Shown: piece by piece, positions 1 through 64,000 of the stretch
How the letters are laid out: each line of letters starts with the position of its first letter
Numbering within the stretch: the first letter of the stretch is position 1
NCBI RefSeq assembly: GCF_029962485.1
Contig: NZ_CP073637.1
Location: 868,001 to 932,000, forward strand
Direction: 5' to 3'
Length of the DNA stretch: 64,000 nucleotides
DNA from: Burkholderia cepacia
GTDB taxonomy: Bacteria; Pseudomonadota; Gammaproteobacteria; Burkholderiales; Burkholderiaceae
The notes under the pieces: model-generated
Databases searched by the model: none
What the model was told of the DNA's origin: nothing
Seen by the model: only the letters and a program-made list of their open reading frames with translations
Made by a program: the position numbers and the translations under genes

Positions 1-388
1 TGAAGAGATTCATGATCAGCGACAGCGACACGGCCGACACCACCGCGCCGCCGAGCCCCTGCACCGCGCGCGCGGCGATCAGCATCGTCTGCGATTGCGC
101 GAGGCCGCATGCGAGCGACGCGAGCGTGAACACGACGAGGCCGGCGAGAAACATGCGTCGCTGGCCGTACAGGTCGCCGAGCCGGCCGCCGAGCAGCAGG
201 CAGCCGCCGAACGTCAGCAGGTATGCGTTGACGACCCACACGAGGGCCGTTTCGGTGAAATGGAGGTCGGTGCTGATCGACGGCAGCGCAACGTTCACGA
301 TCGTGCTGTCGAGCACGATCATCAGCACGCCGAGACAGAGAACGATCAGCGCGTACCAGCGCTTCTCTCCGTGGATCCCGTGGGTCAT
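1..388 (-). CDS. MFS drug-efflux-type transporter, N-terminal part (cut by window edge)
   Basis: The minus-strand frame starts at ATG 388-386 and runs off the window, giving about 129 residues. The N-terminus has a hydrophobic first helix ending in the motif LDSTIVNVALPSI, a loop motif GGRLGDLYGQRR (MFS motif A between helices 2 and 3), and a third segment with ARAVQGLGGA. These are typical of the 14-helix DHA2 (EmrB/QacA) exporters, which pump drugs or metabolites out by proton antiport in the inner membrane. The substrate cannot be told from this fragment. No partner gene (EmrA-like adaptor or TetR regulator) is visible on the side inside the window; the neighbour is an unrelated oxidoreductase in the same direction. 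Confidence 0.85.
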   Translation of the reverse strand, partial: MTHGIHGEKRWYALIVLCLGVLMIVLDSTIVNVALPSISTDLHFTETALVWVVNAYLLTFGGCLLLGGRLGDLYGQRRMFLAGLVVFTLASLACGLAQSQTMLIAARAVQGLGGAVVSAVSLSLIMNLF

Positions 389-526
389 GGGCCTGCAGCC
401 TTCTGATAGTTATTTGAAAGGATGCATTCTAGACCTCATCGGCGCGGGCTTCCTGCCGGTTTGTGGCAGGAGTGTCGCGTAGTCGCGCGCACCCGCGGAC
501 GGGCGCGCCGGAAGCATGGAAGGGCG

Positions 527-1258
527 TTACGAGCGCGCCGGCAGCTCGCAGCCGTCGGGGCCGCAGGCGGCCGCGTCGGCGCCGTCGAGCTCGACGATGC
601 CGTCGCGCCACGCCTGGTCGAGCGCCTGCGCAAATGCGTCGGCCGGCTGCGCGCCCGACACCGCGTAGCGGCCGCCGAACACGAACAGCGGCACGCCGCG
701 CCCGCCGATCTGCGCGGCGCGCGCGATGTCGGCCTCGACTTCGTCGCGGTACAGGTCGCTGCGCAGCACGTCGTCGACGGCCGAGCGCTCGAGCCCCGCC
801 TCGACCGCGAATTCAGCCAGTTCCGCGTGATCGAACAGCGAGCCGTGTTCGCAGAAATACGCGCGGTACAGCCGCTCGGTCAGCGCATGCGCGCGGCCCG
901 TCGCTTCCGCGAGCTTCACGAGCCGGTGGCCGTCAAGCGTGTCGCCGACGAGCGTGCCGGGCAGGTCGTAGCGCAGCCCGACGCTCGCGGCCGCATCGGT
1001 CACCTGATGCAGCATCTGGTCGACCTGCGCGGGCGACATCCGGTATTTGCTGGCGAGCATCACCTCGACCGGCTCGACAGGCTGGCCGGGCATCAGCCGG
1101 TACGCGCGCAGCGCGACGTCGACGCGGTCGGCGTGCGCGAATGCGGCCAGCGCCTCGTCGAAGCGGCGCTTGCCGATCCAGCACCACGGGCAGATCAGGT
1201 CGGACCAGATTTCGACGGTCAGGGTCGGGCGGGCAATCGGGGCGGGAGCGGTCGTCAT
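527..1258 (-). CDS. DsbA-family (FrnE-like) thiol oxidoreductase
   Basis: A 243-residue protein with the start at ATG 1258. Near the N-terminus it has TVEIWSDLICPWCWIGKRRF: a thioredoxin-fold strand followed by a CPWC active site, as in the FrnE/2-hydroxychromene-2-carboxylate isomerase branch of the DsbA superfamily. The helical insertion (MLHQVTDAAASVGLRYDLPG) and the cis-Pro loop GGRGVPLFVFGGRYAVSGAQ near residue 190 fit that family. No signal peptide is seen, so it should be cytoplasmic, unlike true periplasmic DsbA. The exact substrate is unknown; relatives are polyketide-type oxidoreductases or disulfide isomerases. It stands alone between the MFS gene and the dau-like cluster. Confidence 0.88.
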   Translation of the reverse strand: MTTAPAPIARPTLTVEIWSDLICPWCWIGKRRFDEALAAFAHADRVDVALRAYRLMPGQPVEPVEVMLASKYRMSPAQVDQMLHQVTDAAASVGLRYDLPGTLVGDTLDGHRLVKLAEATGRAHALTERLYRAYFCEHGSLFDHAELAEFAVEAGLERSAVDDVLRSDLYRDEVEADIARAAQIGGRGVPLFVFGGRYAVSGAQPADAFAQALDQAWRDGIVELDGADAAACGPDGCELPARS

Positions 1259-1431
1259 GGGCGGTCCAGGGAGCAAAAAAGTGTAACCGGGACTATAGCA
1301 TTTCATGCATCGACGCTTCGTTGTGGCCGTGCCCGTGCAGCGGGGCCCGGCCCGACGTATCACGAAGCATAGACACGGAAACCGCATCGCGGTAGCGATG
1401 ACCGGCGCCGTGCGTTGCCGCGGCCGGCCGC

Positions 1432-2091
1432 CTACGCGTCGCCCTGCGTTTCCTTCAGGTGCTTGAGGTGCTTGTAGACCGTCGCGCGCCCCATGCCGAG
1501 CACGTTCGCGACGTAGTTCGCCGCGCTCTTGCCGCGGAACGCGCCTTCCGCGTACAGCGCCTCGACGAGCTCGCGCCGGTGTTCGCGCGTGAGCCCGTTC
1601 AGCCCGACCTGCCGCTCGCGCAGCCAGCCGTGCAGGAACGTGTTGATGCGCTCCTGCCAGTCGTCGCGGAACAGCTCGTCGGGCTGGGCGACGACACCCG
1701 CGCCCTTGATGAACAGGTCGAGCGTCGTACGCACCTCGTCGAACACCGCGATGTTGAAGTTGATGCACATCATCCCGGCCGGGTGGCCTTCGTCGTCGAA
1801 CAGCACGTTGCTGACGCAGCGCATCCGCCGTCCGTCCCAGTTCAGCTTCTCGTACGGGCCGATCACGCGCTCGCGCGCGGAATGATCGATTTCCTCGAGC
1901 GCGGAATCGTCGCCGACCTCGCGCTTCGACAGGTTGTTCGCGAGATACAGCACGGTCTGGTCGAGCAGGTCGTGGATCACGACTTCCGCGTACGGGAAGA
2001 ACAGCGCCGCGATACCGTCGGCGATCGGCGCATAGCGGGTGAGCAGCAGGTCTTTGACGGGGGATTTCTTCTTGCGCATCGGTGTCGCCAT
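1432..2091 (-). CDS. YheO/DauR-type PAS-HTH transcriptional regulator
   Basis: A 219-residue protein. The N-terminal two thirds (LLTRYAPIADGIAALFFPYAEVVIHDL onward) form a YheO-like PAS domain. The C-terminal end (RGKSAANYVANVLGMGRATVYKHLKHLK) is a helix-turn-helix of the kind found in DauR, the D-arginine-responsive repressor of Pseudomonas aeruginosa dauBAR. The ATG at 2091 was chosen because the frame opens just before the conserved domain; a second Met at 2079 is possible. It lies downstream of, and in the same direction as, the ornithine-cyclodeaminase-family gene, and the related FAD dehydrogenase is nearby, so a DauR-like role in sensing a D-amino acid or imino acid is likely. Its ligand and targets are inferred, not shown. 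Confidence 0.85.
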   Translation of the reverse strand: MATPMRKKKSPVKDLLLTRYAPIADGIAALFFPYAEVVIHDLLDQTVLYLANNLSKREVGDDSALEEIDHSARERVIGPYEKLNWDGRRMRCVSNVLFDDEGHPAGMMCINFNIAVFDEVRTTLDLFIKGAGVVAQPDELFRDDWQERINTFLHGWLRERQVGLNGLTREHRRELVEALYAEGAFRGKSAANYVANVLGMGRATVYKHLKHLKETQGDA

Positions 2092-2222
2092 CTCGGGTGG
2101 GCGGGGGCCGGGCAGCGTGTCGGGCCGGCGCGCCGACGCACCGGTGGCCGGCATGCCCGTGCGCCCGCGCGCGGCCGCCGCGGCGGTTGCGCCATTGTAT
2201 CGGCCCCGCGTGCGCGTGCCGC

Positions 2223-3185
2223 TCATGCGCGCGTCAGGTGCGTGTACAGCGCGTGCGCAATCGCGATGTCCTCCAGCCCGAGGCCGATCGAGCGGAAAAA
2301 TGCATGACGCGTGCGCGACGGCGCCGCGCAGGTGCCGGCGACGAGCGCGGGCAGGTCGCCGACGATCCGCCCGGCATCCCAGCCGTGCTCGGCCGCCGCG
2401 ATCTGCATTTCGCCGGCGCTTGCGGGGGTCGTCTGCCGGTAGTCGCAGTACACGTCCATGTCGGGCAGCCAGGCGGGCGGGATTTCGTGCGCGCGTGCGA
2501 CGTTCGTGCTGATCGACGTGACGAGCGCCGGGCGCGTGAGCATCCCGTCGCCGAGCACGGGTGTGCCCGACGACGTGCACAGCATCACGACGTCCGCGTC
2601 GCGCACGCAGGCTTCGACGCTCGTTGCCGCGCGGGCGCGCGGGTCGAGTTCGGCGAGCTTCGCCTGCTGTGCCGCATCGTCGGCGAGCGCGGGCGAGTAC
2701 ACGCGAATCGTCTCCCAGTCGCGCAGCGCCGCCGTGTGCCGCAGGTGCGCGAGACCGACCGCGCCCGCGCCGACGATCGCCAGATGGCGCGCGTCGCGCC
2801 GCGCGAGGCAGTCGACCGCGAGCGCCGTCGTGCCGGCCGTGCGCTCGACCGTCAGCAGCCCCGCGTCGCACCACATCAGCGGCTGGCCGGTCTGCATCGA
2901 CATCAGCGCGGTCCACGCAGTGACAATCGGCTTGCCGCCCGTCACGACGTACGGCGACAGCTTCGCGCCGAACACCTGCGCATCGGCGAGCGCGCCGAGA
3001 TACGTGATGAAGTCGCCGGCCTGGTCGGGAAACAGCGTGAGCGTCTGCGGCGGCTGCACCGCGCGCGCCGCGGCGAGCGACGCGAACATGCGGCGCAGCG
3101 TGCCGAGCACGTCGAGCGACGGCAGGGCCGCGCGCACCGCGGCTTCGTCGACGGTCAGCGGCAGGGTCGGGGCGGTTTGCGTCAT
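2223..3185 (-). CDS. Ornithine cyclodeaminase / mu-crystallin family reductase (DauB-like)
   Basis: A 320-residue protein starting at ATG 3185, with GGAG about 9 nt upstream. The Rossmann motif AIVGAGAVGLAHLRH sits mid-protein, followed by IRVYSP and DADVVMLCTSS, the NAD(P)-binding signature of this family. Members include ornithine cyclodeaminase, pyrroline-2-carboxylate reductases and DauB, which reduces 2-ketoarginine/iminoarginine to L-arginine. The neighbours are a DauR-like regulator and a FAD D-amino-acid dehydrogenase, so the likely job is to reduce, in the cytoplasm, the imino or keto acid made by the dehydrogenase, giving net D-to-L conversion. A hydroxyproline-type pyrroline-2-carboxylate reductase is the main alternative. 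Confidence 0.87.
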   Translation of the reverse strand: MTQTAPTLPLTVDEAAVRAALPSLDVLGTLRRMFASLAAARAVQPPQTLTLFPDQAGDFITYLGALADAQVFGAKLSPYVVTGGKPIVTAWTALMSMQTGQPLMWCDAGLLTVERTAGTTALAVDCLARRDARHLAIVGAGAVGLAHLRHTAALRDWETIRVYSPALADDAAQQAKLAELDPRARAATSVEACVRDADVVMLCTSSGTPVLGDGMLTRPALVTSISTNVARAHEIPPAWLPDMDVYCDYRQTTPASAGEMQIAAAEHGWDAGRIVGDLPALVAGTCAAPSRTRHAFFRSIGLGLEDIAIAHALYTHLTRA

Positions 3186-3260
3186 GGAGACATCTCCGGT
3201 CGGGGCCGGACAGAACTGTCTCGAAAGACGGCGTCCGGCGATGTTCGTGATGGACGAAAA

Positions 3261-3284
3261 GTCTAATATAGACAATCCAAGTCT
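3261..3284. promoter_or_regulatory. Candidate operator 1: GTCTA-N3-TAGAC plus half-site
   Basis: Perfect 5-bp inverted repeat GTCTA/TAGAC with spacer ATA (3261-3273), followed after 7 nt by a GTCT half-site (3281-3284). It lies 76-88 bp upstream of the reductase start and, on the minus strand, overlaps TATATT, a possible -10 element. Assignment to the DauR-like regulator is an inference from proximity. Confidence 0.5.
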
Positions 3285-3415
3285 GGGAAATTTTTCTTTT
3301 CGAGACTGGCTGTCGTCGTGTTATCAAGAAAAAACACCGGTAAATCAACGGTGTTTCTCGTGATCGGCAAAATTGCGATGCCGTTCGACGAGGCACGATC
3401 CACGTATCCCCTATA

Positions 3416-3440
3416 GTCTATAGTAGACTTTGAGTCTATA
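3416..3440. promoter_or_regulatory. Candidate operator 2: GTCTA-N3-TAGAC plus half-site
   Basis: Second copy of the same palindrome with spacer TAG (3416-3428), followed after 5 nt by GTCTATA (3434-3440). It lies about 140 bp upstream of the binding-protein gene. The same arrangement of palindrome plus half-site on both divergent arms suggests one regulator acting on both. Confidence 0.5.
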
Positions 3441-3565
3441 TTTCGCCTGCGGGACACGGCACGTCGCGCGGCGCCGGCCGCCTGCATCGAATCCCGATCC
3501 GGCGCCTGTCCGACGGCGTCGTGCGACCGATCTTCCTCGCCTCAATCCGGAACAGAAGGACCGTC

Positions 3566-4345
3566 ATGAACTGGAAGCTTTCCCTTTGCGCCGCTGCGGC
3601 GCTCGCGTGCGCGGCCGTTACGGCCCATGCGGAACAGACCACGCTGCGCTTCGGCATCGAAGCCGCCTATCCGCCGTTCGAGAGCAAGACGCCGGCCGGC
3701 CAGCTGCAGGGTTTCGACGTCGACGTCGGCAACGCGGTGTGCGCGAAGCTGAACATGAAATGCGTGTGGGTCGAGAATGCGTTCGACGGGCTGATCCCGG
3801 CACTGCAGGCGCGCAAGTTCGACGCGATCAATTCGGCGATGAACATCACCGCGAAGCGCAAGCAGAGCATCGACTTCACGCCGGCGATCTACGTGGTGCC
3901 GATCGTGATGGTCGCGAAGCACGGCTCGCCGCTGCGGCCCGACGTCGCGAGCCTGCGCGGCAAGCATGTCGGCGTGCTGCAGGGTTCGTCGCAGGAGGAT
4001 TTCCTGAAGGCGCACTGGGCCAATGCGGGCGTGGCCGTCGTGTCGTACCAGGATCAGGACCAGATCTATGCCGACCTCGTCGCGGGGCGGCTCGACGCGG
4101 CCGTGCAGGAAGCGCAGACCGCGCAGGAGGGGTTCCTCGACAAGCCGGCCGGCCGCGACTACCAGATCGTCGGCGATGCACTGAAGGATCCGGCGACGCT
4201 CGGCGAAGGCACGGGCTTCGGGATGCGCAAGAACGACAAGGCGCTGCAGGCGAAGATCGTCGGCGCGCTCGACGCGCTGAAGAAGGACGGCACGCTGAGC
4301 GCGCTGTCGCAGAAGTACTTCAAGCGCGACATCATCGCGAAGTAA
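3566..4345 (+). CDS. ABC transporter periplasmic basic/polar amino-acid-binding protein
   Basis: A 259-residue protein whose start at ATG 3566 has AGAAGGA 7 nt upstream. A Sec signal peptide (MNWKLSLCAAAALACAAVTAHA) ends at AHA before EQTTLRFGIEAAYPPFE, the standard opening of family-3 solute-binding proteins (HisJ/ArtJ/LAO type). Further family motifs are GFDVDVGNAVCAKL, AINSAMNITAKRKQSIDFT and GTGFGMRKNDKAL. It would capture an amino acid, probably arginine, lysine or ornithine like its relatives, and hand it to an inner-membrane permease. No permease or ATPase gene is adjacent, so it must share a transporter coded elsewhere. It is divergent from the reductase and followed 67 bp later by the FAD dehydrogenase. 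Confidence 0.9.
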   Translation: MNWKLSLCAAAALACAAVTAHAEQTTLRFGIEAAYPPFESKTPAGQLQGFDVDVGNAVCAKLNMKCVWVENAFDGLIPALQARKFDAINSAMNITAKRKQSIDFTPAIYVVPIVMVAKHGSPLRPDVASLRGKHVGVLQGSSQEDFLKAHWANAGVAVVSYQDQDQIYADLVAGRLDAAVQEAQTAQEGFLDKPAGRDYQIVGDALKDPATLGEGTGFGMRKNDKALQAKIVGALDALKKDGTLSALSQKYFKRDIIAK

Positions 4346-4412
4346 GCACCGCCGCGCGCGGGCCGTGATGCCGGCGCGCGGCGCATCGAATCTCGACGCA
4401 GGACGGGGAACC

Positions 4413-5657
4413 ATGGATTTCGACGTCATCGTTCTGGGGGCCGGCATCGTCGGCGTGTCGTCGGCGCTGCACCTGCAGGATCGCGGGCTGCGCGTCGCGC
4501 TCGTCGACCGGCGCGCGCCCGGCGAGGAAACGAGCCACGGCAATGCCGGGCTGATCGAGCGCTCGTCGGTCGTGCCGTACGCGTTTCCGCGCCGGCTCGG
4601 CACGCTGCTGCGCTATGCGCGCAACCGCTCGGTCGATCTGTACTGGGACTACCGCGCGCTGCCCGCGTATGCGGGCTGGCTCGCGCGGTTCTGGCGCGAA
4701 TCGTCGCCGCAGCGGCTCGCGGCCGCCGCACGCGACCTGCTGCCGCTCGTCGCGGCGAGCGTCGTCGAGCACGACGCGCTGCTCGCGCGTACCGACGCGC
4801 AGCCGCTGGTGCACGACGGCGGGTGGATCGAGGCGTTTCGTTCGCCCGCGCTGTTCGACGCGGAAGCGCGCACGCAGCAGCGTGTGGCGGACGCGCACGG
4901 GCTGCGAATGGCCGTGCTCGACGCGCGCGCGCTGCGCGATCGCGAGCCCGGCATCAGCGACGCATTCTGCGGCGCCTTCCACTGGCAGGACCCGAAGACC
5001 GTGTCGAGCCCCGGCGGGCTGACCAAGGCCTACGCGCGGCTGTTCGAGCGCGACGGCGGCACGTTCGCGCTCGGCGATGCAAAGACGCTCGTGCAGGTGG
5101 ATGGCGGCTGGCAGGTCGGGTCCGAACACGGGCCGATTTCGGCACGTTCGGCCGTGGTCGCGCTCGGGCCGTGGTCCGATCACGTGTTCGCGCCGCTCGG
5201 CTACCGCATTCCGCTGCGCGCGAAGCGCGGTTATCACATGCATTACCGGCCGACGCGCACGCCGCTGACCGTGCCCGTGTGCGATACCGAGGAGGGCTTC
5301 GTCGTCGCGCCGATGGAGGGCGGGCGCCTGCGGCTCACGACGGGCGTCGAGATCGCGCTGCGCGGTGCGCCGCCGACCGGCGTTCAGCTTGCGCGCGCCG
5401 AACCGCTGGCGCGCGACGCGTTCGGCATCGGTGAGCGGCTCGATCCAGAGCCGTGGCTCGGGATGCGGCCGTGCACGCCGGACATGCGTCCGGTGATCGG
5501 GCCCGCGCCGCGCCATCGCCATCTGTGGTTCGCGTTCGGTCATTGCCACCATGGGCTCACGCTCGGCCCCGCGACCGGGCGCCTGCTCGCCGAAATGATG
5601 ACGGGCGCGCCGACCTATATCGATCCCCATCCGTATCGGCCCGCGCGCTTCGGCTGA
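4413..5657 (+). CDS. FAD-dependent D-amino-acid dehydrogenase (DadA/DauA family)
   Basis: A 414-residue flavoprotein; ATG 4413 has GGGGAA just upstream. It opens with the dinucleotide-binding motif VIVLGAGIVGVSSALHLQDRG, followed by ETSHGNAGLIE as in DadA-type enzymes, and ends with the FAD-closing region GHCHHGLTLGPATGRLLAEM. Such enzymes oxidise D-amino acids to imino acids and pass electrons to the respiratory chain at the inner membrane. Length (about 415) is closer to DadA (about 430) than to DauA (about 375). The linked binding protein, reductase and DauR-like regulator suggest a D-amino acid, possibly D-arginine, as substrate. It likely forms an operon with the preceding gene (gap 67 bp). 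Confidence 0.88.
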   Translation: MDFDVIVLGAGIVGVSSALHLQDRGLRVALVDRRAPGEETSHGNAGLIERSSVVPYAFPRRLGTLLRYARNRSVDLYWDYRALPAYAGWLARFWRESSPQRLAAAARDLLPLVAASVVEHDALLARTDAQPLVHDGGWIEAFRSPALFDAEARTQQRVADAHGLRMAVLDARALRDREPGISDAFCGAFHWQDPKTVSSPGGLTKAYARLFERDGGTFALGDAKTLVQVDGGWQVGSEHGPISARSAVVALGPWSDHVFAPLGYRIPLRAKRGYHMHYRPTRTPLTVPVCDTEEGFVVAPMEGGRLRLTTGVEIALRGAPPTGVQLARAEPLARDAFGIGERLDPEPWLGMRPCTPDMRPVIGPAPRHRHLWFAFGHCHHGLTLGPATGRLLAEMMTGAPTYIDPHPYRPARFG

Positions 5658-6186
5658 CCGGCGGCGCGGCGGCGACTGCCGTCGTCGCGCGTCGCGTCAT
5701 GCGCGCCGATCGCGAGGCGGCATTCACAGTATTTCATTCTGCTATCCGGGTAATCGAAAATCACGCGACGCGGAAATGATCTGCGTAATCGACAAGAAAG
5801 ATAATCGCGGAATAAATAAAATCAGAAAATCCGCGATTTATCAATGCATTTTCATATTGATGAAATGCGTAATGGGAAGCCGGCCGTGACGGTATAGGGC
5901 ACCATCGCGACCGGGTGTTCCGGCGTTACGCGGAATGTACCGGAACACGTTACTACGGGGCTCGCAAACGTTACGTTACATCCGCGCTTCGTCGGCCTTT
6001 TTTCATCTGACAATTGATGCCGGTCAACCCTTCGTGACCCGCGAATTTCGTCTGAAATCGATTAAAAAAGCGTTATTGACCGCCAATGCGCAGACGAATC
6101 AATCCGTTTTTTTGAATTGGCACGCTTCGTGCAAACCGTCCCCATGCTTTGTCAACGTAGTGCCAACCGAGATGGGGAAAATAACG
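5658..6186. other. AT-rich intergenic region before the repeat protein
   Basis: No gene found in 529 bp. The stretch 5720-5870 is much richer in A and T than the surroundings. It includes an inverted repeat AATCGCGGA (5803-5811) / TCCGCGATT (5830-5838) with an 18-nt loop, which could be the end of the upstream operon or an operator. The long leader may carry the promoter of the repeat protein, but no clear -35/-10 pair stands out. The in-frame extension upstream of 6187 is AT-rich and lacks a signal peptide at its start, so I regard it as untranslated. Confidence 0.5.
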
Positions 6187-8814
6187 ATGGGACACAATCT
6201 TAAATTGACGGGTGTGGCGCTGTCGGTCGCGACGGTGTTCGGGGTACTGGCTTCGGGTTCCGCGGTCGCGGGCGTCCTCGATTCGCTGCCGATCCCGCAA
6301 GTGATCGTCAACCCGCCGACGAACAGCGTGTCGGTCGGGCTGGTCGCCACGGGCACGTCGCCGCTGGGTTCGGTCACCGTGGCGGCGGGCGGGTCGGGTG
6401 CGATCCAGACCTCGCTCGGCGATCCGGGACAAGTGCTGTCGGGTGCCGTGGGGGCGGTAACGGGCGCACTTGGTGGTGGCGGCGGCACGGTGCAGCCGCT
6501 CGCGCCGGTCCAGGGTGCATTGAACCAGGTGACGGGTGCGCTGAGTGGCGGCAACCCGGCAGGCGCGCTGACCGGTGCGCTGAATACGGCGACGGGGACG
6601 CTGAGCAATGCGGTTGGCACCGTAACGGGCGCATTGGGTAATGTCGGCGGTGGGTCGAACCCGCTGGCGCCGGTGCAGGGCGTGGTGAATCAGGTGACGG
6701 GGGCGCTTAGCGGCGGCAATCCGGCTGGTGCGCTGACCGGCGCGCTCGGCACGGTGACGGGTGCATTGGGCGGCATCGGCGGTGGGTCGAACCCGCTGGC
6801 GCCGGTGCAGGGCGTGGTGAATCAGGTGACGGGGGCGCTTGGCGGCGGCAATCCGGCTGGTGCGCTGACGGGCGCGCTGAACACTGCGACCGGTGCGCTG
6901 AGTAACGCGCTCGGCACTGCAACGGGCGCACTGGGCGGTATCGGTGGCGGCTCGAACCCGCTGGCTCCGGTGCAGGGCGTCGTGAACGGGCTCACGGGCT
7001 CGATCGGCGGCGGCGATCCGGCGGGCGCACTGACGGGTGTCGTCAACACGGTGACGGGTGCTCTGGGCAATCTCGGCAGCGGCTCGAACCCGTTGGCACC
7101 GGTACAAGGTGTCGTGAACGGTGTCGCGGGCGCCCTCGGTAGCGGCAATCCGGCTGGTGCTTTGACCGGCGCACTCGGCACGGTCACGGGTGCCCTGGGT
7201 GGCATCGGTGGCGGCTCGAATCCGCTGGCTCCGGTGCAAGGCGTCGTGAATCAAGTAACGGGCGCGCTGGGCGGCGGCAACCCGGCAGGTGCATTGACTG
7301 GCGCACTCGGCACGGTGACGGGTGCCCTGGGCGGCATCGGTGGCGGCTCGAATCCGCTGGCTCCGGTGCAAGGTGTAGTGAATCAAGTGACGGGCGCGCT
7401 CGGCGGCGGCAACCCGGCCGGCGCACTGACCGGCGCACTCGGCACGGTCACGGGTGCACTGGGCGGTATCGGTGGCGGCTCGAATCCGCTGGCTCCGGTG
7501 CAAGGTGTAGTGAATCAAGTGACGGGCGCGCTCGGCGGCGGCAACCCGGCCGGCGCACTGACCGGCGCACTCGGCACGGTCACGGGCGCCCTCGGCGGTA
7601 TCGGCGGCGGTTCGAACCCGATCACCCCGATCCAGAACATCGTCAACCAGGTGACGGGTACGCTCGGCAGCGGTAACCCGGCCGGCGCGCTGAGCAACAC
7701 GGTCAACACGATCACCGGCTCGCTCGGCAACCTCGGCGGCGCAGGGAGCCCGCTGGCGCCGGTGCAAGGCGTCGTTACGCAACTCGCAGGCACGCTCGGC
7801 AACGACAATCCGGCCGGCGCGCTGACGAACGCGCTGAACTCGGTGACGGGTGCGCTCAGCGGCGCAAATCCCCTGGCGCCGGTCCAAGGCGTCGTGAACC
7901 AGGTCGTCGGCACGCTGTCGGGTGCAGGCGGCGGCAGCCCGATCGCGCCGATCACGAACCTCGTCAACGGCCTGCAGAACGCGCTGCCGGGCGGCAATCC
8001 GGCCGGTGCGCTGACCGGCGCACTCGGTTCGGTAACGGGCGCTCTCGGCAATCTCGGCGGCTCGAACCCGCTGGCGCCGGTGCAAGGTGTCGTCAACCAG
8101 GTCGTCGGCACGCTCGGCGGCAGCAACCCGGCCGGTGCGCTGAGCAACGCGGTCAGCTCGGTGACGGGTGCCCTCGGCAACCTCGGCGGCACGAACCCGC
8201 TGGCGCCGGTGCAGGGTGTCGTCAACCAGGTCGTCGGCACGCTCGGCAGCGGCAATCCGGCCGGTGCACTGACGGGCGCGCTGAACTCGGTGACGGGCGC
8301 CCTCGGCAACCTCGGCGGCTCGAACCCGCTGGCGCCGGTGCAAGGCGTCGTGAACCAGGTCGTCGGCGCGCTGTCGGGTGCTGCGGGCAACAGCCCGATC
8401 GCGCCGATCACGAACCTCGTGAACGGCCTGACGGGCGGCGGCAACCCGGCCGGCGCACTGACCGGTGCACTCGGTTCGGTGACGGGCGCACTCGCGAACG
8501 GTCCGGCAGCCCTCGGCCAGGCGGCCGGTGCGCTGTCGGGCGCGGCCGGTTCGACGGCAGCGGCAGGCGGCAGCCTGCTCGGCTCGGGCGCGAACGCGGC
8601 CGGCGGCACGGCCGGTGCAGTCGGCTCGTTGCTGACGACGGGTGCCAACTCGACGACGACGGTCGTCAATGCGGTCGGCACGTCGGTGGGTACGGCGCTT
8701 GGCTCCGCGCCGGGCCTGTCGGTGACGCCGCATTCCGGCAACAGCTCGCCGAACAACCCGCTCGCACCGGTGACGTCGCTGCTCCAGTCGCTGACCGGCG
8801 CACTGCCGAAGTAA
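6187..8814 (+). CDS. Secreted glycine/alanine-rich protein of ~14 tandem 44-residue repeats, function unknown
   Basis: An 875-residue protein. ATG 6187 was chosen because GGGGA lies 8 nt upstream and a signal peptide follows (MGHNLKLTGVALSVATVFG...AVAG). After a short unique head there are about 14 repeats of roughly 44 residues, consensus NPLAPVQGVVNQVTGALGGG, then NPAGALTGALGTVTGALGGI, then GGGS; a few copies are longer (NTATGALSNALG insert) or carry a second SPIAPITNLVNGL module. The C-terminus ends NPLAPVTSLLQSLTGALPK. In the mature part I see only four Asp, one Lys, one His, and no Arg, Glu, Cys or aromatic residue. It is not a collagen G-X-Y repeat, although similar Burkholderia proteins get that label. 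No LPXTG, lipobox or autotransporter barrel is visible. A surface, matrix or envelope structural role is only a guess. Confidence 0.85.
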   Translation: MGHNLKLTGVALSVATVFGVLASGSAVAGVLDSLPIPQVIVNPPTNSVSVGLVATGTSPLGSVTVAAGGSGAIQTSLGDPGQVLSGAVGAVTGALGGGGGTVQPLAPVQGALNQVTGALSGGNPAGALTGALNTATGTLSNAVGTVTGALGNVGGGSNPLAPVQGVVNQVTGALSGGNPAGALTGALGTVTGALGGIGGGSNPLAPVQGVVNQVTGALGGGNPAGALTGALNTATGALSNALGTATGALGGIGGGSNPLAPVQGVVNGLTGSIGGGDPAGALTGVVNTVTGALGNLGSGSNPLAPVQGVVNGVAGALGSGNPAGALTGALGTVTGALGGIGGGSNPLAPVQGVVNQVTGALGGGNPAGALTGALGTVTGALGGIGGGSNPLAPVQGVVNQVTGALGGGNPAGALTGALGTVTGALGGIGGGSNPLAPVQGVVNQVTGALGGGNPAGALTGALGTVTGALGGIGGGSNPITPIQNIVNQVTGTLGSGNPAGALSNTVNTITGSLGNLGGAGSPLAPVQGVVTQLAGTLGNDNPAGALTNALNSVTGALSGANPLAPVQGVVNQVVGTLSGAGGGSPIAPITNLVNGLQNALPGGNPAGALTGALGSVTGALGNLGGSNPLAPVQGVVNQVVGTLGGSNPAGALSNAVSSVTGALGNLGGTNPLAPVQGVVNQVVGTLGSGNPAGALTGALNSVTGALGNLGGSNPLAPVQGVVNQVVGALSGAAGNSPIAPITNLVNGLTGGGNPAGALTGALGSVTGALANGPAALGQAAGALSGAAGSTAAAGGSLLGSGANAAGGTAGAVGSLLTTGANSTTTVVNAVGTSVGTALGSAPGLSVTPHSGNSSPNNPLAPVTSLLQSLTGALPK
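7219..7614 (+). repeat. Three near-identical 132-bp tandem repeats inside the repeat protein gene
   Basis: Units begin at 7219, 7351 and 7483, exactly 132 bp apart, and encode three identical 44-residue repeats; the next, diverged unit begins at 7615. DNA identity between the second and third copies is nearly complete, while outer copies differ at many third positions. This looks like recent duplication inside an older repeat array and predicts copy-number differences between strains. Confidence 0.9.
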
Positions 8815-8883
8815 CGGGCCGGACCCGCACGGCGGCGCCGCTCCGGCCGCCGTGCGCAACGGTCGCGCAATACGGGTCGCACC

Positions 8884-8920
8884 ACGCGGCATGACAGCGA
8901 TGTCATGCCGCGTTGTCTTT
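8884..8920 (+). terminator. Rho-independent terminator after the repeat protein
   Basis: Perfect 12-bp stem (ACGCGGCATGAC, loop AGCGAT, then GTCATGCCGCGT, 8884-8913) followed by TGTCTTT. It lies 70 bp after the stop codon. The rest of the 8815-9114 gap holds no gene. Confidence 0.85.
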
Positions 8921-9114
8921 TCGGGTATCCCGCTGTCTTTCGTCGCATGAACGATCGCCGCCGGTCGTTGCGGCGCAGCATGGAATAACCGGTTCCAGCC
9001 GTCCGTTTACATACCGAGTTCCGGCACGGCCGGCCGGCGGGATAATGGTCGCAACGAAACCGATCGTCCCGTCCGGCGGCGCCGTGCCGCAAGGCCCTGC
9101 CAAGGAGAACGGGA

Positions 9115-9474
9115 ATGAAACGGATGCTCTTTGCTGCCGCGCTGACCGCGGCGATCGTGCGGCCGGCGGCCGCGGAACCGCCTCAGGTCGGCGATGGGAA
9201 ACTGGTCGACGAGGCGCACATGACGCTGTACGTGTTCGATCGCGATGCGCCCGGCAAGAGCGCGTGCGACAGTGCGTGCGCGGCCAACTGGCCGCCCGCG
9301 ATCGCGGATGCGTACGACAAGGCATCGGGTGCACTGAGCCTCGTCGCGCGCGACGACGGCAAGAAGCAATGGGCATACCGCGGCCGCCCGCTGTACCGCT
9401 GGAAGATGGACCGCAAGGCCGGCGACGCGGGCGGCGACGGGATCGGCGGCATGTGGCACGTCGCGCGCCCGTGA
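9115..9474 (+). CDS. Small exported COG4315-type protein
   Basis: A 119-residue protein with AAGGAGAA 6 nt before the ATG. A signal peptide (MKRMLFAAALTAAIVRPAAA) precedes the family motifs LYVFDRDAPGKSACDSACAANWPP and WAYRGRPLYRWKMD, the two secreted repeats typical of COG4315 (lipoprotein_15 family). The function of the family is unknown; members often sit beside ECF sigma factors. Here it is the first gene of such a cassette, 33 bp before the sigma factor. No lipobox cysteine is present, so it is probably soluble in the periplasm. The two Cys in SACDSACA could form a disulfide. Confidence 0.85.
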   Translation: MKRMLFAAALTAAIVRPAAAEPPQVGDGKLVDEAHMTLYVFDRDAPGKSACDSACAANWPPAIADAYDKASGALSLVARDDGKKQWAYRGRPLYRWKMDRKAGDAGGDGIGGMWHVARP

Positions 9475-9507
9475 CCGTGCGGCGACGCTGACGCGCAAGG
9501 CTTCCTG

Positions 9508-10023
9508 ATGAGCTACGAATCGGATCTGCTGGTGTGGCTGCCGCATCTCGCGCGCTATGCGCGTGCGCTGACGGGCGACCGCGCGTGGGCGGACGATCTC
9601 GTACAGGACACGCTCGAGCGTGCGCTGAACCGGCCGCCGCGCGATGGCGGCAACCTGCGCGCGTGGCTGCTGACGCTGTTGCGGCACCGTTTCATCGACC
9701 AGTTGCGCGCGCGGCATGAAATCGCGGTCGACGACGCGACCGCACCGTGGCAGACGATGGCCGCGCCGGCCGGCGAGATCGGCGGGCTGGTGCTGCGCGA
9801 CGTGCAGCGCGCGCTGTACCGGCTGCCGGTCGAACAGCGCGAGGTGCTGCTGCTGGTCGCGCTTGAAGAGTTGAGCTATCGCGATGCCGCGCAGGTGCTC
9901 GGCGTACCGGTGGGTACTGTGATGTCGCGACTCGCGCGGGCGCGCGCGCAGATGCGCGCACTGCTGTCGGACGAGCCGTCGCCGCACGGCACGGCCACGT
10001 TACGGGTGATCGGGAAACCATGA
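9508..10023 (+). CDS. ECF (sigma-70 family, group 4) RNA polymerase sigma factor
   Basis: A 171-residue protein. Sigma region 2 is seen at the N-terminus (YARALTGDRAWADDLVQDTLERAL, then RAWLLTLLRHRFIDQLR) and region 4 near the C-terminus (LPVEQREVLLLVALEELSYRDAAQVLGVPVGTVMSRLARAR). It directs RNA polymerase to a small regulon, probably including its own operon. The stop overlaps the ATG of the next gene (ATGA at 10020), a membrane anti-sigma factor, so the pair is translationally coupled. The inducing signal is unknown. Confidence 0.93.
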   Translation: MSYESDLLVWLPHLARYARALTGDRAWADDLVQDTLERALNRPPRDGGNLRAWLLTLLRHRFIDQLRARHEIAVDDATAPWQTMAAPAGEIGGLVLRDVQRALYRLPVEQREVLLLVALEELSYRDAAQVLGVPVGTVMSRLARARAQMRALLSDEPSPHGTATLRVIGKP

Positions 10024-10802
10024 TGGACGATCCGCACAAGCTTTCGAACGAGCGGGACGACGATGCGTCGGCGCAACTGCTGTCCGCGTTGCTGGACGGC
10101 GAGCTGTCCGGGCATGAGCAGCGCGAGATGCTCGAGCGTCTGCAGTCCGATCCGGAGGAAGCCGAACGATTCGCGCATTACCGCGCGCAGCGCGACGCAC
10201 TGAAAGCGTTGTTCCCGCTGCCGGGCGCGGCGCCCGCGCTGTTCGTGCAGCGTCGCGCGCCACGCCGTCGAGCATTCTCGTACGCATTCGCGGGGCTGGC
10301 GGCCGGGCTGCTGATCGGCGTGGCGCTGCATGCGGGCTGGCTGGCATTCGGCCGCGACCCGGCGTTCGCCGCGCGTGCCGATGTCGCGTATGCCGTGTAC
10401 GCAGCCGATCGCGACCATCCGGTCGAGGTCGGCGCGGGCGATCCCGTGCATCTCGCCGCGTGGTTGTCGGCGCGCATCGGGCGCCCCGTGCGCGCCCCGT
10501 CGCTCGACGAATACGGTTACGTGCTGCTGGGTGGCCGGTTGCTCCCCGGCGACGGCGGGCCGGCCGCGCAGTTCATGTACCAGCGCGCGGACGGCGCCCG
10601 TGTGACGCTGTACATGACCGCCTACGATGCGCGGCATCTCGCCCCGCAGTCGATGTCGGCCGACGGCCGCTACACGTATTTCTGGTCGGATCGCGGCATG
10701 GGCTATGCGTTGTCCGGCCGCGGCGACGAACGGCGCCTGCGCGAGCTCGCGATCGAGGCGTGCGGCGCGCTCGGCGGCTCGACCGACGCGTGGAAGGGCT
10801 GA
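10020..10802 (+). CDS. Membrane-bound anti-sigma factor
   Basis: A 260-residue protein whose ATG overlaps the sigma factor stop. The N-terminus (DDASAQLLSALLDGELSGHEQREMLERLQSD) resembles the cytoplasmic sigma-binding helices of anti-sigma factors. One membrane segment follows at about residues 87-108 (AFAGLAAGLLIGVALHAGWLAF). The C-terminal half, beginning PAFAARADVAYAVYAAD, should be periplasmic and contains the motif EYGYVLLGGRLLPG, common in this anti-sigma family. It would hold the sigma factor at the inner membrane until a periplasmic signal is sensed. No HxxxCxxC zinc motif is seen. Confidence 0.85.
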   Translation: MMDDPHKLSNERDDDASAQLLSALLDGELSGHEQREMLERLQSDPEEAERFAHYRAQRDALKALFPLPGAAPALFVQRRAPRRRAFSYAFAGLAAGLLIGVALHAGWLAFGRDPAFAARADVAYAVYAADRDHPVEVGAGDPVHLAAWLSARIGRPVRAPSLDEYGYVLLGGRLLPGDGGPAAQFMYQRADGARVTLYMTAYDARHLAPQSMSADGRYTYFWSDRGMGYALSGRGDERRLRELAIEACGALGGSTDAWKG

Positions 10803-10828
10803 CGCGCGACGCCGGCAGGGAGCAGGCG

Positions 10829-11251
10829 ATGAAGACGATGACGACGAAGGTGCTCGTGCTGGCGGTGCTTGCTGCAGGCGCGACTCTCGCGCGGGCGGAC
10901 GGCGAGGCGCCGGTGCGCGTGCCGGTCGACGCCGACGGCGTGCAGCGGGTCACCATCGTCGGCGGCAGTTATTTCTTCCGACCGAACCATGTGATCGTCC
11001 GTGCGCACGTACCGGTTGAGCTGACCGTGTCGGCCGAGCCCGGCGTCGTGCCGCACAGCTTCGAGATCGATGCGCCGCCGCAGGCCGGCATCGCGGTGCA
11101 TACCGAGCTCGGCACGACGCCGAAGACGTTCCGTTTCACGCCGGCGCAGCCGGGCCGGTTCGCCTACTATTGCACGCATCGGCTGCTGTTTTTCAGGAGC
11201 CATCGCGAGCGCGGGATGGAAGGCGTGCTCGATGTCGAGGCGGCGCCGTGA
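10829..11251 (+). CDS. Periplasmic cupredoxin-domain protein
   Basis: A 140-residue protein. ATG 10829 has CAGGGAGCAGG upstream, and a signal peptide ends near LARA. The mature part is a single cupredoxin fold with likely type 1 copper ligands: His in VVPHSFEID, Cys and His in FAYYCTHRLLFF, and a downstream His and Met in SHRERGMEG. It probably binds copper and moves electrons or guards against copper stress in the periplasm. It is the fourth gene of the sigma-factor cassette, so copper or redox stress may be the signal. The next frame starts at the GTG that overlaps its stop. Confidence 0.85.
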   Translation: MKTMTTKVLVLAVLAAGATLARADGEAPVRVPVDADGVQRVTIVGGSYFFRPNHVIVRAHVPVELTVSAEPGVVPHSFEIDAPPQAGIAVHTELGTTPKTFRFTPAQPGRFAYYCTHRLLFFRSHRERGMEGVLDVEAAP

Positions 11252-11880
11252 TCGCCGCGTTGCTGGCCGCGAGCCTGATAGGAGCGAGCATGACAGCCGA
11301 CCCCGTGACCGTCGCCCAGGCGCATTTCGATCACGTCCACTCGTACCGCGCAACGATCCGCTCGTCGGCGCGCAGCGGCGAACACACCGAATTCCGCTAC
11401 GCCTACCTGAAACCGGGCTTCGTCCGGATGGATTTCGTGTCGCCGCATCACGGCGCGGTGCTCGCGTACGACCCCGGCGACGGCAAGGTGCGGCTGCGCC
11501 CGTTCGGCGCGCATGCACCGCCCGCGCTGACGCTGTCGCCGTCCAATCCGCTCGTGCGCGACCGCAGCGGCCACCGGGTCGACCGGTCGGACGTCGGCGA
11601 ACTGCTGCGCAATGTTCATGCGCTGCAGCAGGGCGGCGCGACGGTGACCGAGGGCGAGGAGGCCGTCGGCGGCCGGACCGCGCTGCGCGTATCGGTCACC
11701 GGCGCGCCGGCGCACATGGTCGACGGCGTGCATCGTTACCGGCTGTGGCTGGACGCCGAGGACGGCTTTCCGTTGAAGGTCGTCAGCTTCGCCGACGATG
11801 ACGACGTGCCGCTCGAAACCGTGACGCTCGACGACGTGGAAATCGACGTCGCGTTTCCCGAGCGTTTCTTCACACCCTGA
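11248..11880 (+). CDS. Exported LolA-like protein of unknown function
   Basis: About 210 residues. The GTG at 11248 overlaps the previous stop (GTGA) and gives a hydrophobic leader (MIAALLAASLIGASMTA); ATG 11290 with AGGAG upstream is the alternative start, but it loses the leader. The body (ATIRSSARSGEHTEFRYAYLKPGFVRMDF, then HHGAVLAYDPGDGKVRL, then HRYRLWLDAEDGFPLKVV) resembles outer-membrane lipoprotein carrier/sorting (LolA/LolB-like) folds that bind lipids. The specific role is unknown. It belongs to the ECF-sigma cassette and is followed 44 bp later by an SRPBCC protein. Confidence 0.75.
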   Translation: MIAALLAASLIGASMTADPVTVAQAHFDHVHSYRATIRSSARSGEHTEFRYAYLKPGFVRMDFVSPHHGAVLAYDPGDGKVRLRPFGAHAPPALTLSPSNPLVRDRSGHRVDRSDVGELLRNVHALQQGGATVTEGEEAVGGRTALRVSVTGAPAHMVDGVHRYRLWLDAEDGFPLKVVSFADDDDVPLETVTLDDVEIDVAFPERFFTP

Positions 11881-11924
11881 CCGATGCACCGATCAGTTTT
11901 CCCGACGGACATGCCGGAGGCTGC

Positions 11925-12440
11925 ATGGCGGAATACCGGTTCTCGACGACCTGGCGCGTGGACGCCCCGCTCGCGGCGGTCTGGGAGGCGATCTACCAGG
12001 TCGACCGCTGGCCCGACTGGTGGAAGGGCTCGGAGCGTACCGTCGAGATCGAGCATGGCGACGCGCGTGGCGTCGGTGCGCTGCACCGGTATACGTGGAA
12101 GGGTGCATTGCCGTACCGGCTGACCTTCGACATGCGCGTGCGGCGCGTCGAGTGGCCGCATGCGCTCGAAGGCCGCGCAAGCGGCGCGATCGAAGGTGAC
12201 GGACGCTGGTCGTTCGCCGGCGACGGCGCGCGTACCGTCGTGCGCTACGACTGGCACATCCGCACGCAGGTGCGCTGGATGAACTGGCTCGAGCCGCTCG
12301 CGCGCCCGTTGTTCCGCTGGAATCACGACGTCGTGATGCGCGAAGGCGCGAAGGGGCTCGCGCGGTTGCTGGATGCGACCGTCGAGACGGATGGCCGGAC
12401 CTTCCGGCCGCTGTCGGACGCGGACTGCGCCGATGCGTAG
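11925..12440 (+). CDS. SRPBCC (START/Bet v1-like) domain protein
   Basis: A 171-residue protein; CCGGAGG lies 5 nt before the ATG. The sequence FSTTWRVDAPLAAVWEAIYQVDRWPDWWKG is a classic SRPBCC opening, followed by a hydrophobic-cavity fold (TVVRYDWHIRTQVRWMNWLEPLARPLFRWNHDVVMREGA). These proteins bind hydrophobic ligands such as lipids or polyketides. No signal peptide, so cytoplasmic. It is the last gene of the cassette and faces the convergent iron operon. Its ligand is unknown. Confidence 0.83.
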   Translation: MAEYRFSTTWRVDAPLAAVWEAIYQVDRWPDWWKGSERTVEIEHGDARGVGALHRYTWKGALPYRLTFDMRVRRVEWPHALEGRASGAIEGDGRWSFAGDGARTVVRYDWHIRTQVRWMNWLEPLARPLFRWNHDVVMREGAKGLARLLDATVETDGRTFRPLSDADCADA

Positions 12441-12461
12441 CGACGCGTGGAGACGCGCCGC

Positions 12462-13511
12462 TCAGCGCGCGTACGCCATCACCGCACCGTCCACCACCAG
12501 CGCGACGCGTTCGCCGAGAGCCGGGCACCGGTGTCCCGGCACGCGGATACGCACGAGCACGTCGCGATCGGCGTCGAGGCGCGCGAGCACGTCGGCATCC
12601 TGGCCCGCGAATTGCGCGGCTTCGACGCGCGCCGTATGACCGCGCGCCGCATCGACCTGCGTGACCGGCACGATGCCGATCTGCTCGGGACGCAGCATCG
12701 CGTCGGCCGGCCCGTCAGGCAGCGGCGCGACGAGCGGCAGCTCGCCGAGCGCACAGGCGATGCGCGCATCGCGCACGTGACCCGCAAGCAGTACGGCCTG
12801 CCCGACGAACGACGCGACGTCGCGCGTGACGGGCTGCCGGTACAGCGTCTGCGGCGCGGCCGTCTGCACGAGCCTGCCTTGCCACATCACCGCCACTTCG
12901 TCGCCGAGCGTCATCGCCTCGGGCTGGTCGTGCGTGACGAGCACCGATGTCGCGCCGGCCGCGGCGAGCGCGTCGGCGACCGCGCTGCGCGTTTCGTGGC
13001 GCAGCGACGTGTCGAGCGCGGAGAACGGTTCGTCGAGGATCACGAGCGACGGTTCGGGCGCGAGCGCACGCGCGAGTGCCACGCGCTGCTGCTGGCCGCC
13101 GGACAACTGCTGCGGCGCACGGCTCGCGTACGACGCGGGCAGCCCGACCATCTCGAGCAGTTCGTCGACACGGTGATGGCGCCGCCGCGCTGCTCGCGGC
13201 AGCCCGAACGCGATGTTGTCGGCCACCGACAGGTGCGGAAACAGCGCGCCTTCCTGCGGCACGTAGCCGATCCGGCGCCGTTCGGGCGGCAGATGCACGT
13301 CGGGTGCGGCCACGCGGCGCCCGTCGATCTCGACGGTGCCGCGCTCGGCGCGCTCGAAGCCGCACAGCACGCGCAGCAGCGTCGTCTTGCCGCTGCCGGA
13401 CGGGCCGAGCAGCGCGAGGCGCGAGCCGCGCCGCACCGTGAGGTCGATGTCGTGCAGGACGGTATGCGATCCGAACGATTTGGACAGGCCGTGGATGCGT
13501 AGTTCGCTCAT
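12462..13511 (-). CDS. fbpC: Ferric iron ABC transporter, ATP-binding protein (FbpC-like)
   Basis: A 349-residue ATPase. Walker A is GPSGSGKTT, the Q-loop lies in GYVPQEGALFPHLSV, the signature is LSGGQQQRVALARAL, and Walker B is LVILDEPFSALD followed by the H-loop VLVTHDQPEAM. The C-terminal ~110 residues form the TOBE-like regulatory domain common in FbpC/PotA types. It powers import through the two-domain permease coded just upstream (27-bp gap). It is the last gene of the minus-strand iron operon. Confidence 0.92.
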   Translation of the reverse strand: MSELRIHGLSKSFGSHTVLHDIDLTVRRGSRLALLGPSGSGKTTLLRVLCGFERAERGTVEIDGRRVAAPDVHLPPERRRIGYVPQEGALFPHLSVADNIAFGLPRAARRRHHRVDELLEMVGLPASYASRAPQQLSGGQQQRVALARALAPEPSLVILDEPFSALDTSLRHETRSAVADALAAAGATSVLVTHDQPEAMTLGDEVAVMWQGRLVQTAAPQTLYRQPVTRDVASFVGQAVLLAGHVRDARIACALGELPLVAPLPDGPADAMLRPEQIGIVPVTQVDAARGHTARVEAAQFAGQDADVLARLDADRDVLVRIRVPGHRCPALGERVALVVDGAVMAYAR

Positions 13512-13538
13512 GGGCGGTTCCGGGAAAAAGGGCGGCGC

Positions 13539-15137
13539 TCAGTCGCGCACCGACGCGCGGCCGAGCAGCAGGAACAGCAGTCCCGAGGCACCGAGCGACA
13601 GCGCGACGAGCAGCGCCGCATACGGTGCCGCGGCCGCGAACGCGAGCGTTGCCGTATCGCTCCACACCTGCGTCGCGAGCGTGCGCGTGCCGATCGGCGA
13701 CAGCAGTAGCGTCGTGTTGAGTTCCGTCACGACCGAGATGAACACCATCGTCGCGGCCGCGCCGAGGCCGGGCGCCGCAAGCGGCAGCACCACACGCGTG
13801 AGTGTCGCGCGCCAGCCGAGGCCGAGCGAGCGTGCGGTTTCCTCGAGCCGGACCTGCACGTGCGACAGCGCCGCGCGTACGCTGACGACCGCGAGCGGCA
13901 GGAACAGGATCGCGTACGCGGCGACGAGCGCCGGCGCGCTCTGGTAGAGCGGCTGCAGCAGCCGTACCGTGATCGATACGATCGCGAGCGCGACGACGAT
14001 GCCCGGCACGCCCTGCACGGTCATCGCGGTGCGTTCGAGGAGTGTCGCGACGCGGCCCGGATGACGGACCAGCAGGAATGCGAGCGGCAGCGCGAGCAGT
14101 GTCGTGACGGCCGCCGCCGCGAGACCGTAGCCGCTTGAAGCGAGTGCGGTCTGCCACAGCAGTTCGGGCGACACGTCGGCCGGCGTGACGGCGGCGGCAC
14201 CTTGCTGTGTGAGCCAATAGCCGATCATCGCGAGCGGCACGCCAAGCGTTGCGGCCGCGAGCGCGGTGAACGCGACGGCGACTGGGCCGCGCAGGGAGCC
14301 GAGCGGATAACGCATGGCGACGCGGCGTGCGGCGCGGTGCGTATGGCCGTAGCGCGCATGGCCGCGCGCGCGCGCTTCGATCGCGAGGCACAGCAGGCAC
14401 AGCGCGATCAGCACGCAGCCAAGCAGCGACGCGCCGCCGCCGTCGAACGCGGTGCGGTATTCCGCATAGATCTCGGTCGTGAACGTGCGAAAGCGCAGTA
14501 ACTGGAACGCGCCGAATTCGGACAGCACGCCGAGCGCGACGAGCAGCATCCCGCCGCACAGCGCAGGGCGCAACTGCGGCAGCACGACACGAAAGAACGT
14601 ATGCCACGGCGAGCAGCCGAGCGTGCGCGCGCTTTCTTCGAGTGCGGGGTCGAGCTCGCGCAACGCGGCGGCCACCGGCAGGTAGACGAGCGGGAAGTAC
14701 GCGGACGTCAGCACGATCAGCGCGCCGAGGAAATCCTGCAGATCGAGGCTCAGCGACACCCACGCATAGCTCGTGATGAACGGCGGCACCGCGAGCGGGG
14801 CGGCGGCGAGCGCGGTCCACAGCGGCCGCGCGGGCAGGTCGGTGCGCTCGATGAACCACGCGACCGCGGTGCCGAGCAGTGTGCACGCGAGCGTCGCGGC
14901 GAGCGTGATCGACAGCGTGTTGACGAGCAGTTCGCCGACGAGCGGACGCCACAGCAGCTCGATCGCATCGTCGACGCCGAAGGTGGCCGCGCGGTACAGC
15001 GTGAAGGCGAGCGGCAGCAGGATCGCGAGCGGCCCGCACGCGGCCGCCGCGACGAGCGCGCGCGACGGGCGCCGCCGCGTCGCGGTGCGCTCGCCGTCGC
15101 GCGCGGTGCGCGCCGTGCGGGACACGGCGTCGCTCAC
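13539..15137 (-). CDS. fbpB: Ferric iron ABC transporter, fused permease (FbpB-like)
   Basis: A 532-residue inner-membrane protein starting at GTG 15137, 2 nt after the binding-protein gene. It has about 12 membrane segments in two homologous halves, each with an EAA-type loop (ALEESARTLGCSPWHTFFRVVLPQL and RLEETARSLGLGWRATLTRVVLP). Such double-length permeases are typical of FbpB/SfuB ferric importers, where one chain forms the whole channel. The short gap implies translational coupling. The substrate is assigned from family and neighbours. Confidence 0.92.
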   Translation of the reverse strand: MSDAVSRTARTARDGERTATRRRPSRALVAAAACGPLAILLPLAFTLYRAATFGVDDAIELLWRPLVGELLVNTLSITLAATLACTLLGTAVAWFIERTDLPARPLWTALAAAPLAVPPFITSYAWVSLSLDLQDFLGALIVLTSAYFPLVYLPVAAALRELDPALEESARTLGCSPWHTFFRVVLPQLRPALCGGMLLVALGVLSEFGAFQLLRFRTFTTEIYAEYRTAFDGGGASLLGCVLIALCLLCLAIEARARGHARYGHTHRAARRVAMRYPLGSLRGPVAVAFTALAAATLGVPLAMIGYWLTQQGAAAVTPADVSPELLWQTALASSGYGLAAAAVTTLLALPLAFLLVRHPGRVATLLERTAMTVQGVPGIVVALAIVSITVRLLQPLYQSAPALVAAYAILFLPLAVVSVRAALSHVQVRLEETARSLGLGWRATLTRVVLPLAAPGLGAAATMVFISVVTELNTTLLLSPIGTRTLATQVWSDTATLAFAAAAPYAALLVALSLGASGLLFLLLGRASVRD

Positions 15138-15139
15138 GG

Positions 15140-16174
15140 TCAGAGCAGGCCGGCCTGGCGCAGCAGCTTGCCGGCCTGGCTGTCGTCGCCGAGCTGTTCG
15201 AACGTCAGCGCAGGCGGGCTCAGTTCGCTGAACGGCTTCAGGATCGGATCGGGCGCGACGCCCGGGTGCAGCGGATACTCGAAGCTGATGTGGCCGTTCG
15301 CCATCAGCTTCTGCGCGCGCTCGCTGACGAGATACGCGACGAACTTCTGCGCGTCGGCCTGGTGCTTCGACGCCTTCATCACCGCGGCGCCCGACACGTT
15401 CACGGCTGCGCCGACGTCATGGTTGCCGAAGTGGTGGATCGCGCTCTTCGTCGACTTGTCGCCGAGCTCCGCGTGCAGGCGGTCCCAGTAGTAGTTGTTG
15501 ATGATGCCGGTCAGCACGCCGCCGCGGTTGACGGCCGCGGTCACGCCTTCGTCGTCGTCGAAGATCTGCGCGTTGGCCTTCAGGCCCTTCAGCCATTGCA
15601 GCGTCGCGGCCTCGCCGTGCAGCGCGAGCACCGCGCTCACGAGCGGCAGGAAGTCCGCATCGCTCGGCGCGACGCCGACCTTGCCTTTCCATTCCGGCTT
15701 TGCGAGATCGAGCAGCGACGCGGGCAGTTGCTGCGGCTGGAGCTTCGCGGTGTTGTAGACGAGCACGTTCTCGCGCGCGAGCACGCCGACCCAGTTGCCG
15801 TCGGCCGGGTTGAAGCGCGCGGGCACCGCCTGCAGCGCGGCGCCGTCGGTCTTCGCGAGCAGGCCCTTGCGGTCGAGCAGCACGAGCTCCGGCGAGTTCT
15901 CGGTGAAGTACACGTCGGCCGGCGTGCGGTCGCCTTCCGCGACGATCTGCGCGGCGAGCGCGGGGCCTTCGCCCGAGCGCACCTTCACGGTGATGCCGCT
16001 CTGTGCTTCGAAGTCCTTGACGAGCTGGTTGACGACCTGCTCGTGCTGCGCGTTGTACAGCGTGAGCGTCGCGGCATGCGCGTGCGAGACGTGCAGCGCG
16101 CCGGTCAGCATGAGCGCGGCGGCAGCCGCGGAGATCAGGTGCCGCAGCGGGCGGCTAACGGGTGAAGTGTTCAT
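15140..16174 (-). CDS. fbpA: Ferric iron ABC transporter, periplasmic binding protein (FbpA-like)
   Basis: A 344-residue protein with a signal peptide (LRHLISAAAAALMLTGALHVSHAHA) before ATLTLYNAQHEQVVNQLVKDFEAQ, the opening seen in FbpA/FutA ferric-binding proteins. The region IINNYYWDRL contains the paired tyrosines (YY) that ligate Fe(III) in this family, and VYFTENSPELVLLD fits the N-terminal lobe. It would bind ferric iron in the periplasm and deliver it to the FbpB/FbpC permease-ATPase. It follows the DyP peroxidase gene after 75 bp that include a run of eight G. Confidence 0.92.
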   Translation of the reverse strand: MNTSPVSRPLRHLISAAAAALMLTGALHVSHAHAATLTLYNAQHEQVVNQLVKDFEAQSGITVKVRSGEGPALAAQIVAEGDRTPADVYFTENSPELVLLDRKGLLAKTDGAALQAVPARFNPADGNWVGVLARENVLVYNTAKLQPQQLPASLLDLAKPEWKGKVGVAPSDADFLPLVSAVLALHGEAATLQWLKGLKANAQIFDDDEGVTAAVNRGGVLTGIINNYYWDRLHAELGDKSTKSAIHHFGNHDVGAAVNVSGAAVMKASKHQADAQKFVAYLVSERAQKLMANGHISFEYPLHPGVAPDPILKPFSELSPPALTFEQLGDDSQAGKLLRQAGLL

Positions 16175-16249
16175 GTCGTCGTCGTGAGTTTCATCCGGAC
16201 GGGCCGGGAAAAAGGGGGGGGCGTTGCGTGTCGTTGCGTTGTCGTGCCG

Positions 16250-17557
16250 TTACGCTTCGAACAGCGCGGCGCCGATGTACGAACCGGGTTGCGCGCCCGG
16301 CGGACACGCGAAGATCGCGCTGCCGACGTGCGTGGTGAACTGGTTCATGATGTCCAGCTTCGCGAGCTTCTCGTTGATAGGAATGAAGCCACGGCGCGGG
16401 TCGCGCTGGTGCGCGACGAACATCAGCCCCGCGTCGTACTCGGTCTGCTGGCGCCACGGCGGCCAGCGCTCGATGTAGAAGTTCGCGCTGTCGTTGTACG
16501 AGTACGCGCGTCGCAGGATCTGCGCGCCGTTGTTCACCTGCGGCGAGGCGAGACGCGCATGCGCGTTGTCAGGGATCACCGAATTGCCGTCCTTGTCGAC
16601 CGCGTCGAGGTCGAGCGCCTCGAACTCCTGCTTGCCGCCGATCGGCGCGCCGCTGTACTTCTTGCGGCCGAACACCTGCTCCTGGAAACCGAGCTCGGTG
16701 TTGTCCCAGTGTTCGAGCGTGATGCGGATGCGGCGCACGACCGTGTAGGTGCCGCCGTTCATCCATGCCGGGCCTTCGTTGCCGGCCCACACGAATTCGT
16801 TCATCGCGGCCGGATCGTCGCGCGACGGGTTCATCGTGCCGTCCTTGAAGCCCATCAGGTTGCGCGGCGTCTCGCCCGGCTTGCCGGACGTGAAGCCGGC
16901 CTGGCCCCAGCGCATCTGCACGGCGTTGCCGCCGAGGCGCACGAGCTGACGCACCGCGTGGAACGCGACCTGCGCGTCGTTCGCGCACGCCTGGATGAAC
17001 AGGTCGCCGCCGGTCTTCTCCGGAATCAGCTGGTCGCCGTTGAAGCGCGGCAGGTCGACGAGTGCGGCGGGGCGCTGCTTCGCGAGGCCGTAGCGGTCTT
17101 TGCCCGCAACCGCGAACAGGCCGGGCCCGAAGCCGAACGTGATCGTCAGCCGCGACGCGCCGATGCCGAGCGCGTCGCCCGAATCGGCCGGCGCGGTGTC
17201 GTCACCACCGGTCGTCGGCAATGGCTGCGCGGTGTCGCCGCGCGTGAGGCGCGCGGCCGCGTCGGTCCAGGTCTTCAGCAGCGCGATCACGTCCGCGCGT
17301 TTGGTCGTGGCGAGGTCGAGCGCCGCGAAATACGCGTTGCGCTGCTGCGGCGTCGTGATGCCGCCCTGGTGCTTGCCGTAGAACGGCTCGATGTCGTCGT
17401 CGTGTGCGTGCGCGCCCGGTGCGGCCGCGGGCGCCACATCGGCCGCGCGGGCGGCCGGCATCGTGCCCGTCGCGAGGCCCGCGGCCACCGCGGCGCCGCC
17501 GGCCTTCAGAAAGCCGCGGCGCGCGGGGCGCGACGGCGGGTTCAGATCGTCTGCCAT
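16250..17557 (-). CDS. efeB: Tat-exported DyP-type heme peroxidase (EfeB/YcdB-like deferrochelatase)
   Basis: A 435-residue protein. ATG 17557 gives an N-terminus PSRPARRGFLKAGGAAVAAG, a twin-arginine signal. The mature part has GFKDGTMNP, the conserved GxxDG motif of dye-decolourising peroxidases, and a C-terminal half rich in family motifs (YTVVRRIRITLEHWDNTELGFQEQ). E. coli EfeB works with EfeU/EfeO in iron uptake and has been reported to free iron from heme. Here no efeU or efeO is present; the gene lies in an operon with FbpABC. It may oxidise Fe(II) for the ferric importer or release heme iron; either is an inference. Confidence 0.92.
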   Translation of the reverse strand: MADDLNPPSRPARRGFLKAGGAAVAAGLATGTMPAARAADVAPAAAPGAHAHDDDIEPFYGKHQGGITTPQQRNAYFAALDLATTKRADVIALLKTWTDAAARLTRGDTAQPLPTTGGDDTAPADSGDALGIGASRLTITFGFGPGLFAVAGKDRYGLAKQRPAALVDLPRFNGDQLIPEKTGGDLFIQACANDAQVAFHAVRQLVRLGGNAVQMRWGQAGFTSGKPGETPRNLMGFKDGTMNPSRDDPAAMNEFVWAGNEGPAWMNGGTYTVVRRIRITLEHWDNTELGFQEQVFGRKKYSGAPIGGKQEFEALDLDAVDKDGNSVIPDNAHARLASPQVNNGAQILRRAYSYNDSANFYIERWPPWRQQTEYDAGLMFVAHQRDPRRGFIPINEKLAKLDIMNQFTTHVGSAIFACPPGAQPGSYIGAALFEA

Positions 17558-17568
17558 GGTCGGCTCCG

Positions 17569-18702
17569 TTACTTCGCGAGCATCAGCGTGTTGACGTCGT
17601 CCTGGACGTAATAGAAGCCGTCGCCGGCCGGCGTCATCGCGATCCCGAACAGGTCGCCGTTGCCGGGCGGCGATTGCGCCTTGTCGGTGTCGATCCAGCG
17701 CGCATAGAGCTGCTTGCCGGCGACCGGATCGATCTCGACGACCTGGCCGTTCAGCGCGTTGGTCGCGAGCAGATGGCCGTTCGGCGCGGTCGCGAGCGCG
17801 AGCGGGCGGCGCAGGAAGCCGTCGGCCGTGACCTGGCGGCCGACGCCCGCGCTCGTGTCGCGCGTGAGCGGATCGTCGATCTCGACGACGCGGTTGCCGA
17901 TCGCATCCGATACGTACAGCTTCTTCTGGTCGCCCGACAGCGCGAGGCCGGTCGGGCCGACCAGGAACACGCCCTTGTCGGCCTGCGCGCCGAGGCCGCT
18001 CGCGACGACCGTTTCCTGCTTGATGACGGGCGGCTTGCCGGCCGGCACGTCGAGGTCGAGACGCAGCACGGTCGCCTGCTTGTAGACGGGCGGATTGCCG
18101 TCCGCGCCGCCGACACCGAAGCCGGCCATGCTGACGAACAGCGTCGCGCTGTCGCCGCGGTCGACCACGGCCATGTTGCCCCACGGGTCGTTGATGTTCG
18201 CGCTCGACCACGTCGATGCGATCTTGCCTTGCGGATCGAGCACGATCAGGCAGCCGGCGCCCTTGGTCGACGTCGTGCCGTCGTTGCTCGGCGTGCTGCC
18301 GACGATCACCCAGCCCGACTTCAGCATCGTCATCGCGGTCGACAGGCCGACACCGCCCGGGCACGCCTTCAGGTCGCGCGGGATCGTCGCGAACAGGCTC
18401 ATCTGCTTGGTCGACGGCCGGTAGTTGACGATCGTGCTGCCGGTGCCCTGCAGGTTCGCCGCGTTGTTGAAATTGTCGACGAGCACGTCGCCTGCCTGGA
18501 TCGCGCCGGCCGACACCGGCGCGACCGCGATCGCGTACGGGTTCTGGTCGCCGTTGTCGGGCACCGTGTTGACGAGCAGCGTATGGCGATGCAGCGTCTC
18601 GAGGAAGCCTTGCGGCTCGGCGAACGCGCCGGCGGCGGCCGTCAGCGCGGCGGCGGCCAGCGCGCCCGTCGCGAGGCGGCGAAGCGGGGCGGATTGAATC
18701 AT
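17569..18702 (-). CDS. Exported NHL/SMP-30-like beta-propeller protein
   Basis: A 377-residue protein with AGGAG 8 nt before ATG 18702. A signal peptide (LATGALAAAALTAAAGAFA) is followed by repeated blades such as LFVSMAGFGVGG, GPTGLALSGDQKKLYVSDAIGNRVVEID and PLALATAPNGHLLATNALNGQVVEID, typical of six-bladed propellers. No catalytic function can be assigned. It lies between the porin and the DyP peroxidase (11-bp gap), so it is likely a periplasmic partner in the same iron-acquisition pathway, perhaps a scaffold or substrate-binding protein. Confidence 0.82.
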   Translation of the reverse strand: MIQSAPLRRLATGALAAAALTAAAGAFAEPQGFLETLHRHTLLVNTVPDNGDQNPYAIAVAPVSAGAIQAGDVLVDNFNNAANLQGTGSTIVNYRPSTKQMSLFATIPRDLKACPGGVGLSTAMTMLKSGWVIVGSTPSNDGTTSTKGAGCLIVLDPQGKIASTWSSANINDPWGNMAVVDRGDSATLFVSMAGFGVGGADGNPPVYKQATVLRLDLDVPAGKPPVIKQETVVASGLGAQADKGVFLVGPTGLALSGDQKKLYVSDAIGNRVVEIDDPLTRDTSAGVGRQVTADGFLRRPLALATAPNGHLLATNALNGQVVEIDPVAGKQLYARWIDTDKAQSPPGNGDLFGIAMTPAGDGFYYVQDDVNTLMLAK

Positions 18703-18779
18703 CGGGATCTCCTGGGGAGCGCGCCGCGCCGGCGGCGCGCGAAAACGGGTGGCGTGGGCGGGTAGCGCGTGCGCGGTGC

Positions 18780-20246
18780 TCAGAACGTGATCGTCGTGCG
18801 CGCGCCGAGCACGAACGTGTTGCGCAGCGGCTGGGTTGCATCGCTCGGGTTCTGGCCTGCGCCGGCGTTGAACGTGTACTGCGCATCGGCCGCGATGACC
18901 CACCACGGGTTGATCTGGTACTGGTAGGTCGCCTCGACGGTCGTCTCGCGGGTGCGTACGCCGTACGGGCCGGCCGCGAACGTCCGCGCGGCCTGGTCGA
19001 GGTCGGTCACGTGGCTGCCGACCTGGATGTACGTGACGGCGAGGCCGACGCTGTCGTTGTCGCGGCCTTCGAACGGCGCCTTCAGCACGATGCCCGCGTT
19101 GGCCGCGAAGCTCACGAGGTTGCGGTCGCCCGGCGCGCCCATCACGCGTGCGAACACGCCGAGGCTCCTCGGGCCGGTCGGGTCGGGGCGCCAGATCATC
19201 TGGTCGGCCACCGCGTAGAAGCTGTAGTCGCCGTGATGCTGCTGCGCGTTGCCATTCGACGCCGGATCGGCGAGCGACAGCCCGTCGGTGCCGGTGCTCT
19301 GGTCCGCGAAGCGGCCGTTGTGATACCAGACGCCGATCTTGTAGGTGCCCGGCAGCCCGTTCGAGTGCCCGGTATCCATTTCGCCGTCGGACGGCTGGTT
19401 CAGCGCGTATTGCAGCTCGCCGATATAGAGCGTGCCGTTGTGCAGGTTGAAGTTCGTGCCGCTCAGGTTGCTCGGGTTGTTGCCGAGCGGATCGCCGTCG
19501 AGCACGCCCGCGAGCGCGGTGAGCTTCGGCGTGATCTGCGCCCGTACGCGCACGCCGAGGCCGGCGAGCGGATAGGCGGGGCCGCCGTTCGGCAGATCGT
19601 ACGACGGCAGCGCGGGCCAGCCGAACATCGTGTTGACGAACGTGTTCGCATACGTGCTGACCATGAATTCCTGGTCCAGGCTCTGCTGGCCGATCTTCAC
19701 GTCGACGCGCTTGTCGAGGAACGACTGCTGGTACCAGAGCTCCCACAGACGCGTCGTGTCCTGCGCCTCGATGCCGCTCGCGGTGTTGAGCGTGCCGAGG
19801 TTGCGCGCGCTCAGGTTGGTGCCGTGGATCTGCAGCGCGCTGACGTTGAACGTGCCGCCGGCCAAGCCGATCGCCTTCTGCGTGTCGACCGTCAACGTGG
19901 CCGTCGTCAGTCCGTCGTAGGCGCCGCCGCGGTTCAGGCCGCCGCGCAGGTTCGCGAGGTATTCGCTGGTTTCGGTGATCTGCAGCGTCGCGCCGTACTT
20001 GCCGAGCCACGGGCGGATGCCGCCCATGTCGCCGAGCAGGCTCTGGCGCGTCCAGATGCCGGTCCACATGTCGGTCGGCTTCGCCTGGATCGTGAGGTCG
20101 GCCTCGGGCGCTTCGGGCTGCGCGTCGACCGGCGTGGCGGCGAACGCAGCGCCGCTCGCGAACGACGCGCATGCGAGGACGGCCGCACAGGCGGCGGGGC
20201 GCATCCGGGCGCGGACGCGGTCTCCATGGAACGACGCAACCTTCAT
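18780..20246 (-). CDS. OprB-family outer-membrane porin
   Basis: A 488-residue protein with a signal peptide (ending AAFA) and the OprB pattern: GDMGGIRPWLGKYGATLQITETSEYLANLRGG near the start, long alternating beta strands, and a C-terminal Phe (TTITF) recognised by the Bam machine. OprB porins normally pass sugars, but this one heads a Fur-controlled operon with FbpABC and EfeB genes, so it may admit an iron source such as ferric citrate. The region after the signal peptide (PVDAQPEAPEADLTIQAKP) is an unstructured linker. Confidence 0.88.
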   Translation of the reverse strand: MKVASFHGDRVRARMRPAACAAVLACASFASGAAFAATPVDAQPEAPEADLTIQAKPTDMWTGIWTRQSLLGDMGGIRPWLGKYGATLQITETSEYLANLRGGLNRGGAYDGLTTATLTVDTQKAIGLAGGTFNVSALQIHGTNLSARNLGTLNTASGIEAQDTTRLWELWYQQSFLDKRVDVKIGQQSLDQEFMVSTYANTFVNTMFGWPALPSYDLPNGGPAYPLAGLGVRVRAQITPKLTALAGVLDGDPLGNNPSNLSGTNFNLHNGTLYIGELQYALNQPSDGEMDTGHSNGLPGTYKIGVWYHNGRFADQSTGTDGLSLADPASNGNAQQHHGDYSFYAVADQMIWRPDPTGPRSLGVFARVMGAPGDRNLVSFAANAGIVLKAPFEGRDNDSVGLAVTYIQVGSHVTDLDQAARTFAAGPYGVRTRETTVEATYQYQINPWWVIAADAQYTFNAGAGQNPSDATQPLRNTFVLGARTTITF

Positions 20247-20349
20247 ATCAAATCCCTGGTTCTAATTGGTTTGGAGTCCTGCTTGTCGGTCGCTGTCCCG
20301 ACGCTCGGCACCGATCGGCCAGGGCATGAAGAAGAGCGCAACGCGGCGC

Positions 20350-20378
20350 ATCGTAGGAGTCTCGAATGGGAATGTCAA
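20350..20378 (-). promoter_or_regulatory. Promoter of the iron operon
   Basis: Read on the minus strand: -35 TTGACA (20378-20373), 17-bp spacer, -10 TACGAT (20355-20350). This is a near-ideal sigma-70 promoter about 100 bp upstream of the porin start codon. Confidence 0.75.
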
Positions 20379-20379
20379 T

Positions 20380-20398
20380 GTAAACGAGAATGATTCGC
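20380..20398 (-). promoter_or_regulatory. Fur box upstream of the iron operon
   Basis: On the minus strand the site reads GCGAATCATTCTCGTTTAC and matches about 14 of 19 positions of the Fur consensus GATAATGATTCTCATTATC. It abuts the -35 hexamer, so Fe-Fur would block polymerase and the operon should be induced by iron starvation. Confidence 0.8.
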
Positions 20399-20774
20399 AT
20401 CTAAATTACTGAATGTAATGGGAGGGCTTACGGACGGGGCCCGGCGGGTGTTTTCATGGAATAAAAACGTAAATATCTGTGTAATGAAAATGAATGATTC
20501 GACGCGGAGCGATGGGTCGCCGGGCAGGGTGAGCGGCCGCGCTGCGGCGGACGGAATCGGCGCCTGCGCGGGCTTTTCGACGCGATGTCGCCGGTTGCAG
20601 GAACTCCGTGCTTACCCGGTGTCCAAACGGGGCTGGATGCGATTCGCAGGTCGCGCGGGCCTGCCTGTCAGGCCGGGCGGCGTGGGTCAGGGTTTTGTTT
20701 TGAAAGGGTTTTTTGTGATTTTCGGGTGTTTTTCCTGCTGCCGGGCCACGTTGAAAATTCGTCCGGCTCCCCTT
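20399..20774. other. Intergenic region between the iron operon and groES, no gene seen
   Basis: Open frames here (for example from 20418) have no ribosome-binding site, no recognisable family and run into the groE promoter. The only supported elements of the whole 20247-20903 gap are the Fur-box promoter on its left side and the groE promoter on its right side. Confidence 0.6.
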
Positions 20775-20804
20775 CTTGAATTTGTCAAAACCCGTCCATA
20801 TAAT
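20775..20804 (+). promoter_or_regulatory. groESL promoter, sigma-70 and sigma-32-like
   Basis: -35 TTGAAT (20776-20781), 17-bp spacer, -10 TATAAT (20799-20804). The same DNA also reads CTTGAA then, after 15 nt, CCATAT, which matches the heat-shock sigma-32 pattern (CTTGAA / CCCCATNT). Both housekeeping and heat-shock transcription can thus start from one site. Confidence 0.8.
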
Positions 20805-20830
20805 TAGCACTCGCTGCACGAGAGTGCTAA
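20804..20830 (+). promoter_or_regulatory. CIRCE operator (HrcA binding site) of groESL
   Basis: Perfect TTAGCACTC-N9-GAGTGCTAA inverted repeat, starting at the last base of the -10 box. It predicts repression by HrcA, relieved by heat or unfolded protein through GroEL titration. Confidence 0.96.
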
Positions 20831-20903
20831 CAATTCTCTGCCGGGCGATCCGCCGGGCAGATTCCCTAAGCGTTCTTCAATCTCAGTCAAGAGAGGAGTG
20901 AAT

Positions 20904-21197
20904 ATGAACCTTCGTCCTTTGCACGATCGCGTGATCGTCAAGCGCCTGGATCAGGAAACCAAGACCGCCTCGGGCATCGTGATCCCCGAAGCCGCTGCTG
21001 AAAAGCCGGATCAAGGCGAGATCCTCGCGGTCGGCCCGGGCAAGCGTGACGACAAGGGTGCACCGATCGCGCTCGACGTGAAGGTCGGCGATCGCGTCCT
21101 GTTCGGCAAGTACGCAGGCCAGACCGTCAAGGTCGACGGCCAGGAACTGCTGGTCATGCGCGAAGAAGACATCATGGCCGTGGTCAACGCTAACTAA
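20904..21197 (+). CDS. groES: Co-chaperonin GroES (Cpn10)
   Basis: A 97-residue protein; ATG 20904 has GAGAGGAG 6 nt upstream, and the GTG 6 bp earlier is not needed. Full-length Cpn10 with the start [18 protein letters not shown], the mobile loop [18 protein letters not shown], and the conserved end [13 protein letters not shown]. It caps the GroEL ring to enclose substrate proteins for ATP-driven folding in the cytoplasm. It forms an operon with groEL 46 bp downstream. Given the CIRCE operator this is the heat-inducible copy; Burkholderia often have further groE copies elsewhere. Confidence 0.99.
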
Positions 21198-21240
21198 GCG
21201 TCCACCGACGGTACATATTCCCAAGAATTCAAGGAGTTAG

Positions 21241-22884
<1,644 letters not shown>

Positions 22885-22940
22885 TCGACTTCGGTCGATG
22901 GTGTCCGGAGCGCGCAGCGATGCGCGTTCCAGCCAAAAGA

Positions 22941-22970
22941 AAAGACCCGCAGCGATGCGGGTCTTTTTTT
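22941..22970 (+). terminator. Rho-independent terminator of groESL
   Basis: Stem AAAGACCCGC (22941-22950), loop AGCGAT, stem GCGGGTCTTT (22957-22966), then a run of T. Since the stem contains A-rich and T-rich ends on both sides it may also stop transcription arriving from the minus-strand gene at 22989. Confidence 0.93.
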
Positions 22971-22988
22971 ATGCGTGCGCGATCGGAA

Positions 22989-23438
22989 TCAGAAGCCCGG
23001 CAGGTAGCACGAAGCGTCGTCGTCTTCATCGTGAAGACCGTAACTGCACGCGAATGGATCGTGCCAGCCGTTGTGGCGGCCGTTGTAGAGATAGGCCGTA
23101 GCGCCGTTCGATGCCCACGTCAGTGACGCGGTGCCGCTGGAATAAACGCGCCACCTCGCCGAACTGCCGTCCGGGAACGATACGGTGCCGCTCGAATTGC
23201 AGGGCGAGTAGTAATCTTCGGCAACAAACTTGCCGTCAATCGGCGCCGCTCTGGAAAAGAATCGCTTCAACTGGTCGACGGTTGGCGTGAAGTGCCTGCA
23301 TGCGTCCCTGGTCAGTGGATCGTCCGGGGCTGACGTCTGGCCGGATTGCTCGACTATCACGGTGCTTACCCCTCGGGCCTGGCTGATCGCGATCGGGGCG
23401 CACAACGCAACGGCGAAGACACATCTCGCTAGACCCAT
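22989..23438 (-). CDS. Exported small protein, putative immunity protein for the adjacent amidase
   Basis: A 149-residue protein with a signal peptide (MGLARCVFAVALCAPIAISQARG), so periplasmic. The mature part has four Cys (DACRHF, SPCNSS, FACSYG, SCYLPGF) that could make two disulfides. I do not recognise a family. It begins 4 nt after the stop of the peptidoglycan amidase gene, the usual position of the immunity partner of a type VI effector, and its periplasmic location fits protection of the cell wall. This role is inferred from position and export only. Confidence 0.7.
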   Translation of the reverse strand: MGLARCVFAVALCAPIAISQARGVSTVIVEQSGQTSAPDDPLTRDACRHFTPTVDQLKRFFSRAAPIDGKFVAEDYYSPCNSSGTVSFPDGSSARWRVYSSGTASLTWASNGATAYLYNGRHNGWHDPFACSYGLHDEDDDASCYLPGF

Positions 23439-23442
23439 GGCG

Positions 23443-24057
23443 TCACTCCCACCGTGCGGTACTTGCTTCGGTCGCGTTCTTGCGCCCGACTTCCGGGTGC
23501 CGATAGACCTCTCTCATCTCGACTTTCAGCGTCTCGGACAATTCACGAACCAGCCATTTGAGCGATGCATTTTGTTCGGTCGTGACGCTTTCGTAGACAG
23601 GTTCTGCGGTTTTTTCGTCTGGATAGTGCATGCCGACAAGCTCGATTCCGATTGCGTCCGAGTTGGATGGATAGCGGTCCGGAAACGCTTTACGGGATTC
23701 GTGGCGATGGGATGCGGCGGGGCCGGTCTGATACGCGCGCCTTGCCGCCCTGAGGTCCGCAGCAGAGCACTTGAGGGTGGTGATGCAACGTGACTGCAAT
23801 TTGCCGACGTGATTGGTGATCCTGTTCAGGGAGGCGGTTTGATAGATCGTTCCATCCTTGTCGATCAGGAAATGGGCGCCGTTTGGTACATGTGCGGTGT
23901 TGCAGTAGCTATTGAAGGTACTCGACGCGGTGGCACCTCCAGTTTGATGGACGACGATTCCATTCACGTGTTCCATCGGCCCTCGTTCGATGGATGAATA
24001 TATTTTGAGAATCACGCGTTCGGCATCGACATGGCCTTGCTTCGAAATGAAAAGCAT
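23443..24057 (-). CDS. Peptidoglycan amidase (amidase_2/PGRP fold), probable type VI secretion effector
   Basis: A 204-residue protein with GGAGG 6 nt before ATG 24057. The core is an N-acetylmuramoyl-L-alanine amidase fold: GIVVHQTGG (first zinc His), NGAHFLIDKDGTIYQTA, DAIGIELVGMHYP, and VYRHPEVGRKNATEAS (second zinc His). The third ligand, Asp or Cys in AmpD and T7 lysozyme, is not obvious; the Glu in NATEAS may serve. No signal peptide is present, so delivery to the periplasm needs another route. The gene sits between hcp and a secreted small protein, which fits an Hcp-delivered effector that cleaves rival cell walls. Confidence 0.85.
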   Translation of the reverse strand: MLFISKQGHVDAERVILKIYSSIERGPMEHVNGIVVHQTGGATASSTFNSYCNTAHVPNGAHFLIDKDGTIYQTASLNRITNHVGKLQSRCITTLKCSAADLRAARRAYQTGPAASHRHESRKAFPDRYPSNSDAIGIELVGMHYPDEKTAEPVYESVTTEQNASLKWLVRELSETLKVEMREVYRHPEVGRKNATEASTARWE

Positions 24058-24072
24058 GACTACCTCCGATAC

Positions 24073-24555
24073 TCAGGCTGCGGTGCCGGTTTTGATGTCG
24101 TATCCTGCAGCGACCGTTCCACCACTGCCGCCTTGGGCGCTCTGAACGACATACTCCTGCCGGATGCGGGCAAATGAGAATTGGACCTCTTCTCGTGGCC
24201 GTGCCATGTTCAAATTGGCAGCCGAATTGATGCGCGTGATCAATACGTCGTCCAGCGTGATCTTCAGGTATTCGAGAGGCATGCCGCCGGCCTTGCGCGC
24301 GACCAGCACGGCTTTCTCGATGTGATTCCCTTTCAGGCAATGGAGCATGAGGATCGGTGATGCGCGATCGACATGATGCTCGATGGTCAGATCGTTGGCC
24401 GTGCACTTGCCTCCAGTGCTGCCTCTACCCGAGCGTGCGGTAAGTGGCTGGTCGGCGGACCAATCCCACGCCAATACTTCGATCTCGTCTGGATGAGAGG
24501 CGTCTCGAGATTCGCCTCTGATGCCGGTCAGTTTCAGGAAAATGTCCTGCGCCAT
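24073..24555 (-). CDS. hcp: Hcp-family type VI secretion tube protein
   Basis: A 160-residue protein. ATG 24555 was preferred over the GTG 3 bp upstream because AAGGAG is well placed. It starts AQDIFLKLTGIRGESRD and has HPDEIEVLAWDW, the signature of Hcp, then a beta barrel with LEYLKITLDDVLITRI and VQFSFARIRQEYV. Hcp hexamers stack to form the tube and carry small effectors in their lumen. No other type VI structural genes (tss, vgrG, clpV) are in the window, so this is an orphan hcp with its own cargo. The amidase gene follows after 15 bp. Confidence 0.92.
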   Translation of the reverse strand: MAQDIFLKLTGIRGESRDASHPDEIEVLAWDWSADQPLTARSGRGSTGGKCTANDLTIEHHVDRASPILMLHCLKGNHIEKAVLVARKAGGMPLEYLKITLDDVLITRINSAANLNMARPREEVQFSFARIRQEYVVQSAQGGSGGTVAAGYDIKTGTAA

Positions 24556-24950
24556 CACCTACTCCTTTGCATCGGTCACATTGGTGAAATGAACCCTAGC
24601 ATTGCGCGTGGCGGTCAATCTATTGGACCAGTTCGATTTTCGGCGCGCCTGGACGTTGAAATGTACGACGTCAATTCATCGGTCAGCCGAGAATCGATAC
24701 GAGTCGGGCAGGCACGAACGCGGATTCGGCAGCGGCGACTGAAAGGGCGGGATTGCGCGGACCGATGGATCGGCTCTCGGGCTGCGCGGGGCGGGAATCC
24801 GAAGGTTGAGACGGGCGCGCCGAGCTGGTGGTCGTTGTCGATGTAGTGCGAGCATCAGCGTCGATTTGCCGATGCGGGATGTGTACTGCCGAGACAACAA
24901 GAAGGGCGGCCGGCGTTCGAGTACTCAAACGCCGGCGTGCCCGAGGGGAC
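24556..24950. other. Intergenic region upstream of hcp, no gene seen
   Basis: 395 bp without a supportable gene. It should hold the hcp promoter, and its right end carries a hairpin that may end thiD transcription. Confidence 0.5.
24908..24935 (-). terminator. Possible terminator of thiD
   Basis: 9-bp stem GCCGGCGTT / AACGCCGGC with a 10-nt loop, 15 bp beyond the thiD stop. On the minus strand it is followed by GCCCTTCTTGTTGTCT, only moderately T-rich. Confidence 0.5.
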
Positions 24951-25817
24951 TCAATGGCGGTGCGACGTCCTCGTTACCGGGTCGGCCTTCACGGCCGGCG
25001 GCGTGTCCGAGTCTTCATTGCTGCGCGCCCAGAAGAACCGGTCGGGCAGGTACGCGCCCATGCCGGGCCGGAACGCGTCGCGCACGGCCTGGTACAAGTA
25101 TTCCTGCGCCTCGCGAACCGCTTCGGGCGGTTCCTGGCCGTTAGCAAGCAGCGCCGCGATCGCCGCGCCGAGCGTGTCGGTGATACCCATCAGCCGGTGC
25201 GGCGAGCGATCCCACATATCCTCGCGGAGCTGGCCTTCCTCGCCGTACAGTGTGTTGACGAGCCGGTGCGAGCCCGGCTCCGACGACAGGATGTACTCGC
25301 AGCCCTGCGACAGCAGGTGCGACACGGCCGCGTCGAGATTCGGCGCCTCGGCGTCGCCGTCCGGCTGCGCGAGCGCGATCAGCGTCGCGTAGTCGGCGAC
25401 CAGCAGCGTGGTTTGCGGTGCCAGCAGGTCGGCGATCGATTCGCGCAGGTCGTCGGCTGCGAGCACGTGCTCGTCGTCGAGCGTGAAGTCCGGCGCGAGC
25501 ACGAGCGGCACGCCGTCGTAGTCGGCGACGACCTCGGCGATCGCGCTCACGACTTCCGCGCGCGTCGCCGCGCCGATCTTGAACGCGGCAACCGGCATGT
25601 CTTCGAGCAGCATGCGCGCCTGCGCGGCGACGACCTCGGGGTCGAGGCCGGTCACTTCGTCGCAGGCGGCCGAGTCGCGCACGGTGTAGCCCGTCAGGAC
25701 GGATACGCCGTGACAGCCCATGCTCGCCAGGGTCATCAGATCGGCTTGGAGGCCGGAGCCGCCGGTGGGATCGGACAGGCCGAAGGTGAGGACGATCGGA
25801 GGGGCGTTGCTGGACAT
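24951..25817 (-). CDS. thiD: Hydroxymethylpyrimidine/phosphomethylpyrimidine kinase
   Basis: A 288-residue protein; ATG 25817 begins MSSNAPPIVLTFGLSDPTGGSGLQADLMTLASMG, the canonical ThiD start (ribokinase fold, substrate loop). GCHGVSVLTGYTVRDS and the anion-hole region GITDTLGAAIAALLANG (DTxGA with the catalytic Asp) confirm it. It phosphorylates HMP and then HMP-P for thiamine synthesis in the cytoplasm. The C-terminal tail (RSNEDSDTPPAVKADP) is a poorly conserved extension. It is divergent from rubA, with no other thiamine genes nearby. Confidence 0.93.
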   Translation of the reverse strand: MSSNAPPIVLTFGLSDPTGGSGLQADLMTLASMGCHGVSVLTGYTVRDSAACDEVTGLDPEVVAAQARMLLEDMPVAAFKIGAATRAEVVSAIAEVVADYDGVPLVLAPDFTLDDEHVLAADDLRESIADLLAPQTTLLVADYATLIALAQPDGDAEAPNLDAAVSHLLSQGCEYILSSEPGSHRLVNTLYGEEGQLREDMWDRSPHRLMGITDTLGAAIAALLANGQEPPEAVREAQEYLYQAVRDAFRPGMGAYLPDRFFWARSNEDSDTPPAVKADPVTRTSHRH

Positions 25818-26070
25818 GTAAAAATGGGGCAAGAGAAAAACGGGGAAGCGACGGAGATGCGGACGGCGAGGCGAGTGGCCATTTTTGGCCCTGTGTTGCC
25901 CGGCAGGCCGCACTTTTCAACCATTATGCGGTGGAATCCGGCCCGCACGACGGATTTTTTAGCGCAGCGCAACGTAGTCGCTGTCCTCCAGCGCGATTGC
26001 TAGGCAGTCCGGCCCCGACACGGTACCATCATGGCTCCCGAATTTACCGACTTTTCCCGACGCGGCTAAG

Positions 26071-26241
26071 ATGGAATACAAGAGCTGGATGTGCCTGATT
26101 TGTGGCTGGATTTACGACGAAGAAGCCGGGCTGCCGGAAGAGGGCATTGCCCCGGGCACGCGCTGGGAAGACGTCCCGATCAACTGGACGTGCCCCGAAT
26201 GCGGCGCCCGCAAGGAAGACTTCGAGATGGTCCAGATCTGA
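26071..26241 (+). CDS. rubA: Rubredoxin
   Basis: A 56-residue protein with two CxxC knuckles, MCLICGWIYDEEAG and WTCPECGARKEDFE, which bind one iron, and the family length of about 55. It is a small cytoplasmic electron carrier, used for example by alkane hydroxylases or in oxidative-stress defence; the partner is not evident here. It is divergent from thiD. In related bacteria rubA heads the pil-chp chemotaxis-like locus, which bears on the next gene. Confidence 0.96.
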   Translation: MEYKSWMCLICGWIYDEEAGLPEEGIAPGTRWEDVPINWTCPECGARKEDFEMVQI

Positions 26242-26345
26242 CCGGACCGCTGGCCCACGGACACCCCGCTCAGGCCTCGCATCGGCCCGGCGCTCGCGCG
26301 CCGCGGGTGGTGCGAGCGACTTGATGATGACAGGCGCGCGTGTCC

Positions 26346-27647
26346 ATGACGTCCGATCCGGCGAACGTTCCCCACCCTGACGCACTGCCCAACCCACGTG
26401 GCGGGGCCGTGCGCGCGGCCGACGCGTGGCTTGCGGCGGCCGCCGACGCCTTCGGGCGGCATGACGATGCGGCTGCGCCGCTGTCCGCCGCCGCGGCCGT
26501 GCTGGCGGAAGCCGGCTGGCTGCCGGCCGCTCGGTTCGCCGGGCAACTGGCGGCCGCTGTGCCGCTGGTCGCCGCCGAGCCGACTTCGGCCGGCTGGCGC
26601 GCCGCGCTGCGCGACTTCCGTGCGGCCGTCGGGCGTCACAACCTGCGCGAGCTCGCCTGCTCGCCCGTTCTCCTCGACCATTTCCGTGCATTGCGTGCGC
26701 AAAGCGCCGCCGACCTGCGCGCGAGCGCGCCGCTCGACGCGCTCTCGCTCGTCGGCCGCGCGGTGCCGCCGGCCACGCTGCGCGCGCTGCCCGACGCATT
26801 CGCGGCCCGGATCCGCGCTCGCTACGAGCAGGCGCTGCTCGGCGCGCTGCGCGCGCAGCACGGCGCGCCCGACGCGGCGCTTGACGAACTCGACGCAATG
26901 CAGGTCGCGCTGACCGACGACGGGCCGTACGATTTCTGGCGGCTCGCGAACGCGTGCCTGCGCGCGCTGCGCGCCAGCGGCGCGCCCGAGCTCAAGCGCT
27001 TTCTCGCGCGGACCAACCTGCTGCTCGGCGAGCATGCGCAGGGCCGGCGCAGCGCACCGCCCGAGTTCGTGCGCGAGACGGTGGCGCTGTTGTGGCGCGA
27101 TTTCGCGCTGTTCGGCGCTGCGGCAGAAGACGTTGCGCTCGTCGAAGTGCTGCACGACTACGGACTGACGGTTGACTGGCACGTCGCCGGCACGCCGGCG
27201 TCCGAGGCGCTGTGGGAGGCCGATGCCGCGCGGGCAGAGCACGACGCGGTCGCCGTTGCGCCGACCCGTTCGCTCGGCGTCGTGACCGTCAACGCGCATG
27301 CCTATGAGGATTTCCTGCAGACGGCCGATGCGTCGATGGTCGACCTCGCGGCCGACCCGGCCCGGGCCGACGCTGGCGCTGCGTGGCACGCGTCCGGCGC
27401 CGCGTACCGGGTCGGCACGGCCGCGTGCGCGCTCGGCCTCGGCCACGCGGCACTGCTGGCCGACACACTCGGCCTCGCGTGGCGCCGTGCCGCCCACGGC
27501 GTGCCGCTCGCCGACGGCGGCCTCGACGCGCACGGCCACGCGTCCGACATGCTGCGCGCGGCGCTGCTGAAGATCGCGGCCGGCGTTGCGCCGCCGGACC
27601 TCACCGCGGCGTCCGAAGCGCTCGGCACGGCGCTTGGCCGGACCTGA
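26346..27647 (+). CDS. Alanine-rich all-helical protein of unknown function
   Basis: A 433-residue protein, rich in Ala, Leu and Arg, without signal peptide or membrane segments; predicted to be almost entirely helical. Three loosely similar helical sections can be seen (for example LRDFRAAVGRHNLRELACSPVLLDHFRAL and LVEVLHDYGLTVDWHV). I do not recognise a firm family. Its position between rubA and yqgE is where Ralstonia and Pseudomonas keep pilGHIJ-chpA; it may descend from the N-terminal FimL-like scaffold of ChpA/PilL. ATG 26346 is chosen over GTG 26340; no good ribosome-binding site is seen. Confidence 0.75.
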   Translation: MTSDPANVPHPDALPNPRGGAVRAADAWLAAAADAFGRHDDAAAPLSAAAAVLAEAGWLPAARFAGQLAAAVPLVAAEPTSAGWRAALRDFRAAVGRHNLRELACSPVLLDHFRALRAQSAADLRASAPLDALSLVGRAVPPATLRALPDAFAARIRARYEQALLGALRAQHGAPDAALDELDAMQVALTDDGPYDFWRLANACLRALRASGAPELKRFLARTNLLLGEHAQGRRSAPPEFVRETVALLWRDFALFGAAAEDVALVEVLHDYGLTVDWHVAGTPASEALWEADAARAEHDAVAVAPTRSLGVVTVNAHAYEDFLQTADASMVDLAADPARADAGAAWHASGAAYRVGTAACALGLGHAALLADTLGLAWRRAAHGVPLADGGLDAHGHASDMLRAALLKIAAGVAPPDLTAASEALGTALGRT

Positions 27648-27829
27648 CGAACAAGGGGACGGACACCTGGCGGCGCCCCTTGTCGCGCGGGCCTGCAACA
27701 CGCCCCCGACAGCGCCCGCGCGCGTGTTAGAGTGCCGTGTGATCCGCGCGCGCCGTTGCCAGCGTGGCGCGGCGTTGCTTGTTGATCGCGGCCCGGTCAG
27801 GTCGCGGCGTCTTTGCTAAAATTCAAACC

Positions 27830-28408
27830 ATGTCAAAGCCTTCCGATCGCATCAATCTCACCAACCAGTTCCTGATCGCCATGCCTAACATGGCCGATCC
27901 GACGTTCTCGGGAACGGTGGTCTATCTTTGCGATCACAGCGAGCGCGGCGCGCTCGGCCTCGTCATCAATCGTCCGACCGACATCGATCTCGAATCGCTG
28001 TTCAACCGCATCGACCTGAAGCTCGACATCGAGCCGCTGCTGCACATTCCCGTGTACTTCGGCGGCCCGGTCCAGACCGAGCGCGGCTTCGTGCTGCACG
28101 AGCCGGTGGAGGGCGCGAGCTACAACTCGTCGATGTCCGTCGACGGCGGGCTGGAGATGACGACGTCGAAGGACGTGCTCGAGGCGGTCGCGACGGGCAC
28201 CGGCCCGAAGCGCTTCCTGTTGACGCTCGGCCATGCCGGCTGGGGCGCAGGGCAGCTCGAGGAAGAAATTTCCCGCAACGGCTGGCTGACCGTGGCCGCC
28301 GATCCGCGCATCGTGTTCGACACCCCGGCCGAAGAGCGCTTCGAGGCCGCCCTCGGCCTGCTCGGCGTCAGCTCGGCGATGCTGTCCGGCGAAGCAGGGC
28401 ACGCATGA
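27830..28408 (+). CDS. yqgE: YqgE/AlgH family protein
   Basis: A 192-residue protein, with start [21 protein letters not shown] and the hallmark [26 protein letters not shown], then [15 protein letters not shown]. AlgH affects alginate production in Pseudomonas, but the biochemical role is unknown. It overlaps ruvX by the ATGA at 28405, a conserved pair in proteobacteria, and starts the ruvX-pyrR-pyrB-pyrC' run. Confidence 0.95.
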
Positions 28409-28854
28409 GTGGCGCGAGCGCGCGCGATGCGACGCTCCTGGCGTTCGACTACGGCGAAAAACGTATCGGCGTCGCGGTCGGCAACGCGCTGACGCGCTCG
28501 GCCCGTGCGCTCGTCGTGATCCAGAACCTGAACCGCGAACACCGCTTCAAGGCGGTCGGCGACCTGCTGGCCGAATGGCGGCCGGACGCGCTCGTCGTCG
28601 GCCTGCCGATGCATCCGGACGGCACGCCCCACGACATGACGCAGCAGGCGAAGCGCTTCGGCAACCAGCTGAACGGCCGCTTCGGGCTGCCCGTCACGTG
28701 GGTCGACGAGCGCTATTCGTCGGTCGAGGCCGAGGCCGGGTTGCGCGAGCGCAACGTGCGCGGCCGTGCCCGCGCGGAGATGCTCGATGCCGAAGCCGCA
28801 CGCGTCATCCTTCAACAGTATCTCGATCAATTGTCCGACCATGAGCACCATTGA
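28405..28854 (+). CDS. ruvX: Putative pre-16S rRNA nuclease YqgF/RuvX
   Basis: A 149-residue RNase-H-fold protein: [17 protein letters not shown] (first acidic residue and GxKRIGVA), [35 protein letters not shown] (second acidic site) and [14 protein letters not shown] (third). It trims the 5' end of 16S rRNA in E. coli (YqgF). Translation is coupled to yqgE by a 4-nt overlap, and its 3' end overlaps pyrR by 14 nt. Confidence 0.95.
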
Positions 28855-29353
28855 TGCCGAGGCGCTTTACCGCGTCCTGCTCGACCAGATCCGTACCGCG
28901 TACGGCACGGCGTTCGCCGAACCGGGCGGCCCGCGGCTCGCCGGCATTCACAGCGGCGGCGCATGGCTGGCCGAGCGCCTCGCACGCGATCTCGGCGCAC
29001 CGGCGTTCGGCGTCGTGAACGTCGCGCTGCATCGCGACGATTACGCGAAGAAGGGGCTGCACAGCCAGGCCAGCCCGACGTCGCTGCCGTTCGAGATCGA
29101 CGGCGCGCGCATCGTGCTCGTCGACGACGTGCTGTACACCGGGCGCACCGTGCGCGCGGCGCTCAACGAACTGTTCGACTACGGCCGTCCGGCCGCGGTC
29201 GAGCTCGCGGTGCTGGCCGATCGCGGCGGCCGCGAGCTGCCGGTCGCCGCACGCTTCGCGGGCGGCACACTCGACGTGCCGGCCGGCGCGACGCTCGTGC
29301 TCGCACGCGACGATGCGCAGTTCACGCTGCGCGTCGAATCGCACGGCGCCTGA
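28841..29353 (+). CDS. pyrR: PyrR bifunctional pyrimidine regulator / uracil phosphoribosyltransferase
   Basis: A 170-residue type I phosphoribosyltransferase. The PRPP loop is [18 protein letters not shown], preceded by [13 protein letters not shown] and [12 protein letters not shown]. In Gram-positives PyrR binds pyr mRNA to control attenuation; in pseudomonads it also regulates pyr genes. It overlaps ruvX by 14 nt, and a hairpin before pyrB (29374) could be the regulated site. Confidence 0.94.
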
Positions 29354-29373
29354 ACGACACGCGAACCGTATCC

Positions 29374-29403
29374 CGGGCCGCTGGTTTGCACCGCGGCCCG
29401 TTT
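29374..29403 (+). terminator. Terminator/attenuator-like hairpin between pyrR and pyrB
   Basis: CGGGCCGC-(T)-GGT, loop TTGC, ACC-GCGGCCCG (29374-29400), an 11-bp GC-rich stem with one bulged T, followed by TTT. The T run is short, so it could be only a partial terminator or a PyrR target. Confidence 0.5.
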
Positions 29404-29426
29404 GCATAGTTGGAATCACGCACACC

Positions 29427-30458
29427 ATGACCACCGACACCACTGGCCGCACCGGCAATCCCGCTGCGACCGCGAGCCCCGACCGGTTCCGCTACGGTTT
29501 CCTGAAGGGCAATCCGCAGCTCACGAAAAACGGCGAGCTGAAGCACCTGCTGTCGATCGAGGGCCTGCCGCGCTCGATCGTGAACCACATCCTCGATACG
29601 GCCGAGCAGTTCGTCAGCGTGACGGACCGTGAAGTGAAGAAGGTGCCGCTGCTGCGCGGCAAGTCCGTCTTCAACCTGTTCTTCGAGAACTCGACGCGTA
29701 CGCGCACGACCTTCGAGATCGCCGCGACGCGCCTGTCGGCCGACGTGCTGAACCTGAACATCAATGCGTCGTCGACGAGCAAGGGCGAATCGCTGCTCGA
29801 CACGATCAACAACCTGTCGGCGATGCATGCCGACCTGTTCGTCGTGCGCCACGCGTCGAGCGGCGCGCCGTACCTGATCGCCGAGCACTGCGCGCCGCAC
29901 GTTCACGTGATCAACGCCGGCGACGGCCGCCATGCGCACCCGACGCAGGGCCTGCTCGACATGTACACGATCCGTCACTACAAGCGCGACTTCACGAAGC
30001 TGCGCGTGGCGATCGTCGGCGACATCCTGCATTCGCGCGTCGCGCGCTCCGACATCCACGCGCTCACCACGCTCGGCGTGCCGGAAGTGCGCGCGATCGG
30101 CCCGCGTACGCTGCTGCCGGGCGGTCTCGAGCAAATGGGTGTGAAGGTGTTCCACGACCTCGACGAAGGGCTGAAGGGCGTCGACGTGATCATCATGCTG
30201 CGCCTGCAGAACGAGCGGATGAGCGGCGCGCTGCTGCCGTCCGCGCAGGAGTACTTCAAGACGTGGGGCCTGACGCCCGAGCGCCTCGCGCTCGCCGCGC
30301 CCGACGCGATCGTGATGCACCCGGGCCCGATGAACCGTGGCGTCGAGATCGATTCGCAGGTCGCCGACGGCCCGCAGTCGGTGATTCTCAACCAGGTCAC
30401 GTTCGGCATCGCCGTGCGGATGGCGGTGATGGGCATCGTCGCCGGCAACAGCGATTGA
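29427..30458 (+). CDS. pyrB: Aspartate carbamoyltransferase catalytic subunit
   Basis: A 343-residue protein of the longer class A/B type. Motifs: [18 protein letters not shown] (carbamoyl-phosphate site), [31 protein letters not shown], and [11 protein letters not shown]. It makes carbamoyl-aspartate in pyrimidine synthesis. The long N-terminus (first ~40 residues) matches the pseudomonad type, whose chains assemble with an inactive dihydroorotase homologue coded next door, as here. Confidence 0.97.
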
Positions 30459-30510
30459 GCCTGCTTTCGCGCATCCTTATTCACGCAATCAACGTATTCA
30501 CAGACAGCGC

Positions 30511-31797
30511 ATGAAGATTCATATCAAAGGCGGCACGCTGATCGATCCGGTCGCCGGTACCGAGCGGCAGGCCGACGTATTCGTTGCGGCCGGCAAGATC
30601 GCCGCGATCGCTGAGGACGGCAAGGCGCCGGCCGATTTCAACGCCGCGAAGACCATCGACGCGTCGGGACTGATCGTCGCGCCCGGCCTCGTCGACCTGT
30701 GCGCGCGGCTGCGCGAGCCCGGCTACGAACACAAGGCGACGCTCGCGTCCGAGATGGCCGCGGCCGTCGCGGGCGGCGTCACGACGCTCGTGTGCCCGCC
30801 GGATACCGACCCCGTGCTCGACGAGCCGGGCCTCGTCGAGATGCTCAAGTTCCGCGCACGCAACCTGCACCAGGCAAACGTGCACCCGCTGGGCGCGCTG
30901 ACGGTTGGCCTCAAGGGTGAAGTGATCACCGAGATGGTCGCGCTGACCGAGTCCGGCTGCGTCGGCTTCACGCAAGCGAACGTGCCGGTACGCGACACAC
31001 AGGTGCTGCTGCGCGCGCTGCAGTACGCGAGCACCTACGGCTACACGACGTGGCTGCGTCCGCTCGACGCGTTCATCGGCCGCGGCGGCGTGGCCGCGAG
31101 CGGCGCACTCGCGTCGCGGCTCGGGCTGTCCGGCGTGCCGGTCGCGGCCGAGACGATCGCGCTGCACACGATCTTCGAACTGATGCGCGTGACGGGCGCG
31201 CGCGTGCACCTTGCACGGTTGTCGTCCGCGGCCGGCCTGGCGCTCGTGCGCGAGGCGAAGGCCGAAGGCCTGCCCGTGACCTGCGACGTCGGCGTGAACC
31301 ATCTGCATCTGATCGACGTCGACATCGGCTACTTCGATTCGCAGTTCCGGCTCGATCCGCCGCTGCGCAGCGAGCGCGACCGCGAAGCGATCCGCGTGGC
31401 GCTCGCCGACGGCACGATCGACGCGATCTGCTCCGACCACACGCCGGTCGACGACGACGAGAAGCTGCTGCCGTTCGGCGAAGCGACGCCCGGCGCGACG
31501 GGGCTCGAGTTGCTGCTGTCGCTGACGCTGAAGTGGGCGGACGAGACGCGTACGCCGCTCGCGCAGGCGCTGCGCCGCATCACGTCCGCGCCGGCCGACG
31601 TGCTGAAGCTGCCGGCAGGCCGCCTGTCCGAAGGCGGCGCGGCCGACCTGTGCGTGTTCGACCCGCGTGCGCACTGGCGCGTCGAGCCGCGCGCGCTGAA
31701 GAGCCAGGGCCACAACTCGCCGTTCCTCGGCTACGAACTGCCGGCCACCGTGCGCGCGACGCTCGTGGCCGGGCAGGTCGCGTTCGAGCGCCACTGA
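30511..31797 (+). CDS. pyrC': Dihydroorotase-like pseudoenzyme PyrC' (PyrX)
   Basis: A 428-residue type I dihydroorotase homologue. The metal motif that should read DxHxHLREPG is DLCARLREPG here, so both His are lost (Cys and Arg instead). Other landmarks stay: GGVTTLVCPPDTDP, NHLHLIDVDIG and the Asp of CSDHTPVDDDEK. It is therefore probably inactive and serves as a structural partner of PyrB, as PyrC' does in the dodecameric ATCase of Pseudomonas. A true dihydroorotase must be coded elsewhere. It lies 52 bp after pyrB. Confidence 0.93.
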   Translation: MKIHIKGGTLIDPVAGTERQADVFVAAGKIAAIAEDGKAPADFNAAKTIDASGLIVAPGLVDLCARLREPGYEHKATLASEMAAAVAGGVTTLVCPPDTDPVLDEPGLVEMLKFRARNLHQANVHPLGALTVGLKGEVITEMVALTESGCVGFTQANVPVRDTQVLLRALQYASTYGYTTWLRPLDAFIGRGGVAASGALASRLGLSGVPVAAETIALHTIFELMRVTGARVHLARLSSAAGLALVREAKAEGLPVTCDVGVNHLHLIDVDIGYFDSQFRLDPPLRSERDREAIRVALADGTIDAICSDHTPVDDDEKLLPFGEATPGATGLELLLSLTLKWADETRTPLAQALRRITSAPADVLKLPAGRLSEGGAADLCVFDPRAHWRVEPRALKSQGHNSPFLGYELPATVRATLVAGQVAFERH

Positions 31798-31816
31798 ACC
31801 ACGCCGGACCCTCGCC

Positions 31817-32674
31817 ATGACCGCCCTTCGCAAGCTGCGTCTCGTCTTTCACCTGTTGCGCGGCATGGCGATCGTCGCGCTGCGTTTTTCGCACGTCACG
31901 CCCGCGCGCCGCGCCGAGATGACGCGCCGCTGGACGCTCAAGATGCTGCGGATCTGCGGGATGCGCCTCGTCGTCCACAACGACGGCGCGCGCCTCGACG
32001 CGAGCGCGCTCGTGGTCGGCAACCACGTGTCGTGGCTCGACATCTACGCGGTCAACGCGTGGCGGCCGACGCCGTTCGTGTCGAAGGCCGAGGTGCGGCA
32101 GTGGCCGGTCGTCGGCTGGCTCGCCGAGAAGCTCGACACCGTGTTCCTGCAGCGCGAGAAGCGCACCGAGGCGATGCGGATCATGCACGAGATGGCCGAG
32201 CGCCTGCGCAACGGCGGGCTCATGTGCGTGTTTCCGGAAGGGACGACGTCCGACGGTCAGGAACTGCTGCCGTTCCACGCGAACCTGTTTCAGTCCGCGG
32301 TATCGGCCGGCTGCGCGGTGCAGCCGATCTGCCTGATGTACGAGGACGCGCAGCGGCGGCAGTCGGTCGCGCCGGCGTACACGGGCGAGCTGTCGCTCGG
32401 CAAGTCGCTCGACATGGTGCTGCGGGGCGGCCCGCTCGTCGTGCATCTGTACGTGTGCGATCCGATTGCGCCGGGCGGCGACCGGCGGGCGACGTCCGCC
32501 GCGGCGCGCGATGCGATCGCGGCTGCGCTGGCGACGTTGCAGGAGAAGGTCGGCAAGCCGTCGGCCGAATCGCTCGCGGAGTTGCAGAAGCACGCGTATC
32601 CGGCGACCGAACTTGGTGGCGGTGCGGCGGGTGATGCGGCGGCCGATGAACCGGTGCCGGGGCGCGAGGGGTGA
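31817..32674 (+). CDS. plsC: 1-acyl-sn-glycerol-3-phosphate acyltransferase family protein
   Basis: A 285-residue protein with the acyltransferase motifs NHVSWLD (the catalytic NHxxxxD) and FPEGTTSDG, spaced about 75 residues. An N-terminal hydrophobic segment should anchor it in the inner membrane. It makes phosphatidic acid, or acylates another lipid. The C-terminal ~40 residues are a low-complexity Gly/Ala/Asp tail. It starts 19 bp after pyrC', apparently the last gene of this run. Confidence 0.9.
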   Translation: MTALRKLRLVFHLLRGMAIVALRFSHVTPARRAEMTRRWTLKMLRICGMRLVVHNDGARLDASALVVGNHVSWLDIYAVNAWRPTPFVSKAEVRQWPVVGWLAEKLDTVFLQREKRTEAMRIMHEMAERLRNGGLMCVFPEGTTSDGQELLPFHANLFQSAVSAGCAVQPICLMYEDAQRRQSVAPAYTGELSLGKSLDMVLRGGPLVVHLYVCDPIAPGGDRRATSAAARDAIAAALATLQEKVGKPSAESLAELQKHAYPATELGGGAAGDAAADEPVPGREG

Positions 32675-32707
32675 TGTTTCATTCCGCCCGCGCGCCGCGC
32701 GAGCGGG

Positions 32708-33547
32708 TTATTCGCCGCCCGGCGCGCGGCACGCTTCGCACTGCACCTGCGTGACCGTGCGTTGGGCCGGGTCGGCCGTCAGCCGCACGGCCGACAACTG
32801 GTTTCCCCAAACACACCCCGAATCGAGTGCGACGACGTTCTCGCGCACCATCAGGCCAAGCGCGGCCCAGTGCCCGAACACGACCGTCACGTTCTCCGTA
32901 CGGCGCCCCGGTACGTCGAACCACGGCAGGTAGCCGGGTGGCGCGCTGTCCGGGCCGCCGTTCGCCTTGAATTCCATTGCGCCGTCGGGCGTGCAGAAGC
33001 GCACGCGCGTGAACGCGTTGAACGCGACGCGCATCCGGTCGCGTTTCTTCAGGTTGGGACTCCATTGATTCGGCTCGTTGCCGTACAGCTGCTGCAGCGT
33101 GTCGCGCCAGTCAGGGGCACGGAGCGCGCGCTGCAGTTCGTCTGCGAGTTCGAGCGCGAGCGTGGTGTCCCATTGCGGCAGCACACCCGCATGCACGAGC
33201 AGCATCCCGCTCTCCGCGTGCACGAACGGGCGGTGGCGGACCCAGTCGAGCAGGGCATCGGCGTCCGGCGCGTCGAGGATCTCGCCGATCGTGTCGCCCG
33301 GGCGTTCGGTGCGCAGCCCGGCGGAGACCGCGAGCAGGTGAAGATCGTGATTGCCGAGCACGACGGTCGCGCGCGGGCCGAGGTCGACGAGCGCACGCAG
33401 CGAGGCGAGGGAGTCCGGGCCGCGGTTGACGACGTCGCCGGCGATCCACAGCGGCGTGTCGGCGGGGGCTGAAAGCTTGTCGAGCAAAGACTGGAAAGCG
33501 GCGTGACAGCCCTGGATGTCGCCGATGGCGATGGGGGGTGGAAGCAT
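32708..33547 (-). CDS. apaH: Symmetrical diadenosine tetraphosphatase
   Basis: A 279-residue PPP-family phosphatase: IAIGDIQGCHAAF (GDxxG), GDVVNRGPDSLASLRAL (GDxVxRGPxS) and VLGNHDLHLLAV (GNHD), plus HAGVLPQW. It hydrolyses Ap4A to two ADP. The ATG at 33547 fits the usual ApaH length; an in-frame ATG 45 bp upstream would add an atypical extension. Neither has a clear ribosome-binding site. apaH also lies next to the O-antigen locus in the B. mallei/pseudomallei group. Confidence 0.93.
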   Translation of the reverse strand: MLPPPIAIGDIQGCHAAFQSLLDKLSAPADTPLWIAGDVVNRGPDSLASLRALVDLGPRATVVLGNHDLHLLAVSAGLRTERPGDTIGEILDAPDADALLDWVRHRPFVHAESGMLLVHAGVLPQWDTTLALELADELQRALRAPDWRDTLQQLYGNEPNQWSPNLKKRDRMRVAFNAFTRVRFCTPDGAMEFKANGGPDSAPPGYLPWFDVPGRRTENVTVVFGHWAALGLMVRENVVALDSGCVWGNQLSAVRLTADPAQRTVTQVQCEACRAPGGE

Positions 33548-33891
33548 GAGGGTCGGATCGTGGCGAGTCTGGGTGAGCTGAGAAAGCATCATTCAAATAC
33601 GGGCGTGACGCAAAGGACGTTCCACATCGGGCCGTTTGCGTGGCACAGGATTTTTGTGGCGCAAAGGGCCGGGGCGCTGTATCAAGTTGTTAGTAGCATG
33701 GAGTTGGCGCCGGCTGGATTCCTATAATTGACATTTTCGCTCCGAAATTAACATCTCGTGACTTGGCCGGTCATGGCGACCGGTTAAAATGCCGGGCCTG
33801 ATCGGCCGAGACTTGGCCACTGTGACATGACAAGAAGTGCGAAGTGCGCCTGTCAGGCGCGCCGCACACGATTATTACTAGAGGACGTTTC
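33548..33891. promoter_or_regulatory. Intergenic region between apaH and rmlB (O-antigen locus promoter region)
   Basis: 344 bp without a gene. A TATAAT (33723-33728) and a TTGACA (33728-33733) overlap here; neither has a good partner box at 17 bp, so no promoter is called with certainty. AGAGGACG precedes rmlB. The locus promoter should lie in this AT-richer part (33700-33790). Confidence 0.45.
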
Positions 33892-34953
33892 ATGATCCTG
33901 GTTACCGGCGGCGCGGGTTTTATCGGTGCCAATTTCGTACTCGACTGGATCGCAGCTTCCGGCGAGGCCGTGCTCAATGTCGACAAGCTGACCTATGCGG
34001 GTAACCTGCGTACGCTGGCACCGCTGAATGAGAGTCCGAATCATGTGTTTGCCCGTGTCGACATCTGCGATCGCGCGGCACTCGATGCGCTGTTTGCCGA
34101 GCACAAGCCGCGTGCCGTGATCCACTTTGCCGCCGAAAGCCACGTCGACCGCTCGATCCACGGGCCGGCCGATTTCGTGCAGACCAACGTCGTCGGCACG
34201 TTCACGCTGCTCGAAGCGGCACGCATGCACTGGAACGGCCTGGACGATACCGACAAGGCTGCCTTCCGCTTCCTGCACGTGTCGACCGACGAGGTGTTCG
34301 GGTCGCTGTCCGCGACTGATCCGCAGTTCTCGGAAACGACGCCTTATGCGCCGAACAGCCCCTATTCGGCGACGAAGGCCGGCTCCGACCACCTTGTGCG
34401 TGCGTATCACCACACGTACGGCTTGCCGACGCTCACGACGAACTGCTCGAACAACTACGGTCCGTACCAGTTCCCGGAGAAGCTGATTCCGCTGATGATC
34501 GCGAACGCGCTCGCGGGCAAGCCGTTGCCGGTCTACGGCGATGGCCAGAACGTGCGCGACTGGCTGTACGTCGGCGACCACTGCAACGCGATCCGCGAAG
34601 TGCTCGCGCGCGGCCTGCCGGGCGAGACGTACAACATCGGCGGCTGGAACGAGAAGAAGAACCTCGACGTCGTGCACACGCTCTGCGACCTGCTCGACGC
34701 CGCGCGGCCGAAGGCGGCCGGTTCGTACCGCGACCAGATCACCTATGTGAAGGACCGTCCGGGCCACGACCGCCGCTATGCGATCGATGCGCGCAAGCTC
34801 GAGCGCGAACTCGGCTGGAAGCCTGCCGAGACGTTCGAGACGGGGCTCGCGAAGACCGTCCGCTGGTATCTCGACAACCAGGCGTGGGTGGACGAGGTCG
34901 CGTCCGGCGATTACCGCAAGTGGGTGGAAACCAATTACGCGCAACGTACGTGA
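33892..34953 (+). CDS. rmlB: dTDP-glucose 4,6-dehydratase
   Basis: A 353-residue extended SDR enzyme with [19 protein letters not shown] (NAD site), [33 protein letters not shown] (YxxxK) and [15 protein letters not shown]. It converts dTDP-glucose to dTDP-4-keto-6-deoxyglucose, the second step of dTDP-L-rhamnose synthesis. It starts the rmlBACD operon, with only 11 bp before rmlA. Rhamnose is a main sugar of Burkholderia O-antigen and core. Confidence 0.98.
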
Positions 34954-34964
34954 GGGTCTGATCG

Positions 34965-35842
<878 letters not shown>

Positions 35843-35858
<16 letters not shown>

Positions 35859-36394
35859 CCGACACGGCATTGCCGGAAGTCAAGATCATCGAGCCGAAGG
35901 TGTTCGGCGATGCGCGCGGGTTCTTTTACGAGAGCTTCAATGCGCGCGAGTTTGCCGAACAGATCGCGCCGGACGTGACGTTCGTGCAGGACAATCATTC
36001 GCGATCGGCGAAGGGGGTTCTGCGCGGGCTGCATTATCAGATCCAGCATGCGCAGGGGAAGCTCGTACGGGTCGTGGAGGGCGAAGTGCTCGACATCGCG
36101 GTCGATATCCGGCGCAGCTCGCCGAATTTCGGCAAGTGGGTCGGCGTGCTGCTGTCGGAAGCCAATCATCGGCAGCTGTGGGTGCCGCCCGGCTTTGCGC
36201 ACGGTTTCGTGGTGTTGTCCGACTCCGCGCAGTTCCTGTACAAGACGACCGACTACTGGTATCCCGAACACGAGCGCAGCCTGCTGTGGAACGATCCCGC
36301 GCTGGGTATCGACTGGCAGCTCGATGGCGAACCGGTGCTTGCGGCGAAGGATGCCGCCGGCAAGCCGCTCGCGGAGGCCGACGTATATGAGTGA
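35843..36394 (+). CDS. rmlC: dTDP-4-dehydrorhamnose 3,5-epimerase
   Basis: A 183-residue cupin-type epimerase of normal length: [20 protein letters not shown] (catalytic His in RGLHYQ), [15 protein letters not shown], and [14 protein letters not shown]. It acts on the product of RmlB. It overlaps both neighbours (16 nt with rmlA, 8 nt with rmlD), which indicates tight translational coupling of the set. Confidence 0.97.
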
Positions 36395-37286
36395 CGCACG
36401 ACGGATTCTCGTGACGGGGGTGGGCGGGCAGGTCGGGTTCGCGCTCGCCCGTTCGCTGCAGGGGCTCGGCCGTGTCGTCGCGGTAGACCGTGCCGCACTC
36501 GACCTGGCCGATCCGGACCGGATTCGGGCGGTGGTGCGCGACGTGCGGCCCACGCTGATCGTCAATCCCGCGGCCTATACGGCGGTCGACCAGGCGGAGC
36601 GCGACGAGGACGCGGCAATGCGCATCAACGCGATCGCGCCGGGTGTGCTGGCCGAGGAGGCGAGGGCGCTGGGCGCTGCGTTGATCCACTACTCGACCGA
36701 CTATGTGTTCGACGGTGCGAAGGCCTCGCCGTATGTCGAGACCGATACGCCCGCGCCGCAGAATGTGTACGGAAGCTCGAAGCTTGCCGGCGAGCGTGCG
36801 ATCGAGGCCGTCGGCGCGGCCGCGATCGTCTTTCGCACCAGCTGGGTGTATGGCGCACGTGGACGCAACTTCCTGCTGACGATGCTGCGGCTGGCGGCCG
36901 AACGCCGGGAGTTGAAGATCGTTTCCGATCAGATCGGTGCGCCGACCTGGGCGAACACGATCGCCACGATGACCGCGCACGTCGTCGCGCAGGCGCTTGC
37001 CGCCGACGATGCGCCCGCGTGGTGGGCGTCCCGTTCGGGCGTCTATCATCTGACGGCCGGTGGCGAAACCTCGTGGCATGGTTTTGCGAGCGCGATCGTC
37101 GAGCTCGCCGAGCTTGAGTCGCGTCCGTTGGTCGTGCCGATTCCGTCGTCGGAATATCCGACACCCGCCGTGCGGCCGCCAAACTCGCGCTTGTCGAACG
37201 AAAAGCTGTTGCGGACGTTCGGGCTTGCCGCACCGGACTGGCGCGATGCACTGGCGCTTTGCCTCGCCGAAATCCGGCGGGACTGA
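36387..37286 (+). CDS. rmlD: dTDP-4-dehydrorhamnose reductase
   Basis: A 299-residue SDR reductase with ILVTGVGGQVGFALARSL, NPAAYTAVDQAE, HYSTDYVFDG and YGSSKLAGE (YxxxK). It makes dTDP-L-rhamnose, the last step of the pathway. It starts inside the end of rmlC and ends the plus-strand rml operon; the next two genes lie on the other strand. Confidence 0.97.
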   Translation: MSDARRILVTGVGGQVGFALARSLQGLGRVVAVDRAALDLADPDRIRAVVRDVRPTLIVNPAAYTAVDQAERDEDAAMRINAIAPGVLAEEARALGAALIHYSTDYVFDGAKASPYVETDTPAPQNVYGSSKLAGERAIEAVGAAAIVFRTSWVYGARGRNFLLTMLRLAAERRELKIVSDQIGAPTWANTIATMTAHVVAQALAADDAPAWWASRSGVYHLTAGGETSWHGFASAIVELAELESRPLVVPIPSSEYPTPAVRPPNSRLSNEKLLRTFGLAAPDWRDALALCLAEIRRD

Positions 37287-37355
37287 GCGCTTGCCGGACC
37301 GCCCCGTGCCGGACCGCGCATCGTCGCGGGTCCGCTCACGGGCATGCCGGGTCTG

Positions 37356-38165
37356 TCAGGTCGTGCCGTCGGCCTGGAGAGGGTGATCCTCGTGCTTCCC
37401 GACGATGGGGAAAATCTGCTCCGGCATGTGCGGGAGCAGCCCTTCGCTCGCATTGCTCTGTCCCAGGGAGCCCATCTCCTTCACGCGGATGATGTGGACG
37501 GTATCCGGCACGATCCGGTGTGCGACGTCGGACCACAGCGTTTCGATGTTCCAGGTCCAGTCCTCGATCCCGAGCCCCATCGACTTCACGACAGGCTTGT
37601 ACGGGAACCGCTGGTAAATGCTGCGGTGCGCGAAAATGTTGGCAGACCAGATGTTGTTCAGGAACAGCGAATTGCGATCGAAGCCTTCCTCGTCGCTTGC
37701 CCGGTGGACGAAGTGGAACGATTGCGCCAACGGGTGCGGCAGATGGTTCATCGAGTGCCGGTCGTAGTCGCTCTCATGGAAATAGAACAGGCTTTCGGGG
37801 TGCCAGATGGAGCGGTTGTCGGCCGGCTCGTCGCGCGAGCACGCAAATGCGCGCGTCAGCCATTGGCTGCCCCACAGGTCGTCACCATCGAGAAAGGCGA
37901 GATACTCGCCGCTTGCCACGTCGACGCCCGTGTTTCTCGTCAGGCCGAGGTCGCCGCACGAGACGACGTCGAGTGCGTCCAGCCACGCGCCGCGCTGTTT
38001 CACGATGTCGAGCGTCTGCGGGTCGGGGTTGTCGAGCAGCGCTCGTGCTTCGATACGCAAGCCCGATTCGCGCGCGACGCTCACCAGTCGGTGCATGCTC
38101 GCCAGAGCCGGAATCGCAAATGCCGCCTCTTTGTGGAAAACGATGAAGACGGAAATGTCAGTCAC
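37356..38165 (-). CDS. GT-A family (GT2-like) glycosyltransferase
   Basis: A 269-residue protein starting at GTG 38165. The GT-A core shows DISVFIVFHKEAAFAIPALASM, then TRNTGVDVASGEYLAFLDGDDLWG with the DGDD metal/UDP site. No membrane segment. The enzyme likely adds a sugar to the O-antigen on the cytoplasmic face. It overlaps the end of the GT4 gene by 8 nt, so the two are expressed as a pair on the minus strand, against the direction of the rest of the locus. The sugar and linkage are unknown. Confidence 0.85.
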   Translation of the reverse strand: MTDISVFIVFHKEAAFAIPALASMHRLVSVARESGLRIEARALLDNPDPQTLDIVKQRGAWLDALDVVSCGDLGLTRNTGVDVASGEYLAFLDGDDLWGSQWLTRAFACSRDEPADNRSIWHPESLFYFHESDYDRHSMNHLPHPLAQSFHFVHRASDEEGFDRNSLFLNNIWSANIFAHRSIYQRFPYKPVVKSMGLGIEDWTWNIETLWSDVAHRIVPDTVHIIRVKEMGSLGQSNASEGLLPHMPEQIFPIVGKHEDHPLQADGTT

Positions 38166-39858
38166 TTTCTAGTCCGAAGATGGTCTTGACGTTGTGCGAG
38201 TAGGCGGCAGGGGAGTGGCGGGCGACCACCTGCTGGTACGCGGTACCGATCATGCGCTCGATGTCCGCGCCGGTCGATCCGCACACCGCGTCCATCGCCG
38301 TGCTGAATGCGGCGGCGGTTTCGGCGGCGTGGTGCTGGTGGCCGACGAACTTGACGGCCGAGTCGTCGAACGTACCGCGCAGTCCGCCAACGTCCGCGAG
38401 GATCAACGGCAGCGCATGCTGGCTCATTTCCAGCACGACGTTGGGCATGCCTTCGAACAGGCTGGTGAAGATGAAACCGTCGTAGTCGACGAAATCCGCG
38501 GCCGGCACGTTTTCGAGCACGCCCTTGTGATGAATGTTCGGCGCGGAGAGGCCCAGTTGCGCAAAGCTGCCGTGAACGGGGCCGTAGACGTCGAATTCGT
38601 CCGAGCGGCGCAGTTGCGCGAGCGCGGCCAGGATCTCGGTGCCCTTGAACGGTTCGACGCGGGAAACCCACAGCCAGCGCCGATGCCGGTCGGGGTTGGC
38701 CCAGCGCGGCGCGCGGCGCGCCAGCCGCGCGGCGAATGTCGTCTCGTCGACCAGCATGGCCTTGGCCGGCAACTCCACGACGCCGGGGCCGCGAATGCCG
38801 CCCCACATGCGCTCGAGCGTATCGGCCATGCGTGCGTTGTCGGTCAGTGCCGCGGCATAGGACAGCGTGCGGCGCGGGAAGCGTGCGCCGTAAGGGGCAC
38901 CGATGCCGTTGACGCCGAGGCTGAAGAACGTGCAGAAGATCTTCGCGTACTGGGACAGGCCGCGGCCGAACTGGGCAACCGCGTCAAGACCGACCCGGCT
39001 ATTGTTGATAATGATCGTATTGGGCCGAAGGGCGTTGAGAAAACGAGCGAATACGGCCGCACTGGCATGGCCCGGGCCGCATGCGTCACGCCAGAACAGC
39101 ACCTCGTGCCGCTTGAGGGGCGCGAGGATGTTCAGCGCTTCCCAGCCTGCGGATTCCTTTTCGGTTGCCTCGGTCACCACCACGAGGATCGGTTCGGCGA
39201 CCGAATCGCCGAGCGTGTGCACGAGGTCGGCCACGTATTTTTCGGCACCGCCGGTACACAGGAACGGCGTCGCGACGACCGTACGCGGCACCACCGACAG
39301 CGATTCGAAGATTCTCGACACGTGAACGCCGTCGCGAGCCAGCAGGTCGGTTGCGTCGAATTCGCGAAGATTGCCGATCGCTTTCGCGCCGGCCGCCACG
39401 ATCCCGAGATCGAATTCGGCCTGTTCGGCGATCTGATCGAGGATGCGCCCGATGGGACGACGCACCCGGACCGCGACGGGGCGCCCCTTCCAGCGGAAGT
39501 ACTGCCACGACGCGCCTTCGATATGATCCATGTCGCCGATCACGACGTCCGTGCGCGGTGCGATCGAGCGACCTTCATCGATGCCCCACGCCAGCCAGTG
39601 TTCGACGGGGTCGACGCCGGCGGCCTTCACGTCAGGATTGTTGAACAGATAGGCGTCGCGATCGAGCTTGTCTTCGATGAACGCTCGAAATCGTGCGTCG
39701 CTTCCCGGGTCGCGGTCGACTTGCGACGGAGCCGTGCCGTTGGGGCTGGCGGCCGTGTTGCCACGGAGTGCGGGCACACGGGCCGCCGTCATGCGATGTC
39801 GTAGCCGCGACAGAACACGCTTGGAGAGGCGGGCAGTACCTTGAATCGTCAGTTTCAT
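38158..39858 (-). CDS. Large GT4-type glycosyltransferase with extra N-terminal domain
   Basis: A 566-residue protein. The C-terminal ~250 residues are a GT4/GT-B domain: RWLWVSRVEPFKGTEILAAL, PNIHHKGVLENVP, and FIFTSLFEGMPNVVLEMSQHALP (the E-x7-E nucleotide-sugar region). Ahead of it, around residues 60-105, is a short module DRDAYLFNNPDVKAAGVDPVEHWLAWGIDEGRS, found in large polysaccharide transferases and of unknown role. ATG 39858 is the first Met that leads into it. Together with the gene that follows it forms a minus-strand pair, probably for O-antigen synthesis. Confidence 0.85.
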   Translation of the reverse strand: MKLTIQGTARLSKRVLSRLRHRMTAARVPALRGNTAASPNGTAPSQVDRDPGSDARFRAFIEDKLDRDAYLFNNPDVKAAGVDPVEHWLAWGIDEGRSIAPRTDVVIGDMDHIEGASWQYFRWKGRPVAVRVRRPIGRILDQIAEQAEFDLGIVAAGAKAIGNLREFDATDLLARDGVHVSRIFESLSVVPRTVVATPFLCTGGAEKYVADLVHTLGDSVAEPILVVVTEATEKESAGWEALNILAPLKRHEVLFWRDACGPGHASAAVFARFLNALRPNTIIINNSRVGLDAVAQFGRGLSQYAKIFCTFFSLGVNGIGAPYGARFPRRTLSYAAALTDNARMADTLERMWGGIRGPGVVELPAKAMLVDETTFAARLARRAPRWANPDRHRRWLWVSRVEPFKGTEILAALAQLRRSDEFDVYGPVHGSFAQLGLSAPNIHHKGVLENVPAADFVDYDGFIFTSLFEGMPNVVLEMSQHALPLILADVGGLRGTFDDSAVKFVGHQHHAAETAAAFSTAMDAVCGSTGADIERMIGTAYQQVVARHSPAAYSHNVKTIFGLESD

Positions 39859-40454
39859 GTGATGAATGCGCAGCCTCGAACGAGAACACGTTAACACACC
39901 GGATACACGGAATGTCGGCCTCGATCGGCAGAGGCGGCAAGTGACAACGGCCGAGATTGTACATGACCGCTGATGGGCCTTTTCCGCAAATGCACCCGTC
40001 CGGTGCGTGCGGTCAGGGCGCGGCTGGCCTGGGCGGGGCGCGGCAGCCACGGACGTCGCGGGAACGCCGCCAGGACGCAACTCGACAGGCCGTGAAACAC
40101 CTTTTAACATTGTCCGCTGAGTCATTCATGCGACAATGCCGCCTTTGTCGGGCCTACCGTCAGGTGGTCGAACCGGTTTAGATAGTCCAAATGGTTCAAC
40201 GGGCCGGGTGTCGGCGGTAACGGCCTGATCGCAATGCGTTTGCGTCTCTCCTCGACTCGAGAGTCGTCCATTCGCATGGGTGTCTCATGGTGTATGAGAG
40301 GCATCCGTGGCGGGAGCGGGAGCACCCTGTCGTCCGGGGGGCTGCCCATGTCGTTTCCAGTGCCGGCTCCAGCGCCGGCCAGGCAGCTGCAACGCGAGCG
40401 GCTGTCCCGGGACGCCGCCGCTTTGTATCCCGTCCCTCGTTCAGGCGAGCAGAC
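39859..40454. other. Divergent intergenic region between glycosyltransferase genes
   Basis: 596 bp with no supportable gene. It should contain promoters in both directions. A 7-bp inverted repeat CATTGTC/GACAATG lies near 40110-40140. The frame from 40287 that joins the next gene is not preferred because the conserved domain starts well after ATG 40455. Confidence 0.5.
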
Positions 40455-42362
40455 ATGACAGAACCCCTCTTTCCCCCCGGTCACCCTTTGGAATCAATGT
40501 CCAGTCTGAGCACAACCGAGCTACCTTGTATCGATATTTCCATCGTTACATACAATTCCGAGCGCTGGCTTGCAGGTTTCTGGGAGAGTCTCGTCGCGCA
40601 GCAGTATCCGCTCGACAAGATCACGGTGTTGATCCGTGACAATGGTTCGAAGGATCGCACCGTCGAGGCGCTGCGCGACCTGATCGCGCGATTCGGCGAG
40701 CGGTTCCGGTCGGTGTCGCTGGACACGGGGGCAAACGTCGGCTTCGGCGCCGGGCACAACGCCAACCTTGCGGCGGGCCAGTCGGAATTCTTTCTGGTCA
40801 CCAACGTCGACCTGACGTACGAGGCGAATGCCATCGAGCGCGCCGTGCGCCGCGCCGTCGCCGACGATGCGCGGGTCGCGGGCTGGGAGTTCAGGCAAAA
40901 GCCGTACGAGCATCCGAAGTACTACGACCCTGTCACGCTCGAGGTGAGCTGGGCGTCAAGCGCGTGCATGCTGTTCCGGCGCAGCGCACTGGAACAGGTC
41001 GGTGGTTACGAGTCGCGATTGTTCATGTACGGCGAAGACGTCGAGCTTTCGTATCGCCTTCGCGATCGAGGCCATGTCATCAAGTACTGCGTCGACGCCG
41101 TGTGCTGGCACTACACCTATGAAACCGCGAACGAGCTGAAGCCGGTGCAGTTTTTCGGCAGCACGCGGGCGAACGTCCTGTTGCGCATGCGGTACGGCAC
41201 GCTGCGCCAGATCGTCGGCGGACTCGCGATGTATCTCGGGTTGTTCATGGTCCCGCTGCCGATCCAGGGGCGCGTCAAGGGCCTGTTTGCGAACCTGATG
41301 ACGATCCTGCGCGACAGTTTCTATTTCCTGCGAACGCGCAAGCAGTCGGACATCGCATTCCCGTTCCGCGGGTGGGATTACGAGCAATCTCGCGAAGGGG
41401 CGTTTCAAACGTTCGAGCAACTGCCGGCGGACCCTCCGCTCGTGAGCATCGTGGTGCGCACGTGTGCGGGGCGTCTGGGCAAGCTGAAAGAGGCCGTGCA
41501 ATCGGTCGTGCATCAGACCTACCCGAACGTCGAACTCGTGGTGGTGGAGGACGGCTCGGAGACGGCGCAGTCGTTCGTCGAGTCCGTTCGGGCATCGGGC
41601 GCGCTTGCGCGTGTGCAGTATCACCCGATTCCGAAAGCAGGGCGCTGCGTCGCCGGCAATGTCGGGCTCGAGGCGGCGACCGGCAAGTACGCGTGTTTTC
41701 TCGATGACGACGACCTGCTGTTTGCCGACCACGTCGAAGTGCTCGCGCGCAAGCTCGACAGCCGTCCGGATCTGGCCGGCGCGTATGCGCTTGCGTTCCA
41801 GGTGGACACGGAAATCGTCAGCCATGATCCGTGGGTGTACCGGGTCGCCAGCCGCTACGTGGCGTACCGCGAGGGTTTCTCGAGGGCGGCGATCTGGCAT
41901 CACAACTTCATTCCGATTCAGGCAATCCTGTTCCGGCGCGCGCTGTTCGAGCAGTACGGGGGGTTCAACGTCCAACTTGATCGCCTCGAGGATTGGGACT
42001 TGTGGGTGCGTTATTGCCAGCGCAATGATTTCGAACTCGTCGAGAAGGTGACATCCGAATATCGGGTGCCCGCTCAAGACTCGGTTGCATCGGTCCGTCA
42101 GCAGGAGCTGGACGACTACTATCAGAAAGCGGTGCAGGCCCGGGACGGCATGGTGCTGCAGATGACGCCGAACGAGGTGATGAAGTACGCCGAAGAGCTG
42201 GCGAAGATCATGTATCCGATCGCGGTGTCGAGGAGCCGGCTTCGCGCGATCGCGCTGCGGATTCCCGGAATCTGGGTATTGCGCCGCTTCTATCTGATTT
42301 CTCGTGGCGTAATGGGGCGGATCAAGCGGAAGTTCGCGTCGGCGGTGAAGCGGCAAGGGTAA
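40455..42362 (+). CDS. Bifunctional tandem GT2 glycosyltransferase
   Basis: A 635-residue protein with two GT-A domains. Domain 1 (from about residue 25): CIDISIVTYNSERWLAGFWESL, TGANVGFGAGHNANLA, FLVTNVDLTYEANAI (variant DXD) and SSACMLFRRSALEQVGGYESR, as in rhamnosyltransferases. Domain 2 (from about residue 330): VSIVVRTCAGRLGKLKEAVQSV, VVVEDGSE and ACFLDDDDLLFADHVEVL. Each can add one sugar, so the chain may build a disaccharide repeat alone. The start could be ATG 40455 or 40497. Location next to the ABC exporter suggests a chain-elongating role. Confidence 0.88.
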   Translation: MTEPLFPPGHPLESMSSLSTTELPCIDISIVTYNSERWLAGFWESLVAQQYPLDKITVLIRDNGSKDRTVEALRDLIARFGERFRSVSLDTGANVGFGAGHNANLAAGQSEFFLVTNVDLTYEANAIERAVRRAVADDARVAGWEFRQKPYEHPKYYDPVTLEVSWASSACMLFRRSALEQVGGYESRLFMYGEDVELSYRLRDRGHVIKYCVDAVCWHYTYETANELKPVQFFGSTRANVLLRMRYGTLRQIVGGLAMYLGLFMVPLPIQGRVKGLFANLMTILRDSFYFLRTRKQSDIAFPFRGWDYEQSREGAFQTFEQLPADPPLVSIVVRTCAGRLGKLKEAVQSVVHQTYPNVELVVVEDGSETAQSFVESVRASGALARVQYHPIPKAGRCVAGNVGLEAATGKYACFLDDDDLLFADHVEVLARKLDSRPDLAGAYALAFQVDTEIVSHDPWVYRVASRYVAYREGFSRAAIWHHNFIPIQAILFRRALFEQYGGFNVQLDRLEDWDLWVRYCQRNDFELVEKVTSEYRVPAQDSVASVRQQELDDYYQKAVQARDGMVLQMTPNEVMKYAEELAKIMYPIAVSRSRLRAIALRIPGIWVLRRFYLISRGVMGRIKRKFASAVKRQG

Positions 42363-42551
42363 TCCTGCGTCGGATCGGTCGCTGGTCGTGCGACCGGTGC
42401 GCTATAATTTGCGCCCCCTCCGATCCGGGCCGGAGTCCGGCGCGAAACGTGGAGAGCCGTTCGCCGTATCGGATCCGCGGCCGCCGAGCGGTCGCCGGGG
42501 CTGGTTTGCATGCCGATTTTGCCAAATTGCCGGTTTCAACTGAACTCGATA

Positions 42552-43322
42552 ATGTTTACCAAAGAGCTGTTTGCCTATCGGCACGTGCTGTACCAACTGG
42601 TGACGCAGCAACTGCTGGCCCGTTACCGCCGGACCATCTTCGGCTATTTGTGGACGATTCTCAATCCGCTGATGATGATGACGGTGTCGGCCGTCGTGTT
42701 CTCGCATATCTTCCGCCTCGGCCTGCGTGACTACGCAATTTTCCTGTTCGCAGCCACGGTGCCGTGGAACTTCTTCAGCGGATGCGTGGTGCAGGCGGGC
42801 AGCTCGATCGTCTCAAACGAAGGGCTGATCAAGAAAGTCTATGTCCCGAAGCTGATCTTCCCGATCTCGACCGCGATCGGGTGCCTGCTGGATTCGCTGT
42901 TCGGCCTGGTTGCGCTGTTCGTCATCGCGTTTGTCGTGGGCGCGCGCATCAGTCCGGCCTTGTTCTTTCTCCCGATTTCTTTCGCGATCCTGTATTTCTT
43001 CGCGCTCGGTCTCGCGCTGATGCTGTCGGTTGCGATGGTGTATTTCCGGGATCTGCAGCATCTGATCGGCGTGCTGATGCAGGCGTTGTACTTCCTGACG
43101 CCGATCATGTACCAGCCGAGCGCCATTTCGCCGTCGCTGCAAAACATCCTTCGCTTCAATCCGCTGCTCTATTTCGTGGACCTGTTCCGCGCACCGATTT
43201 ATCGCTCGGAATTGCCGTCGTTGACGGTGATCGGCATCGCGTTGGTCGCTGCGATCGCAAGCTTCTCGATCGGACTCAAGCTTTTTCGGTCCTACGAGAA
43301 CAAACTTATCTTTAGGCTTTGA
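42552..43322 (+). CDS. wzm: O-antigen ABC transporter permease
   Basis: About 256 residues, six membrane segments, ABC-2 type: LFAYRHVLYQLVTQQLLARYRRTIFGYLWTILNP, then VPWNFFSGCVVQAGSSIVSNEGLIKKVYVPKLIFP, and FLTPIMYQPSAISPSLQNILRFNPL. It forms with Wzt the inner-membrane exporter for finished undecaprenol-linked O-chains. ATG 42552 matches the usual N-terminus; ATG 42510 upstream would add 14 residues. Its stop lies 2 bp before the wzt ATG. Confidence 0.94.
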   Translation: MFTKELFAYRHVLYQLVTQQLLARYRRTIFGYLWTILNPLMMMTVSAVVFSHIFRLGLRDYAIFLFAATVPWNFFSGCVVQAGSSIVSNEGLIKKVYVPKLIFPISTAIGCLLDSLFGLVALFVIAFVVGARISPALFFLPISFAILYFFALGLALMLSVAMVYFRDLQHLIGVLMQALYFLTPIMYQPSAISPSLQNILRFNPLLYFVDLFRAPIYRSELPSLTVIGIALVAAIASFSIGLKLFRSYENKLIFRL

Positions 43323-43324
43323 TT

Positions 43325-44059
43325 ATGTCTTCGATTGAAGTGGTAAATGTGTCGCTCAAATTTCGACTTTACCATGACAAGACGCCGAGTCTGAAAGACT
43401 ACCTTGCGCAGTTTTTCCGTTCGAAATCCCATTCGAAATTCACGGATTTCTGGGCGTTGAAGAATGTCAGTCTGACGATTCGGCGCGGCGATCGCGTGGG
43501 TATCGTCGGGCACAACGGCGCGGGTAAGAGCACTCTGCTGAAGACCATTTGCCGCATTTATTCCGCGCAGTCCGGCGACGTCAAGATCACCGGGCGCGTC
43601 GCGCCGCTCATCGAGATCGGCGCCGGCTTCAATCCCGAATTCAGCGGGCGCGACAATATTTATTTCAGCGGCAGCATTCTCGGCTATTCGAAAGACGAGT
43701 TGCGCCGCCTGGAAGGCGAAATCATTGAATTCACGGAGCTGGAAGAATTCATCGATACGCCGGTGAAATACTATTCGACCGGCATGTACATGAAGCTGGC
43801 GTTTGCAATTGCCACGGCCGTTCATCCGGAAATCCTGATTCTCGACGAAGTGTTTGCCGGCGGCGACGCGTCTTTCATCGCCAAGGCCAAGCAGCGGATG
43901 ACGGAGTTCATCGACAAGGCCAGCATCATGGTCTGCGTGTCGCACGACATGGACCTGTTGAGGACGCTGTGCAATCGCGTCGTGTGGCTCGATCACGGGC
44001 AGGTAAAGGCAGACGGAAATCCCGATGAAATCATCACGCAGTACCTGGCGGCGCGTTGA
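43325..44059 (+). CDS. wzt: O-antigen ABC transporter ATP-binding protein, short form
   Basis: A 244-residue ATPase: Walker A GHNGAGKST, the signature region YYSTGMYMKLAFAIA (LSxGQ replaced by YSTGM, usual for Wzt), Walker B ILILDEVFAGGD, then VSHDMDLL. It ends near residue 244, so it has no C-terminal carbohydrate-binding domain such as the one in Wzt proteins that recognise capped O-chains. Export is thus probably coupled to synthesis instead of to a terminal cap. It follows wzm after 2 bp. Confidence 0.95.
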   Translation: MSSIEVVNVSLKFRLYHDKTPSLKDYLAQFFRSKSHSKFTDFWALKNVSLTIRRGDRVGIVGHNGAGKSTLLKTICRIYSAQSGDVKITGRVAPLIEIGAGFNPEFSGRDNIYFSGSILGYSKDELRRLEGEIIEFTELEEFIDTPVKYYSTGMYMKLAFAIATAVHPEILILDEVFAGGDASFIAKAKQRMTEFIDKASIMVCVSHDMDLLRTLCNRVVWLDHGQVKADGNPDEIITQYLAAR

Positions 44060-44170
44060 CGAACGCGTAGCGGTCGGCCTGTCCGGCATGACCCCGGTGC
44101 GCGTTCGACGTGGCATCGTAGCGGCAGGGTGCGCCTGCATGCGGGGTGCAGACCAGCGCGGGCGGCCGGC

Positions 44171-45001
44171 GTGACGGGCGGTTCAGATAGCCGGTTGTCG
44201 GTATCAGTCGTCGTCTATCGGCCCGACGCGACGGTGCTTGCGCGCACGCTCGAGCGCTTGTGTGTCGCCGTCGACGCGACGCGCAAGTTCCGCCCCGGAT
44301 TTGCCGTCGATCTGTACATGATCGACAACGGCGGCCTTGCCGACGCCGGATGGAACCCGGCCGTGCTCGATGCCGCCGGGATCCGCCATGTGACCGTGAG
44401 CGGCCAGGGTAACATCGGATACGGGCGAGGGCACAATCTCGCGATCGAGCGCGCGGACGGCGGCTACCATCTGGTGCTGAATCCGGACATCGACGTCGAG
44501 CCCGATGCGCTCACGCACGCGCTGAAGTTTTTCGATGCCCATCCGGAGGTCGGCCTGCTGACGCCGAGGATCGATGACGGCGACGGCCATCTTCAGTATC
44601 TGTGCCGCCGCTATCCGACGGTGCTGGACCTGGCTGTGCGGGGCTTCCTGCCGGCGCGGTTCAGGCGGTTTTTCTCGTCGCGGCTGTCCCGATATGAAAT
44701 GCGGGACGTGATCAACGATCGCGACATCGTGTGGGATCCGCCGATCGTCAGCGGCTGCTTCATGCTGTTCCGGACCGACCTTCTCAAGAAGCTCGGCGGC
44801 TTCGATCCGCGCTATTTCCTGTATTTCGAAGACTACGACCTGAGCTTGCGCACGCTCGATGTTGCGCGGGTGGCGTACGTGCCGACCGTGCGGGTGTCGC
44901 ACTATGGCGGCGGCGCTTCGCGCAAGGGCTTCGCGCACATCCGGATGTTCTCGGCGTCGGCATTCAAGTTCTTCAACCGCTTCGGCTGGAAATGTCTATG
45001 A
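44171..45001 (+). CDS. GT2 glycosyltransferase (WbbL/rhamnosyltransferase-like, WbiF position)
   Basis: About 276 residues. Core: LSVSVVVYRPDATVLARTLERL, GNIGYGRGHNLAIERADGGYHLVLNPDIDVEPDAL (DxD as PDIDV), IVSGCFMLFRTDLLKKLGGFDPRYFLYFEDYDLSLR. These are hallmarks of WbbL-type rhamnosyl- or related transferases that add the second sugar to the lipid primer. The start is uncertain: GTG 44171 or GTG 44129. The stop overlaps the ATG of the next gene (ATGA 44998), and it precedes the wbiGHI-like genes. Confidence 0.85.
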   Translation: MTGGSDSRLSVSVVVYRPDATVLARTLERLCVAVDATRKFRPGFAVDLYMIDNGGLADAGWNPAVLDAAGIRHVTVSGQGNIGYGRGHNLAIERADGGYHLVLNPDIDVEPDALTHALKFFDAHPEVGLLTPRIDDGDGHLQYLCRRYPTVLDLAVRGFLPARFRRFFSSRLSRYEMRDVINDRDIVWDPPIVSGCFMLFRTDLLKKLGGFDPRYFLYFEDYDLSLRTLDVARVAYVPTVRVSHYGGGASRKGFAHIRMFSASAFKFFNRFGWKCL

Positions 45002-45963
45002 GCGATGTGCTCGTGACCGGGGCGAACGGGTTCGTCGGCCGTGCGCTTTGCCTGGCGCTGCAGCGTCGCGGGCATACCGCGAGCGGGCTCGTGCGCCGCT
45101 CGGGCGCGTGTGTTGCCGGTGTTCGCGAGTGGGTTCATCCCGCCGACGACTTCGCGGGCCTCGCCGATGCGTGGCCGGCTGCGTTCGAGCCGGATTGCGT
45201 GGTGCACCTCGCGGCGCGCGTCCACGTGATGCGTGACGACGCCAACGATCCGGTTGCCGCATTTCGCGCGGCAAACGTCGAAGGCGCATTGCGGGTTGCG
45301 CAAGCCGCGCATCGCCGCAACGTCCGGCGGATGGTGTTCGTCAGCAGCGTGAAGGCGGTGGCGGAGTCCGACGGCGGCGTGCCGCTGGACGAGCGTGTGC
45401 CGCCGCATCCGGAAGATGCGTACGGGCGGTCGAAACTCGAGGCCGAGCAGGCGCTGGTCGAGTTTGCCTCGCAAACCGGCCTCGACGTCGTGATCGTTCG
45501 TCCGCCGCTCGTCTACGGCCCCGGCGTGCGCGCCAACTTCCTGCGGATGATGGATGCGATCGCGCGCGGCGTGCCGCTGCCGCTCGGCGCGATCGCCGCG
45601 CGCCGCAGTCTGGTCTACGTCGACAATCTCGCGGATGCGTTGCTGCACTGCGCGACCGACCCGCGTGCGGCGCAGGGCTGCTTTCACGTTGCCGACGACG
45701 ACGCATCGTCCGTGACCGAACTGCTGCAGATGGTCGGCGATGCGCTCGGCAAGCCGGCGCGGTTGTTTCCGGTTCCGGTCGGGTTGTTGCGCGCGGTGGG
45801 CAAGTTGACCGGCCGGACTGCCGCGATCGACCGCCTGACGGGCGGCCTGCAGCTCGATACCGGTTGCATCGCGCGGGTGCTCGACTGGCGCCCCCCGTAT
45901 TCGACCCGGCAGGGGCTCGAAGCGACGGCGGCATGGTATCGTTCGCGCGATACGGAACAATAA
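44998..45963 (+). CDS. wbiG: NAD-dependent epimerase/dehydratase (UDP-sugar 4-reductase/epimerase, WbiG-like)
   Basis: A 321-residue SDR protein with VLVTGANGFVGRALCLALQRRG, VVHLAARVHVMRDDANDP, FVSSVKAVAES and AYGRSKLEAEQAL (YxxxK). It resembles WbpV/WbiG enzymes, which reduce or epimerise the 4-keto sugar made by WbpM-type dehydratases to UDP-QuiNAc or UDP-FucNAc. The neighbours, a WbpL-type transferase and a WbpM-type dehydratase, support this. An alternative ATG lies 6 bp upstream. Confidence 0.88.
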   Translation: MSDVLVTGANGFVGRALCLALQRRGHTASGLVRRSGACVAGVREWVHPADDFAGLADAWPAAFEPDCVVHLAARVHVMRDDANDPVAAFRAANVEGALRVAQAAHRRNVRRMVFVSSVKAVAESDGGVPLDERVPPHPEDAYGRSKLEAEQALVEFASQTGLDVVIVRPPLVYGPGVRANFLRMMDAIARGVPLPLGAIAARRSLVYVDNLADALLHCATDPRAAQGCFHVADDDASSVTELLQMVGDALGKPARLFPVPVGLLRAVGKLTGRTAAIDRLTGGLQLDTGCIARVLDWRPPYSTRQGLEATAAWYRSRDTEQ

Positions 45964-45968
45964 CCGAC

Positions 45969-46985
45969 ATGCATTTCGCGATTTCCACGTGGCCGACTGC
46001 CGCCGCGATGGCGCTGGCCTGCGCCGTCGCGACCACAGCGATCCTGCGCACGCTGCTCGCCACCGGGCTGGCGTGGCGGCTTGCCACCGACATTCCAAAC
46101 GATCGTTCGTTACACGTGCGTCCGACGCCGCGCGTCGGCGGCTGGGGCATCGTGCCGGTCTCCGTGCTTGCGATGCTGGGGTTCGCGCCGCGGATCTGGC
46201 TGATCGCTGTCGCGGCGGCAGCGCTGGCAGCCATGTCGCAATTCGACGACCGGCACGGGCTGCCGGCCCGCGTGCGGTTCTCGGCGCACCTCGTGGCGGT
46301 GGTCGCGCTGATCGCCGTGTTCCCGGCCGACGCACCGTGGTGGCTGCTGGTCGGAATCGGCTTCGCGATGGTCTGGCTGACGAACCTGTACAACTTCATG
46401 GACGGCGCCGACGGCCTCGCGGGCGGCATGGCGCTGTTCGGTTTCGGCGGGTACGCGGTCGCGGCGCTCAACGGCGCTCAGGTGGCGCCCGATCTCGTCG
46501 TGGCGGGCGCGGCGGTTGCTGGCGCGGCGCTGGGCTTTCTTCTGCTCAATTTCCACCCGGCGCGACTGTTCCTCGGTGACGCCGGCTCGATTCCGCTCGG
46601 GTTCCTGGCCGGTGCGCTGGGCTACTGGGGCTGGCGCACCGGCGTCTGGCCGATCTGGTTTCCCGCGATGGTGTTTGCTCCCTTTATTGCCGATGCATCT
46701 GTAACACTTTTGAGACGCCTGTTACGCGGAGAAAAGTTCTGGCAGGCGCACCGCGAGCATTATTATCAGAGGATGGTCCGATCGGGCGTCAGCCACGGTC
46801 GGACCGCTCTTTATTGGTACCTCATCATGCTCGCGGGCATAATTGTCGCCGTGTGGGCAAAGGGCCGCCCGGAACTGCAGCAATGGCTGTCGTTCTTCGT
46901 GTGGTATGGCGTCCTGGCATGGTTCGGATGGTTGATCGACATGCGTTGGCGCCAGTTTCAATCGGCCGCCGAAAACAACTCTTGA
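45969..46985 (+). CDS. wbiH: Undecaprenyl-phosphate glycosylphosphotransferase (WbpL/WecA family)
   Basis: A 338-residue MraY/WecA-type membrane enzyme with about 10 helices. Motifs: RSLHVRPTPRVGGWG, NLYNFMDGADGLAGG (catalytic DGxDGLAGG), LFLGDAGSIPLGFLAGALG and the His-rich HREHYYQRMVRSG. It transfers a sugar-1-phosphate, probably QuiNAc or FucNAc, to undecaprenyl phosphate and so starts the O-chain. It is the first of two such enzymes in the window, the other being at 51123. It is 5 bp after the epimerase gene. Confidence 0.93.
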   Translation: MHFAISTWPTAAAMALACAVATTAILRTLLATGLAWRLATDIPNDRSLHVRPTPRVGGWGIVPVSVLAMLGFAPRIWLIAVAAAALAAMSQFDDRHGLPARVRFSAHLVAVVALIAVFPADAPWWLLVGIGFAMVWLTNLYNFMDGADGLAGGMALFGFGGYAVAALNGAQVAPDLVVAGAAVAGAALGFLLLNFHPARLFLGDAGSIPLGFLAGALGYWGWRTGVWPIWFPAMVFAPFIADASVTLLRRLLRGEKFWQAHREHYYQRMVRSGVSHGRTALYWYLIMLAGIIVAVWAKGRPELQQWLSFFVWYGVLAWFGWLIDMRWRQFQSAAENNS

Positions 46986-46997
46986 GGTTTCCCGCCG

Positions 46998-48884
46998 ATG
47001 TTGCGATCCAAGGCATCGTGGCTGTCACTCAGTGCTTTTCTGTTCGACCTGATGGCGGTTGTCGCCGCATGGTTGTTCGCCTATCTCGTTCGTTTCAACG
47101 GTAGCGTTCCGCATGAGTTCCTGAGCGGCGCGCTGATGGCGATGACCTGGGTACTGCCCATCTACGCGCTGATGTTCCACGGGTTCGGCCTGTATCGTGG
47201 GCTGTGGGTGTTCGCGAGCCTGCCCGACCTGATGCGCATCGCGAAGGCGGTGGTCGGCGGCGGCGTGATCGTGATGATCGGCGCCTTGATGTTCCAGCCG
47301 CAGCCGATCATTCCGCGCTCGGTGCTGCTCGTGTCGCCGCTGATGCTGTTCCTGGCGATGGGCGGTGCCCGCGCGCTGTATCGCGCGACGAAGGAGTACT
47401 ACCTGTACGGCGGGCTCGTCGGCAAGGGCAAGCCGGTGCTGGTGCTCGGCGCCGGCACGGCCGGCGCGAGTCTCGCGCGCGAACTGTCGCGCTCCGGTGA
47501 ATGGCGCCTCGTCGGCCTGCTCGACGACGATGTCACGAAGCAGGGCCGCGAAATCTACGGCTACAAGGTGCTGGGCTCGTTCAACGACCTCAAGCACTGG
47601 ACCGATGCGATGAAGGTCGAGTACGCGATCATCGCGATTCCGTCGGCGTCGGTCGAGGCGCAACGTCGCGTCGCGACGCTGTGCGTGCGTGCCGGCGTGA
47701 AGGCGATGGTGCTGCCGTCGCTGACCGCGCTGATGCCGGGGCAGGGCTTCCTGTCGCAGGTACGGAACATCGATCTCGAGGACCTGCTCGGCCGCGATGC
47801 CGTGACGATCGACACGCCGCACGTCGAGGCGCTGCTGCGCGGCCGTGTCGTGATGGTGACGGGTGCGGGCGGTTCGATCGGCTCCGAGCTGTGCCGGCAG
47901 ATCCTGCGTTTCGCGCCGGCGCAACTGGTTGCTTTCGACCTGTCCGAATACGCGATGTACCGGCTCACCGAGGAGTTGCGTGAACGGTTCCCCGACCTGC
48001 CCGTCCTGCCGATCATCGGCGATGCGAAGGATTCGCTGCTGCTCGACCAGGTGATGTCGCGCCATGCGCCGCACATCGTGTTCCATGCGGCCGCCTACAA
48101 GCACGTGCCGCTGATGGAAGAGCACAACGCCTGGCAGGCGCTGCGCAACAACGTGCTCGGCACGTATCGCGTGGCGCGCGCGGCGATCCGCCACGACGTG
48201 CGTCACTTCGTGCTGATCTCGACCGACAAGGCCGTCAATCCGACCAACGTGATGGGCGCGAGCAAGCGCCTTGCCGAAATGGCGTGCCAGGCGTTGCAGC
48301 AGACGAGCGGGCGCACGCAGTTCGAGACGGTGCGCTTCGGCAACGTGCTCGGCAGTGCGGGCAGCGTGATCCCGAAATTCCAGCAGCAGATCGCGAAGGG
48401 CGGCCCGGTGACGGTCACGCACCCGGAGATCACGCGCTTCTTCATGACGATCCCGGAAGCGTCGCAGCTCGTGCTGCAGGCGTCGAGCATGGGGCATGGC
48501 GGAGAAATCTTCATTCTCGACATGGGCGAGCCGGTGAAGATCGTCGATCTCGCGCGCGACCTGATCCGCCTGTACGGGTTCTCGGAAGAGCAGATCCGCA
48601 TCGAGTTCACGGGCCTGCGGCCCGGCGAGAAGCTCTACGAGGAACTGCTCGCGGACGACGAGGCGACGACGCGCACGCCGCATTCGAAACTGCGGATCGC
48701 GCGGGCGCGCGAAGTGCCGGACAATTTCCTCGACGAACTGCTGCCGTGGCTGATGCAGCACCGCGTGCTGTCCGACGATGAAGTGCGGCGCGACCTGCGG
48801 CGCTGGGTGCCGGAATATCAGACGACCGTCGTGCCTGTACTACAGAGCGTGCCAACGGTGATGCGGGCAGTATCGAATGAATGA
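46998..48884 (+). CDS. wbiI: Membrane UDP-GlcNAc 4,6-dehydratase (WbpM/WbiI family)
   Basis: A 628-residue protein. The N-terminal ~120 residues have four membrane helices, then a Rossmann domain (VLVLGAGTAGASLARELS), then the catalytic SDR domain (VVMVTGAGGSIGSELCRQI) with NVMGASKRLAEM. The catalytic Tyr is replaced by Met (M-x3-K), as in WbpM. It makes the 4-keto-6-deoxy intermediate for QuiNAc/FucNAc in the inner membrane. It ends the plus-strand locus. Confidence 0.94.
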   Translation: MLRSKASWLSLSAFLFDLMAVVAAWLFAYLVRFNGSVPHEFLSGALMAMTWVLPIYALMFHGFGLYRGLWVFASLPDLMRIAKAVVGGGVIVMIGALMFQPQPIIPRSVLLVSPLMLFLAMGGARALYRATKEYYLYGGLVGKGKPVLVLGAGTAGASLARELSRSGEWRLVGLLDDDVTKQGREIYGYKVLGSFNDLKHWTDAMKVEYAIIAIPSASVEAQRRVATLCVRAGVKAMVLPSLTALMPGQGFLSQVRNIDLEDLLGRDAVTIDTPHVEALLRGRVVMVTGAGGSIGSELCRQILRFAPAQLVAFDLSEYAMYRLTEELRERFPDLPVLPIIGDAKDSLLLDQVMSRHAPHIVFHAAAYKHVPLMEEHNAWQALRNNVLGTYRVARAAIRHDVRHFVLISTDKAVNPTNVMGASKRLAEMACQALQQTSGRTQFETVRFGNVLGSAGSVIPKFQQQIAKGGPVTVTHPEITRFFMTIPEASQLVLQASSMGHGGEIFILDMGEPVKIVDLARDLIRLYGFSEEQIRIEFTGLRPGEKLYEELLADDEATTRTPHSKLRIARAREVPDNFLDELLPWLMQHRVLSDDEVRRDLRRWVPEYQTTVVPVLQSVPTVMRAVSNE

Positions 48885-49006
48885 TGTCGGTCTTGCTGAC
48901 CGCGAGGTTCAATTCTGCTGATCGAGCGGTGGTAATCGAGAGTTGATAGGTTCGTGGCGCGTATTTCGGCGTGCCGAAACGATCTGATTTGATTCGATAT
49001 GCCGCC

Positions 49007-49035
49007 CCGGGACGGTAAGTCGGTTACCGTCCCGG
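49007..49035 (-). terminator. Hairpin downstream of glmS
   Basis: 12-bp perfect stem CCGGGACGGTAA, loop GTCGG, TTACCGTCCCGG, located 11 bp beyond the glmS stop. There is no T run on either side, so it is probably not a classical intrinsic terminator; it may protect the mRNA end. Confidence 0.5.
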
Positions 49036-49045
49036 CAAGCCTGCC

Positions 49046-50863
49046 TTACTCCACCGTCACCGATTTCGCGAGGTTCCGCGGCTTGTCGACGTCGGTGCCG
49101 CGCGCGCATGCGGTGTGATACGCGAGCAGCTGCAGCGGTACGACGTGGAGGATCGGCGACAGTTGCCCGTAGTGCTCCGGCATCCGGATCACGTGGAGGC
49201 CGTCGTCGTTGACGATCTGCGTATCGGCATCGGCGAACACGTACAGCTCGCCGCCGCGCGCACGCACTTCCTGCATGTTCGACTTCAGCTTTTCGAGCAG
49301 TGTGTCGTTCGGCGCGACCGTGACGACCGGCATCGCTTCGGTGACGAGCGCGAGCGGCCCGTGCTTCAGTTCGCCGGCCGGATAGGCCTCGGCGTGGATG
49401 TACGAGATTTCCTTCAGCTTCAGCGCGCCTTCCAGCGCGATCGGGTAGTGCAGCCCGCGGCCGAGGAACAGCGCGTTTTCCTTGCGCGCGAATTCTTCCG
49501 ACCACGCGATGATCTGCGGCTCGAGCGCAAGCACGCTGTTCAACGCGGCCGGCAGGTGGCGCAGCTGCTTCAGGAATTCGGCTTCCTGCACGGCGTCGAC
49601 GTGCCCGCGCAGCTTGCCGAGCGTCGCGGCCAGCACGAACAGCGCGACGAGCTGGGTCGTGAACGCCTTCGTCGACGCGACGCCGATCTCGGTGCCCGCA
49701 TGCGTCAGGAACTGCATTTCGGTCAGGCGCACCATCGCGCTCGTCGCGACGTTGCAGACCGCGAGCGTATGCGCGTGGCCGAGCGACTGCGCATGCTTGA
49801 GCGCCGCGAGCGTATCGGCCGTCTCGCCCGACTGCGAGATCACGAGCACGAGCTGGCGCGGGTTCGGCACCGATTCGCGGTAGCGGTACTCGCTCGCGAT
49901 CTCGACCTGGGTCGGGATCTTCGCGATCGATTCGAGCCAGTACTTCGCGGTGAGCCCCGAGTAGTAGCTCGTGCCGCACGCGAGGATCAGCAGGCTGTCG
50001 ATCTCCGCGAACGCGGCGGGCGCGGCGTCGCCGAACAGCGTCGCGTCGAAGGCTTCCGTCTGCGGCACGGTATCGCTGATCGCGCGCGGCTGTTCGAAGA
50101 TTTCCTTCTGCATGAAGTGGCGATACGGGCCGAGCTCGACCGCGCCGCCGTATGCGCTGACCACGCGGATCTCGCGCTGCACGGTGGCGCCATGTCGATC
50201 GACGATCTTCACACCGTCGAGCGACAGCTCGCACATGTCGCCTTCCTCGAGGAACGTGAAATGGTCGGTGCTGCCCGCGAGCGCGAGCGCATCGGACGCG
50301 AGGAAGTTCTCGCCGTCGCCATGGCCGACGACGAGCGGCGAACCCTGGCGCGCGCCGACGACGGTATGCGGCTGGTCCTTGTGGATCACGGCGATCGCAT
50401 ACGCGCCATGCAACTGATGCACGGCTTCGCGCACGGCGTCGAACAGGTTGCCGCGATACAGGCTGTGCACGAGGTGGGCAATCACCTCGGTGTCGGTCTG
50501 CGACACGAATTCGTAGCCCTTCGCGCGCAGCGCTTCGCGCAGCGTCTCGAAGTTCTCGATGATGCCGTTATGGACGAGCGCAAGCGCGTTCGACGAGAAG
50601 ATCGGGTGCGCGTTGTGCGTGACGGGCGCGCCGTGCGTGGCCCAGCGCGTGTGCGCGATGCCCGTCGTGCCTTCGAGGTGCGATTCCTGCACCTGCGCGT
50701 CGAGATCGGCGACGCGCGCAACGCTGCGCGCGCGCTTCGGCGCACCCGGTTCGAGCACGGCGACGCCGCACGAATCGTAGCCACGGTATTCGAGGCGCCG
50801 TAAACCTTCGATCAGCACCGGAACGATATTACGCTGCGCAACTGCGCCGACAATGCCGCACAT
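49046..50863 (-). CDS. glmS: Glutamine-fructose-6-phosphate aminotransferase (isomerising)
   Basis: A 605-residue enzyme. N-terminal glutaminase with the nucleophile Cys2 ([12 protein letters not shown]) and HTRWATHG; two SIS domains with ACGTSYYSG and [16 protein letters not shown]-terminal end [12 protein letters not shown]. It makes glucosamine-6-phosphate, the entry to UDP-GlcNAc for peptidoglycan, LPS and the glycans coded on both sides. It sits alone between the O-antigen and ogc-like clusters. No glmS ribozyme-like leader was recognised. Confidence 0.97.
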
Positions 50864-51122
50864 GAATGGTCAATCCTGTAAGTCGACGCGGGCGCCGCGT
50901 GGGCGCCCGCAAAAGGTTTAGCTATATTTCCTGGAAGCAGGGCCGCCTTTGCGGTCTTCGTTTTGTCGTTGGTGGGAACACACCATCGGTGACATCACTT
51001 GTCACATTGCGCGGTCATCACGCCGCAGCGATGGGTGAATTGGCGCGAGAAATTGCGTTTCCGACCTGACGAATATATCGCATTCGAGCACGGTCCCAGC
51101 GTTGCTGTTGGCTCTGGTCTGA

Positions 51123-52229
51123 TCAATGCTGCTGGCGCTGCTTCCTTACCACCATCCACTTCGGTACCCTGAACCTGACGATGCTGAGATAAAGCCAAAC
51201 ATAAGTCAGCGCGAACAGCACGACAAAAACGAACAGGTGCACCGTATGCCGCCAGAACAGCGTCGCCGGAATCACCGCGACGAGGCACAGCAGCCATAGA
51301 TAAGGTGACGTGAGCGAATTCCGCCGCGTCAAATCATGCGCATGCTTCGTCCCCACAGCCCAGCGCATCAGCCGCTTGTACACGAGCATGTGCAGGTGCA
51401 CGCCGTCCGGAATGCCGGGCGACATCCCGCGGATGAACTTTTTCCGATAGATCGAGAAGCACGTCTCGAAGATCGGATACATGAACAGCAGCACCGGGTA
51501 CCACGCGGACACCTCGCGATTGCGCATCACGAGCATGATCGCGAGTTCGGCAAGCATGAAGCCGATGAAATACGCGCCGCCGTCGCCGAGGAAGATCAGC
51601 CCGGCCGGAAAATTCCACAGAAAGAAGCCGAGCACGGCGCCCATCATGATGATCGACGCAGACATCACGACCGGGTCGTTGACATGGAACGCGACGTACG
51701 CGAGCGACGCGAACATCATGAAGCTGACCATCGACGCGAGGCCGTTGAAGCCGTCGATGATGTTGATCGCGTTCGCGAGCGCCGCGACCGCGAGCACGGT
51801 GATGAACGCCGAGATGGCCACGTAGCCGAGCAGGAAGTCGAGCGGCGGCACGCTGATGCGCTTGACCGCGATGCCCAGCAGCCAGAACGCCAGCGCGGCC
51901 GCGCCCATCGTGCAGAGCAGCCGCGCGCGCGGCGACACGCGTTTGGTCAGGTCCTCGACGAGGCCGGACAGGAACGCCGGCAGCCCGCAGGCGGCGATGC
52001 CGAGAATGCTGCCCGCGATCGTCGGATAGCGCCGGGACAGGATCAGCGCGGCAACGACGACCCCGGCGAGGATCCCGATGCCCCCCACTCGCGGCACGGG
52101 CCGCACGTGGAATTTCTGCACGCCGGCCAGATCGCTGTCGACCGAGAATTTCTCGTGAAGGTGCGCGTAGCGCACGATGAACAGCGTGACGAACAGGGAG
52201 ACGATGAAGCCGGACGCGAAGCTGAGCAT
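51123..52229 (-). CDS. ogcI: Undecaprenyl-phosphate N-acetylhexosamine phosphotransferase (WecA-like, OgcI)
   Basis: A 368-residue membrane protein of the MraY/WecA family, about 11 helices: KFHVRPVPRVGGIGILAG, ANAINIIDGFNGLASMVS (DGFNGLA catalytic), LIFLGDGGAYFIGFMLAEL, and DGVHLHMLVYKRLMRWA. In B. cenocepacia the same gene order (initiating transferase, galE-like epimerase, two transferases, flippase) is the ogc cluster for the protein O-glycan. It thus probably loads the first GalNAc-P. Last gene of the minus-strand set. Confidence 0.88.
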   Translation of the reverse strand: MLSFASGFIVSLFVTLFIVRYAHLHEKFSVDSDLAGVQKFHVRPVPRVGGIGILAGVVVAALILSRRYPTIAGSILGIAACGLPAFLSGLVEDLTKRVSPRARLLCTMGAAALAFWLLGIAVKRISVPPLDFLLGYVAISAFITVLAVAALANAINIIDGFNGLASMVSFMMFASLAYVAFHVNDPVVMSASIIMMGAVLGFFLWNFPAGLIFLGDGGAYFIGFMLAELAIMLVMRNREVSAWYPVLLFMYPIFETCFSIYRKKFIRGMSPGIPDGVHLHMLVYKRLMRWAVGTKHAHDLTRRNSLTSPYLWLLCLVAVIPATLFWRHTVHLFVFVVLFALTYVWLYLSIVRFRVPKWMVVRKQRQQH

Positions 52230-52256
52230 GGGATCGCTCGAAAAATGGACAGCGGA

Positions 52257-53279
52257 TTATACAAAACCGCGCGGGTTCCCCTCCTGCCATCGCCAGTGGT
52301 CGGCACACATTTCTTCGATACCGAGCGTCGCGCGCCAGCCGATGATGTCGGCCGCGGCCTGCGGGTTCGCGTAGCACTCGGCGATGTCGCCCGGGCGGCG
52401 TGCGACGAGTTCGTACGGCACCGGGCGGCCCGACGCCTTTTCGAACGCGCGGACGACTTCCAGCACGCTGTATCCCTGGCCGGTGCCGAGGTTCACGACG
52501 AAGCTCGCGTCGCGCTTCGCCAGCGCATCGAGTGCGGCGATGTGCCCCTTCGCGAGATCGACGACGTGGATGTAGTCGCGCACGCCAGTGCCGTCCGGCG
52601 TCGCGTAGTCGGAACCGAACACGCGCAGCTTTTCCAGCTTGCCGACCGCGACCTGCGCGACATACGGCATCAGGTTGTTCGGGATGCCGGCCGGATCCTC
52701 GCCGATCAGCCCGCTCGCGTGCGCGCCGACCGGGTTGAAGTAGCGCAGCGTCGCGATGCGCCACGAAGGATCGGACACCTCGAGATCGCGCAGGATCTGC
52801 TCGGCGATCAGCTTCGACTGGCCGTACGGGTTCGTCGCCGACAGCGGGAACGACTCGTCGATCGGCGAGCGCTCGGGCACGCCGTACACGGTCGCGGACG
52901 AGCTGAACACGAACTGTTTGACGTTGCGTTCGCGCATCACCTTGAGCACGGCGAGCAGGCCGCCGATGTTGTTCTGGTAGTACTCGAGCGGCTTCGCGAC
53001 CGATTCGCCGACGGCCTTGAGCGCCGCGAAATGGATGGTGCCGGTGATCGGGTGCGCGTCGAACACCTTCGCGAGCGCGGCTTCGTCGCACACGTCGACC
53101 TGATGGAACGAGGGCGTCTTGCCCGTGATCTGCTCGATGCGCCGGACGGATTCGGCCTTGCTGTTGACGAGGTTGTCGACGATCACGACATCGTAGCCGT
53201 TGTCGAGCAACTCGACGGCCGTGTGCGAGCCGATATAGCCCGCGCCGCCGGTGACGAGGATGGTGCCTTTAGCAGTCAT
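52257..53279 (-). CDS. ogcE: UDP-glucose/GlcNAc 4-epimerase (GalE, OgcE)
   Basis: A 340-residue SDR of standard GalE length: [64 protein letters not shown] (YxxxK) and GTGQGYSVLEVV. It would supply UDP-Gal and UDP-GalNAc, the sugars of the Burkholderia O-glycan trisaccharide. Gap to the initiating-transferase gene is 27 bp. Confidence 0.94.
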   Translation of the reverse strand: MTAKGTILVTGGAGYIGSHTAVELLDNGYDVVIVDNLVNSKAESVRRIEQITGKTPSFHQVDVCDEAALAKVFDAHPITGTIHFAALKAVGESVAKPLEYYQNNIGGLLAVLKVMRERNVKQFVFSSSATVYGVPERSPIDESFPLSATNPYGQSKLIAEQILRDLEVSDPSWRIATLRYFNPVGAHASGLIGEDPAGIPNNLMPYVAQVAVGKLEKLRVFGSDYATPDGTGVRDYIHVVDLAKGHIAALDALAKRDASFVVNLGTGQGYSVLEVVRAFEKASGRPVPYELVARRPGDIAECYANPQAAADIIGWRATLGIEEMCADHWRWQEGNPRGFV

Positions 53280-53294
53280 TGCTGATGCGCTCCT

Positions 53295-54431
53295 TCAAAG
53301 TGTGAATCCTGTCAACGAATGGATGGTCTGCCGGTAGCGTTCGACGACCTGCTGCTCGTCGAATTCCGCCGTGACCTTCTGCCGGCCGCGCGCGCCCATC
53401 GCGTCGCGTCCGGCCGTTCCGAGTTCGATCATGCGGAGCAGCTGCTCCGCGAGACTTGCGCTGTCGCGTACGCGGCACAGGAAGCCCGTTTCGCCGTCGG
53501 CGACGACATCGCGGCAGCCCGGCACGTCGGTCGCGACGATCGGGCGGCTCATCGCCGATGCTTCCATCAGCGTGCGCGGCACGCCCTCGCGGTACGACGG
53601 CAGCACGACGCAGTCGGCCGCCGCGATATGCGGGCGGACATCGTGCGCCTCGCCGAGATATTCGATGATACCTTCGCCGACCCACGCGTCGACATCCGCG
53701 CGGCCGATCGCGCTCGGGTTGTCGACGCCGAGCGGCCCGAGCAGCTGGAAGCGTGCGTTCGGGAAGCGGCCGCGCACGATGCGCGCGGCTTCCACGTATT
53801 CGCGCACACCCTTGTCCCACAGCAGCCGGCCGATCAGGATGAAGACAGGTGCGTCACCGGCGGGCAGCGGCGCGGGCGCGAACTGGTCGAGATCGACGCC
53901 TTCGCCGTGCAGCAGCCGCGCGCGGTCGGGATGCGCGAGCAACCGCTCGTCGGTGAAGGTCGCGAGGTCGTCGCGGTTCAGGAACCATACTTCACGCGGG
54001 AAGCGGAACGCGAACCGGTACAGCCGCTTCGCGACGCTCGCCGCACGGCTCTTCTGGATGAAGACGTAGCCGAGCCCCGTCGTCACCGCGATCGACGGCA
54101 CGCGCGCGAGCCAGGCTGCGACCGACCCGTAGATGTTCGGCTTGATCGTGTAATGGAACACGAGATCGGGCCGCAGCGCGCGGTAGTGGCGTACGAGCGC
54201 CGCGAGCGTGCCGAGATCCTCGCGCGGGCTCGTGCCTTTCGACGCGACCGCGAGCGCCACGTAGCGGCAGCCCATCTGCTCGAGCAACGGCACCGTGCGG
54301 TCGTGCGGCGCGATCACGACGACCTCGGCGCCGCGCGCGACGAGCGCACGGATCAGCCCGTGGCGATACGTGTAGATCGCCCAGGCCGTGTTGCAGACGA
54401 GCGCGATGCGCAGCGGGGAAGTGGCGGACAT
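53295..54431 (-). CDS. ogcB: GT4 glycosyltransferase (ogc-cluster, OgcB-like)
   Basis: A 378-residue GT-B protein: an N-terminal lobe with RIALVCNTAWAIYTYRHGLIRAL and PDLVFHYTIKPNIYGS, a C-terminal lobe with FILIGRLLWDKGVREYVEAA and CVVLPSYREGVPRTLMEASAMSRPIVATDVPGC (E-x7-E region). Resembles PglA/WbpX-type transferases adding GalNAc. It lies 15 bp upstream of the epimerase gene. Confidence 0.88.
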   Translation of the reverse strand: MSATSPLRIALVCNTAWAIYTYRHGLIRALVARGAEVVVIAPHDRTVPLLEQMGCRYVALAVASKGTSPREDLGTLAALVRHYRALRPDLVFHYTIKPNIYGSVAAWLARVPSIAVTTGLGYVFIQKSRAASVAKRLYRFAFRFPREVWFLNRDDLATFTDERLLAHPDRARLLHGEGVDLDQFAPAPLPAGDAPVFILIGRLLWDKGVREYVEAARIVRGRFPNARFQLLGPLGVDNPSAIGRADVDAWVGEGIIEYLGEAHDVRPHIAAADCVVLPSYREGVPRTLMEASAMSRPIVATDVPGCRDVVADGETGFLCRVRDSASLAEQLLRMIELGTAGRDAMGARGRQKVTAEFDEQQVVERYRQTIHSLTGFTL

Positions 54432-54473
54432 GAAAAAAAGAAAAAATAAAGCGTCGTAAATGCCGGATCGGCG

Positions 54474-55298
54474 TCAGGCGGACGGCCGCGCGGCGAACAG
54501 CGTCTGCTTGATCCGCTGCAACGTATGGTACGGCGTCACGAAATGCAGCAGGTTCTTGGCGAGGCCGGCCCAGTCGTACGGGTTCAGCGCGTTGAAATGG
54601 CTCAGCAGCAGCGTGAGCGTCGACACCAGCTGGCGCCGGCGCTTGGTCGCACTGATCCCGCCCTCGTTCAGTTCGTAATACAGGCCGAGTTCCGGCAGGT
54701 TCGCGCAATCGTAGCGTTGCATTAACCTCAAAAAAAGATCGAGATCCTCGGCCGCACGGTATTTCGCGCGATAGTTGCCCACTTCCCGCACGGCGTCGAT
54801 GCGCAACATCACCGACGGATGCACGAGCGGCGAGCGCAGGAAGCGCGTGCGGCGCAGCGTGCGCGGATCGGCGGGCGGCGTCAGCATGAAGCGCGGTTCG
54901 CCGGCGCGCGACACGACCTGCGTCCACATGCCGACGCAGGCCACGCGCGGATGGGCGCCGAGATACGCGCGTTCCTTCGCGAGGCGCTGCGGCGCGGCCA
55001 GGTCGCCCGCGTCGATGCGGGCCGCATAACGGAAGCCGCGCGCCGCGAGCGCGTCGATGCCGGCCGCGAGCGCGCGCTCGATGCCGCCGTTCTGCGGCAT
55101 GCGCAGCACCTCGATCGCGAGGCCCGGCAGGTCGGGTGCGACGATCGGCGGCGTGCTGCCGTCGTCGACGATCAGCACGTGCACGGGCGCCTCCTCGCGA
55201 AACGACGCGAGGGTCCGTACGACGTCGTCGTGCCCGTTGTAGGCCGGCAGCAGCACGGCCACGTCGTCGAGCGGGGGCGGGCAATCAGGGGACGTCAT
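54474..55298 (-). CDS. ogcA: GT2 glycosyltransferase (ogc-cluster, OgcA-like)
   Basis: A 274-residue GT-A enzyme: DDVAVLLPAYNGHDDVVRTLASF, VLIVDDGSTPPI, NGGIERALAAGIDALAARG, and IDAGDLAAPQRLA (variant of the DXD region), then AEDLDLFLRLMQRY. Likely adds galactose or another hexose to the lipid-linked glycan. It starts at ATG 55298, overlapping the flippase stop (55295) by 4 nt. Confidence 0.87.
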   Translation of the reverse strand: MTSPDCPPPLDDVAVLLPAYNGHDDVVRTLASFREEAPVHVLIVDDGSTPPIVAPDLPGLAIEVLRMPQNGGIERALAAGIDALAARGFRYAARIDAGDLAAPQRLAKERAYLGAHPRVACVGMWTQVVSRAGEPRFMLTPPADPRTLRRTRFLRSPLVHPSVMLRIDAVREVGNYRAKYRAAEDLDLFLRLMQRYDCANLPELGLYYELNEGGISATKRRRQLVSTLTLLLSHFNALNPYDWAGLAKNLLHFVTPYHTLQRIKQTLFAARPSA

Positions 55299-56551
55299 GT
55301 TCGCAGCTTGAAACGGATGTAATAAAAGTTGACGGCGGCCGCGGCCAGATAGCCGGCCGCCAGCCCGACGAGCGCGCCGTAGAGGCCGAGCCGGGGGATC
55401 GCGAACAGGTTGACGACCGCGGCGATCGCCAGCGCGAGCAACCATTTCGCCAGCAACACGAATTTTGCTTGATATTTGAGAACGATAAGATTGCCTATCG
55501 CCTCGATGCCGGCCGGCACGGACAGCCAGACGGCCCAGCGGAAGATGTCGACCGACGCCTCGTATCCGTGGCCGAACACCTTGCCGACGATCAGCGGGGC
55601 GGCCGCGTCGAGCACGAGCGCGCCGGCCGTCATCAGCCCGGCCGTCATCGCGATCAGCCGGACGATGTTGCGGCGCAGCCGTGCGACGTCCTGCACGCGG
55701 TAGACGAAGGCGGGCGCGATCGTCTGCGCGAGCATCAGCGCGAGCGTGATCCAGTTCTCGTTGAGCTGCTGCGCGGCCGAGTAGCGGCCGAGATCGGCGA
55801 ACGACACGTGACGCTCGAGCATCAGGCGGTCGAGCTTCAGGAACAGGTACATGCAGATGAGCCCGAGCCAGAACACGGTGCCGGCCGTTGCAAAGTGCCT
55901 GAACAGCGGCTTATCGAACGTCCAGCCGAGGGTGCCGCCGTTACGATGCCGGTAGTACAGCAGCAGCGCGAAGCCGATCGCGGCGGCCTCGAGCGCCCAC
56001 AGCCACGCGAAGCGGGCGGGGCCGGCGGCCGCGCGGACCAGCAGCCACACGAGCAGCGCCTTCGCGAGCGCCGTGACCATGCTGGTGACGAGCTGCGGCT
56101 TGCTGTAGGTCATGCTCTGCAGCCACGCGTTGATCACGCCGACGAACGGCTCGCGGAACACCATCGTGACGGCCAGGCCCGCGAGCATCGCGCCGACCAG
56201 CGGATCGAAGGCGCCCGCGGCGATCGCGATCCAGGTCGCGACGAGCGCGGCCACCGACACGGCGATGCGCAGCGCGAACGCGCTGCCGAGCACCGCGCCG
56301 AGCTGGGCGGGCGGACGCTGGACGATGGTCGGGACGAGGATTTCCGCGCCGCACACCCAGGTGAGCGGCGCCAGTACCAGGAGGAGCGTATTCGCATACT
56401 GCCATTTGCCGAACACATCTGGCCCGAAATAACGGGCCAGCAGGCCGCTGATCGCGATCGCGACGCCGATCTGCGTGAGCCGTTCGAGCCCCAGCCAGAC
56501 GAGGTTCGCGACGGCTTTCGCGACGTCCGGGTTGCCGAAGCGCTTCAGCAT
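55295..56551 (-). CDS. ogcX: Wzx-type polysaccharide flippase (OgcX-like)
   Basis: A 418-residue MOP-family protein with about 12 membrane helices: LVWLGLERLTQIGVAIAISGLLARYFGPDVFGKWQYANT is a typical Wzx N-terminus, and YSAAQQLNENWITLALMLAQTIAPAF is a central motif. It would flip the undecaprenol-linked oligosaccharide to the periplasm for PglL-type transfer to proteins. It shows that this cluster uses a flippase, unlike the nearby ABC-exported O-antigen. ATG 56551 is chosen; GTG 56572 is possible. Confidence 0.87.
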   Translation of the reverse strand: MLKRFGNPDVAKAVANLVWLGLERLTQIGVAIAISGLLARYFGPDVFGKWQYANTLLLVLAPLTWVCGAEILVPTIVQRPPAQLGAVLGSAFALRIAVSVAALVATWIAIAAGAFDPLVGAMLAGLAVTMVFREPFVGVINAWLQSMTYSKPQLVTSMVTALAKALLVWLLVRAAAGPARFAWLWALEAAAIGFALLLYYRHRNGGTLGWTFDKPLFRHFATAGTVFWLGLICMYLFLKLDRLMLERHVSFADLGRYSAAQQLNENWITLALMLAQTIAPAFVYRVQDVARLRRNIVRLIAMTAGLMTAGALVLDAAAPLIVGKVFGHGYEASVDIFRWAVWLSVPAGIEAIGNLIVLKYQAKFVLLAKWLLALAIAAVVNLFAIPRLGLYGALVGLAAGYLAAAAVNFYYIRFKLRT

Positions 56552-56806
56552 GCGCAGCGGCGGCACGCGCACGGGGCGGCCGGCAGGGCGCCCGAAGGCT
56601 GCGGGGTGGCTGCGGCGGAGCGGCTAGGCATTAAAATGGGCGACATGCGCGTCATCAAAACCCGCGATTATAAGTGGGATCGCGACCGCTCCAGCCGTTC
56701 CGTTCCTTGTTTTGCGGGGCCGCATGTATCATGCGCGGCACCGGCGCGAGGCGGCCAGCCAAGCCAGACAATTTTCCATGCACGCAACTGAGAGAGAAGA
56801 GAATCG

Positions 56807-58201
56807 ATGATCTCCCAATCCATCTTCAAGGCATATGACATCCGTGGCGTGGTCGGCAAGACCCTCGACGTCGACACGGCGCGCGGGATCGGCCGGGCAT
56901 TCGGCAGCGAAGTGCGTGCGCAGGGCGGCGATGCGGTCGTCGTCGCGCGCGACGGCCGCCTGTCCGGGCCGGAACTCGTCGGCGCACTCGCCGATGGCCT
57001 GCGTGCGGCCGGTGTCGATGTCGTCGACGTCGGCATGGTGCCGACGCCGGTCGGCTATTTCGCGGCGAACGTGCCGCTGGCGCTGAAGGGCGGCGAGCGC
57101 CGCGTCGATTCGTGCATCGTCGTCACGGGCAGCCACAACCCGCCCGACTACAACGGTTTCAAGATGGTGCTGCGCGGCGCCGCGATCTACGGCGAGCAGA
57201 TCCAGGCACTGTACCGCCGCATCGTCGACGAGCGCTTCGAGACGGGCAGCGGCACGTATGAAGAAATCGACGTCGCCGATCAGTACATCGCGCGCATCGT
57301 CGGCGACGTGAAGCTCGCGCGGCCGCTGAAGCTGGTCGTCGACGCCGGCAACGGCGTCGCGGGCCCGCTCGCGACGCGCCTGTTCAAGGCGCTCGGCTGC
57401 GAACTCGTCGAGCGCTTCACCGACATCGACGGCACGTTCCCGAACCACCACCCCGATCCCGCGCACCCGGAAAACCTGCAGGACGTGATCCAGGCGCTGA
57501 AGGACACCGATGCCGAACTCGGCTTCGCGTTCGACGGCGACGGCGACCGCCTCGGCGTCGTCACGAAGGACGGCCAGATCATCTACCCGGACCGCCAGCT
57601 GATGCTGTTCGCGGAAGAAGTGCTGTCGCGCAACCCGGGTGCGCAGATCATCTACGACGTGAAGTGCACGCGTCACCTCGCGAACTGGATCAAGTCGAAG
57701 GGCGGCGAGCCGCTGATGTGGAAGACGGGCCACTCGCTCGTGAAGGCGAAGCTGCGCGAGACGGGCGCACCGCTCGCCGGCGAAATGAGCGGCCACGTGT
57801 TCTTCAAGGATCGCTGGTACGGCTTCGACGACGGCCTTTACACGGGCGCGCGCCTGCTCGAGATCCTCACGAAGACGGCCGACCCGAGCGCGCTGCTCAA
57901 CGGGCTGCCGGACGCGATGAGCACGCCCGAGCTGCAGCTGTGGCTCGACGAAGGCGAGAACTTCCGCCTGATCGACAAGCTGCAGAAAGAAGCGAAGTTC
58001 GACGGCGCCGAGGAAGTCGTGACGATCGACGGCCTGCGCGTCGAGTACCCGGACGGCTTCGGCCTCGCGCGTTCGTCGAACACGACGCCGGTCGTCGTGA
58101 TGCGCTTCGAATCCGAGACGCAGGAAGGGCTCAAGCGCATCCAGGAGGACTTCCGCCGTGTGCTGACGGCCGCGAAGCCGGACGTCAAGCTGCCGTTCTG
58201 A
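56807..58201 (+). CDS. manB: Phosphomannomutase/phosphoglucomutase
   Basis: A 464-residue alpha-D-phosphohexomutase with AGAGAGAAGAG upstream. The active-site serine lies in IVVTGSHNPPDYNGFK; the metal loop is FAFDGDGDRLGVV; the sugar-binding loop is GEMSGHVFF; and the phosphate loop is RSSNTTPVVVMRF. It converts mannose-6-P or glucose-6-P to the 1-phosphates needed for GDP-mannose, dTDP-rhamnose and UDP-glucose synthesis. It is divergent from the flippase gene and ends in a strong terminator. Confidence 0.96.
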   Translation: MISQSIFKAYDIRGVVGKTLDVDTARGIGRAFGSEVRAQGGDAVVVARDGRLSGPELVGALADGLRAAGVDVVDVGMVPTPVGYFAANVPLALKGGERRVDSCIVVTGSHNPPDYNGFKMVLRGAAIYGEQIQALYRRIVDERFETGSGTYEEIDVADQYIARIVGDVKLARPLKLVVDAGNGVAGPLATRLFKALGCELVERFTDIDGTFPNHHPDPAHPENLQDVIQALKDTDAELGFAFDGDGDRLGVVTKDGQIIYPDRQLMLFAEEVLSRNPGAQIIYDVKCTRHLANWIKSKGGEPLMWKTGHSLVKAKLRETGAPLAGEMSGHVFFKDRWYGFDDGLYTGARLLEILTKTADPSALLNGLPDAMSTPELQLWLDEGENFRLIDKLQKEAKFDGAEEVVTIDGLRVEYPDGFGLARSSNTTPVVVMRFESETQEGLKRIQEDFRRVLTAAKPDVKLPF

Positions 58202-58263
58202 GTGTCGGCGGCCCGCGGGCCGCCAACGGCGCGAGGGTCGATCCAATCGTCGCGCCATCCCCG

Positions 58264-58300
58264 AAAAGCGGCGCACGCCAAAGGCGTGCGGCCGCTTTTT
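58264..58300 (+). terminator. Rho-independent terminator of manB
   Basis: Long stem from AAAAGCGGC-GCACGCC pairing with GGCGTGC-GGCCGCTTTT around a AAA loop, with one extra C in the right arm, then TTTG. It lies about 60 bp after the manB stop. Confidence 0.88.
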
Positions 58301-58347
58301 GTCTGTCTGGACCCCCGGGCGGGATAAAATCCCCTCTTTCTGCTTGT

Positions 58348-58372
58348 CGCCGGCTGCCAGCCGGCGTTTTTT
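58348..58372 (+). terminator. Perfect hairpin plus T6 in the waaC leader
   Basis: CGCCGGCT, loop GCC, AGCCGGCG, then six T, ending 4 bp before the waaC GTG. Upstream, TAAAAT near 58324 could be a -10. A second terminator this close to a start codon may act as an attenuator, or as a translation-blocking hairpin. Confidence 0.7.
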
Positions 58373-58376
58373 CAGC

Positions 58377-59372
58377 GTGCAAAAGATCCTGATCGTGCGC
58401 GTGTCGTCGCTGGGCGACGTCGTGCACAACATGCCGGTGATCGCCGATATCCGGCGCCGCCACCCCGATGCGCAGATCGACTGGCTCGTCGAGGAAAGCT
58501 TCGTCGACCTCGTGCGGCTCGTCGACGGCGTGCGCAACGTGCTGCCGTTCTCGCTGCGCCGCTGGCGCAAGAAGCCGTTCTCGGGCGCCACGTGGCGCGA
58601 GATCCGCGCATTCCGCAGGCGCCTCGCGGCCGAGCAGTACGATCTCGTGATCGACTGCCAGGGCCTGATCAAGACGGCCTGGGTCGCGAGCTGGGCGCGC
58701 GGCCCGCTCGTCGGGCTCGGCAACCGTACCGACGGCGCCGGCTATGAATGGCCGGTGCGCTTCTTCTATCGCAAGCGCGTGCCGATCGCGCCGCGCACGC
58801 ACGTCGTCGAGCGCTCGCGGCAACTGGTCGCGGCCGCGCTGGACGACCCGGCGCCGACGCCGGCCGATCCGGTCGACTTCGGCCTCGACACGCGCGCGGC
58901 GGCGCTCGCGGTGGCCGCGCTCGGCCTGAACCTGCCGGTGCCGTACGTGGTGTTCGTCCATGCGACATCGCGCGCCGACAAGCAGTGGCCGGACGCCGCG
59001 TGGATCGAGCTCGGCCAGGCACTCGTGCGGCGCGGCGCATCGCTCGTGCTGCCGTGGGGCAACGACGCGGAGCGCGCGACCAGCGAGCGGCTCGCGAAGG
59101 AATTCGGCGATGCGGCGATCGTGCCGCCGAAGCTGTCGCTGCCGGCCGTGGTTGGGCTGATCGACGGCGCGGCCGCGACCGTCGGGGTTGATACAGGTCT
59201 GGTTCACATCGCGGCCGCGCTGAAGCGTCCGACGGTCGAACTGTACAATTTCGCGACGGCCTGGCGGACCGGCGGCTATTGGTCGCCGAACGTCGTCAAT
59301 CTCGGCACGGCGGGGCAGCCCCCGTCGATCGCGCAGGTGAAGTCGGCGCTCGCGGGCTTCGGTCTCCTGTAA
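58377..59372 (+). CDS. waaC: LPS heptosyltransferase I
   Basis: A 331-residue GT9 protein, starting at GTG 58377 with VQKILIVRVSSLGDVVHNMPVIADIRRR, the classic WaaC N-terminus. Further motifs are YDLVIDCQGLIKTAWVASWARG, VVFVHATSRADKQWP and GVDTGLVHIAAALKRPTVELY. It adds the first heptose to Kdo on lipid A at the inner-membrane face. No ribosome-binding site is seen in the 10 nt after the T6 hairpin, so start choice rests on homology. It precedes kdoO by 24 bp. Confidence 0.95.
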   Translation: MQKILIVRVSSLGDVVHNMPVIADIRRRHPDAQIDWLVEESFVDLVRLVDGVRNVLPFSLRRWRKKPFSGATWREIRAFRRRLAAEQYDLVIDCQGLIKTAWVASWARGPLVGLGNRTDGAGYEWPVRFFYRKRVPIAPRTHVVERSRQLVAAALDDPAPTPADPVDFGLDTRAAALAVAALGLNLPVPYVVFVHATSRADKQWPDAAWIELGQALVRRGASLVLPWGNDAERATSERLAKEFGDAAIVPPKLSLPAVVGLIDGAAATVGVDTGLVHIAAALKRPTVELYNFATAWRTGGYWSPNVVNLGTAGQPPSIAQVKSALAGFGLL

Positions 59373-59396
59373 CGCTGTCACATACGCGAACCGATC

Positions 59397-60281
59397 ATGA
59401 GCGAATCCCAGATCATCGAAGTCCCGTCCGCCGACTGGAGCGGACACAACCTGTCGGCGCCGCGCGAGCAGTTGCTGGCCGCCGTCGAGGAAGGCAAGGT
59501 GCTGTATTTCCCGCACCTGCGCTTCGCGATCGAGGGCGGCGAGGAAGCGCTGCTCGATCCGGCGCTCGCCGATCCGAAACGCAAGAACATCAGCCTCGCG
59601 CCGAACGGCGGCGCGCTCGCCGGCGTGCTCGGCGACAGTGTCACGCAGTCGGCCGTGCGCGCGCTCGTCGCGCGCTTCCAGCAGCAGGCCGGCACGCTCG
59701 TCGACGGCCTCTTTCCCGAATACCGCGGCAAGCTGCGCGTCGCGCCGACCAGCCTGCGGCTGATGCAGGTCGAGACGCGCCAGACATCCTGGCGCAAGGA
59801 CGACAGCCGGCTGCACGTCGACGCGTTTCCTTCGCGGCCGAACTACGGCGAGCGCATCCTGCGCGTGTTCACGAACGTGAACCCGGCCGGCGTGCCGCGC
59901 GTATGGCGCGTCGGCGAGCCGTTCGAGGACGTCGCGAAGCGCTTCCTGCCGTCGATCAAGCCGCAACGGCCGGGTGCCGCGTGGCTGTTGAACCTGCTGC
60001 ACGTGACGAAGTCGCCGCGCAGCGCATACGACCACCTGATGCTGAACCTGCACGACAGCATGAAGGCCGATCTCGACTACCAGAAGACGAGCCCGCAGGA
60101 GACGATGCCGTTTCCGCCGGGTTGCGTGTGGATATGTTTCTCGGATCAGACTTCGCACGCTGTGATGTCCGGCCAGTTCATGCTCGAACAGACGTTCTTC
60201 CTGCCGGTCGACGCGATGGTCCGCCGCGAATGCGCGCCGCTCGGCATTCTGGAACGCCTGAAGGGCAGGGCGCTGGTTTGA
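59397..60281 (+). CDS. kdoO: Kdo hydroxylase (Fe/2-oxoglutarate dioxygenase)
   Basis: A 294-residue protein. DSRLHVDAFPSRPNYGERILRVFTNVNP holds the HxD metal motif (His-x-Asp), and DQTSHAVMSGQFMLEQTFF the distal His. It hydroxylates Kdo at C-3 to make Ko in the LPS inner core, as known for B. ambifaria and Yersinia pestis; Ko makes the core more acid-stable. Placement between waaC and waaA fits this. No signal peptide, so it acts on the cytoplasmic face. Confidence 0.94.
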   Translation: MSESQIIEVPSADWSGHNLSAPREQLLAAVEEGKVLYFPHLRFAIEGGEEALLDPALADPKRKNISLAPNGGALAGVLGDSVTQSAVRALVARFQQQAGTLVDGLFPEYRGKLRVAPTSLRLMQVETRQTSWRKDDSRLHVDAFPSRPNYGERILRVFTNVNPAGVPRVWRVGEPFEDVAKRFLPSIKPQRPGAAWLLNLLHVTKSPRSAYDHLMLNLHDSMKADLDYQKTSPQETMPFPPGCVWICFSDQTSHAVMSGQFMLEQTFFLPVDAMVRRECAPLGILERLKGRALV

Positions 60282-60318
60282 GCGCGCACCTGCTTCGACG
60301 CAATACGGGGGCCGCCGC

Positions 60319-61680
60319 ATGCTGAGGGTGATCTATCGCGCGCTGTGGTGGCTCGTCGCGCCTGCCGCGGTTATCCGGCTCTACGTGCGCTCGCGCAAGG
60401 AGCGCGGCTATCGCGAACATATCGGCGAACGCTTTGGCCATGTGACGGGCCGCTCGCGCGACGACCGCGCGCCGCTGATCTGGGTGCACGCGGTGTCGGT
60501 CGGCGAGACGCGCGCCGCGCAGCCGCTGATCGACGCGCTGATGCACGCGCGCCCCGATGCACGCATCCTGCTCACGCACATGACGCCGAGCGGCCGCGCG
60601 ACCGGCGAACAGATCTTCGGCGATCGCTTGCTGCGCTGCTATCTGCCGTACGACATGCCGGGTGCGGTGCGGCGGTTCCTGCACGCCTGGCGGCCGACGC
60701 TCGGCCTCGTGATGGAAACCGAGGTGTGGCCGACGCTGATCGACGAGTGCCGTCGCGCGGACGTTCCGCTCGTGCTGACCAATGCGCGGATGTCCGCGCG
60801 TTCGTTCCGGCGCGCGGCGAAGTTCGGCGCGGCGACGCGCGACGTGTTCGGCGGCTTCTCGCGCGTGCTTGCGCAGAGCCCGGCCGACGCGGAGCGGCTG
60901 ACGTCGCTCGGCGCGCGCAACGTGAGCGTGCTCGGCAACCTGAAGTTCGACATGACGACGCCGCCGGAACTCGCGGCGCGTGGCCATGCGTGGCGCGATG
61001 CGATCGGCACGCGGCCCGTGTGGGTGGCCGCCAGCACGCGCGAGAACGAAGAAGCGCTGGTGCTGCAGGCGTTCGCGGAGATGCATACGCCCGACGCGCT
61101 GCTGGTGCTCGTGCCGCGTCATCCGCAGCGTTTCGCGGAGGTCGAGGCGCTCGTTGCGCGCAGCGGGCTCAAGTGCGTGCGCCGTTCCGTCTGGGCGGCC
61201 GACGCGGCTGCGCTCGCGGCCGGCCAGACGGCTGCCGAGCCGTTGCCGGGCGACGTGACGGTTCTGCTCGGTGATTCGATGGGCGAGCTCGGCGCGTATT
61301 ACGCGGCCGCCGATATCGCGTTCATCGGTGGCAGCCTGCTGCCGCTCGGCGGCCAGAACCTGATCGAAGCGTGCGCGGTCGGCGTGCCGGTGCTGATCGG
61401 GCCGCACGTGTTCAATTTCACGCAGGCGACCGCCGACGCGGTCGCGGCCGGTGCGGCGATGCAGGTCGCGGATCCGCTCGATCTCGCGCACGTGCTCGAC
61501 GCGCTGTTCGCCGACAAGGCGCGGCGTATCGCGATGGGTGCGGCCGGCGCGGCCTTCGCGTCGCGTCACCGCGGCGCGACCGCGCGTACGGTCGACGTGC
61601 TCGCGGCGCTGCTGCCGCCCGCCGAACGCGGCGAGCGCATGCTGCAGGACGCGCAGGGCGCGGCTTCCGACGACGAATAG
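60319..61680 (+). CDS. waaA: Kdo transferase
   Basis: A 453-residue GT30 enzyme: an N-terminal membrane anchor (VIYRALWWLVAPAAVIRLYVRSRKERGYREHIGERFG), WVHAVSVGETRAAQPLIDAL, LLTHMTPSGRATGEQIFG, LVMETEVWPTLIDEC, and FIGGSLLPLGGQNLIEACAVGVPVLIGPHVFNF in the C-terminal lobe. It adds Kdo to lipid IVA. A standard WaaA is about 425 residues; the extra C-terminal tail (ERGERMLQDAQGAASDDE) is unstructured. Last gene of the LPS-core run. Confidence 0.96.
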   Translation: MLRVIYRALWWLVAPAAVIRLYVRSRKERGYREHIGERFGHVTGRSRDDRAPLIWVHAVSVGETRAAQPLIDALMHARPDARILLTHMTPSGRATGEQIFGDRLLRCYLPYDMPGAVRRFLHAWRPTLGLVMETEVWPTLIDECRRADVPLVLTNARMSARSFRRAAKFGAATRDVFGGFSRVLAQSPADAERLTSLGARNVSVLGNLKFDMTTPPELAARGHAWRDAIGTRPVWVAASTRENEEALVLQAFAEMHTPDALLVLVPRHPQRFAEVEALVARSGLKCVRRSVWAADAAALAAGQTAAEPLPGDVTVLLGDSMGELGAYYAAADIAFIGGSLLPLGGQNLIEACAVGVPVLIGPHVFNFTQATADAVAAGAAMQVADPLDLAHVLDALFADKARRIAMGAAGAAFASRHRGATARTVDVLAALLPPAERGERMLQDAQGAASDDE

Positions 61681-61743
61681 ACGACGGGCGGCGCAAGGCC
61701 GCCCGCGTGCGCGTTGTGGCGTCGTGTGCCGCCGCAACGCGGC

Positions 61744-62391
61744 TCAGACCGTCAGCAATCCCTTCTTCTCGATGAACGCGATCACGTCCGCGACGCCTTC
61801 GAGCGCCTTCAGGTTCGTCATCACGTAAGGTCGTTCGCCGCGCATCTTCCGCGTGTCGGACGCCATCACGTCGAGGTTCGCGCCGACCAGCGGCGCGAGG
61901 TCGGTCTTGTTGATCACGAGCAGGTCGGACTTCGTGATGCCGGGGCCGCCCTTGCGCGGAATCTTCTCGCCACCCGCGACGTCGATCACGTAGATCGTCA
62001 GGTCCGACAGCTCGGGGCTGAAGGTTGCCGCGAGATTGTCGCCGCCCGATTCGATGAACACGATGTCGGCGTCCGGAAAGCGCGACAGCATCCGGTCGAC
62101 GGCCTCGAGGTTGATCGAGGCATCTTCCCGAATCGCCGTGTGCGGGCAGCCGCCCGTCTCGACACCCATGATGCGCTCCTCGGGCAGCGCGCCGGCCACG
62201 GTCAGCAGCCGCTGGTCTTCCTTCGTATAGATGTCGTTCGTGATCGCGACGAGGTCGTACCGGTCGCGCATCGCCTTGCACAGCATCTCGAGCAGCGTGG
62301 TCTTGCCGGAGCCGACAGGGCCGCCGATGCCGACGCGCAGCGGCGGCAGTTTCTTCGTGCGGCGGGCGGAGGAGGGAGCAGGTGCGTTCAT
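61744..62391 (-). CDS. ureG: Urease accessory GTPase
   Basis: A 215-residue SIMIBI GTPase: P-loop [29 protein letters not shown], the nickel-binding Cys-Pro-His [35 protein letters not shown] and the base motif NKTDLA. It drives GTP-dependent nickel delivery to urease with UreF, UreD and UreE. The start at ATG 62391 follows ureF after 17 bp. Confidence 0.98.
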
Positions 62392-62408
62392 GGCGGGTAG
62401 CGTCGGGT

Positions 62409-63089
62409 TCAGGAGCGGAACAACCGCGAGTATTGGGTTTCATGCCGCGCGGAGAGGATGCCGAGCTGCGGCGCGAACGTGTTGACGGCGTCGGGCGGTG
62501 TCGCGAGCGCACGGCGCACGGCCGCGTCGATCGCGCCGCGCAGCGCGACGATGATGCGTTGCCCGGCGAACTGGCCGAGCGGCACGGCCTTCAGCGCGGC
62601 GGACGTCTGGTTCTCGACCCAGCCGAATGCGTACGCGGCGAGCGTCGCGTCGGCGTCGGCGTCGTGCATCGCGGCCGCGTAGGCGAACGCGGTCGGCAGC
62701 GCGATCGGCGACAGCGACGCGAGCGTTGCGCGGCGCGCGGCATCGCCCCATTCGAGCGACGCGCACAGCTGCGCGAGCGACCAGCCCATCTGTTCGGTTT
62801 CGCGGCGCAGTTCCGCCGATTCGCGGCTCGCGACGAACCACGCGTTTTCGGCGACAAGCGCGGGCGTGTCGTGCGCATGCCAGCGTGCAAGCTGATGCGC
62901 GAGAAACGGCAGCTCGCCGTGCGCGAGCACGTCGGTCAGGCCGCTGGCGATCCAGTCGCGCGCGGAATCGGCGTCGTGGATGAGGTTCGCGTCGAGCGCG
63001 GCTTCGAGGCCTTGCGAATAACTGTACGCGCCGATCGGCAGCGCCGGCGACGCGAGGTGCAGCAGCGCGACGAGTTCAGTGGTGGTCAT
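62409..63089 (-). CDS. ureF: Urease accessory protein
   Basis: A 226-residue helical protein: [24 protein letters not shown] is the UreF N-terminal signature, followed by [14 protein letters not shown] and a C-terminal [18 protein letters not shown]. It links UreG to the UreD-urease complex and acts as a GTPase regulator. Starting at ATG 63089, its 5' end overlaps the ureE 3' end by 14 nt, so translation is coupled. Confidence 0.97.
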
Positions 63090-63699
63090 GGCCGTGGCCG
63101 TGCGTGCATCCGGGACCATGCTGATGATCGTGATCGTGATCGTGATCGTGATCGTGATCGTGATCGTGCGAATGCGAGTGCCCGTGGTGTTCGCCGAATA
63201 CCTGCTGCGCGAGGGCGTAATCCTCCGCGAACGTCGCATCGTGTCCATGCTTGTGGCCGCCACCGTACGCGCCGGCTTCCGGCTGGAACGGCGCGCTCGT
63301 TTCTTCGACCTGCGTGCCGAGCCGGCGCAGCATGTCGGCGAGTACCGGGTCGGCTTCGAGCTTCAGGTAACCGTCGCCGATCTCGACCGGCGTGTGACGG
63401 TTGCCGAGGTGATACGCGGCGCGCATCAGTGTGAGCGGGGCGGCCGCGCGCACGAGCAGCACGGTTTCGGGCGCCGCGGCGATGCGCACGAGTGCGCCGT
63501 CGTCGGCGACGAGCACGTCGCCGTCGCGCAGCACCGTGCCGCGCGGCAGCAGGACGGCGACGTCCTCGCCGGTGTCGAGCGTTGCCGCGAGGCGGCTCCT
63601 GCAGCGGGCGTCATAGGCGAGCGTGAGCGTCGGCGCGCGCGCGACGAGCGACGCGGCGAGTTTCACGTTCGGGGCAATACGTTTGTCGAGAGTGCGCAT
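63076..63699 (-). CDS. ureE: Urease accessory nickel metallochaperone
   Basis: A 207-residue protein: an N-terminal substrate domain ([20 protein letters not shown]), a metal-binding domain with [17 protein letters not shown] (the conserved His), [17 protein letters not shown], and a His/Asp tail ([12 protein letters not shown]...GHGHDHH). It collects Ni(II) and passes it to UreG. The His-Asp tail is coded by tandem GATCGT repeats. Good ATG at 63699. Confidence 0.97.
63126..63167. repeat. ureE: Seven tandem GATCGT units in ureE
   Basis: On the plus strand seven exact 6-bp copies run from 63126 to 63167 and encode the alternating His-Asp tail of UreE. Slippage keeps the reading frame and would change the number of nickel ligands. 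Confidence 0.9.
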
Positions 63700-63717
63700 G
63701 AAACGGGGAACCGGAAA

Positions 63718-64000
63718 TCAGAACAGGAAATAGCGCTGCGCCATCGGCAGCACCGTCGCCGGCTCGCAGGTGAGCAACTGGCCGTCGGCGATCACGTCGT
63801 AGGTTTCGGGATCGACGCTGATCGACGGGCGCCACGCGTTGTGGATCATGTCGGCCTTCGTCACGTTGCGGCAGTTGCGCACGGGCACGATCTGCTTCGC
63901 GAGGCCGTAACGTTGAGCAATGCCCGCATCGGCCGCCATCTGCGACACGAAGGTCAGCGACGTGCGGGCGAGCGCACCGCCGCGCGTCGCGAACATCTCG
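63718..64000 (-). CDS. ureC: Urease alpha subunit, C-terminal part (cut by window edge)
   Basis: The last ~93 residues of Ure[68 protein letters not shown] and the usual end [10 protein letters not shown]. The window stops inside the gene, and the catalytic His and carbamylated Lys region lies outside. It precedes ureE by about 18 bp in the ureABCEFG order. Confidence 0.97.

Follow-up and report, generated by a model that had tools for sequence, protein, structure and literature searches.

The closest described relatives of the gene reported here are the BCAL1523/BCAL1524-type lipoproteins, which have been labelled collagen-like so far. These proteins have a lipobox, a (GTS)n or similar stretch, a Collagen_mid domain (PF15984) of ~200 aa and a ShlB neighbour. 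Deletion of BCAL1524 in B. cenocepacia reduces autoaggregation and its product occurs in outer-membrane vesicles (PMC10303873), the gene is induced upon contact with host-membrane vesicles (PMC7970998), and the biased regions of Collagen_mid proteins are called intrinsically disordered and the proteins themselves proposed as adhesins (PMC10224339).

Two other systems bear comparison. Aquincola PepA, an RpoN-dependent secreted PEP-CTERM protein with a TGGCAC -24 element that is required for cell flocculation, is a precedent for a sigma-54-controlled extracellular aggregation protein (PMC9850573). Perilipin-4 (Plin4) forms a long, repetitive, weakly amphipathic helix, nearly aromatic-free and rich in Thr, Gly and Val, whose balanced charges matter for targeting (PMC5889406).

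Here, we analysed a stretch of 64,000 nucleotides of Burkholderia cepacia (the window), which contains a gene for a repeat protein almost free of charge (Table 1). Like PepA, this protein is apparently secreted, belongs to a Burkholderiales-type host and has a TGGCAC -24 element upstream; unlike PepA, it gave no PEP-CTERM match in Pfam or NCBIfam at E values up to 10, and by eye its C-terminus has neither a PEP-CTERM motif nor a membrane helix. With the bacterial collagen-like (G-X-Y) proteins it shares a Gly-rich, repetitive sequence and a probable surface or secreted location, but not the G-X-Y periodicity.

Table 1. Features of the repeat-protein locus, in window positions
Feature	Position	Strand	Basis
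Sigma-54-type promoter, TGGCACG-CTTC-GTGCA	6118..6133	+	-24/-12 elements, GG and GC spaced correctly
Leader and ribosome-binding region (GTCCCCATGCTT..TCAACGTAGTGCCAACCGAGATGGGG), highly conserved	6134..6186	+	10 aligned orthologs
Protein-coding gene, near-uncharged repeat protein with predicted helices, 875 aa	6187..8814	+	ORF, composition, synonymous changes
Signal peptide, residues 1-28	6187..6270	+	Sequence; conserved across orthologs; probable cleavage after AVA
N-terminal domain, residues 29-102, unique, conserved	6271..6492	+	Ortholog identity, genus-wide presence
Repeat region, residues 103-773, predicted helix-turn units of ~22 residues, mostly paired as 44/43-residue units	6493..8505	+	
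Ala/Gly/Ser/Thr-rich segment, residues 774-856	8506..8754	+	Seen in sequence
C-terminal unit NPLAPVTSLLQSLTGALPK, residues 857-875	8755..8811	+	Sole Lys of the mature protein at its end
Intrinsic-terminator-like hairpin, 13 pairs, loop of 4, T-rich tail	8884..8913	+	Stem length

The gene, its product and its orthologs

Residues 30-875 (846 aa) contain four Asp, one Lys and one His; Arg, Glu, Cys, Phe, Tyr, Trp and Met are absent, and the commonest residues are Gly (207), Ala (120), Leu (101), Val (93), Thr (79) and Asn (72). The earlier note had described a mature protein nearly without charge or aromatics; this description holds, and Met joins the absent residues. Charged residues amount to 5/846 (0.6%), compared with a minimum of 9.9% and a median of 22% across a set of 43 probable window genes, selected by a codon-position filter with the repeat gene itself left out. 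The signal peptide MGHNLKLTGVALSVATVFGVLASGSAVA is visible in the sequence and suggests export, in line with the secreted protein that had been claimed.

The start at 6187 is supported by two observations: conservation at the protein level begins at MG(H/Q/K/N)N, and in the upstream alignment the frame of the ATG at 6172 is closed by a stop in several orthologs, between that position and the MGxN start. Starts at 5935 (a longer in-frame ORF) and at the in-frame ATG at 6172 were rejected on account of such stops.

The first 110 aa are 69-97% identical across 12 orthologs; the N-terminal domain occurs in 46 of 65 Burkholderia genomes, and all 25 named loci matched by N-terminal alignment are Burkholderia, in support of the genus that the earlier note had named. 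Relatives of the repeat extend beyond the genus, as a family-wide search matched 78 genomes, 37 of which belong to other genera of the same family. Orthologs are themselves nearly uncharged (4-7 charged residues in 21 of 22 tabulated, the exception, L049, having 36 among ~1,900), and none of the 22 has Cys from residue 29 onward. The C-terminal residue is K or R in 23/23 listed orthologs and 8/9 further listed relatives, the ninth (L065) running off its contig.

The repeat copies that begin at residues 345, 389 and 433 encode identical amino-acid sequences, yet comparing them in pairs gives 11, 14 and 5 synonymous differences. Because identical copies differ in this way and the orthologs are near-uncharged, the gene is real and its uncharged repeat is under selection. 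Median pairwise dN/dS, over 231 non-independent pairs from 22 orthologs, was low in both the N-domain (0.22, codons 30-98) and the last 140 codons (0.31), and the strong selection deduced earlier from composition is supported.

No family in Pfam or NCBIfam covers the protein (best matches YfdX, E 0.2, and the RiPP TigB, 15.5 bits with a cut-off of 70). PHROGs gave weak low-complexity matches (best phrog_788, 2.3e-05) with no stretch passing alone, solved structures matched only at E 0.14 and worse, and Rfam had a single sub-threshold match, within the gene. A search of the protein database, capped at 8000 scored candidates and swamped by low complexity, gave few and weak matches, 7 in number, to proteins of Acinetobacter that carry the name 'beta strand repeat-containing' and are ~30% identical; the N-terminus found no match there, which is uninformative since 25 loci exist in genome contigs. 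The strings NPLAPV and PLAPVTG were not found in the non-subscription literature searched.

Several identities were rejected. The longest G-X-Y run is 4 triplets, with a shuffle mean of 4.5 and maximum of 7 (the longest run in a 609-aa Collagen_mid paralog is 15), which upholds the earlier exclusion of collagen. A beta-silk was discarded with a longest (GA)n of 2 residues, a longest poly-Ala of 3 and a 170-degree moment below shuffles, an RTX protein with zero GGxGxD, and a two-partner secretion exoprotein (TpsA) with no Pfam match to the N-terminal TPS (haemagglutination activity) domain.

Repeat architecture and the Collagen_mid lipoproteins

The repeat had been described as ~14 copies of 44 residues. 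This is fair, as 16 (N/S/Q)P(L/I)(A/T)P(V/I) starts precede the final C-terminal one at spacings of 55, 44, 55, 44 (six times), 40, 23, 43, 43, 43 and 23 residues, but the basic unit is finer, at ~22 residues (20-24), and relatives in another genus (L063, L064, L072) show spacings of 23 or 20. Short amphipathic helices, 29 by count of their starts, are predicted, with Asn-Pro at the beginning and a Leu/Val stripe. In residues 103-755, 46 of 47 prolines follow N, S, D, T or Q or lie three residues past such a proline.

The mean hydrophobic moment at 100 degrees exceeds that of composition shuffles by 8.9 to 36.9 SD in 35/35 family proteins examined (17.7 SD here), values inflated by shuffles that break up the repeats, while four neighbouring control proteins gave -1.8 to 1.3 SD. 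At 170 degrees the moment falls under the shuffles in all 35, by 4.6 SD here. Alpha periodicity is enriched and beta periodicity depleted in this family, and of the roles raised in the earlier note, the silk-like one, in its beta sense, is not supported.

The genome also encodes two Collagen_mid lipoproteins that contain the repeat; they match that domain at 2.4e-67 (the 609-aa paralog) and 1.1e-63 and have the lipoboxes ..SACGG and ..AACGG. Residues 321-538 are 60% identical to the 609-aa paralog, a match that is far weaker after composition correction (36% over 433 aa, E 4e-6). In common with BCAL1523/BCAL1524-type proteins are the C-terminal PLAPVxGLVxxVTGALGG repeats, with PLAPV(T/Q)G present, a C-terminal PLAPVT unit with a basic end, the near-uncharged composition, the helix periodicity and an upstream sigma-54-type site. 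The match to a characterised family by which the earlier note would be refuted thus exists by half: the repeat has one, but the Collagen_mid domain (no Pfam match above cut-off), the lipobox (the signal peptide is without Cys) and the (GTS)n stretch are absent. The protein differs too in its cleavable-type signal peptide, its own N-domain and its genomic location, as a single gene away from theirs.

The locus of the 609-aa paralog is BCAL1524-like, with two Collagen_mid genes, a ShlB gene, a small gene and Tad genes beside them. A ShlB/FhaC-type secretion gene (POTRA_2 9.1e-21, ShlB 1.2e-17) adjoins the Collagen_mid paralogs, and also the Collagen_mid genes of L073 and of Cupriavidus L108; this pairing is a new observation. 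Co-occurrence by itself proves nothing because a ShlB relative is present in 65/65 Burkholderia genomes (for 15 of the 65, an internal stop is listed). Among the near neighbours examined, both here and in L063, L064 and L072, none was recognised as a ShlB gene; of these neighbours, the Pfam scan covered window positions 9115-9474.

A sigma-54-type site at a fixed position

The promoter fits 11 of 12 consensus positions. A single match of this kind is weak, because sites with at least 10 of 12 matches within 300 nt arise in 230/20000 shuffles and in 500/20000 random genomic windows, the latter drawn from the fetched loci with real sites included. The argument for sigma-54 comes instead from two things: the site keeps its place from ortholog to ortholog, and it turns up again in distant relatives. 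It lies at the same position in 23/23 orthologs examined (10-11 of 12 matches), which is reported here for the first time, and a similar site stands upstream of several relatives, including the first gene of the Collagen_mid pair and, with 12 of 12 matches in two genomes, the 609-aa paralog; the long paralogs L067-L069 have no good site upstream. The extended pattern occurs once per genome in 37/65 genomes of the genus, and its reversed control in 0/65.

From the -12 element, transcription would start near 6144. The leader has a mean column identity of 91% (10 orthologs), and its CCAACCGA..TGAGG part recurs in the distant paralogs L067-L069, L077 and L078. An inverted CCCCAT...ATGGGG is also seen in the leader. 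A sigma-70 scan gave 0 sites with 0.3 expected, an uninformative result, and a terminator scan 2 terminator-like sites with 2.3 expected in shuffles, so that only stem length favours the hairpin. Transcription of the gene is apparently sigma-54-dependent, judging from the upstream sequence; the non-subscription literature searched gave nothing on its expression or on rpoN/sigma-54 dependence, and the main text of the NtrC regulon paper names neither BCAL1523/1524 nor 'collagen'.

Candidate role and alternatives

We propose, with a probability of about one half, that the gene is under sigma-54 control and encodes an exported helical protein that self-associates into a matrix serving aggregation or biofilm; its folding, assembly, extracellular location, export route and function are read from sequence features. 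Mechanistically, sigma-54 would transcribe a single-gene unit and Sec would export its product, a chain of ~29 alpha-helices that are short and amphipathic. In each unit of ~22 residues a helix cap, Asn-Pro (or Ser/Asp-Pro), would come first; the helix would carry a Leu/Val stripe of heptad-like spacing and a polar face whose residues (Gly, Thr, Asn, Gln, Ser) are uncharged, and Gly-rich turns would close the unit. With hardly any charges to repel one another, the helices would be expected to pack together and against hydrophobic surfaces. A sticky matrix or coat would then most likely assemble outside the cell and promote aggregation or biofilm, as has been shown for its lipoprotein relative BCAL1524. 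The outer membrane may be crossed via the ShlB/FhaC-type transporter encoded beside the Collagen_mid paralogs. That the repeat is common to BCAL1524-type lipoproteins, and that BCAL1524 promotes autoaggregation (PMC10303873), makes a surface or matrix role plausible. Against the proposal stand the intrinsic disorder described for the biased regions of Collagen_mid proteins (PMC10224339), the much weaker paralog match after composition correction, the failure to recognise a ShlB gene among the near neighbours examined and the poor upstream sites of L067-L069.

The protein could conceivably, though doubtfully, act like Plin4 instead, unfolded in solution but helical where it meets an oil, lipid or air interface or a solid that is hydrophobic, and would coat such surfaces (wetting, emulsifying, anti-fouling) rather than glue cells. 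As with perilipin-4 and 11-mer proteins such as alpha-synuclein, it has long tandem amphipathic-helix repeats with almost no aromatics and abundant Thr, Gly and Val; the description of Plin4 (PMC5889406) matches it point by point, and the 55- and 44-residue spacings are 11 residues apart. However, perilipin-4 is eukaryotic and cytosolic, built of 33-mers with balanced charges where our protein has almost none, and we claim no homology. The best helix angle, 104 degrees, is closer to a heptad coil than to the 98 degrees of an 11-residue helix, and Pro/Gly boundaries split the chain into helices of ~16-19 residues, not one long helix.

An unlikely reading takes the protein for a spacer or decoy of variable length: its disordered repeats, free of fixed structure, would form a flexible brush that holds the surface of the cell, or the matrix, at a distance or displays the two conserved ends of the protein. 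Ortholog lengths do range from 615 to 1931 aa, and a conspecific strain has 721 aa (draft assembly) compared with 875 aa here, the sequence is of Gly/Ala/Ser/Thr low complexity, and disorder has been predicted for Collagen_mid relatives (PMC10224339), but a spacer would need neither the Leu/Val stripe, nor the helix caps, nor strict purifying selection on each repeat. Improbable in our view is an adhesin of the 'Bcc collagen-like' class that acts on contact with the host and binds one of its ligands. In its favour, the repeats are common to Collagen_mid lipoproteins that are host-membrane-contact-induced (PMC7970998) and proposed adhesins (PMC10224339), but the Collagen_mid domain and lipobox are both absent and an uncharged repeat would be an unusual surface for ligand binding.

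Returning to the self-associating matrix protein, we tentatively suggest a broader picture, itself doubtful, in which this protein and the 'Collagen_mid' lipoproteins belong to a single superfamily of alpha-helical polymers that lie outside the cell, have almost no charge and bear no relation to collagen, a sigma-54-switched and partly two-partner-type-exported set that coats interfaces and glues cells, a perilipin-4-like and undescribed class of bacterial material. If this is true, the 'collagen-like' label misleads for a large group of Burkholderia surface proteins, whose repeats would resemble uncharged amphipathic helices and not triple helices. The common sigma-54 switch and ShlB-type exporter would then offer simple handles on how these bacteria aggregate, and the repeat, as a simple natural charge-free self-associating helix, would be useful in materials work.

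Composition, selection and distribution

The open reading frame at 6187–8814 (+) encodes a repeat-built, presumably exported product of 875 aa, here called the window protein. Residues 30–875 contain four Asp, one Lys (the final residue) and one His, with no Arg, Glu, Cys, Phe, Tyr, Trp or Met. This count bears out the near absence of charged and aromatic residues claimed in the earlier note, and adds Met to the missing residues. Among 43 probable window genes, picked by a codon-position filter that itself excludes this gene, none has a charged fraction below 9.9%, and the median is 22%.

The reading frame is a genuine gene, and selection acts on it. Three copies of 44 residues (from residues 345, 389 and 433) encode the same protein with 11, 14 and 5 pairwise synonymous changes, and the median dN/dS among 22 orthologs is 0.22 for the N-domain, the unique conserved N-terminal part, and 0.31 for the last 140 codons (231 non-independent pairs per region). 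Asp, Glu, Lys and Arg together number 4–7 in 21 of these orthologs and 36 in the 1931-aa protein of L049; all 22 lack Cys beyond the signal peptide, and aromatic residues are absent from 17 and number one to three in five. Ortholog lengths span 615–1931 aa, with 721 aa in a same-species strain (L082, draft assembly). In genome G010 (locus L052) only the last part persists between the same neighbours, a 5'-deleted remnant with neither N-domain nor promoter-pattern match.

Features of the window protein, its gene and the related locus
Feature	Position	Remark
Signal peptide	residues 1–28	cleavage site inferred
N-domain	residues 29–102	
Repeats	residues 103–773	
Ala/Gly/Ser/Thr-rich stretch		between repeats and C-terminal unit
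C-terminal unit		NPLAPVTSLLQSLTGALPK
Hairpin, 13 pairs, T-rich tail	8884–8913	3' of the gene
Collagen_mid pair and ShlB/FhaC-type gene	L076:5919–11037	own genome C1, about 1.632–1.637 Mb

Of the 65 genomes of the genus, 61 show a match of some kind to the whole protein and 46 encode the N-domain; all 25 named loci from an N-terminal alignment search are Burkholderia. Repeat matches occur in 78 of 299 family genomes and 6 of 25 genera (37 of the 78 genomes outside Burkholderia), a count that scores at most three candidates per genome and includes Collagen_mid-type proteins. Order-wide, a threshold of E 1e-6 leaves 3 matching genomes out of 300, and two of these belong to Burkholderia. Signal-peptide relatives from another genus of the family (L063, L064, L072) carry the same C-terminal unit. 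Genes of both flanks are kept in 21 of 23 ortholog loci, the remnant included; the fetched stretch of L039 is missing the downstream neighbours and that of L050 the upstream ones. At 9115–10802, a secreted Lipoprotein_15 repeat gene (Pfam) is followed by an apparent ECF-type sigma factor and anti-sigma gene, named by sequence reading; these genes adjoin the window protein's gene in most ortholog loci.

A helical periodicity in the repeats

The repeat comprises 29 units, each opening with N/S/D/Q-P and spaced 20–24 residues apart, with two at 35. Within residues 103–755, 46 of 47 prolines directly follow N/S/D/T/Q or lie three residues after such a proline, which by the helix-cap rule would place them in the first turn of presumed helices. 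The hydrophobic moment at 100 degrees exceeds composition shuffles by 17.7 SD in the window protein and by 8.9–36.9 SD in 35/35 family proteins (−1.8 to 1.3 SD in four neighbouring control proteins), values that overstate significance because the shuffles do not keep repeats. At 170 degrees the moment falls under the shuffles in 35/35, and the informative part is the sign and the alpha/beta contrast. In tests of single helices the observed moment was reached by 12, 1 and 0 of 20000 shuffles, and the best angle, 104 degrees, is close to that of a heptad coil. The biased regions of Collagen_mid relatives are predicted to be disordered (PMC10224339); helices formed upon assembly would fit both signals.

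Putative promoter, leader and terminator-like hairpin

A −24/−12 sequence, TGGCACG-N4-GTGCA, lies 64–69 nt 5' of the start in 23/23 orthologs, matching 10–11 of 12 sigma-54 consensus positions. Matches of 10–11 of 12 also occur 64–73 nt upstream in L063, L064, L072, L065, L077 and L078; no good site was found upstream of the long paralogs L067, L068 and L069. Among Collagen_mid loci, the first gene has a 12-of-12 site in the window's own genome and in L070, two L073 genes have 11 of 12 and one L079 gene reaches 10. No site worth naming precedes the second gene of the L076 pair, that of the L070 pair or either L074 gene. Of the 65 genomes, 37 contain the combined site and leader pattern, each a single time and just 5' of an N-domain match, and the reversed control gave no match across the 65; since the pattern was derived from these same sequences, the information lies solely in its uniqueness and in the clean control. 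Nine N-domain genomes do not fit the exact pattern.

The leader is 91% identical across ten orthologs. In its very conserved part (6143–6178), an inverted CCCCAT...ATGGGG might base-pair across the ribosome-binding region. L067, L068 and L069, further near-uncharged paralogs of 1174–2151 aa with 36–38% Gly, have related leaders (CCAACCGAAATGAGG in L067 and L068). The hairpin after the gene argues that it is probably transcribed alone, as a single unit.

RpoN governs biofilm formation through berA in B. cenocepacia (PMC5552954), and in Aquincola a secreted RpoN1-dependent PEP-CTERM protein with a TGGCAC −24 element is required for flocculation (PMC9850573).

Collagen_mid relatives, possible export route and proposed function

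The window's own genome carries at L076 two adjacent genes (609 and 494 aa), both encoding Collagen_mid lipoproteins, with repeats 60% identical to residues 321–538 of the window protein (after composition correction, 36% and E 4e-6). The pair is flanked by a ShlB/FhaC-type gene (POTRA_2 9.1e-21, ShlB 1.2e-17), a DUF2147 gene and genes of Tad type. This is the published BCAL1524-BCAL1523-BCAL1522-BCAL1520 order of B. cenocepacia J2315, which adjoins Flp genes and in which BCAL1522 is entered as an outer-membrane 'heme utilization-related' protein (PMC10224339). Lacking the Collagen_mid domain, the lipobox and GTS repeats, the window protein is therefore a relative by repeat, not a family member.

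BCAL1524 is located in outer-membrane vesicles, and its deletion reduces autoaggregation (residual OD 17.7% vs 11.9%) and virulence in wax-moth larvae (PMC10303873). Host-membrane vesicle contact induces BCAL1523 and BCAL1524 (PMC7970998), and in cepR mutants expression is lower for several members of the BCAL1524-1520 and 1525-1537 operons (PMC2753556).

A Collagen_mid-type gene adjoining a ShlB gene is also found in L073 and Cupriavidus metallidurans L108 (Pfam applied there to the ShlB genes), and the pairing suggests that the 'Bcc collagen-like' proteins are exported by a two-partner-type route. All 65 genomes of the genus carry the ShlB gene (15 rows show one stop within the match; the query includes residues ahead of the probable start), so export of the window protein in trans is possible.

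The reading we favour, at roughly even odds (about 0.5), is that sigma-54 controls expression of the window protein, which would be exported and associate with itself into a helical matrix that aids aggregation or biofilm formation. Its chief competitor is an interface coat that would act as perilipin 4 does; the perilipin 4 helix, too, is long and repetitive, poor in aromatic residues and Thr/Gly/Val-rich, but has balanced charges important for targeting (PMC5889406).

The repeat string turned up in no paper of the literature searched, and none of the papers found connects the window protein or Collagen_mid proteins with RpoN or with two-partner secretion. Within the reach of this search, the way the family's regulation and structure are read here is new, and the function proposed for the window protein, as a matrix component, is a close extension of that of BCAL1524.
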